Of a stretch of 34,965 nt of DNA, positions 1-34,965 are shown piece after piece (the first letter of the stretch is position 1; every line of letters starts with the position of its first letter). The DNA is from an uncultured Eubacteriales bacterium (GTDB lineage: Bacteria > Bacillota > Clostridia > Christensenellales > CAG-917), in contig ONYW01000015.1 of assembly GCA_900322215.1 (NCBI GenBank), positions 1-34,965 on the forward strand, written 5' to 3'. The notes beneath the pieces are model-generated. The model saw nothing but the letters and a program-made list of their open reading frames with translations. It had not been told where the DNA came from and did no database searches. A program made the translations under genes and the position numbers.

Positions 1-58
1 ATCAAGAGTTAACTTTATTTTTTTATCAATAATGGGCTTGAAAAAGAAAAAAGCGGAA

Positions 59-1753
59 CTATTCTATGGCGTGCGAACCGATTATATCATAAAAATCCAA
101 GTCGTTTTCCGCCGTAGACAAAGGCGCGAAATCCGACTTTTCGAGGACGACGCTCAACTCTTTGGGAGTCTCCTCCCTTGCACTTGATTTTGCGTCCACA
201 TAAAGTTCTATAAACGACGCGACGATAGTAACTGCCGACACCGCCGCATACAAAAATACTTTTGTCAGGCGTTTCAAAAACACGAATCTCGACAACAAGA
301 ACAGTATGACGAGTATACCCAAAACGGCTGAAACCGTGAGCGTGACGGGTATCGAAAAGAACCTCATACCGCCGAAAATCGTGACGTAGCCCTTGAAAGG
401 AACGAGCAAATATTTGAAGATGACGAGCGGTCCTGCCCAGGTGGTAATCAGCGCAAACACGGAGATTATCAGCAAAAATACATAGATAAACATCAAATAC
501 GGCAAAACAATGATGTTTGAGACGATAAACAAGAGCGTCACCTTTTTGAAGAAAAACGCGATAAACGGAAACGCCGTGAGGTTTGCTGACAGCGAGAGCG
601 CGATAGCCTTTGCGCCGTACTTTCCGAAGTGTCTCTTAGGACTCACCTTCTCAACCACTTTCATTCCCGCATGGTAGAATCTCGAGTAGAAAAGCGTGAT
701 GCCCAAAACCGCCGCAAACGACATCAAAAATCCCGCTTCCATGAGTGCGGTCGGACGGAATATGAGAATTGCGCAGGCGGCAAACGATATCGTGGACAGG
801 CTGTCTCTTTTTCTTCCGAACGCAACCGCAAAGTTGAGCACCGTCATCATGATGAGCGCACGCAACGACGACGCGGTAAAGCCGCAAAGGAAGCAATAAA
901 ACAGCATAAGGAAAAAGACTACGATCACGCTCACTTTCGGGTTCAATTTCATTTTTCTAAACACGTAGAAGAGCGCGGCGGAGATAGTCGCTATATGCAA
1001 ACCGCTGACGGCAAGCACGTGCGCGAGACCGCTTGCCGAGATATTGTCTTTGAGTTCTTCGTCAAGTCCGCCCTTGTCGCCGAGTACGAGCGCAGAGCAT
1101 ATCGCGGCGCTGTCCTCGTCCATACTTTCATAAAAATTGCTCTTTATGATATGCGGCAGGCGTTCGAGCGGATGCAGGTCGTCCTCCGCAAGTTTTTCCA
1201 CATAGACGACGTATCCGAGATACCCGTAGTCGTTCGCCACGTCGTTTGCGTGGAATGAGTCAAACCGTTCGTGCACAACAGAGCGGATCTTGCCGTAAAG
1301 TTTGACTATATCTCCCGCGTTGTAGTCTATAGAAGCGGCGGTGTCGCCATAATATACGTACCCTTTATATTTGAGTTTTTGATCGCCCAAATATATGTCT
1401 TCTATATCGAAATAGTATCTGTCGTTTATCTCAGATATCTCGCTTGCCACTCGTGCCGTAAAGACGCCATCGAATTCGCCCTCGAACGTATTTCTGTCAT
1501 ACACGTCGTTTGAAGCGCATATACCGAGAAAACCTATCGCAACGAAGACCGCGATATACACAAACCGCCTCACCTTTTTGATGCACAAGAGAGTTATGAA
1601 GACCGCGATCAAAACCGCGAGCGGAATAAAGCGTAAATAGACGGAGACGCCGTACAGCCCCTCGCCCAAAAGAATACCGCCCATAAGTGCCAAAGCGGTC
1701 AGGCACATAGGACGGTAGTTTAGGATTCTCTTTTTCTGCTCTTTTTCGCTCAT
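59..1753 (-). CDS. comEC: ComEC/Rec2-family competence membrane protein lacking the C-terminal metallo-beta-lactamase domain
   Basis: This 564-residue polytopic membrane protein should form the inner-membrane channel for single-stranded DNA uptake. Two hydrophobic segments at the N-terminus are followed by a soluble DUF4131-like part (about residues 75-190). The Competence domain follows, with the family signature GLAHVLAVSGLH near residue 245 and many membrane helices up to about residue 520. Canonical ComEC is about 750 residues and ends in a metallo-beta-lactamase domain with an HxHxDH-type metal site. Here the protein stops after a short acidic tail and no such motif is seen. The start lies 8 bases after the DUF1667 stop with no good Shine-Dalgarno site, so translation probably depends on coupling. 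The family assignment is secure. Whether it is active in transformation is unknown. Confidence 0.9.
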   Translation of the reverse strand: MSEKEQKKRILNYRPMCLTALALMGGILLGEGLYGVSVYLRFIPLAVLIAVFITLLCIKKVRRFVYIAVFVAIGFLGICASNDVYDRNTFEGEFDGVFTARVASEISEINDRYYFDIEDIYLGDQKLKYKGYVYYGDTAASIDYNAGDIVKLYGKIRSVVHERFDSFHANDVANDYGYLGYVVYVEKLAEDDLHPLERLPHIIKSNFYESMDEDSAAICSALVLGDKGGLDEELKDNISASGLAHVLAVSGLHIATISAALFYVFRKMKLNPKVSVIVVFFLMLFYCFLCGFTASSLRALIMMTVLNFAVAFGRKRDSLSTISFAACAILIFRPTALMEAGFLMSFAAVLGITLFYSRFYHAGMKVVEKVSPKRHFGKYGAKAIALSLSANLTAFPFIAFFFKKVTLLFIVSNIIVLPYLMFIYVFLLIISVFALITTWAGPLVIFKYLLVPFKGYVTIFGGMRFFSIPVTLTVSAVLGILVILFLLSRFVFLKRLTKVFLYAAVSAVTIVASFIELYVDAKSSAREETPKELSVVLEKSDFAPLSTAENDLDFYDIIGSHAIE

Positions 1754-1761
1754 AACAAAAC

Positions 1762-2118
1762 TTATGCGGGGACTCCGCTCTTTGCAGTACCCGTGACGAT
1801 AATGTCCGCGCCGAGTCCCAATACGTTGCGGGCAAGCACGTCACCGATCTTTGCGTCGTCGCTTGCACGAAGTGCGTCTATCTCCGCGACCACGTCGAAG
1901 ATTCTCTCTTTCGGAACGGTGGTAGACGTCTTGACGGACACGACTCCGCCGCTTTCCGTCTTGACGAGTGCGGTGACCGAACGCTTCGGATGAGTAAACT
2001 CCTCCACGCCGTAAATTTGACCGCGCTTGCAGGTGTTGCCGGTGACGACGACTTCGCCGTTCACCTCTTGTATATTCAACGGACACCCCATAGGGCACAT
2101 TATACAAATCGTATTCAT
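1762..2118 (-). CDS. DUF1667 domain protein, small cysteine-rich partner of FAD oxidoreductases
   Basis: This 118-residue protein has a cysteine cluster at its N-terminus (CIMCPMGCPL, then a further Cys in NTCKRGQ), which suggests a metal or Fe-S site. DUF1667 proteins are regularly encoded next to a GlpA-like and a Pyr_redox_2 oxidoreductase, as here, and probably act as a third subunit for electron transfer. That role is inferred from context. The start overlaps the upstream stop as ATGA, so the two are translationally coupled. The length is normal for the family. Confidence 0.85.
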   Translation of the reverse strand: MNTICIMCPMGCPLNIQEVNGEVVVTGNTCKRGQIYGVEEFTHPKRSVTALVKTESGGVVSVKTSTTVPKERIFDVVAEIDALRASDDAKIGDVLARNVLGLGADIIVTGTAKSGVPA

Positions 2119-3356
2119 TTTTCCAACCTCACAACGATATCGCCCGCGATCTTAGCCTTGTCAACGATGACGGAGCCCATCTCGCCGGGTGCGAGCACCT
2201 GGCACTTCTTGGAGAGCAAAACTACCTCTCCGCTCTCGACGATGAGCCTGCAATTCTTGTAGACGTCGCCCGTGCGGAAGAAAATCTGCACCTTGCCCTC
2301 TCCCCTGTGAATTTTTTGCGGAAGCGCATATCTAACGCCGTCTTTTGCCACGACTGCGACTTCTTCTCCCTGCTCTTCGCACTCTCCGAGCGCGAATTTT
2401 GCAGCACTGCACCCTGCGATTTCCGCCTCGTGAGACACGTTGTCCACAAGGTCGTGAACGTGGAGTACGTTCCCGCACGAGAAGATGCCGGGGACGCTTG
2501 TCATACGGTTTTCGTCAACGACCGCGCCGTTTGTTATGCGGCTGAGTTCAACTCGCGTTGCGCCAAGCAAATCGTTTTCGGGGATAAGCCCTACCGAAAG
2601 CAAAAGCGTGTCCGCGTCTATATATTGTTCCTCTTCGAGAATCGGCTTTCTGTCCGCTCCGACAGGCGCGTAATAGAGCCCCGTCATGCGAGGAGAGCCG
2701 ACGACTCTCGTTATTGTATGCGAAAACTTGATAGGAATGCCATAGTCGTCGAGACATTGAACGATATTTCGTTTGAGTCCGCTCGAATACGGCATGAGTT
2801 CGAGCACGAGTTTGACCTTTGCACCCTCCGTCGTCATACGGCGCGCCATGATGAGTCCTATGTCGCCGCTACCGAGGATTACGACCTCTTTGCCGACGAG
2901 ATAGCCGTCTATATTGCAAATCTTTTGCGCCATACCCGCCGTATATATGCCTGCGGGACGAGTGCCGGGAAGCGCGATCGCACCTGCCGTTCTCTCCCTG
3001 CATCCCATGGCAAGCACCACAGCCTTTGCCTTTATGTGGCAAAGCCCGAGTTTCGGAGACAAAACCGTGAGTTCTTTGTCGTCAGTGAGCGACAATACCA
3101 TGCTTTCAAGCATGACTTCCACGTCGGACTGCTCTACCATTTTGCGGAATCTCTCGGCATATTCGGGTCCCGTCATCTCCTCACCGAAGTAGTGGAGTCC
3201 GAAACCTTGGTGAATGCACTGGTTGAGAATGCCTCCGAGTCTCACGTCGCGCTCCAAAATAAGCACGCTTGCGCCCTCTTTTCTTGCGGAGAGTGCCGCC
3301 GCCATACCGGCAGGACCGCCGCCGATGATTACAACGTCAAAATTCAGCGTTCCCAT
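2115..3356 (-). CDS. NAD(P)/FAD-dependent oxidoreductase (Pyr_redox_2; GlpB/HcnA-like subunit)
   Basis: The protein has a dinucleotide-binding GGGPAG motif near residue 10, a second Rossmann motif (GSGDIG) near residue 160, and an FAD-contact region (FSCGNVLHVHD) near residue 310, typical of Pyr_redox_2 flavoproteins. It sits between a GlpA-like dehydrogenase and DUF1667. This trio is common in Clostridia and usually annotated as anaerobic glycerol-3-phosphate dehydrogenase-like. The substrate is not shown by the sequence. Two ATGs lie in tandem at 3359 and 3356. I chose 3356 because GGAGG then sits 7 bases upstream and the codon overlaps the preceding stop as TGATG. Confidence 0.85.
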   Translation of the reverse strand: MGTLNFDVVIIGGGPAGMAAALSARKEGASVLILERDVRLGGILNQCIHQGFGLHYFGEEMTGPEYAERFRKMVEQSDVEVMLESMVLSLTDDKELTVLSPKLGLCHIKAKAVVLAMGCRERTAGAIALPGTRPAGIYTAGMAQKICNIDGYLVGKEVVILGSGDIGLIMARRMTTEGAKVKLVLELMPYSSGLKRNIVQCLDDYGIPIKFSHTITRVVGSPRMTGLYYAPVGADRKPILEEEQYIDADTLLLSVGLIPENDLLGATRVELSRITNGAVVDENRMTSVPGIFSCGNVLHVHDLVDNVSHEAEIAGCSAAKFALGECEEQGEEVAVVAKDGVRYALPQKIHRGEGKVQIFFRTGDVYKNCRLIVESGEVVLLSKKCQVLAPGEMGSVIVDKAKIAGDIVVRLEK

Positions 3357-4792
3357 CATTTCACCTCCCCGACTTTGCACACAGCGATATTTGAATCCTC
3401 GCCGTTGCCTTTTCTCACTTTGTCAAGCGGAATATTCAGTTCGCGAGAGATGATTTCCATGACGCGAGGACCGCAAAAACCGCCTTGACATCTGCCCATA
3501 CCCGCGCGCGTCCTGCGCTTTACCGCGTCGACGGTACATGCCGGGAGCGGCGAATGTATCGCTCGCACTATCTCGGCTTCCGTCACCTTTTCACAGCGAC
3601 ATACGATTCTTCCCCACGCCTCGTCCTTTGCGATACGAGAATTGAGTTCTTGTTCGTCAAGTTCCAAAAGCCCCTTGTTTTCGGGGAGACGCTCGACGAC
3701 GTTCTCCTTTTTCGTTGCGGAGAATTTGCTCACGACAAGTTCGCACAAATCCTCTGCTATCGCAGGAGCGGACGTAAGTCCCGGCGAACAAATGCCGATA
3801 GCCATGACGAAGTTCGGGACAAGTTTCGATTCGCCGATGACGAAGTCGTGTCCGATTATCGTGCGAAGTCCCGAGTATATTCTTATACATTTGTTAAAAG
3901 TCGGATTTTTGTAGGAAAGCGGGACGCTACGCCTTATTGTATCCAAGCTGTTAAGCGAAGACGTAGTGTCGTCAATGACGGTGTCGACAGCGGTCGGACC
4001 GTATATGACGTTGCCGTCTGCGGTCGGCGCAACGAGTATGCCTTTGCCTGCCGCCGTCGGGAGTGGGAAAATGACGGTGTTTATACGTTTTCTTTCCGTG
4101 CTGTCGAGGATGAAGTAGTCACCGCGTCTATAAGTCGTCTCAAAGTGTTCCACGCCTGCCAAGTCGTTTATATTCGCGCCGTACTCGCCCGCGCAGTTGA
4201 CGACGACTTTCGCCGTGTATTCGTTGTCCTTTGTCGCGACTTTGAACGAGTCTCCCGCCTTTTCGACTTTTACGACTTCCTGTTCGAGGGCGATTTCCGC
4301 GCCGTTTAGCACCGCTCTGTCGGCGTATGCTATGGCAAGTCCGAACGGAGACACTATGCCTGCGGACTTTGCATAGAGCGAAGACTCAATATCGTCCGCG
4401 ACGCTCGGCTCGAAAGCGAGCGTTTGTTCTCTATTCCACACTTCGACATCCACGCCGTTTGCAAGGGCTTTTTGTCTGAGTTTTTCAATTTGAGCCTCTT
4501 GCCCCGCCTTTGCGACGACAATGGATCCGCACTGCAAGTGCTTGACTCCGAGCGCTTCGGCGTCCTGCCACAAAAGCGCGTTGCCTCTCACGTTGTACTT
4601 TGCCTTGAGCGTGCCTGGATCGCAGTCGTAGCCCGCGTGGACTATACCGCTGTTCGCGCGCGTGGAAAAAGCGGCTACATCGTCGCTCTTTTCAAGCAGT
4701 AAAGAGGAGACGTTGAAGCGCGCGAGCCTGTCAAGGACCGCCGTGCCGACAACACCTCCGCCTATCACAATTACGTCTACGTTTTTTGCCAT
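3356..4792 (-). CDS. GlpA-like FAD-dependent glycerol-3-phosphate dehydrogenase family protein with BFD-like [2Fe-2S] domain
   Basis: This 478-residue flavoprotein has an N-terminal DAO fold with the FAD motif GGGVVG and a C-terminal BFD-like Fer2 domain. The latter shows CRC and, about 35 residues later, CQGGFC, four cysteines able to hold a [2Fe-2S] cluster. This matches anaerobic GlpA and GlpA-like dehydrogenases that pass electrons to partner subunits. The next two genes would be those partners, joined by 1- and 4-base overlaps. An upstream in-frame codon at 4840 exists, but the start at 4792 has AGGAAA 6 bases before it and places the Rossmann motif at the normal distance. No glycerol kinase or facilitator is in the window, so the substrate is inferred only from the family. 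Confidence 0.82.
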   Translation of the reverse strand: MAKNVDVIVIGGGVVGTAVLDRLARFNVSSLLLEKSDDVAAFSTRANSGIVHAGYDCDPGTLKAKYNVRGNALLWQDAEALGVKHLQCGSIVVAKAGQEAQIEKLRQKALANGVDVEVWNREQTLAFEPSVADDIESSLYAKSAGIVSPFGLAIAYADRAVLNGAEIALEQEVVKVEKAGDSFKVATKDNEYTAKVVVNCAGEYGANINDLAGVEHFETTYRRGDYFILDSTERKRINTVIFPLPTAAGKGILVAPTADGNVIYGPTAVDTVIDDTTSSLNSLDTIRRSVPLSYKNPTFNKCIRIYSGLRTIIGHDFVIGESKLVPNFVMAIGICSPGLTSAPAIAEDLCELVVSKFSATKKENVVERLPENKGLLELDEQELNSRIAKDEAWGRIVCRCEKVTEAEIVRAIHSPLPACTVDAVKRRTRAGMGRCQGGFCGPRVMEIISRELNIPLDKVRKGNGEDSNIAVCKVGEVK

Positions 4793-4850
4793 AATATTTC
4801 CTGTCTTTTGTTTTGGTCGAAAAAAGAATTGGGTATCCACGGGATATCCA

Positions 4851-4880
4851 AAAAATTTGCCCTGAAAATCAGGGCGAATT
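4851..4880 (-). terminator. Rho-independent terminator after ppa
   Basis: On the minus strand a stem pairing TCGCCCTGA-type and TCAGGGC arms around a short T loop is followed directly by a T tract. It begins 1 base after the ppa stop codon. Confidence 0.8.
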
Positions 4881-4881
4881 T

Positions 4882-5418
4882 TTATTGTATATTGAATTTT
4901 TTGTTGTACTCTTGAATGCTCTCTTTGATGATAAGTTCCGCATGCTCACGGCCCTTGACTTGGAAGACCGTCGTCTGCTTGCCTTCGAGTTGTTTGTATA
5001 CGCGGAAGAAGTGAGACATCTCCTCCATGATATGAGGCGGAAGTTCGCTTATCTCTTGATAGGTGTTCCAATTCGGATCCTTGAATGGGATTGCGATGAT
5101 CTTATAGTCCATCTCCCCGCCGTCCTGCATCATCATAACGCCGATAGGATAGCAACGTACGAGCGCGAGCGGAACGATAGGCTCGGAGCAGAGTACGAGC
5201 ACGTCGAGCGGGTCGTTGTCCTCGCTGTACGTGCGCGGAATAAATCCGTAGTTTGCAGGATAGTGCGTTGACGTGTAAAGCACGCGGTCAAGAATGAGCG
5301 AACCCGATTCTTTGTCAAGTTCATACTTGTTCTTGCTTCCCTTTGAAATCTCGATAACCGCAAGAAAATCGGTCGTGGTGATACGTTCAGGTGCTACGTT
5401 ATGCCAAATGCTACTCAT
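4882..5418 (-). CDS. ppa: Inorganic pyrophosphatase, family I
   Basis: This soluble enzyme hydrolyses pyrophosphate to two phosphates and so drives biosynthetic reactions. The protein is 178 residues, typical of bacterial family I. It shows the metal-binding signature DNDPLDV, the preceding Tyr-rich segment [12 protein letters not shown], and a Lys/Glu-rich active-site entry ([13 protein letters not shown]). Family II (DHH) motifs are absent. AGGAAGG precedes the ATG. It has its own promoter and terminator, so it is probably monocistronic. Confidence 0.95.
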
Positions 5419-5451
5419 AAATTTCCCTTCCTTTATGGAGATTATAAATAT

Positions 5452-5480
5452 ATTATAGATTTATAAATCAAAAAAGTCAA
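5452..5480 (-). promoter_or_regulatory. ppa: SigA-type promoter for ppa
   Basis: On the minus strand TTGACT (5475-5480) is followed after 17 bases by TATAAT (5452-5457), about 35 bases before the ppa start codon. Confidence 0.85.
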
Positions 5481-5489
5481 TAGGGGGTT

Positions 5490-5820
5490 TCAAAATGAAT
5501 TCTCGCACACTTCGTGTGTTTGTTTACACGTTACTCGTTTGAAGACGCGTCGGAGTTTTAACTGTCTCTTTCGAAGACGGAACCGACTCCGCAAGGCGGA
5601 GTCCCCGGAGTGCCTCGGTCTGCACTCAGTACGAGACTTTGGGACATTTTGTTGCGGAGCGTCCCAAAGGCGAAGTGGCAAAGAATAGAGAAATAGCAAC
5701 GTTGCGAACGACAGTTTTGTTTATTCCTTAGAAGTGAGCAACTTGTGTTCGGTTTGTTCCGCGATGGGGAAAACTGGCGGAGCAGGAAGGGGTGTTGCAT
5801 TTAGGGTCGAAAGCGAAAAT
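5490..5820. other. Hairpin-rich non-coding region between the M20 peptidase and ppa
   Basis: No ORF here has a ribosome site or protein-like composition. The stretch contains several strong inverted repeats: CACAC-ttc-GTGTG at 5506-5518, GACTCCGC-aag-GCGGAGTC at 5585-5603, and CTTTGGGAC...GTCCCAAAG at 5637-5669. It may be remnants of small palindromic repeats or a structured RNA. I see no match to a named RNA class. Confidence 0.5.
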
Positions 5821-7137
5821 TCACTTATAAAGCTTAATAAAAACTTTATAACATTCTATCATCTTCCCGATAGCGTCCACGTCTATATTCTCGTCGGCGG
5901 CGTGCATACGTCCGTCCTGCTCCGTAGTCATGACGGTCGGCATAAAGCGAATGGCCGTGTCGCAAATCTCTTGCATCGTACGGCAGTCAGTACCGCCAAA
6001 GAGCATGTACGGCGCGATGACGACGTCAGGGAAGCAGGTCTTTATTGCTTTTACAAGGCAGTTATATTCCTCTCCGAAGAAGTCCACTGCAGGAGTTGCC
6101 GCGTGCGATGAGGACACCTCGATTTCACAGCCGAATTTTTTGGCTATCTTTTCAAGTTTTGCAAAGCACTCCTCGGGATTGTCGTTTGGAGAAAAACGGA
6201 GATTTGCGTTCACCCAAGCGCAGTTCGGAATGATATTCGTTGCGGACGAGCCTTCAGCCATAGTGAAAGCGATGGTAGTTGCAAATATCGCGCCCCAAAA
6301 CTCGGGCGACTTCTTTGGCATAGTGCGGACAAGGTGACTTCCGAAAACGTTGACGTTTTTGTACATAAAGCCCTGAAATCCCGGCGTAACTTCGCCGTAT
6401 GCCTTTATCATTTCCTTTGCGACAGGCGACATCTTCGGCTTGAAAACCGTATGTCTATCGCAGTAATTCACAAATCTTGCAAGACGAACGATAGGCGTGT
6501 CGAAGCCCGGTTGCGAACTGTGTCCGCCCTTTCCGCGCGCGATGACCTTTACGTTTGCGTGTCCCTTTTCCATAACGCCGAGTGTGGCGAGCGGTTTTTT
6601 CATATTCGGGAGCAGGTCGGTGAGTATCGCTCCGCCCTCGTCGAGCACGATACCCGGCTTCACTCCGTGCGAGGTGAGCCAGTCGCGGTTGATTTCACAG
6701 CCGGGACCTCCCGTCTCTTCGCAGTCGCTGTAACTGAGATATACGTCATGCTCAGGCACAAATCCCTCGGCAATGAGTTCGTCCACCGCTTGCAATGTCG
6801 TAAACAACACGTTTTTGCAGTCTATCGTACCGCGTCCGTACACCTTTCCGTCCTTGACAACCGCGCTGTACGGCTCAACCGTCCAGTCGTCGCCCGTCGC
6901 AGGCACGACGTCTTGGTGCGCCATAAGCACGATGGGCTTGTCCGCCGACTTGCCCTTCCACTTGTAAAGGAGAACCGATCTCCCCGTCTCAAACTTCTCG
7001 CAAGTCGCCGTCACGTGCGGAAACTCTTCGTCAAGCACCTTGTGGAACTTGTCAAAAAACTCCTTCCCGCTCTCCGTCACCGTCGGACACTGAATGAGTT
7101 TTGCAAAACTATCAACATATCCATTCTGATTTTTCAT
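5821..7137 (-). CDS. M20 family metallopeptidase (carboxypeptidase-S / acylase-like)
   Basis: This dinuclear zinc hydrolase of the M20 family has 438 residues and is probably cytoplasmic, with no signal peptide. Expected metal ligands are visible: HQDVVPA with His74, GRGTIDCKN with Asp106, EETGGPG with Glu140/141, the LDEGG segment, and His in RMHAADENI near the C-terminus. The inserted dimerisation domain carries GKGGHSSQP. The order matches CPS1-like M20 peptidases, which release C-terminal amino acids or cleave N-acyl amino acids. The actual substrate cannot be told. AGGAG lies about 10 bases before the ATG, and a clear promoter is just upstream. Confidence 0.9.
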   Translation of the reverse strand: MKNQNGYVDSFAKLIQCPTVTESGKEFFDKFHKVLDEEFPHVTATCEKFETGRSVLLYKWKGKSADKPIVLMAHQDVVPATGDDWTVEPYSAVVKDGKVYGRGTIDCKNVLFTTLQAVDELIAEGFVPEHDVYLSYSDCEETGGPGCEINRDWLTSHGVKPGIVLDEGGAILTDLLPNMKKPLATLGVMEKGHANVKVIARGKGGHSSQPGFDTPIVRLARFVNYCDRHTVFKPKMSPVAKEMIKAYGEVTPGFQGFMYKNVNVFGSHLVRTMPKKSPEFWGAIFATTIAFTMAEGSSATNIIPNCAWVNANLRFSPNDNPEECFAKLEKIAKKFGCEIEVSSSHAATPAVDFFGEEYNCLVKAIKTCFPDVVIAPYMLFGGTDCRTMQEICDTAIRFMPTVMTTEQDGRMHAADENIDVDAIGKMIECYKVFIKLYK

Positions 7138-7165
7138 AACAAATTAACTCCTAAATATTGAAAAT

Positions 7166-7194
7166 ATTATAAAACTCTAAGCCTAATAAGTCAA
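7166..7194 (-). promoter_or_regulatory. SigA-type promoter for the M20 peptidase
   Basis: TTGACT (7189-7194), a 17-base spacer and TATAAT (7166-7171) on the minus strand, about 28 bases before the start codon. Confidence 0.85.
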
Positions 7195-7262
7195 ATAATA
7201 TAGAATAAATAGTACATTATATCAATAGTCTCATCCGCACTATCAAGCGGCACGGTAGTGCC

Positions 7263-7684
7263 CCGTGTGGTACGCACTTTGTGCGTTCCACCTACAGGCA
7301 CTCAGCAATCCTGCGCAGCTTTCAGCCGCTTTGCCTTTCTTATATTTGCCAAGCAGTCCGCGAGCGCACTGTTGGAATATCCTAAGCGATACCATGAAAC
7401 ACCGGCACCAACGAAAGTGCACGGTGGTACGCACTTTGTGCGTTCCACCTACGGGCACTCCGCAATCCTGCGCAGCATTCTGCTACTTTGCTTTATTATT
7501 TTTACACAAAGTGTTTTAAGAGCGATATTCGCCGGTGGTACACGCAGAGCGTGTTCCACCTAAAGGCACTCCGCAATCCTGCGCGGCTTTCAGCCGCTTT
7601 GCTTTTCTTATATTTGCCAAGCAGTCCGCAAGCGCCCTGTCGGCAAATATAAGAAAAGCAACCCTACGGGTTTCGCAGGATTGC
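7263..7684. repeat. Three direct copies plus one inverted partial copy of a ~110 bp structured repeat
   Basis: Copies begin near 7263, 7420 and 7531. Each starts with a GGTGG...CCACC hairpin, followed by GGCACTCCGCAATCCTGCG, a second small hairpin, and then TTTCTTATATTTGCC and AGCAGTCCGC in copies 1 and 3. An inverted partial copy is at 7642-7684, so copy 3 and it form a long imperfect stem (7573-7583 with 7674-7684; 7601-7618 with 7642-7659). Hairpin stems differ between copies but stay paired. No coding function is seen. Confidence 0.8.
7400..7415 (+). repeat. Inverted 16 bp copy of the tRNA-Leu 3' end
   Basis: The 16 bases CACCGGCACCAACGAA are the reverse complement of 7685-7700, which holds the last 11 bases of tRNA-Leu, including CCA, plus flanking bases. 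This resembles the kind of tRNA-end duplication left by integrating elements, but no integrase is present. Confidence 0.6.
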
Positions 7685-7689
7685 TTCGT

Positions 7690-7777
7690 TGGTGCCGGTG
7701 GTCGGACTCGAACCGACACGGAGGGTTAGTCCACAGGATTTTGAGTCCAGCGCGTCTGCCAGTTTCACCACACCGGC
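7690..7777 (-). tRNA. tRNA-Leu (anticodon CAA)
   Basis: The 88-base gene folds as a class II tRNA with a long variable arm. The acceptor stem is GCCGGTG/CACCGGC, the anticodon loop CTCAAAA and the T loop TTCGAGT. The 3' CCA is encoded. It is the last gene of the Gln-Lys-Leu unit. Confidence 0.95.
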
Positions 7778-7783
7778 TAATAG

Positions 7784-7806
7784 AAAACACTCTATAAAGA
7801 GTGTTT
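7784..7806 (-). terminator. Terminator-like hairpin between tRNA-Lys and tRNA-Leu
   Basis: AAAACACTC and GAGTGTTTT pair around a 6-base loop and are followed by TTTTC on the minus strand. It may be a processing site or partial terminator, because tRNA-Leu has no obvious promoter of its own. Confidence 0.45.
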
Positions 7807-7807
7807 T

Positions 7808-7883
7808 TGGTGACCCACCGGAGATTCGAACTCCGGACCATCGCATTAAAAGTGCGGTGCTCTACCGGCTGAGCTAGTGAGTC
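7808..7883 (-). tRNA. tRNA-Lys (anticodon TTT)
   Basis: 76 bases, acceptor GACTCAC/GTGGGTC, D-arm TAGCTCAGCCGG, anticodon loop CTTTTAA, T loop TTCGAAT, encoded CCA. Confidence 0.95.
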
Positions 7884-7887
7884 ATAG

Positions 7888-7962
7888 TGGCAGGGGTAGC
7901 AGGATTTGAACCTACGAATGCCAGAATCAAAATCTGGTGCCTTACCGCTTGGCGATACCCCT
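7888..7962 (-). tRNA. tRNA-Gln (anticodon TTG)
   Basis: 75 bases, acceptor AGGGGTA/TACCCCT, anticodon stem CCAGA/TCTGG around TTTTGAT, encoded CCA. First gene after the promoter at 7979-8007. Confidence 0.95.
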
Positions 7963-7978
7963 ACGCATCACGCAGTCT

Positions 7979-8007
7979 ATCTTAGCACTAATCGTGAAAT
8001 TTGGCAA
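7979..8007 (-). promoter_or_regulatory. Promoter for the tRNA Gln-Lys-Leu unit
   Basis: TTGCCA (8002-8007), 17 bases and TAAGAT (7979-7984) on the minus strand, just upstream of tRNA-Gln. Confidence 0.65.
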
Positions 8008-8053
8008 CAAAATAAACCGCATTTTTTATATAAACCTTTCGGTTTTTTCAAAG

Positions 8054-8131
8054 TGGGGTGAATAGTGGGATTCGAACCCACGACCTCCAGGGCCACAACC
8101 TGGCACGCTAACCAACTGCGCTATATCCACC
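8054..8131 (-). tRNA. tRNA-His (anticodon GTG)
   Basis: Acceptor GTGGATA/TATTCAC with the histidine-specific extra G at -1 (position 8131) opposite discriminator C. Anticodon loop TTGTGGC, encoded CCA. Confidence 0.95.
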
Positions 8132-8153
8132 ATACTGCGGACTTTCCGTCCGC

Positions 8154-8230
8154 TGGCGAGCCTGAAGGGATTCGAACCCCCGACACACGGCTTAGAAGGC
8201 CGTTGCTCTATCCTGCTGAGCTACAGACTC
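8154..8230 (-). tRNA. tRNA-Arg (anticodon TCT)
   Basis: 77 bases, acceptor GAGTCTG/CAGGCTC, anticodon stem ACGGC/GCCGT around CTTCTAA, T loop TTCGAAT, encoded CCA. Confidence 0.95.
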
Positions 8231-8238
8231 AAAAAAAA

Positions 8239-8312
8239 TGGAGCGGGTGATGGGAATCGGACCCACGCAATCAGCTTGGAAGGCTGACATTCTACCATTG
8301 AACTACACCCGC
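8239..8312 (-). tRNA. tRNA-Gly (anticodon TCC)
   Basis: 74 bases, acceptor GCGGGTG/CACCCGC, anticodon stem TCAGC/GCTGA around CTTCCAA, encoded CCA. First gene of the Gly-Arg-His unit. Confidence 0.95.
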
Positions 8313-8343
8313 AAAAAGATGCTCGTCAATTTGACGCTTGAAA

Positions 8344-8372
8344 ATAGTATCATACAATCTGGTTAATGTCAA
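8344..8372 (-). promoter_or_regulatory. Promoter for the tRNA Gly-Arg-His unit
   Basis: TTGACA (8367-8372), 17 bases and TACTAT (8344-8349) on the minus strand, about 30 bases before tRNA-Gly. Confidence 0.8.
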
Positions 8373-8402
8373 GGAATTTGACAAGATTATACTCAACAAA
8401 AA

Positions 8403-9005
8403 TTAGAAATCGTCTGTGGCTTCCCCGTCGTCACCTGCGGTTGTGCGGAAGTATTCCTCGTTCTTTGCGCTCGGGAGTATGGTTTTGTTTTTCAAACTCT
8501 CGACGACGAAGTGACAAACTATACCCGTGACAAACCCCGCGATAAAACCCGCGACGAGCATATACGGCAAATAGACCACGACGCTCTGCCCCACGATCAG
8601 CGTCGCGACGAGTATTTGCATTGCGTTGTGGAGCATAGCGCCCGCCACCGACACTCCCGTCGTACTGAAAAATCCGCTGTGAGAGAGCAGTACCATTGCG
8701 GTATATGCCACAAGCGCAGCAGGAACCGACCACAGCATCGACGAGAAGTTGCCCGAAAACACCGCCGTCAAAAAACAACGGAGAATGAGTATCACATACC
8801 CTTGCCACACCCCGACGAGCAGGAAGCACGCAAGTAGCACCACGTTGCCGAGTCCGAGTTTTGCATACGGCAGCGCGGGCACGATCGGCGGGAGCAAAAT
8901 TTCTATCACTCCGACGATGAGCGCGAGCGCAAGGAAAATGCCGGAGAGTGCGATACGTTTGGCGGTGAACGACGTCAACCGCATTTTTTGAGAGTGCGTT
9001 TTCAC
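8403..9005 (-). CDS. Gx transporter family membrane protein (heptaprenyl diphosphate synthase component I-like, EetB-type)
   Basis: This hydrophobic protein of 200 residues has about five or six membrane segments. It carries the family pattern of short charged N-terminus, ALSGIFLALALIVG, PYAKLGLGNVVLLACFLLVG and a central SMLWSVPAALVAY helix (Pfam Hpre_diP_synt_I). An ATG at 9107 would give a longer form, but that extension lies inside the upstream gene and is hydrophilic. I chose GTG at 9005, which overlaps the upstream stop as GTGA and has AAGGTGG about 10 bases upstream. Homologues include EetB of flavin-based extracellular electron transfer. The neighbours, NusG domain II and ApbE, support a redox membrane role, but this is inference. 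Confidence 0.82.
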   Translation of the reverse strand: MKTHSQKMRLTSFTAKRIALSGIFLALALIVGVIEILLPPIVPALPYAKLGLGNVVLLACFLLVGVWQGYVILILRCFLTAVFSGNFSSMLWSVPAALVAYTAMVLLSHSGFFSTTGVSVAGAMLHNAMQILVATLIVGQSVVVYLPYMLVAGFIAGFVTGIVCHFVVESLKNKTILPSAKNEEYFRTTAGDDGEATDDF

Positions 9006-9394
9006 GTGACTGCGTCCACCTTTTTCGATACTGTCTTTATGACTACTTTGTTTGGCAAACAAACGATAATTCCACCGCTGTTTCCGATCGGCGAGGAATG
9101 CACGCAAAGTTGCTCGGAGCAGTCGCTGTGCTCGACGAAGACTTTGCCGTTCTCGACCCTTATCGTCATCCTGCCGTCAAGGATGTCGACGGACTTGTTT
9201 TCGGCAAGATTAAGGGTGTATCTGAGATTTCCGTCCACGTACACTTCGGCATATTCCGCCTTGTGTCCCGTGGCAAGCACGACAGTCAGCACGACTGCGA
9301 CAATGACGACTATGAGGAGCAAAATATCTCCCCATTTGAACAGCGATTTGAGTGCGCCGCGTCTTTCCTTTTTGTCGTTTGTCTGTGCTTTCAT
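9002..9394 (-). CDS. NusG domain II-containing membrane protein
   Basis: This 130-residue protein has one membrane segment near residues 23-45 and an extracytoplasmic NusG domain II (about 50-125). The domain shows the typical IRVENGKVFVEHSDC and CVHSSPIGNSGGIIVCLPNKVVIK segments, including the paired cysteines in SDCSEQLC. Such proteins are usually found beside Gx transporters and ApbE in Clostridia, and a related domain occurs in EetA. It has nothing to do with transcription factor NusG beyond the fold. The ribosome site is weak. The stop overlaps the next gene by 4 bases. Confidence 0.85.
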   Translation of the reverse strand: MKAQTNDKKERRGALKSLFKWGDILLLIVVIVAVVLTVVLATGHKAEYAEVYVDGNLRYTLNLAENKSVDILDGRMTIRVENGKVFVEHSDCSEQLCVHSSPIGNSGGIIVCLPNKVVIKTVSKKVDAVT

Positions 9395-9476
9395 AACTCG
9401 TGCGATTTCTCTTTATATTTGCAAAACGCGTATTTTAATGTGCAATTCAAGTGGAATAAACCGATTGTCGTGCAAT

Positions 9477-10520
9477 TTACACTTCTATTTCAAAACTTAT
9501 GTTTCCAAAGGTTTCGCTCTTCATTTCGCCGTTTATAACGACACTTGAGAACGGATACCTGCCGTCCTTTTCGAGTGCCTCTAAAAGGGCTAATCCCTTC
9601 TCTTTTCCAAGCACGACGATAGCCGTTGCAACCGCGTCGGCAAACGCGCCGTTTGATGAAATTACCGTTGCCGAGACAACGCCGTCCGCGCCCGACGTAT
9701 CGGCAGGATAACCCGTCGCAGGGTTTATGATATGGTGATAATAGACGGACGCGTCTCCTGCCTTCACCGTATAATATCTCTCATAATCTCCGCTCGTCGA
9801 GATGCACTCACCGTCTTTTAGTTCAAGCACGCCGAAGTACGGAGTGGCAAATTGTCTGTCGCGTCTTGACGGATTTGCAACCGCTATGGTGTACGTCTTG
9901 CCCTTTGCGGAGATGTTTCCGCCGAGGTCTATGAGCATCTTTTTGGCGGACACGATATCGCGCGCGAGGTCGGAAGCATACCCTTTTGCGATACCTCCGA
10001 AGTCAAGCATGGCGCCCGGCAAAAGTTTGGTTATCGTGCGGTTTTCATAGTCGGCTTTGAACGCTTTGTCAAGTCCGACTACCGCTTTTTTCAAGAGTAT
10101 TTCCGCTGCGGTCGGCGGGGTGAACGCACTAAGTTCGCCAAAGGTATCGCCTGAGAACTTCCACAGTCTTACGAGCGGATAGACGCTTGGATCGTATGCC
10201 CCGTCCGACGCCTCGAAGACGTACTCCGCAACGCTCATTATCTCCATCGTCTCGGCATGGCATACGACGGGAACGCCGACTTCCGCATTGTTTATGCGGT
10301 TCAAATCACTCCCCTCCAGGGTCGGCGAAAGAATCTTTTCAAGCGCGTCCATATATGACTTCACTGTCCTCGCGTCCTTGCTCGGTCTTACGGAAGACGC
10401 TACGTCCACCGTGAGAAAAGTGCCGAAAACAAAATATTGCTCCGTCGCCGAACACGCCGTAAACGAAGCAATACAGATGATGACCAGTATTAAAACGAGA
10501 AAAATCTTTGTGCTTTTCAC
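9477..10520 (-). CDS. apbE: FAD:protein FMN transferase, lipoprotein (ApbE family)
   Basis: This enzyme covalently attaches FMN from FAD to a Thr or Ser of target redox proteins on the outside of the membrane. The 347-residue protein begins with a lipoprotein signal ending in SFTAC (Cys23). ApbE hallmarks are present: TVDV near the N-terminus, EGSDLNRIN, AYDPSVYPLVRLW, the flavin-binding LDFGGIAKGYASD, IDLGGNISAKG, and HHIINPATGYPAD with the metal-binding Asp in NGAFADAVATA. The start is GTG with GGAG 5 bases upstream. It lies 43 bases after degV and 82 before the NusG-II gene, so it is probably in one operon. No obvious flavinylation target is in the window. Confidence 0.93.
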   Translation of the reverse strand: MKSTKIFLVLILVIICIASFTACSATEQYFVFGTFLTVDVASSVRPSKDARTVKSYMDALEKILSPTLEGSDLNRINNAEVGVPVVCHAETMEIMSVAEYVFEASDGAYDPSVYPLVRLWKFSGDTFGELSAFTPPTAAEILLKKAVVGLDKAFKADYENRTITKLLPGAMLDFGGIAKGYASDLARDIVSAKKMLIDLGGNISAKGKTYTIAVANPSRRDRQFATPYFGVLELKDGECISTSGDYERYYTVKAGDASVYYHHIINPATGYPADTSGADGVVSATVISSNGAFADAVATAIVVLGKEKGLALLEALEKDGRYPFSSVVINGEMKSETFGNISFEIEV

Positions 10521-10563
10521 TTTTTCTCCAAACGCAAAAACCTTGCCTATTGCAACGTTCGCG

Positions 10564-11430
10564 TTATTTTTTCATAAAGATGATGCCGATAGTGCCGGGG
10601 CCTGCGTGCGCGCCGATGACAGGACCGACAGGTTGTCTCCAAATCTCCGCCTTCAAATCGGGGTGATTCTCTTTGAGTCTTGCGAGCATATCCTCCGCCG
10701 CGTCGGGATTTATGGCGTCGAGAATGCAAATAGGCGCACCTTCCGTCTCCTTGTACTCCTCGTCAAATCTTTCGAGCATATAGCGGACAGCCTTTTTCAT
10801 ACCGTTTTGCTTCGAGCAAAGGTCGAGTTTGCCCTCGTTGTCGACTGAAAGCACGGGCTTTATCTGCATCAAGTTGCCGATAGCCGCCTTTGCGGGAGAA
10901 ATACGTCCTCCGCGCGCAAGATACTTCATATCTTCGACGACGAAGTAGATGCCGACGTGGTCCACTATGCTCTCGAGATATTCGTAGGTCGCGTCGATGT
11001 CGTCGCCGTGTTCACGGCAAAACTTTGCGCCGAGGTAGACGAGTATGCCCGAACCCATGCAAATATTTTTCGTGTCAAATTGGCGATACTTGACGTTCGG
11101 ATACTCCTCTTTAAGTTCAGCGATCGCGGGAGCAAGATAGTTGAAAGTGCCTGACATCGCAGTCGAGAAAGTCATATAGAGTATATCTTCGCCCTTTTCA
11201 AAATACGGCTTGAAGATGTCATAGTATATCGCTTGGTTGAGACCGGCGGTCTTCGCGCTCGCGCCGTTTCTCATTCTTGTGAAGAAAGCGTCCGTGTCCG
11301 TCTCTTCGCCGAGGTCGGCAAGTTTTTCCTCGCCGTCGATTATATAAGGCATACGAATGACTTTCAGGTCATATTCGTTTGCATGTGTATACCAAAGTTC
11401 GCAGTCTGTATCGCAAAATAAAATTGCCAT
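10564..11430 (-). CDS. DegV family fatty acid-binding protein
   Basis: DegV/FakB proteins bind a fatty acid and, with a FakA kinase, present it for phosphorylation and phospholipid synthesis. The 288 residues carry the family signature around MTFSTAMSGTFN (fatty acid carboxylate contacts), the TKNICMGSGILV helix, the MKYLARGGRISP motif and a C-terminal GPVIGAHAGPGTIGI loop. No FakA homologue is in the window. The ATG has GGAG 7 bases upstream and a consensus promoter. It is likely the first gene of the degV-apbE-nusG-II-Gx unit. Confidence 0.92.
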   Translation of the reverse strand: MAILFCDTDCELWYTHANEYDLKVIRMPYIIDGEEKLADLGEETDTDAFFTRMRNGASAKTAGLNQAIYYDIFKPYFEKGEDILYMTFSTAMSGTFNYLAPAIAELKEEYPNVKYRQFDTKNICMGSGILVYLGAKFCREHGDDIDATYEYLESIVDHVGIYFVVEDMKYLARGGRISPAKAAIGNLMQIKPVLSVDNEGKLDLCSKQNGMKKAVRYMLERFDEEYKETEGAPICILDAINPDAAEDMLARLKENHPDLKAEIWRQPVGPVIGAHAGPGTIGIIFMKK

Positions 11431-11483
11431 ATTGAATCTCCTTTTGCTGTTTCTATATATTATTTTATCTTCTTTATTTTTTA

Positions 11484-11512
11484 ATTTTATAGTAAATCAC
11501 AATATTTGTCAA
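11484..11512 (-). promoter_or_regulatory. SigA-type promoter for degV
   Basis: TTGACA (11507-11512), 17 bases and TAAAAT (11484-11489) on the minus strand. Confidence 0.8.
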
Positions 11513-11547
11513 CAATTCCCGCCCCTAATCGCTTTTGCGGATTAAAA

Positions 11548-11601
11548 AGGAAACATAATCAAAAATTAAAACTTTTAATGTTCCTTTAAGAATTGGGCAA
11601 T
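11548..11601 (+). promoter_or_regulatory. Imperfect inverted repeat upstream of the trypsin-like protease gene
   Basis: AAAGGAAACAT and ATGTTCCTTT arms pair around an A/T-rich centre about 50-100 bases before the start codon at 11647. It may be an operator or a terminator for leftward or rightward RNA. A weak promoter candidate, TTGGGC then GAATGA after 17 bases, follows it. Confidence 0.35.
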
Positions 11602-11646
11602 ACTATATAGGCATAGAATGAAATTTAGATATGAAGAGGTGTTTTT

Positions 11647-12789
11647 ATGAACGACGACTTCGACAATTTCTTTGACGATCAAAGACCTCAGCAACAACCT
11701 GAGACTCCGATATACCACACTCCCGAGCCAAAGCGCCCGAAGACAAACGCGGCGGTTGTCATAAGCATCGTAGTGAGCATTGTCATGTGCCTCGTGGTGC
11801 TTGTCAACGTACTCGTGCTTGCGACGCTCAAACAGACTATTGCGGACGAATATGCAAGTTCGCTTCAAGCGAGCATGAAAGAGCAATACTCCGCGGCTAT
11901 CGGCGACGCTCTCAAAAACTCGGATATTGTCGACGACGTTGTCGAGCAGGCAACGAAAGACGCGGTGACAACGCTCAGTTCTTCCGTCGGCGTCGTGGCA
12001 AACGAACAAGTTGCTCCGTCCGTCGCAAGACTGTATATGTACACGTCGACAACAGCGAATACGGCGACCGACTCGTATGCCGGACTCGCAACGGGATTTT
12101 TGATTACGGACACCGACTCAACAGGCACGACTCAAAGATACATCGTCACAAACGCGCACTGCGTAAGATATGAAAAGGCTACTTCAAGAAGTTCAAGCGG
12201 CGGTTTTTGGGGCTTCGGTCAAACGACGACAACCTATTCTTGGGCAAGTTACGGCACGATAGTCGCCATGTTTGAAAACGACGACTCCCTGTACAAACTC
12301 GAAATCGTAGCATACGGCTCATACACGGGCGACCACCTCAAAGCGGAAAACGACGAACCGGATCTCGCATTGCTCCGCGTAGTCGGCACACAACCGTCCA
12401 ACAGCGCACATCCGTCCCTTAAAATCGCACAAAGCGATGCGGCTATCTACCGCGGTATGGAAGTCGCACTCGTCGGCAACCCGCAAGGCGTCGGCGAAAC
12501 AAACAGCATCTCGGTCGGTACAGTCTCGCAAACGGGTATCACGATTTCAAGTTGGGGCTCGGGCTCCTTCGTTATGACGGACGCGGCAGTCAACAGCGGC
12601 AACTCCGGCGGTCCTATGGTCAACAACCTCGGCACCGTAGTCGGCGTCGTAGAATCCAAGCTCGTCAGCGACGGTATCGAAAACATGGGCTTTGCCCTCT
12701 CCGTCGATACGCTTCGCGACTTCCTGACCTGGGCAACGAAATCCGCAAACAACCAAATCGGCGCAAACATAACTCTATCCCTCAAATAA
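11647..12789 (+). CDS. Membrane-anchored trypsin-like serine protease (S1C, HtrA-like) without PDZ domain
   Basis: The 380-residue protein has a Pro/Gln-rich cytoplasmic N-terminus, one membrane helix (about 36-61), a likely coiled linker (60-120) and an extracytoplasmic S1C protease domain. The triad is His171 in VTNAHC, Asp239 in PDLALLRV and Ser320 in NSGNSGGPM. HtrA proteins normally continue into one or two PDZ domains. This one stops about 25 residues after the protease fold, so substrate control must differ. AGAGGTG precedes the ATG. It is one of only two plus-strand genes. A role in envelope protein quality control is inferred. Confidence 0.92.
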   Translation: MNDDFDNFFDDQRPQQQPETPIYHTPEPKRPKTNAAVVISIVVSIVMCLVVLVNVLVLATLKQTIADEYASSLQASMKEQYSAAIGDALKNSDIVDDVVEQATKDAVTTLSSSVGVVANEQVAPSVARLYMYTSTTANTATDSYAGLATGFLITDTDSTGTTQRYIVTNAHCVRYEKATSRSSSGGFWGFGQTTTTYSWASYGTIVAMFENDDSLYKLEIVAYGSYTGDHLKAENDEPDLALLRVVGTQPSNSAHPSLKIAQSDAAIYRGMEVALVGNPQGVGETNSISVGTVSQTGITISSWGSGSFVMTDAAVNSGNSGGPMVNNLGTVVGVVESKLVSDGIENMGFALSVDTLRDFLTWATKSANNQIGANITLSLK

Positions 12790-12820
12790 TAAACAAATTC
12801 TTCATTCTCTCCAAAATATT

Positions 12821-12846
12821 AAAAGACACTCGCTTGAGTGTCTTTT
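12821..12846. terminator. Bidirectional terminator between convergent genes
   Basis: A perfect stem AAAAGACACTC/GAGTGTCTTTT around GCTT gives a T tract on either strand. It serves the plus-strand protease and the minus-strand lipoprotein. Confidence 0.85.
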
Positions 12847-12871
12847 AGTTATTGCAAATTTCTCTATTACA

Positions 12872-13369
12872 TCAGTACTGCCTCGCTATCGCCAAAAGTT
12901 TGTAGTCACCTATCATCACAATATTGTCGTAGCGATACATATTCCAGTTTTTAACGAGTTCCGCGTTTTCTTCAGAAGATTTGTACTCTTTGCACATATC
13001 TTCAACCCAGTCGCCTGTCGCTTTGTCGCTACAATAGATGATGTAGAGCAGTTGCACGACTTGAGCGGTTTCGCCTTTCTCGGCTTGCTCGCCCGAACTT
13101 CCGTCAAGAGTTGCACCGTCAACGACTTCACCTGACGTACCGTCCAACTTTGCGAGCAAAATATCTTTTATACTCATGCCCTTTGACTGCCACTCGGCGA
13201 TCATAGGAGCGGAACGCTCGTACGTGACGGCGGCGCCGCTATCTTTGAGACGCTTTATGACGTTTTCCTCTTTCATACCGATTTTAAGACATGCGGTAAA
13301 CATACACACGAGCAGTGCGACGAGCAAAACGACTGATACAACTGAAAATAATGTTCTCTTGTTTTTCAT
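12872..13369 (-). CDS. Putative lipoprotein of unknown function
   Basis: I do not recognise this 165-residue protein. It starts with a classic lipoprotein signal (MKNKR, hydrophobic core, then CMFTAC with Cys27 as the likely lipid site). The rest is a charged, mostly helical-looking domain with a Gly/Ser/Glu-rich linker near residues 77-98. The ATG directly follows GAGGT with no spacing, and the promoter -10 box is only 6 bases upstream. Either the mRNA is leaderless or the start is unusual. It converges on the protease gene across a shared terminator. Confidence 0.75.
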   Translation of the reverse strand: MKNKRTLFSVVSVVLLVALLVCMFTACLKIGMKEENVIKRLKDSGAAVTYERSAPMIAEWQSKGMSIKDILLAKLDGTSGEVVDGATLDGSSGEQAEKGETAQVVQLLYIIYCSDKATGDWVEDMCKEYKSSEENAELVKNWNMYRYDNIVMIGDYKLLAIARQY

Positions 13370-13375
13370 ACCTCA

Positions 13376-13404
13376 ATGATAAAACGCAAAACAAAATCTG
13401 TCAA
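13376..13404 (-). promoter_or_regulatory. SigA-type promoter placed for a leaderless mRNA
   Basis: TTGACA (13399-13404), 17 bases and TATCAT (13376-13381) on the minus strand. Transcription should begin at or within a base or two of the ATG at 13369. Confidence 0.7.
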
Positions 13405-13553
13405 TAGTTTTGTTTTCAACAAAAAAGCAGGACGCCGACTCGGTTTGCTTTGGAACAACCGGCAATATGCCAGAGAGGTATAGCGCAAACTGGAAGAATT
13501 TGGCAGGTATCAAAGAGCGCACTTCACACACAATAAGTTCGGGAGGAAAAGTT

Positions 13554-13688
13554 ATGAAAAAATCACTACTCATCGGCGCAATGATTGGAATTGTCGGAGC
13601 GACATGCGTATATGCAAGTCAGTCTCGTAGTTCCGTAAAGAGATTAAAGCGCGCATTTATTCACAAACTTGAAGACGCAATAATGTAG
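13554..13688 (+). CDS. Small membrane protein, 44 residues, unknown function
   Basis: The start at 13554 is decided by GGGAGGAAAA immediately upstream. The frame is open back to 13410, but those residues lack a ribosome site. The protein has one N-terminal hydrophobic segment (LLIGAMIGIVGATCVYA) and a basic then amphipathic tail (SVKRLKRAFIHKLEDAIM), like small YtxH-type or other single-pass proteins. A strong terminator follows 18 bases after the stop, which supports a real transcription unit. Confidence 0.65.
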   Translation: MKKSLLIGAMIGIVGATCVYASQSRSSVKRLKRAFIHKLEDAIM

Positions 13689-13705
13689 TCTTCACTCCTA
13701 CTGAC

Positions 13706-13757
13706 AGCACGATAAGTGTTTTGAAACCGCTATATCGCAACACTTATCGTGCTTTTA
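13706..13757 (+). terminator. Terminator after the 44-residue membrane protein
   Basis: The 15 bp arms AGCACGATAAGTGTT (13706-13720) and AACACTTATCGTGCT (13739-13753) are followed by TTTT. Confidence 0.8.
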
Positions 13758-13927
13758 TATATTTCAAAACAACCAAATTACAATTGTTACAATATATCTA
13801 TTTGATGAGCAAACGACTCGTGTTTTTGCAAAAAACCCTACTAAACAGTAACAAACTTGCTCGTGTTTTGCGCCCACGCCTGCTTTCCCGCCTTTATTAT
13901 CAAAACACATTTCGTGTTTTTGCTGAT
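13758..13927. other. Non-coding A/T-rich gap
   Basis: No ORF with a ribosome site is seen. A small hairpin, AAACAC-atttc-GTGTTT, lies near 13901-13920, and a weaker related sequence with GCTCGTGTTTT lies near 13859. Confidence 0.5.
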
Positions 13928-13957
13928 AAAAAGAACGGCACCGCTTTTTGCAGTGCC
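13928..13957 (-). terminator. Terminator after nifS-nifU
   Basis: On the minus strand GGCACTGC-AAAAA-GCGGTGCC is followed by GTTCTTTTT. A separate perfect palindrome, AGGCAAAACGTTTTGCCT, lies upstream at 13994-14011, just after the nifU stop. Confidence 0.75.
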
Positions 13958-14014
13958 GACAGTAACAAATTGAAAATAAAATTTGTTAAACTTAGGCAAA
14001 ACGTTTTGCCTGGT

Positions 14015-14398
14015 TTATTGCGCAGTGCCATCTGCGACGCGCTTTCTATAGTCATTGACCGCTTCCCTTATCGCCTCTTCGGCAAGAACCGAACAATGGA
14101 TTTTTTGCGGAGGAAGACCGTGAAGTTCTTCAATAACTTCTTTATTTGTGAGAGCGAGAGCCTCTTCGACCGTCTTGCCGATGATCATACCCGTCGCAGT
14201 AGAACTTGACGCGACTGCCGCCGCGCAACCGAACGTCTTGAACTTTGCGTCCTTGATGACGTTGTCCTCGATTCTCAAAGTGATTTGCATGATGTCGCCG
14301 CAAACCTCATTCCCGACTGTGCCAATACCGTTGTAGTTTTCGACCTCGCCCATGTGTTGAGGATCTTTGAAAACTTCCATAACTTTTTCGTTGTACAT
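14015..14398 (-). CDS. nifU: Fe-S cluster assembly scaffold, IscU/NifU N-terminal type
   Basis: This 127-residue scaffold protein builds [2Fe-2S]/[4Fe-4S] clusters from sulfur delivered by the cysteine desulfurase next door. The three conserved cysteines are present: Cys33 in EVCGD (with Asp35), Cys58 in FGCAAA and Cys102 in KIHCSVLAEEA. The frame is open to 14479, but those extra residues are basic and not family-like. ATG at 14398 has GGAGAG upstream and begins with the usual MYNEKVMEVF. No C-terminal Nfu domain is present. It is co-transcribed with nifS 91 bases upstream. Confidence 0.93.
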   Translation of the reverse strand: MYNEKVMEVFKDPQHMGEVENYNGIGTVGNEVCGDIMQITLRIEDNVIKDAKFKTFGCAAAVASSSTATGMIIGKTVEEALALTNKEVIEELHGLPPQKIHCSVLAEEAIREAVNDYRKRVADGTAQ

Positions 14399-14489
14399 AA
14401 TACTCTCCACGGCACTTTTGTGCCTAAAATTTATTTTTCTTTCATTCCGCCTGCTTTGCGTGGTTTGCGCAAAGCGCAAGTCATTCTCT

Positions 14490-15656
14490 TCACTTCTTGT
14501 AAAGCGGAGACATTGCGCGGAGTTTTTTGACGATTTTTACAAGTTCATCGACTGTATAGTCAACCTCTTGCATAGTGTTGTGTTTGCCAAATGTAAAGCG
14601 GATCGAGCCGTGCGCCGTACCGACTGGGACTCCTATTGCAAGCAGCGTACGAGACGGTTCGAGCGAACCCGACGAACACGCGGAGCCGGACGAAGCGGAG
14701 ATGCCCGCAAGGTCGAGCGAGAACAGAATTGATTCGCCCTCTATATAGCGGAAACTGAAACTTGCGTTGTTCGGAAGTCTCTTTGACGTATCCTTTGCAC
14801 CGTTATACATGATGTCGTCGATTTCCGCCTGCACGCGCTCCACAAAGTGGTCGCGAAGTGACGCAACGTATTTGTCGTCCTCCTCCAATGTGGCAAGTGC
14901 CTCTTCTAGCGCGACAGCCATACCGACGATGCCGGGCGTGTTGGACGTTCCGCCTCTATGCGCGCGCTCTTGCTCGCCACCCGAGAGGAGTTTTTCCATC
15001 TTTACGCCGTTTCTTATATACAGGACGCCCATGCCCTTAGGTCCGTAAAACTTGTGCGCGGACATAGAAAGCATATCGACTCCCAAGTCTTTGACGTCAT
15101 ATCTCACGGCACCCGTTGCCTGCACCGCGTCTGTATGGAACAAAACTCCGTGCTTGTGGGCGATGCTTGCAAGTTCCTTTATCGGCTCTATCGTGCCTAT
15201 CTCGTTGTTTGCATACATGATGCTCACGAGAATCGTGTCCTCGCGTATTGCGTTTTCAAGGTCGGCGGGATTTACAAAGCCCTCACTGTCAACGGGAAGA
15301 TACGTCACCTCATACCCATATTTTTCGAGTTGTTTGCAACTCGAATGGATTGCAGGATGCTCGATTTCGGACGTGATAATGTGTTTGCCTTTCGTGCCGT
15401 ACTCGAGCGCTGCGCCTTTCACTGCCCAGTTGTCAGCCTCCGTACCGCAGGACGTAAAATATATCTCGCTCGGCTTTGCGCCTATACAGTTTGCAATGCA
15501 AACTCGCGCGTCGTTGACAGCCTTTGCGCCGTCTCTGCCGTATACGTGTTGAGAGTTCGGATTGCCAAAGACTTCCGTAAAATACGGTTTCATTGCCTCG
15601 AATGCTTTCGGTGACAGCGGCGTGGTTGCCGCATGGTCGAGATAAATACTCTTCAT
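14490..15656 (-). CDS. nifS: Cysteine desulfurase, NifS/IscS family
   Basis: This PLP enzyme removes sulfur from cysteine to give alanine and a protein persulfide for Fe-S assembly. It has 388 residues. The PLP lysine is Lys202 in SMSAHKFYGPKG. His104 lies in the EIEHPAI segment region, and the catalytic Cys327 is in SGSACSSGSLEPS, the short NifS/IscS-type loop. It starts YLDHAATTPLS as usual. The promoter is strong but about 165 bases upstream, leaving a long leader with predicted structure. No IscR/Rrf2 regulator is in the window. Confidence 0.95.
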   Translation of the reverse strand: MKSIYLDHAATTPLSPKAFEAMKPYFTEVFGNPNSQHVYGRDGAKAVNDARVCIANCIGAKPSEIYFTSCGTEADNWAVKGAALEYGTKGKHIITSEIEHPAIHSSCKQLEKYGYEVTYLPVDSEGFVNPADLENAIREDTILVSIMYANNEIGTIEPIKELASIAHKHGVLFHTDAVQATGAVRYDVKDLGVDMLSMSAHKFYGPKGMGVLYIRNGVKMEKLLSGGEQERAHRGGTSNTPGIVGMAVALEEALATLEEDDKYVASLRDHFVERVQAEIDDIMYNGAKDTSKRLPNNASFSFRYIEGESILFSLDLAGISASSGSACSSGSLEPSRTLLAIGVPVGTAHGSIRFTFGKHNTMQEVDYTVDELVKIVKKLRAMSPLYKK

Positions 15657-15823
15657 ATTGCCTCTATATCAAAATTTATTATCAACTCTATGCCGACAAG
15701 CGTATTTACTCGTCAGCCTGTATCGCTCAAAAGCAACTGCCAAGACCGCCTGCAAAGCCTACAAACAGCGGCGGTTGCACTATACGCGACAAAATATGAA
15801 ACTTTTTTCATATCTACAAGATA
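15657..15823 (-). promoter_or_regulatory. Structured 5' leader of nifS-nifU
   Basis: The transcribed leader contains a 9 bp hairpin (15692-15700 with 15709-15717, including G-T pairs). A second set of arms around 15733-15778 has two competing pairings (15745-15750 with 1570-75 of that block, and 15733-15737 with 15774-15778). No ORF is convincing. It may be a regulatory RNA; I cannot match it to a known riboswitch. Confidence 0.45.
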
Positions 15824-15852
15824 TTTATAGCATATAGACTTTGAGTTGTCAA
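15824..15852 (-). promoter_or_regulatory. nifS: SigA-type promoter for nifS-nifU
   Basis: TTGACA (15847-15852), 17 bases and TATAAA (15824-15829) on the minus strand. Confidence 0.85.
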
Positions 15853-15940
15853 ACAAAAGTAGCAAATTATGCAAAATAATACAATTATTTTGTCAACGAA
15901 ACCGATCTAAGCACCGCACTTCAAAAGGCGAATACGGCAT

Positions 15941-15970
15941 AAAAAAATACCCGAACACAAGTTCGGGTAT
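15941..15970 (-). terminator. Terminator after yebC
   Basis: On the minus strand ATACCCGAAC-TTGT-GTTCGGGTAT is followed by TTTTTTT. It lies about 110 bases past the yebC stop. The sequence between holds nothing recognisable. Confidence 0.85.
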
Positions 15971-16082
15971 TATATAACAATGCTTTATGCTTACTAATCT
16001 TGCCTATTAAGCTATCAATAAGACTGCTCTTAAACAACATAAATCGGTTTAACAAGCAGAAACAATAATCGGTAGAAGACCG

Positions 16083-16826
16083 TTATTCTTCGTCGTCGTC
16101 GAGTTCGAGGACTGCGTTGTGATATACGTTTTGAACGTCGTCGTTCTCGTCAAGCATTTCAAGCATACGCTCGATAGTCGCTTGTTGCTCGAGCGTCGGG
16201 TTGACGTAGTTGTCGGGAATCATCGAAGACTCTGCGGAAAGCACCTTGACGCCTGCGTCTTCGAGTGCCTTACGGACGGTATTGACCGTGTTAGAATCCG
16301 TATAAACCTCAAAAACTTCCTCGTCGTCGGAGTTGATGTCTTCCGCGCCCGCGTCGAGTGCGTAGAGCATAAGGTCGTCCTCTGTCACGTCCTCTTTTGA
16401 GATGGTGATGACACCCTTTCTCTTGAACATGAAGGATACGCAACCCGTCGTGCCCATAGATCCGCCGAACTTGTCGAAGATATGTCTGACGTCGCCCGCC
16501 GTACGATTTTTGTTGTCGGTAAGCGCTTCGACGATGATGGCTGTTCCGCCCACGCCGTAGCCCTCGTAGATCATCTCTTCATAGTTGATAGAGCCGAGTT
16601 CACCGCTCGCCTTCTTTATTGAGCGCATGATGTTGTCGTTTGGCATATTGTTGTCTTTTGCCTTTGCGATAACTTGTGCGAGTTTGCTGTTGCTGTTCGG
16701 ATCCGGACCGCCCTCTTTGACCGCGACTGCGAGTTCTCTACCTATCTTTGTGAAGATATTTGCTCTTGCCGCGTCGGTTTTGCCCTTCTTTTGTTGAATA
16801 TTGTGCCACTTGCTGTGTCCACTCAT
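16083..16826 (-). CDS. yebC: YebC/PmpR (TACO1) family protein
   Basis: This cytoplasmic protein of 247 residues has the family start [19 protein letters not shown] and the [11 protein letters not shown] and [21 protein letters not shown] segments, with an acidic C-terminal tail. Members are annotated as transcription regulators. Work on homologues also implicates some in helping ribosomes through polyproline stretches. Its place directly after ribosomal protein and rRNA methyltransferase genes fits a translation role. AGGAG precedes the ATG, 10 bases after the upstream stop. Confidence 0.95.
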
Positions 16827-16836
16827 AATAAATCTC

Positions 16837-17589
16837 CTATACTGTTTTGTACATTGCGACGGACGTTGCCACCGCCACGTTCAAGGATTCCACGCCGTTT
16901 TTCATCGGCAAGGAATAGACGGATTTTGCAAGGTCTTTGAACTCCTGCCTGACACCGTGCGCCTCGTTTCCTGCAATAAACAAGATCTTTGACGGAATAT
17001 CCGCTCTCAAGATATCTTCTCCGTTCATATCGAGAACCGCGCTGTTTGTCTGCATTATAAGCGTGCGCGCTTCGTCAACGCCGATCCTAAACGTATTCAC
17101 ACGGAAGAGTCCGCCGAGCGTTGCTCTTACGACCTTCGGAGAATACAAATCCGCTCCGCCCAAAAGGTATACGTCTTGGAAATCGCAGGCTGCCGCAGTC
17201 CTAAGGATCGTGCCGACGTTGCCCGGATCCGCGACTTCGTCAAGCAGGAGCGCTTTGCCCGTCGGGAGCCTAAACTCCTCAGTCGGTATCTTGCAAACCG
17301 CGACGATGCCGTATGGCGAGACCGTATCCGCAATGACGCCGACGAGACTTTCCTCTACGATGAAAAGCCTTGCCCCGTCGCCCTCTTTGTGCGCTTCAAC
17401 GAGTGCCTCCGCCTCTTCAAGGCGTGCCTCCGTCGAAAATACGTACTCGATATGAATAAAACTCGGAATGTCCTTCAAAAGGTTTTTCCCTTCCACGACA
17501 AAGAGCCCCGTCTCCTCGCGGTTTTTCTTGTCGAAGAGCGACCGCGCGAGTTTTATATATTGGTTTTTTGTCGAAGATAGGATTTCCAT
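16837..17589 (-). CDS. SpoU/TrmH-family RNA 2'-O-methyltransferase
   Basis: The 250-residue protein has a substrate-binding N-terminal domain (L30e-like, about 1-95) and a C-terminal SPOUT knot domain. SpoU motif 1 is [18 protein letters not shown], motif 2 is in [11 protein letters not shown] and motif 3 is [21 protein letters not shown]. It should transfer methyl groups from S-adenosylmethionine to ribose 2'-OH of rRNA or tRNA; the target base is not known from sequence. It is often found near rplT or pheS in Bacillota. The ribosome site is weak, and a hairpin separates it from rplT. Confidence 0.92.
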
Positions 17590-17609
17590 ACCGTCTTAGA
17601 TTAAATTTT

Positions 17610-17633
17610 GAGAGAAACGCGGACGTTTCTCTC
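17610..17633 (-). terminator. Hairpin between rplT and the methyltransferase gene
   Basis: GAGAGAAACG/CGTTTCTCTC stem with a 4-base loop. The downstream sequence on the minus strand (AAAATTTAAT) is not a good T tract, so it is more likely an RNA processing or partial termination site. Confidence 0.4.
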
Positions 17634-17643
17634 AAAAAAAGTT

Positions 17644-17997
17644 TTAGGCAAGTGCCTTCTTTGCGTCTTCGCAGAGTGCGGAGAATGCTTTCGGATCGCT
17701 GATAGCGATTTCGCTGAGCACCTTGCGGTTGAGATCGATACCCGCAAGTTTGAGACCGTGCATAAGTCTTGAATAAGACAAACCGTTGAGGCGTGCGCCT
17801 GCGTTGATACGTGCGATCCAAAGTCTTCTGAAATCACGCTTCTTTTGTTTTCTGCCAACGTATGCGTATACGCCGGACTTCAAAAGTTGTTGCTTTGCAA
17901 CACGATAAAGGGAATGCTTTCCTGCATAGTAACCCTTTGCTTGCTTCATTATTTTTCTACGCTTTTTGATTGCGCTGACTGCTCTTTTAATTCTCAT
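17644..17997 (-). CDS. rplT: 50S ribosomal protein L20
   Basis: 117 residues, the normal length. It starts [15 protein letters not shown] and has the conserved [22 protein letters not shown] and [14 protein letters not shown] segments. L20 is needed early in 50S assembly and in Bacillota represses its own operon through the leader RNA. AAGGAGG lies 9 bases upstream, and the gene follows rpmI by 14 bases. Confidence 0.98.
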
Positions 17998-18011
17998 ACG
18001 TCAAGTCCTCC

Positions 18012-18209
18012 TTATTTGTACGGCAAAAGTTTCTTGAGTTCGCCGCATCTTGTCTCGTCGACGTATTCGATGGAACGAAGTTCTCTTTTTCTCTTTCTTG
18101 TCTTCTTAGTAAGAATGTGGCTGTGCGCAGAATGTCCTCTCTTGTAGAGTCCGTTTGCTGTGACGTGGAAACGTTTTTTTGCTCCGCTATGTGTTTTCTG
18201 TTTTGGCAT
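18012..18209 (-). CDS. rpmI: 50S ribosomal protein L35
   Basis: 65 residues, beginning [14 protein letters not shown] as in most L35 proteins. The frame is open 9 codons further, but GAGGAGG 8 bases before 18209 fixes this start. It ends ELKKLLPYK. It lies between infC and rplT in the usual order. Confidence 0.97.
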
Positions 18210-18254
18210 AGGACTGCCTCCTCTATTATTTTGCATTGCCCGTACGGGCTACAA

Positions 18255-18791
18255 TTATTTTTTGGTTTGTGGGGCGAGGATCGTATATATCATCCTGCCT
18301 TCTTGCATCGGGGCTTTTTCGACTGTAAGCGCAACCTTTTCTTGCACCATAGCGATATAGTCCTCGACGATTTTGACTGCTATTTCCGGGTGGGCTTGTT
18401 GTCTGCCCTTGAGACGAATGGACGCCTTCACCTTGTTGGAATCCGCAATAAACTCTGCCGTCTGCTTTGCAAGGCGTTGCGTGTCGCCGATATCTATCGT
18501 CGCCGACAAGCGAATCTCCTTGATTTCAACGATTTTTTGGTTCTTTTTGGCTTCCTTTTCGCGCTTTTGTTGTTCGTAGCGGTACTTGCCGTAGTCCATA
18601 AGTTTGCAAGTCGCCGGCACAAAACCGCCTTCCGTCTTCTTTGAGTCGGACATTTTGCAGAGGTCATAGCCTTGCTCCTCGGCGATGTTTCTTGCTTCCG
18701 CAATAGATATGATGCCGTATTGCTGACCTTCCGCACCGATAAGGCGAACTTCTCTCTCTCTAATTTGTTCGTTGATAAGTAATTCTTTCAC
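18255..18791 (-). CDS. infC: Translation initiation factor IF-3
   Basis: 178 residues with the N-domain (LLINEQIREREVRLI, then a linker with the conserved YGKYRYEQQKREKEAKKNQ helix) and C-domain (EIRLSATIDIGD through KVALTVEKAP). IF-3 binds the 30S subunit, prevents early subunit joining and checks the start codon. The start codon is GTG with AGGAG 5 bases upstream. In many bacteria infC starts on a rare codon for autoregulation; GTG here is only mildly unusual. First gene of infC-rpmI-rplT. Confidence 0.97.
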   Translation of the reverse strand: MKELLINEQIREREVRLIGAEGQQYGIISIAEARNIAEEQGYDLCKMSDSKKTEGGFVPATCKLMDYGKYRYEQQKREKEAKKNQKIVEIKEIRLSATIDIGDTQRLAKQTAEFIADSNKVKASIRLKGRQQAHPEIAVKIVEDYIAMVQEKVALTVEKAPMQEGRMIYTILAPQTKK

Positions 18792-18828
18792 GCTACTCCT
18801 TTTGCTTTTTCAAGCCTTATACAACAAA

Positions 18829-18931
18829 AAATGCCGGGAACAAAGTTTCCGACACACAAAAATCAAGTAATATTTTTTGACTTCGTGACCACTGTGCTTG
18901 CGCTCATGGTGAAAGGCGGAACCTTTGCTTG
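18829..18931 (-). promoter_or_regulatory. L20-type leader with transcription attenuator upstream of infC
   Basis: The leader ends in an intrinsic terminator: TGTCGGAAAC-TTT-GTTCCCGGCA followed by TTTTTT (about 18829-18855), about 40 bases before the infC ribosome site. Upstream pieces (AAAGGTTCCGCCTTT, and the CACCATGAGCGCAAGC...GTGG stem) look like the L20 leader class of Bacillota, in which L20 binding favours termination. The structure is visible; the L20 link is by family and position. Confidence 0.65.
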
Positions 18932-18938
18932 CTCAAAT

Positions 18939-18967
18939 ATATTATCAAATATAAAAACGAAAGTCAA
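18939..18967 (-). promoter_or_regulatory. infC: SigA-type promoter for infC-rpmI-rplT
   Basis: TTGACT (18962-18967), 17 bases and TAATAT (18939-18944) on the minus strand, about 140 bases before infC. Confidence 0.85.
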
Positions 18968-19061
18968 CTGATTTCAAAAAATAATTTACAGCCTGATTTG
19001 CATGTTGACTTCATTGACTTTTCGTTTTTTGTCCACTTTTGTTTCGCGCTTTTTTTGACTA

Positions 19062-20990
19062 TCATAACTTGATCTCCTTTGACGCGATTTCGTATTGCAC
19101 CATCGTCGCAAACTCGTGTTGAGTCATTTTGCCGAGGTCTCCGAGCGTCCTGTGGCGGACGGAAATTGTGCCGGTTTCCACCTCTTTGTCTCCGATAACG
19201 AGCGTATAAGGGACTTTTGCGATCTGCGCGTCGCGGATTTTTTTGCCGAGTTTTTCGCTTCGTACGTCCGCCTCGGCGCGGATTCCGAGAGACAGCAACT
19301 GCTTTTTGGCTTCAAGCACCTGCTCTATCGTTCTGTCCGTGAGACTTGCCACTCTCACCTGTTCGGGAGCGAGCCAAAGCGGGAACGCTCCGCCGAATTT
19401 TTCAATGAGCATAGCGAGCGTACGCTCGTAGCAACCTATCGACGAGCGGTGTATGATGAGAGGTCTCGCCTTTTCGCCGTTTTCGTCGATATATATCATA
19501 TCGAAGCGAGTGGCGAGAGCGAAATCTATTTGCACCGTAAAGAGCGTCTCTTCTTTGCCGTGTACGTTCTTGCCTTGCACGTCGAGTTTCGGACCGTAAA
19601 ACGCTGCTTCGCCGACTGCCTCGGTGTATTCGATGCCGAGGTTGTCGAGTATCTTGCGCATAGTGTTTTCCGCTCTCGTCCAGTCGCGCTTTGTGCCGAC
19701 GTACTTTTTTGCATTCTTTTCGTCCCAGCGGGAGAAGCGATACGTCACGTCGTCCTCTATGCCGAATACGTGCATAAAATATTTGATGAGGTCGACCGCT
19801 CCCGCAAATTCTTCCTCCAACTGTTCGGGCATACACACGATGTGTCCGTCGGAGAGGGTGAACTGCCTTATGCGCGAAAGACCGTGCATCTCTCCGCTCG
19901 CCTCTTTGCGGAACAAAGTGGCGGTTTCCGAGTATCTAACCGGCAAATCGCGGTAACTCTTGAGCCCGTTTTTGTAGATTGTAAATTGGAAAGGACACGT
20001 CATAGGACGGAGTGCCAAAACCTCGTCGTCCATATCTTCGTCGCCCATATAGAACATTTTGTCCTTATAGTGATCCCAATGTCCCGACGTGATAAAAAGA
20101 TTGTTTTTGGACATGATAGGCGTCTTTGTGAGGAGATATCCCCTCTTCTGCTCCTCATCCTCGACAAATCTTTGCATGAGTTGAAGCACGCGCGCGCCGT
20201 TCGGCATAAAGAGCGGGAGCCCCTGCCCTATGTTTTCATCCGTCATAAAAAGCCCCAAATCTCTGCCTATCTTGTTGTGATCGCGGGATTTTGCGTCCTC
20301 GACGCCCTTCAAATACGAGTCGAGGTCGGACTTTTTTTCAAACGCCGTGCCGTAAATCCTAGTGAGCATCTTGTTCTTCTCGTTTCCGAGCCAATACGCA
20401 CCCGTCAAAGACATGAGTTTTACCGCTTTGAGTTTGCCAGTCGAGCGGAGGAGCGGATATTCGCTCGTGTCATAGAAATCCGCAGTCTTGTACGCCGTCA
20501 CCGTATCTCCTTTGAGGGCTGCGAGATGCTCCGCTTTGTACGGCATCTTTGACTTCGCGACAAACTTCTCCGCCGCTTTTCTCGTCCCGACAACTTCCTC
20601 TATCGGCAAATTCGCCTTGATGATCGCTTTCATCTCGGTCTCTATCTTTTCAAAATCCGTTTGCGCGATCGGAATGCGGAAGTCAAAATCATAAAAGAAT
20701 CCGTCTCCATCTGTTCCGCCAACCGCATGCTCGGCGGTCGGATACACGTTTTTTATCGCTTGAGCGAGCACGAAACCCGCGGTGGAGCGATATACGCGCT
20801 TGCCAAGTTCGTCGGCAAAAGTGACGACCTCGAAGGTGCAGTCGCGGTCGACCGTATGATTCAAAGAAAAAGCCTCGCCGTCTATCTTGCAGGCGAGTGC
20901 TATGCTATCGATTTTCAGTTTCTTGGCTATATCAAACGCCGAAGTCGGCGCGTCAAAATCTAAAACTTGGTCATTAAAAACAACTTTCAT
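19062..20990 (-). CDS. thrS: Threonine--tRNA ligase
   Basis: 642 residues, full length: TGS domain (1-60), editing SAD domain (about 65-230), class II catalytic core (about 240-535) and anticodon-binding domain (about 540-642). The zinc ligands are visible as Cys in RPMTCPFQF, His in LSDGHIVC and His in IIHRSSIGCYERT. The last includes motif 3. It charges tRNA-Thr and edits Ser-tRNA-Thr. The start at 20990 has GGAGG just upstream; the frame is open 5 codons more. The leader is only about 48 bases, so no T-box is possible. Confidence 0.98.
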   Translation of the reverse strand: MKVVFNDQVLDFDAPTSAFDIAKKLKIDSIALACKIDGEAFSLNHTVDRDCTFEVVTFADELGKRVYRSTAGFVLAQAIKNVYPTAEHAVGGTDGDGFFYDFDFRIPIAQTDFEKIETEMKAIIKANLPIEEVVGTRKAAEKFVAKSKMPYKAEHLAALKGDTVTAYKTADFYDTSEYPLLRSTGKLKAVKLMSLTGAYWLGNEKNKMLTRIYGTAFEKKSDLDSYLKGVEDAKSRDHNKIGRDLGLFMTDENIGQGLPLFMPNGARVLQLMQRFVEDEEQKRGYLLTKTPIMSKNNLFITSGHWDHYKDKMFYMGDEDMDDEVLALRPMTCPFQFTIYKNGLKSYRDLPVRYSETATLFRKEASGEMHGLSRIRQFTLSDGHIVCMPEQLEEEFAGAVDLIKYFMHVFGIEDDVTYRFSRWDEKNAKKYVGTKRDWTRAENTMRKILDNLGIEYTEAVGEAAFYGPKLDVQGKNVHGKEETLFTVQIDFALATRFDMIYIDENGEKARPLIIHRSSIGCYERTLAMLIEKFGGAFPLWLAPEQVRVASLTDRTIEQVLEAKKQLLSLGIRAEADVRSEKLGKKIRDAQIAKVPYTLVIGDKEVETGTISVRHRTLGDLGKMTQHEFATMVQYEIASKEIKL

Positions 20991-21045
20991 ATATCCTCCG
21001 CGCAATCAGCCATACAAGGACTGTACGCACACAAATTGTAAAGGC

Positions 21046-21074
21046 ATTATAAGACCAAGTTGCGACTTAGTCAA
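21046..21074 (-). promoter_or_regulatory. thrS: SigA-type promoter for thrS
   Basis: TTGACT (21069-21074), 17 bases and TATAAT (21046-21051) on the minus strand. Confidence 0.88.
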
Positions 21075-21090
21075 GCAAGTGCAAAAATAA

Positions 21091-21386
21091 AAATAATTTG
21101 CCCCATTTAGTGGCTAATTTGCGCGGCGATACTATATGTGCGGAGCATGGTTTCGCCGCGCAGTTAATTTTCGCCTACGGCTCAGTGAATTGGTGGCAAG
21201 CCACCGTGAATTCTCACGCGGTTTGTCATAGTGCAAGCACTATCCAAGTCGCGTTCAGCGAGTTCTCTCTCGCTTTGCTCGTTCAGTTGCGGAAGAATAA
21301 AATTATTATTTTCTTATTAAGCCTTCCCCTCAAGGGGAAGACTTTTGTATTGAAAACTATATTTTTTCTCAACCTCTCACTCATCA
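21091..21386. other. Non-coding stretch with small inverted repeats between thrS and lacZ
   Basis: No credible gene. Inverted repeats include TGCGCGGCGA...TCGCCGCGCA (about 21119-21162), GGTGGC-aa-GCCACC (about 21192-21206), AGTGC-AAGCACT near 21230, and CTTCCCC-tcaa-GGGGAAG (about 21324-21342). They resemble the palindrome-rich gap at 5490-5820. Confidence 0.5.
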
Positions 21387-21387
21387 C

Positions 21388-24636
<3,249 letters not shown>

Positions 24637-25356
24637 TTATTTTTCAGGAATGAACAAAATACGACGGCAGTTCGGACATTCCGCAAAATCGCCTGCCGAC
24701 TTGAGACGTGCAAGCGTGTCGTTTGCGACTTCCATACCGCACCTCGGACAGCACCCTGAAGACTTGCTCGCGTCAAACGGAACAAAAGCAGGAAGTTTCT
24801 TGCCGTTTCTGAGTGCCGTGTATGCGGCAAACATCTTTTCGGGGATTTCCGCTTTCAACGCGTCGCGTGCCGCCACCTTTTCGGCAACCTGCGGGCGGAA
24901 ACTCTCGACGAGTTTGTCATAGTCAGCCTTTGCGCTCTTGTAGAGTGCTGTGTCCTTTACGCCTTGATCCCAAGTCTTTTTGTATTTTTCGTTGATTTCG
25001 TCGATGCGCTTAGAGCCGAGAGCGACTTCCTTTTCAAGTGCGGAAATGCTGTCGTTTATCGCGCTGACTTTTCTTATGTGATAGTCCGTTTCGGCAACGT
25101 CTTGCACGCCGTCAAGCACGCCCTCGTATTCGTCGAGTTCCGCCTTTAACGCCTCTATCTTCTCTTGCACCGCATTGTAATTCGCAAGGAGATTCGTCGC
25201 CTCCGCTTTGAGACCGTTGATGATTTCGGTCGACTTTGCGATATTGTTTTTTGCAAGGGCAAGATTTGCTCTTTCCTTGCTCTTGTTGACTTCGTTCTCG
25301 AGTGCCAATATCTCTTGGTCTATTCTTTGGTATTCGAGCATTTTTTCAAAATTCAT
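24637..25356 (-). CDS. C4-type zinc ribbon / coiled-coil protein (DUF164 family)
   Basis: 239 residues: a long antiparallel coiled coil rich in Lys, Glu and Ala (about 1-175), then a zinc ribbon with Cys203/206 (CPRC) and Cys227/230 (CPNC). Family members act as nucleic-acid binding or ribosome-associated factors; the exact role is unsettled. It is the last gene of the dnaG operon and overlaps nif3 as ATGA, an arrangement common in Bacillota. Confidence 0.9.
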   Translation of the reverse strand: MNFEKMLEYQRIDQEILALENEVNKSKERANLALAKNNIAKSTEIINGLKAEATNLLANYNAVQEKIEALKAELDEYEGVLDGVQDVAETDYHIRKVSAINDSISALEKEVALGSKRIDEINEKYKKTWDQGVKDTALYKSAKADYDKLVESFRPQVAEKVAARDALKAEIPEKMFAAYTALRNGKKLPAFVPFDASKSSGCCPRCGMEVANDTLARLKSAGDFAECPNCRRILFIPEK

Positions 25357-26126
25357 AATTCCTCCAATGTTCTAAAAGGACGCTTTTCGTTTGCTTTGAC
25401 AATTTTCAGCCCCTCTAAAACGGACAATATTTTTTCAAATAAATCTTCAACGATTATCTCGCTTGAATAGTGCGAAAACTCTATGACGGGAAACTCGTTC
25501 TCCTGTGCGAAGATATAGTCGTGGTGTGCAAAATCCCCGCTGATATAGCAGTCCGCACCGCCCGCCATTGCGGCTTTTATGTCGCCTGCGTTTCCGCCGC
25601 CTCCGCTGCAAATGCAAAACTTCGAGACTATCTTGTTACCGTCGCCGACATACTTCACGCTGTTGTCTCCGAGTTTTTCCGCAATCTTTTTCGTGAGTGC
25701 ACGAAGTGTGATTTCGTCGCATCTCGCAAAGAAGAGACAGTCCTCCGTGTTCGAGATATAATCCGCGTCGAACATGTCGATGAGTTCTCTGTTGATGCCA
25801 AGTTCCGACTTGTCCATGTTCGTGTGTGCGGAGTATATCGTGATGCCGTGTTTGAGTGCATAGATGATGACGCGCGCATGCCCGTCCTCCATATCTATCT
25901 TTTGAAGCGGATGGTAGATGAGCGGGTGATGACTTATCACAAGGTTGCACCCCTCGCCGACCGCCTTTTCAAGCACTTCGAGCGTCGCGTCCAAACACAC
26001 GACCACACCCGTACACTCGGCGTCAAGCCAGCCGACTTGAAGACCTATTCTCGGTCTGTCGTTTTCAACGGCAAGTTCGGGCTTTGCATATTTTTCGATT
26101 TCGTCAGTTATACGTCTTATTTTCAT
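25353..26126 (-). CDS. Nif3-like dinuclear metal centre protein (GTP cyclohydrolase 1 type 2 family)
   Basis: 257 residues with the metal ligands of the NIF3 family: HH in NLVISHHPLIY, His-Thr-Asn in YSAHTNMD, and the C-terminal GDFAHHDY and Glu in VIEFSHYSSE. The first ligand group normally has a preceding Asp, here VVCLDAT. Proteins of this family form hexamers; their reaction is unclear despite the name. The length matches the short form without a PII-like insert. It overlaps trmK upstream and the zinc ribbon gene downstream, each as ATGA. Confidence 0.92.
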   Translation of the reverse strand: MKIRRITDEIEKYAKPELAVENDRPRIGLQVGWLDAECTGVVVCLDATLEVLEKAVGEGCNLVISHHPLIYHPLQKIDMEDGHARVIIYALKHGITIYSAHTNMDKSELGINRELIDMFDADYISNTEDCLFFARCDEITLRALTKKIAEKLGDNSVKYVGDGNKIVSKFCICSGGGGNAGDIKAAMAGGADCYISGDFAHHDYIFAQENEFPVIEFSHYSSEIIVEDLFEKILSVLEGLKIVKANEKRPFRTLEEL

Positions 26127-26785
26127 AGTGCTTTGAGTGTCGCAAGAAGTCTTTCAAGGTCTTCCACCTTGCCGTTCAACTCCTCGCTGAAATTCTTTTC
26201 GAGAATATTCTTTTTGTTTTGTATCTCTCTTTCGAGTTCGCGCTTGAAGTTTTCGCTTGTTCTGAAGAATTTCCCGTATTTTATCTCGTCGTCCGAGAGA
26301 GTTTCCTCTCCCTCTTCCGTCTTGATGACCGTATACACTTTCCCCGCGCAGGCGAGAGTGTCGTCAAACACAATCCTGTGTCCGCATCTCACTATCTCCG
26401 CGCGTACTTTTTCCGGGTGCGTGTTCGGGGAGAGCAAGAAGTGGGAAAACTCTTTTCCCTCCTGCCTTGCGCCTGCAAGAATCGAAGATATAACGTCTCC
26501 GCCAAGCCCTGCAATAATCACCGTGTCAACCTCGCGGGAGGAAACGGGTGAAAGTCCGTCGCCGAGTCTTGTCTCCAAGATGTCCGTGACTCCGTTTTCA
26601 AGCGCGAGTTCCCTCGCCTTTTTCAGGCTCGGTGCGCTGATGTCGGTGGCAATAGCCTTTGACGCTCTGTCCGTACTCACGAGAAAATAACTGAGTTTTC
26701 CGTGATCGCAACCGACGTCCGCAACCGCGCCGTAGTCCACAAGATTTGCGATGAGGGATAGTCTTTCGTCAAGTCTTATCGGCAT
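26123..26785 (-). CDS. trmK: tRNA (adenine(22)-N(1))-methyltransferase
   Basis: 220 residues: N-terminal Rossmann methyltransferase domain with SAM motif VADVGCDHGKLSYFL, ATDISAPSLKKA, and the catalytic-region IIAGLGGDVI and LLSPNTHPEKVR, then a C-terminal coiled coil. TrmK forms m1A22 in tRNAs of Gram-positive bacteria. The gene follows rpoD with a TAATG overlap, its usual position in Bacillota. Confidence 0.93.
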   Translation of the reverse strand: MPIRLDERLSLIANLVDYGAVADVGCDHGKLSYFLVSTDRASKAIATDISAPSLKKARELALENGVTDILETRLGDGLSPVSSREVDTVIIAGLGGDVISSILAGARQEGKEFSHFLLSPNTHPEKVRAEIVRCGHRIVFDDTLACAGKVYTVIKTEEGEETLSDDEIKYGKFFRTSENFKRELEREIQNKKNILEKNFSEELNGKVEDLERLLATLKAL

Positions 26786-27834
26786 TATTCAAAATCCTTG
26801 AGTTTTTTGAGGCGGTTCGGATGGCGAAGTTTTCTAAGAGCCTTTGCCTCGATTTGGCGGATACGCTCACGCGTGACGTTGAACTCTCTGCCGACTTCTT
26901 CGAGCGTTCTCGGGTGGGAGTCATCGAGACCGTAGCGGAGACGAAGCACCTTTTCTTCACGCGGGGTGAGGGTGTTGAGCACTTGAATAAGTTGCTCTTT
27001 GAGCATCTTGCTCTCCGCGACTTCGGACGGAGAGAGCGCCTTGTCGTCCTCGAGGAAGTCGCCGAGATGACTGTCTTCTTCCTCGCCGATAGGAGTCTCG
27101 AGCGACACGGGATCCTGCGCTATCTTTTGAATCTCGCGCACGCGCTCTACGCTGCATCCGAGGTATTCGGCAATCTCTTCGGCGGACGGTTCGCGGCCTA
27201 AGCGTTGCAAGAGTTGACGAGTGGCTCTTCCCTGTTTGTTGATAGTCTCAACCATGTGAACGGGGATACGAATAGTCCTCGCCTGATCCGCAATAGCGCG
27301 CGTGATCGCCTGCCTTATCCACCAAGTCGCATAAGTGGAGAACTTGAAGCCCTTCGTATAGTCGAATTTTTCGACGGCTTTCATAAGTCCCAAGTTGCCC
27401 TCTTGAATGAGGTCGAGGAATTGCATACCGCGCCCTACGTAGCGTTTTGCAATAGACACGACAAGACGAAGGTTCGCTTCGGAAAGTATGCGCTTTGCCT
27501 CTTCGTCGCCCTCTTCCATACGCTTTGCAAGTTCTATCTCTTGCTCGCCCGTAAGGAGCGGAACTCTGCCGATATCTTTGAGGTAAATCTTGACCGAGTC
27601 GTCGATATTGCTGTCGATAAGGCTGTCAAGGTCGACCGTATCCTCTTCTTGAATGGACTCTTCGACGGTGATATTCGCCTCTTTCAAGGCTTCGAACACC
27701 GCTTCCAAATCCTCGGCACTCGCTTGAAGATGCTCGAGTTTTTGCATGATTTCGTCTTCGGATACGCTGCCTTTTTGCTTGCCGATTGTGACGATCTTGT
27801 CAATTTCTTGTTTTAATAGTTGTTCTCTATCCAA
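26785..27834 (-). CDS. rpoD: Primary RNA polymerase sigma factor RpoD/SigA
   Basis: 349 residues with region 1.1, region 1.2 ([20 protein letters not shown]), region 2 ([21 protein letters not shown]; core binding and -10 recognition [13 protein letters not shown]), region 3 and region 4 with the [22 protein letters not shown] for the -35 box. An in-frame ATG at 27867 lies inside dnaG and has no ribosome site. I chose TTG at 27834, which is preceded by AAGGAGG with 7 bases spacing. The use of TTG is notable for such an essential gene. The strong SigA promoters seen in this window fit this protein. Confidence 0.97.
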
Positions 27835-27853
27835 AGTAATTCCTCCTTGGTGA

Positions 27854-29629
27854 TTACAGTTTTTCACTTATTGTCTTTGATTTCAGTTTCTTTTGAAGCG
27901 AAGTTATCTCTCTCACTGCCGCTCGCTTTTCGTCCTGATCACTCATAGTGTTGTAGGCGGTTTTTAGATATTCGAGCCTACCCGATATGTATTCGTTTGC
28001 GAGCAATACGAGACAGTCTGCAAAATAGTCCGCCTCTTGTTTGTTGTTAAGTTTCCAGTCGAGATCCAAAATCTTGTTTATCTCCTGATCGTCCTCGACG
28101 TGCGCGTACATCTGCCCGACGCTGAACTTCTCACCTCCGAGGGAGAGCGCATAGTCAAAAATCTCTTGATGCTTCGGATGCGCCAGCCATTCGCGCTTTA
28201 TCTCCGCGAGATTTACGCAGGGCGAATTGTCCATAATCCTGTTCATAACGTAGCGGGAAGATAGCAAGATCGTGTCCTCTTTCTTTTCGACTTCCGCTTC
28301 GTTTTTGTCGTCTTTGATTTTGAAACCGGTTGTCGAAAGCATATCTTCGAGAGTGGATATGGAGACGCGGGATAGCGAGGAAACTCTCTCGAAATACACC
28401 TCTCTCACCGCGCGGTTGTCCACTTCTTTCAACACTCGAAGTGCCGCGCTGACATACTTTGCACGCCCGTCGACCGAACCGAGGTCGTATGCCTTTTCGC
28501 AAAGGGAGAGCTTGTATTCGATGACGGGAAGAGCCTCTTTCATCTTGGCGAGATATGCGTCCGCTCCGCCCTCTCTCACGGTCTCGTCGGGATCTTTGCC
28601 GTCGTCAAGAGAAATGACTTTGACGTTCAAGCCCGCCGCCGAGAGCGGTTCTACGTTCTTGACAGTCGCGTGTCTGCCCGCGTTATCGCCGTCGTAGGAG
28701 ACGTACACGTCGTCGACAAGGCGTTTTAATTCTCTCGCCTGTCCGTCCGTGAGCGCGGTCCCCATGCCCGCGACCGCGTTCTTTATGCCGACTGCGCCGA
28801 GGGATATGACGTCCATATAGCCTTCGACAAGAATAAGTTCTTTATACGCCGCACCGTTCTCCTTTTTGTCGCGCTTTATGAAGTTCACGCCGTACAGCGT
28901 CCTGCTCTTGTCAAAAAGTTGCGTATTCGTGGAGTTTTTATACTTGGCGACGTCCTGCTCGCCGTGGAAGATACGCCCGCCAAAAGCGACCACTTCGCTC
29001 ATGCCGTTCATGATAGGCACGATAACGCGGTTGCCGAACGCATCGCGCGGATTTGTCGCGCTTGCGATGAGTCCGCAGTCAACGAGGTCTTGAAGTTTGT
29101 ACCCCTTGCGGCGGAGATATGCGGGCATACTGTCAAAGTCTATGGACAGCCCGAGTCCGTACCTCTTGGACGTCTCGTCGTTTATGCCGCGAGATGCCAA
29201 ATATTCCCTCGCTTCCTTGCCCTTCTTCTCGTCGAGCAGGTTGTTGCGGTAATACCTCGCCGCGTCGCGCATGAGTTGTTTCAAGACTTCCTTGTGGTCC
29301 TTCTTCTCCTGGTAGTGCGGGTCCATCTTGAACTCGGGGAGAGGCATATTCGCCTTGTCCGCCAAGATCTTCACCGCGTCGAAGAATGACACGGACTCTA
29401 TCTCTTGCACGAACTTCACCACGTCACCCGACGCCCCGCAACCGAAGCAGTGATAATAGGCGGACTGTTGGTTTACGCAAAAAGAAGCCGTCTTCTCATT
29501 GTGGAAAGGACAGCACCCAAAATACCTCCCGCCCTTCTTCGTGAGCGGAACGTAGGTCGACACCACTTCGACTATGTCGTTCTTAAACTTGAGTTCTTCA
29601 AGAAATTCAGGAGTAAACCCTTGCGCCAT
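27854..29629 (-). CDS. dnaG: DNA primase
   Basis: 591 residues, full length. The CHC2 zinc finger has Cys40, His43, Cys61 and Cys64. The TOPRIM core has [13 protein letters not shown] (catalytic Glu) and [14 protein letters not shown] (metal-binding Asp). The C-terminal region (about 440-591) is the DnaB helicase-binding domain. It makes RNA primers for replication. It is the first gene of dnaG-rpoD-trmK-nif3-zinc ribbon, with GAGGAA upstream. The promoter is less clear than others in the window. Confidence 0.98.
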
Positions 29630-29755
29630 AATTCCTCATCGCGGAAATATACAACCCTCCGCGAAAAAATTCGTACTAATTATATATACGGCGATTTTTA
29701 GAAAATTCCTAACTTTTTTTGAAAATAATTCATATAATAATAAATTTTATATATA

Positions 29756-29790
29756 AAAAGAGCCCCTTGCCTTTGCAAAGAGCCCTTTGT
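29756..29790 (-). terminator. Terminator after the metalloprotease-Hint gene
   Basis: On the minus strand GCTCTTTGC-AAAG-GCAAGGGGC (29762-29783, with G-T pairs) is followed by TCTTTTT. It separates the AT-rich island from dnaG. Confidence 0.7.
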
Positions 29791-29804
29791 CATAATATCT
29801 TTCT

Positions 29805-32489
29805 CTAACAATTCCAAAAATATGAATATCTATTTATTAATTCTCTAAGCCTATCATATGTAATTAAACCTTTCCCAATAGATACTTTCAAATATTGACC
29901 ATTAAACGCATTAAACACTATTTCTGGGATTGGTATAATCTCATTAAACTCCTCATATGTAAACAAACCATATGTATTAATATCATCTAGCATTGCATTT
30001 TCATCATATTTACTTAATGCTGGGTCTACATCAAAAATATTAATTAACCCATCCATTTCGCCAGGAATTGATAATAAGCCATTTACAAATAAGCATAAAT
30101 GCCCATATGTAACAGGACTCCAAGAAGACGTTATTTCTGTATAATGATTAACTGCAATAAGTTGCACTTCATAACTAATTAGTTCATTATTCTCTCTGCT
30201 TTGTTTTTTAAACCAATGACCTATGTATTGAGATGCATCATCACGCATATAAACATACTGATTTAGGGTAATATCCCACAACGCATGTTCGTCAATAATT
30301 TTCAACTTACTGTGATCTGAAAAAGATAATTCAATTATTTCGTATTCATCTTCTTGCTCGTAATCTAAATACATCAGATTGGCAATATCATAACTTCCTG
30401 TATAAAAATTCCAAACAAGTAATTGTTCATCACCCACCAACGATTCTACCGCTACTTGGCTACCATCAGCCAATGTAATTAGCGTTCCAGCTGCAACGCA
30501 AGACTTTTTCCATTTAGCATACAAAATTCCATTAGGCGCACTATTAATACTACTGTATTTAGTCCCGGAAAAATTAGAGGTGGTATACCATCCTTCAAAT
30601 TTATAGTCTTGTCGCGTTGGATTACTTATATCATTATTTATAGTATTTGATGGATTGTTAATACTTTTTGTAAATGACACAATGTAATTTGTATTTAATG
30701 TGCAACCCCATACTACTGGTCTATTAGAATAATTCCAATTTGTACTCCAAGATGTTGGTGCCACATTATATGATGTATAGATAGTCAAACTATCACATGC
30801 CAAAAATGCATTAGCACCTATATTTGTTACGTTACTATTTATTATTAAATCTGTAACACTAGTATAGGCAAATGCATAAGCTCCAATGTGCGTGACAACT
30901 TCAGGGATATAGTTTATCTTCCCTGCCCTAATAAATGCTCCTTCTCCTATATAGTTCACCGTTTGAGGCAATTTTAAAGTTGCTAAAGAACACGAATCAA
31001 AAGTATAATCTTCTATTCTTGTAACCAAAGTTTGAGACATATTGATATTTGTAAGATTGTTGCAGAATTGAAAAGCTCTATTCCCTATAAAACGAACTGT
31101 ATTAGGTAAAGAAATTCCTGTTAATTGGCTTTGATTCCTAAATGCCATAGCACCAATACCTACTACAGGTTTATTGTCAATAGTTTCAGGAATAGTGATT
31201 ATTCCTCTAAGCGGACTATATGTCCCGGTTATAATCACTTCATTATCGACTGTTTGTGTTAAAAACACTGGCTTAGTGTATGTTTTGTAATCAGAGTAAT
31301 ACCCACCTGTTGTTTGTGAATATGTTTGATATCCAGCTACTGTAACTTTTATCGTTTCACCTGACCAACTTAAAACAGTATCCCATTGTGTTACAGACAA
31401 CTCAATTTGAGTATTATTTGTAGATATACTTAATTCATTATCACCAAATTCACTTATTATCTTAATAGTATAGGAATCATTAGGGAAATAAGTGCTCCCA
31501 CCTTGCCCAAACCACATAAAAACAGGAGGCACAGTAGAAAAGTGTTCGTCAATTGCGGTACTATAATATATTCTAGGAGCAAAATTATAATATGTCAGTA
31601 TTCTACCAAATGGTTCAACATGTTGTGGATAAGTTGAATAAAAATTATTAACAAATTCTGAAAATGTTTTAATATGTCCAGATGTCGTAACATTCCACCA
31701 ACTTTGAAACCCTATTGTAATTGGCTCATCTACTATGTCATCTTCACTGTAGTAGTCATACACATCCCAAAGTACTGCTATAATTGACAATTCGCAGCCA
31801 TCACCTTTCCTAATACTAGTTGTTTCAACATCATAATTTGTAGCCATATTATAAGCGTGGTATATTGTATCACATGTCCCGAATATATTGATCAAGTGAT
31901 TCTTCCAATACTGTTGTGCTATAAAGCTAAATGCGGTTGCCCATCCTTCCGACCATGCCAGTCGCATTCCTTCTATTTTCGCATTAGCATATCCTGGATT
32001 AGCACAATTACATGATGTGTGCTCTTCCAATGCATAATGGTCTATCATACTATTTGAAAAATAATGAGTACCACCCAGAGATTGAATAATGTCTAATTCG
32101 TAAGAAATATGGTGTCCATATTCATGCATAATTACATCCCACGATGCATATGGCTTAGGCATCCCTGTTTCAACTGTCGATGTTTCTGCAATATGAATCA
32201 TATTTGACGAATTATTATAATAACACCCATTTGACGGATATTGTATTGAAACACTAGATGGAGAATGTCCCATCATATTCCAAGCAAAATCTCGCGCAGT
32301 GATAGCTGCTTGAGAAATCTGAAATGCGCGGCCCAACACATAATGCATATTAATACGCATATCTATTGTTGTTGTTGAACCTGTTTCAACGTTCATGTGC
32401 GCCTGATCTGGAGACTGGTAATAATATAAATCTCCATTCGTATTAACGACTGACACATTTCCATCCCCAGCATAAACTTTTATAATTAA
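29805..32489 (-). pseudogene. C-terminal part of a secreted metalloprotease - BspA-like LRR - InlB-type repeat - Hint protein, split by a frameshift
   Basis: The frame is open from 32489. A GTG at 32456 gives 883 residues, numbered here. Order: gluzincin-like protease with HEYGHH (111-116) and a downstream EGWATAF (170-176) likely giving the third zinc ligand; a beta-rich region; LRR_5/BspA-type repeats with IP-TV--IG--AF spacing (about 415-560); an InlB/Flg_new-type repeat ending LYAKWKKS (583-652); a Hint domain from Cys653 (CVAAGTLITLADGSQV) with its His motif in IIDEHALWD; and a 75-residue tail. The signal peptide lies in the other frame, at 32486-32884. Adding one base near 32486-32489 joins them into 1026 residues. 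Base composition is much more AT-rich than its neighbours. It could be a real pseudogene or a sequencing error. Confidence 0.8.
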
Positions 32490-32884
32490 TCATATCCACC
32501 ATTTTCAAGGTCTAAAAGCTGATCTTTATTTTTAAATCCAAATGAATAATTGCCTTCCTGATCTGTATATACAGTGCCGAGATTTTCTGTTATACTTGGT
32601 GTATCATAATCACATATTTTAACCATAACACGCCTCATAGGGTGTACAACATCATAATCATCCACCCATTCAATTTTCCCACTTATATATGTATTCTCTT
32701 CATTTGAGGATGCTTGTTGTTCCTCATTTATTTGAGAAAGATTATTTTGTAATTCTTCATTTGAATTTGCATATGCTGTATTAATTGGGGTAAAACAAAC
32801 CAATAGTACTACTATAGGTAATATGAGAAACAAGCAAATTAGTATTATACAAAGCATATTTCTATGTTCTTTTAAAACTGTCAT
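32486..32884 (-). pseudogene. N-terminal part (signal peptide and carboxypeptidase-regulatory-like domain) of the frameshifted metalloprotease-Hint protein
   Basis: 132 residues: a hydrophobic signal or anchor (about 10-38, ending NTAYA, a plausible signal peptidase site), a Gln/Asn/Glu-rich linker, then the start of a regulatory-like beta domain (YISGKIEWVDD...GTVYTDQEGNYSFGF). It stops at GGYD-TAA, exactly where the next frame opens as LIIKVYAGDGNV, which is how such a domain should continue. AGAGAGG precedes the ATG. The gene follows the upstream lipoprotein by 18 bases, so both share one promoter. Confidence 0.8.
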
Positions 32885-32902
32885 ATTATACCTCTCTTAT
32901 AA

Positions 32903-33454
32903 TTATACATTTGTCAAAATGATTTTATTGTCTTCTATATATTCATATTTTAGATATACACTTAAAATTCCATCGTAACTCTTTACTTCATTTCCCAAAT
33001 AATCTATTCCGACATATGTGCCTTTAATACAAAAACACAATCCTCCCGATTGATGCAGGAATAATTCTTTGGGAATAGTAATACGCTCGTTAAACCAAGC
33101 ATCTGTTATCCTATACTTTTCCGAAACAAAATTTTCATCCACATGTCTTATTTTATATTCTATTGAAGTATCCCAATTAAATCCTGATTTAAATGCGTAA
33201 AAAAACATATCAAACGATGGTATATTGTTCCCGCTTAAATTCTCATGCTCAATATTAGGACTAAAATATCCCCCATAATAAAATATCGGGGAGACATTAT
33301 CAATATCATAACAGTCTTGGTCAATTACACATTTCCCAACATAAATAGGTTGTGGCAAATCATTTATTTCTAAAACCGAACTTTGATTATCACAACTAAT
33401 AAACAGAAAACAATTTAAAAACAAAGTTATTAGAAAAAAACACAACTTTTTCAT
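32903..33454 (-). CDS. Putative lipoprotein of unknown function in the AT-rich island
   Basis: I do not recognise this 183-residue protein. It begins MKKLCFF, then a hydrophobic stretch and FISC with Cys21 as the likely lipid-bearing residue. The mature part is mostly beta-like and rich in Tyr, Asp and Asn. AGGAG lies upstream of the start, and a consensus promoter is within 50 bases. It is the first gene of a two-gene unit with the metalloprotease-Hint protein. It might be a partner, inhibitor or immunity-type protein, but nothing in its sequence proves this. Confidence 0.75.
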   Translation of the reverse strand: MKKLCFFLITLFLNCFLFISCDNQSSVLEINDLPQPIYVGKCVIDQDCYDIDNVSPIFYYGGYFSPNIEHENLSGNNIPSFDMFFYAFKSGFNWDTSIEYKIRHVDENFVSEKYRITDAWFNERITIPKELFLHQSGGLCFCIKGTYVGIDYLGNEVKSYDGILSVYLKYEYIEDNKIILTNV

Positions 33455-33474
33455 TTCATTCTCCTAGCTTAATA

Positions 33475-33503
33475 TTTATAACAAATATTAATCAGTATGT
33501 CAA
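33475..33503 (-). promoter_or_regulatory. SigA-type promoter for the lipoprotein-metalloprotease unit
   Basis: TTGACA (33498-33503), 17 bases and TATAAA (33475-33480) on the minus strand. Confidence 0.85.
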
Positions 33504-33518
33504 TACAAAAAATTAAGG

Positions 33519-33543
33519 TAAAAGCCCACACATTAGTGAGGGC
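33519..33543 (-). terminator. Terminator after the carbohydrate-binding protein gene
   Basis: On the minus strand GCCC-T-CAC-TAAT-GTG-T-GGGC (one T-T mismatch) is followed by TTTTA. Confidence 0.65.
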
Positions 33544-33579
33544 CTTGAGATAATATTATGATTATTGAGTTTTCTAAAC

Positions 33580-33680
33580 ATCACGAAAGTGATATATCGC
33601 AAATCCGCCTGCGGATTTATATCGCGCATCTTGCATATCGCATCACAAAGTGATGTATCGCATTTGCGCCGGCAAATATC
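33580..33680. repeat. Array of five different hairpins joined by a constant 7-base linker ATATCGC
   Basis: Hairpins at 33580-33593 (ATCAC/GTGAT), 33601-33618 (AAATCCGC/GCGGATTT), 33626-33634 (GCA/TGC), 33642-33654 (ATCAC/GTGAT) and 33662-33677 (ATTTGC/GCAAAT). They are separated by ATATCGC at 33594, 33619 and 33635 and by GTATCGC at 33655. The array begins 3 bases past the end of the carbohydrate-binding gene on the minus strand. Confidence 0.8.
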
Positions 33681-33682
33681 AT

Positions 33683-34965
33683 TTATCTCCTTCCGCCGGG
33701 TTGCATTCCGCCAGTTTGACCGGGCATTCCGCCCATGTTTCCGCCTTGTGTGCCAAGGTAGGAGACGGCTTGGGAGAGCGTCACTTCGCCCGCACTTGTG
33801 CCGTTTACGTACACCGTGTAGGTTGCGCCGCTCGTGAGTTTGTCGCTTGAAAGAATGACGGATTGAGAAGTCTTTGCGGTTGTGTGTTCAAGGACAACAC
33901 CGCCGTTTGCGTCTTTGAGTGTGACGGTCGTGCCTGCCGCAAGGGTTGAAGTCGCCTGGTACACGATGACGTTTTGCGCGCTGCCGTTAGACGGTGTTTC
34001 CACCATACCGACTGCGCCGACTGCCACAAGTGTACCGCCGTCCACGACGACGCCCGCTTCCGTGTCGAGTGCGGAGTTGCCGCCGTTTGTCGGACCGTCG
34101 ACGTACACTTCGCCGCCCGAGATGTAAATTGCGTTGTTGCTGTCAATACCATCGCCTTGTGCGTTCACTCTAAGCACACCGCCGCTTATGATGATATAGC
34201 AGTTTTGATTGACGTAGCCCATTTGAGCGTTCGTGCCGTCCGCCGCGTTCAAGCCGTCGTCTTGAGAAGTCAGGGTGATGTCACCGCCTGCGATTTCGAG
34301 TTTTGCAGCCTCGATACCTTCATAGCAGTTGTTTATGACGATTGTGCCGTCTGCTACTTTCAACACTTCTTCTGCGTGAATACCGTCGTCGCCGCTTGTG
34401 ATGTTCAGCGTACCGCCGTTTACAAACAGGTTGCCGTTTGAATGGATCGCGTCGTCGTTTGCGTTGATTGTGATATTTCCGCCCTCGATGACGATTGCAT
34501 AGTAGTCGGCAGTTGTGAGTTCGACCACCTTGACGCCCTCGTCGGTATCTTCGTCCGTCGCATCTTCACGGTCACCTTTTGCAAGTTCGGTTTCAAGCAA
34601 ATCTTCCGTAACTTCGTATTCGAGGCTACCCGCTTTGAGACCTTTGCCGTCCGCATTGTCGCTTGACGTCTCCGTGATTTTGCTCGGAGCGCCGCCGTTT
34701 GTAGTGACGTTTATGTCACCGCTCTTGATATAGAGCAAGTTTGCCGCGCTTATGCCGTCGTCACCGCTCACGATAGTTATATCGCTGTCTTCGACGTAGA
34801 TATATTTGTATGTCACCGCATAAGTTTCTTCAAGGTCGGCATAGTCGATTTCGTTGTCGTTTTGAATGCCGTCCGTGCCTGCCGTGATATTTAGCGTTGC
34901 GCCGAGGAGCACAACTGCGTCGTTTCCGCGGATACCGTGCTTGCCGGCAACGATAGTGAGCGTCG
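33683..34965 (-). CDS. Carbohydrate-binding beta-helix protein (Cthe_2159/DUF4353-like), 5' end beyond window
   Basis: At least 427 codons; the frame is open to the window edge, so the signal peptide and true start are missing. The visible part is a chain of short repeats of the form ITSGDDGIHA/GNITINANDDAIHSNG, about 20-25 residues each, typical of a right-handed parallel beta-helix with calcium-binding Asp residues at turns. Clostridial Cthe_2159-type proteins bind cellulose and acidic pectin sugars at the cell surface. After the helix there is a small beta domain (SAQNVIVYQATSTLAAGTT...) and a Gly/Met/Pro-rich C-terminal tail. Base composition is like the bulk of the window, unlike the island beside it. 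Confidence 0.85.
   Translation of the reverse strand, partial: TLTIVAGKHGIRGNDAVVLLGATLNITAGTDGIQNDNEIDYADLEETYAVTYKYIYVEDSDITIVSGDDGISAANLLYIKSGDINVTTNGGAPSKITETSSDNADGKGLKAGSLEYEVTEDLLETELAKGDREDATDEDTDEGVKVVELTTADYYAIVIEGGNITINANDDAIHSNGNLFVNGGTLNITSGDDGIHAEEVLKVADGTIVINNCYEGIEAAKLEIAGGDITLTSQDDGLNAADGTNAQMGYVNQNCYIIISGGVLRVNAQGDGIDSNNAIYISGGEVYVDGPTNGGNSALDTEAGVVVDGGTLVAVGAVGMVETPSNGSAQNVIVYQATSTLAAGTTVTLKDANGGVVLEHTTAKTSQSVILSSDKLTSGATYTVYVNGTSAGEVTLSQAVSYLGTQGGNMGGMPGQTGGMQPGGRR

What the first reader, a model, noticed from the sequence alone, without database searches (positions are those of the whole stretch)
29805..32884. One-base frameshift splits a 1026-residue secreted metalloprotease-LRR-Hint protein
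Two frames abut within 3 bases at 32486-32492. The first ends ...GGYD and the second opens LIIKVYAGDG, a natural continuation of the same beta domain. Adding one T to GATTAATT restores one frame of 3081 bases. Both halves are otherwise intact, including HEYGHH and the Hint motifs, so the break is recent, an assembly or read error, or phase variation.
Basis: partly seen in the sequence, partly recalled or inferred. Interest (0 to 1): 0.7.

Follow-up and report, generated by a model that had tools for sequence, protein, structure and literature searches.

The report
Broken secreted protease with Hint tail
A gut bacterium carries what looks like an imported two-gene unit, a membrane-anchored protein plus a large exported protein-cutting enzyme with a self-processing tail, and the enzyme gene is split by a one-base shift; the split itself is ordinary, but the family, of which I found no description, may be a weapon-and-antidote system.

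Summary
The split is real in this sequence. P0002 (32486-32884, -) and the open frame P0001 (29805-32489, -) overlap by 4 bases in different frames. Searched apart, they fall in one reading frame in 10 of 11 relatives, so this is one broken gene. The break has no repeat tract and no slippery site, so phase variation or programmed frameshifting is unlikely. Assembly error is not excluded.

The larger result is the context. P0001's last 233 residues form a Hint fold (model pLDDT 96; best Foldseek match hedgehog 1at0) plus a helical domain. This tail ends varied exported proteins (subtilase, M64, gluzincin, others) in 79 of 397 genomes of the order. A membrane-anchored partner gene often lies directly upstream; similar partners go with similar catalytic parts (22 of 23 pairs; 0 of 10,000 shuffles). 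Here the partner P0003 is intact, and both genes form an AT-rich insert absent from the three closest genomes. P0003 relatives also occur without the enzyme. Best reading: a recently inactivated member of a mobile hydrolase/lipoprotein cassette family, possibly effector and immunity.

The parts
32903..33454 (-). P0003, 183-aa lipoprotein (lipobox ...FISC), intact; first gene of the cassette and candidate partner of the protease
   Evidence: translation; similar to partner genes upstream of metalloproteases in L132 (E 9e-5), L137 (5e-4), L138 (5e-10), not to that of L139; no Pfam family at its cut-off
32486..32884 (-). P0002, 5' piece of the broken gene: signal/TM segment and start of a transthyretin-like beta domain, ending at TAA
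   Evidence: TTR-52 weak (E 0.057); same frame as the protease part in 10 of 11 relatives
32486..32489 (-). place where the two frames overlap (the break)
   Evidence: no repeat tract, no in-frame slippery heptamer near it
29805..32489 (-). P0001, 3' piece of the broken gene (894 aa open frame; first possible start GTG 32456)
31269..32489 (-). gluzincin-like metalloprotease region of P0001 (residues 1-407): HEYGHH at 122-127, conserved Glu 181, then an Ig/FnIII-like stretch (recalled label)
   Evidence: alignment A4, 9 sequences; no Pfam hit; no PDB sequence hit; model poor, pLDDT 48
30786..31157 (-). BspA-type leucine-rich repeats (P0001 445-568)
   Evidence: PF13306 E 2e-28
30513..30650 (-). 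Listeria-Bacteroides (Flg_new) repeat (P0001 614-659)
   Evidence: PF09479 E 2e-8
29808..30506 (-). Hint + C-terminal helical domain module (233 aa, ends the protein)
   Evidence: alignment A5 of 81; model pLDDT 96.1, pTM 0.91; Foldseek and VIA matches to hedgehog, BIL and intein Hint folds
33475..33503 (-). promoter-like TTGACA-17-TATAAA before P0003
   Evidence: found by exact string search; not listed by the consensus scan, which finds promoter-like sites at chance level here (31 vs 27.3 expected)
29757..29788 (-). terminator-like hairpin after P0001 (14 pairs, then T-rich)
   Evidence: 8 terminator-like sites in the stretch vs 1.5 expected
33683..34912 (-). P0004, Cthe_2159-type gene, neighbour upstream of the insert
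   Evidence: PF14262 E 2e-32; adjacent to dnaG in L166-L168
27854..29629 (-). dnaG-like gene, neighbour downstream of the insert
   Evidence: present in 20 of 21 genus genomes; name from resemblance, recalled

Best explanation
P0003 and the split gene are one horizontally acquired two-gene cassette inserted between a Cthe_2159-type gene and dnaG. The second gene was a single exported protein: signal segment, transthyretin-like domain, gluzincin-like metalloprotease, LRR, Flg_new repeat, and a Hint + helical C-terminal module. A one-base frame change just before the protease region cuts off the signal and first domain, so an exported, working product is not expected; the gene is a recently inactivated copy. 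How intact relatives most likely work: the protein is exported; the Hint domain makes a thioester at its first Cys and frees or attaches the enzyme part, helped by the C-terminal helical domain; the membrane-anchored partner binds the matching enzyme part, most likely as a cognate inhibitor that protects the producer. Shown here: the split, single-frame relatives, insertion, fold, conserved Hint residues, gene pairing and co-variation. Inferred: autoprocessing, the inhibitor role, and that the break is a true mutation.
Against: Assembly error is possible: dnaG itself is split in G006, 1 of 20 genus genomes with it. Hint genes are not broken more often than their neighbours by one test: 8 of 69 vs 8 of 76. 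Adjacent genes travel together, so co-variation alone does not prove binding; L058-L060 share partner and tail but not the enzyme part. 5 of 10 testable metalloprotease genes lack a partner, and most of the more distant Hint genes do too. The three closest genomes include one with 34-40% GC (L167), so the AT-rich donor may be close kin, or the insert may have been lost elsewhere. The protease model is poor.
Confidence: 0.6

Rival explanations
1. The break is an assembly or read error in a metagenome bin and the organism has one intact gene.
For: The source is a 65-contig draft. An essential-type gene, dnaG, appears split in a related draft, G006. Both halves of the present gene are otherwise open: about 19 random substitutions would be expected before a new stop.
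Against: The break is not in a homopolymer or repeat. rpoB shows no stop inside in any printed row over 145 matched genomes of the order. rpoB of this genome is open (1286 aa).
Confidence: 0.33
2. The gene is phase-variable or read by programmed frameshifting, so the split is functional.
For: The two frames overlap, and the second has a GTG 33 bases into its open stretch with a GGGGA run upstream, so low-level reinitiation is conceivable.
Against: No repeat tract at the break. The only in-frame X_XXY_YYZ heptamer is at 32876, far from the break. Relatives encode the region in one frame. Reinitiation would give a protein without its export signal.
Confidence: 0.05
3. The partner lipoprotein is not an immunity protein but an export chaperone, activator or surface anchor of the enzyme, and the cassette is nutritional or adhesive.
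For: LRR and Flg_new repeats and secreted proteases fit substrate binding. Half of the testable metalloprotease genes have no partner. Hint-tailed genes without a hydrolase exist (L063, L077: LRR/Flg_new only).
Against: Partners similar to P0003 stand without protease or Hint tail in the stretches fetched for L182-L185; one lies in a row with another partner type before a 177-aa enzyme stub (L183), and two lie in tandem (L186). A chaperone or activator would have little use alone.
Confidence: 0.4

Closest known systems
Hedgehog autoprocessing (Hog) domain, PF01079; Hint plus SRR/ARR (PMC2362128, passages seen)
   Same: Hint fold (Foldseek best match 1at0), N-terminal Cys and B-block-like His conserved, C-terminal position, and an extra domain after the Hint fold.
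   Different: Below the curated cut-off (19.2 bits vs 29.7 in L079; no hit for this copy); bacterial; the extra domain is helical and was not compared with SRR; no adduct known.
Bacterial intein-like (BIL) domains
   Different: A conserved helical domain follows and ends the protein in 79 of 82 copies; BIL type motifs were not tested.
Polymorphic toxin / immunity systems with PT-HINT (classical layout recalled)
   Same: Mobile cassettes, a Hint domain, variable catalytic domains with matching small partners, and partners without effector.
   Different: Inverted: the variable enzyme is N-terminal and the constant part C-terminal; the partner is upstream and membrane-anchored; no toxicity shown.
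Firmicute T7SS toxins with strings of immunity paralogues (EsaD/EsaG, TelC/TipC; PMC9484751, abstract seen)
   Same: Gram-positive hosts and tandem paralogous partner genes (L186, 74.5% identical).
   Different: Here a signal-type N-terminus, a Hint tail, and hydrolases not known as T7 substrates; no T7SS link was looked for.

Membership tests
Hog / PF01079 Hint module | Hint fold | tested here: met
Hog / PF01079 Hint module | curated Pfam score | tested here: not met
   window copy no hit; 4 of 7 members of A1 hit at best E 4.4e-4; L079 19.2 bits vs cut-off 29.7
Hog / PF01079 Hint module | first Cys nucleophile and catalytic His conserved | tested here: met
   Cys 80 of 81 (1 row cut), His74 81 of 81, His136 74 of 81
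Hog / PF01079 Hint module | C-terminal adduct-recognition region and lipid attachment | not testable with these tools
   a helical domain of about 80 residues follows; its equivalence to SRR/ARR and any adduct are untested
Intein (splicing) | C-terminal His-Asn and a C-extein | tested here: not met
   no C-extein: the module ends the protein in 79 of 82 copies; the conserved end of the Hint part reads VNGMLSMPG in the consensus
BIL domain | type A or B sequence motifs | not tested
   fold resemblance only
Classical polymorphic toxin | conserved N-terminal delivery part, variable C-terminal toxin | tested here: not met
   variable N-terminal catalytic parts, constant C-terminal module
Effector-immunity pair | partner gene adjacent and specific to the catalytic part | tested here: met
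   20 of 52 vs 38 of 402; 22 of 23 pairs; caveat: linkage of neighbours
Effector-immunity pair | partner neutralises the enzyme | not testable with these tools
   needs a binding or protection assay
Gluzincin metalloprotease | HExxH plus downstream Glu ligand | tested here: met
   H122, E123, H126, E181 identical in 9 of 9
Gluzincin metalloprotease | peptidase fold or family profile | tested here: inconclusive
Phase-variable gene | repeat tract at the switch point | tested here: not met
   only run within 40 bases either side is a GGGG away from the break
Programmed -1 frameshift | in-frame slippery heptamer at the overlap | tested here: not met
   one in-frame heptamer, at 32876, near the gene start

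The most novel reading that the evidence does not exclude
An inverted polymorphic weapon-and-antidote system of gut Clostridia: interchangeable N-terminal hydrolases (metallo-, subtilisin-, papain-like and M64 proteases, an alpha/beta hydrolase) on a constant hedgehog-like Hint + helical tail that self-processes to release the enzyme or fix it to a surface adduct, each guarded by a cognate membrane-anchored immunity protein encoded just upstream and kept as orphans after the enzyme is lost. The window shows such a stage: enzyme broken, antidote intact.
Probability: 0.3. Interest if true: 0.85.

Novelty: new variant of a known kind. Interest (0 to 1): 0.5.

Why it matters
The frameshift alone matters little. 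The tail module is a large group (79 of 397 genomes of the order; 179 stretches in genome contigs, of which 80 were kept) that Pfam scores below cut-off. If it self-processes, it would be a bacterial counterpart of the hedgehog tail with its own C-terminal partner domain, and it would make the question of where Hog-type processing came from testable in a bacterium. If the lipoprotein is an antidote, it would add an interbacterial protease-weapon class in uncultured gut Clostridia.

Tried and rejected
Phase variation and programmed frameshifting: rejected on sequence. Two normally separate genes: rejected. RHS-type polymorphic toxin: no RHS repeat in this genome. Known anti-phage defence protein: no PADLOC hit for P0001-P0003; only subtilase and IetS models for the subtilase of L060. 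The idea that Hint genes break unusually often: a first matched test was spoiled by antisense queries and was replaced, which gives 8 of 69 Hint genes and 8 of 76 neighbours. The neighbour events each rest on one query, and some may be noise. So no excess was shown. What I saw by hand among the 64 Hint genes not cut at the 5' side by a contig end: in-frame stops with homology on both sides in L052, L053, L066, L071, L083, L092, L108; frame changes in L075, L076, L108; lost N-terminal parts in L055, L072, L074, L096, L116. PDB sequence search with the protease profile: nothing; with the Hint profile: only ataxin-type hits of E 0.29 or worse and two others, taken as chance. The first genome-contig scan with the protease: no relative. 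Scripts with an error: one search stopped on a missing file after its table; redone. A reading I dropped while checking: in L186 the Hint end lies at the contig edge, so it is a cut gene and not a stub.

Literature: searches (open-licence PMC only) gave no paper that I recognised as describing this module or gene pair. I saw listings, passages of PMC2362128 and the abstract of PMC9484751, nothing more.

Full report
What is there. On the minus strand the window holds, in order, P0004 (34912-33683), P0003 (33454-32903), P0002 (32884-32486), P0001 (32489-29805) and a dnaG-like gene (29629-27854). P0002 has a hydrophobic N-terminus and ends in TAA. P0001 is open for 894 codons directly after a TGA, with no start until GTG 32456. 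The frames overlap by four bases.

One gene. I kept the pieces apart. P0002 matched residues 2-114 of an uninterrupted 786-aa relative (L006, E 5e-10), and P0001 1-414 matched 124-559 of the same protein (E 2e-55). Among 397 genomes of the order, 11 (this one included) hold the protease at E <= 1e-5. I fetched 11 stretches from 10 of them. N-piece and protease were in the same frame in 10 of 11 (weakly in L138 and L139); in L134 the N-piece gave no hit. In L132, L133, L135 and L139 all four query parts (N-piece, protease, LRR, Hint) lie in one unbroken ORF of 1167, 1175, 1175 and 1623 aa. L131 and L134 have the same order of parts with one in-frame TGA each, at positions that align with Trp by eye. 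L136, L137, L138, L140 and L141 gave no Hint hit. So intact single-gene copies are the norm, and broken ones occur.

Nature of the break. There is no homopolymer or short repeat at the break, and the only in-frame slippery heptamer is near the gene start, at 32876. Against that, dnaG of G006 is split, 1 of 20 genus genomes with the gene, so draft errors do occur. Hint genes are not broken more often than their neighbours in my matched test (8 of 69 vs 8 of 76). I put a true, recent inactivation somewhat above assembly error. About 19 random substitutions would be expected before a new stop appears in P0001, so the break need only be recent, not brand new.

The insert. In the three genomes with the closest dnaG (about 82-89% identical; the G006 copy in two pieces of 89% and 74%), P0004 lies directly next to dnaG and nothing matches P0001-P0003; in six further genus loci P0001-P0003 are also absent. 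The insert has GC 32.4% against 49.3% for the rest of the window, and GC3 of 17-23% against 61-67% for P0004, dnaG and one other gene. One of the three empty-site relatives is itself AT-rich (L167, 34-40%), so the donor may be close kin. A TTGACA-17-TATAAA sequence precedes P0003, although promoter-like sites are at chance level here, and a 14-pair terminator-like hairpin follows P0001. The homology of the flanks resumes outside these. The insert thus looks like a self-contained two-gene transcription unit.

The front parts vary. Pfam finds subtilase S8 (L060, L064, L104), M64 (L070), alpha/beta hydrolase (L088) and weak C39 (L079, L085), with or without LRR and Flg_new; others have only repeats or nothing. 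The window's metalloprotease has no Pfam or PDB sequence match; its motif residues are identical in 9 of 9 sequences. Its model is poor.

The partner. A strict lipobox gene lies directly upstream of 20 of 52 testable Hint genes, against 38 of 402 other ORFs (P 3.5e-7). For 26 pairs chosen because an anchored upstream gene was seen (25 loci and the window; a few partners have a TM anchor rather than a lipobox), 22 of 23 similar partner pairs have similar enzyme parts; shuffles average 4.6, with a maximum of 14 in 10,000. Hint identity hardly differs (64.7 vs 61.7%), so the tail is exchanged while partner and enzyme stay together; plain linkage can explain part of this, and L058-L060 is an exception. 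P0003-type partners lie before metalloproteases with the tail (window, L132) and without it (L137, L138); L139 has an upstream lipoprotein that did not match P0003; L131, L133, L135, L136 and L069 have none, and L134 has no room. A search with P0003 found 6 other genomes. In the stretches fetched there, L182, L183, L184 and L185 have a P0003 relative and no protease or Hint tail. In L183 it sits before an L079-type partner and a 177-aa stub of an L079-type enzyme. In L185 a 63-aa exported-looking ORF follows. In L186 two tandem copies (74.5% identical) follow the end of a Hint gene that is cut by the contig edge. L187 gave no hit in my re-check. In L055 an anchored gene with a marginal match to the P0003 group (pairwise E 0.002-0.008; profile E 1e-11) precedes a remnant of Flg_new + Hint.

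Reading. The window shows a cassette whose enzyme is broken and whose partner is intact, which is what one sees with lost effectors and kept antidotes. The antidote role, the autoprocessing and any adduct are inferred. Strings of immunity paralogues are known for T7SS toxins (PMC9484751, abstract) and orphan immunity genes are a published theme (listing); the inverted layout with a Hint tail is what I did not find in my searches.

Noticed in passing
L163:402-8668 (IMG/VR; also L164, L165), L008: The Hint tail also ends a 767-aa protein encoded right after a phage portal gene in viral contigs (41% identical); L008 in a same-genus genome looks similar.
   Followed up: partly
G006:C92:12746-14516 (L156, L162, L168): dnaG, normally essential, is in two frames in this draft genome: a sign of assembly error or of a real break.
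   Followed up: no
L131:3177-3179, L134:1631-1633: Both interrupted metalloprotease relatives have a single TGA where relatives have Trp; by eye, and perhaps chance.
   Followed up: partly
L186:176-820 and 1336-1965: Two tandem P0003-like lipoprotein genes (74.5% identical) follow the end of a Hint-tailed gene cut by the contig edge.
   Followed up: partly
L007, and G116, G137, G397, G230: The tail also ends giant open frames of 3338-4500 aa.
   Followed up: no
G232:C47, G214, G262, G225, G272, G347, G259: C-terminal fragments of the Hint module stand without their front part, some with a stop; decayed copies or cassettes.
   Followed up: no
window 7690-8312: Cluster of six tRNA genes (Leu, Lys, Gln, His, Arg, Gly).
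   Followed up: no
L096:5260-6693: A cultured species, Pumilibacter intestinalis, carries an LRR + Hint-tail frame without a visible signal segment; a possible source for bench work.
   Followed up: no
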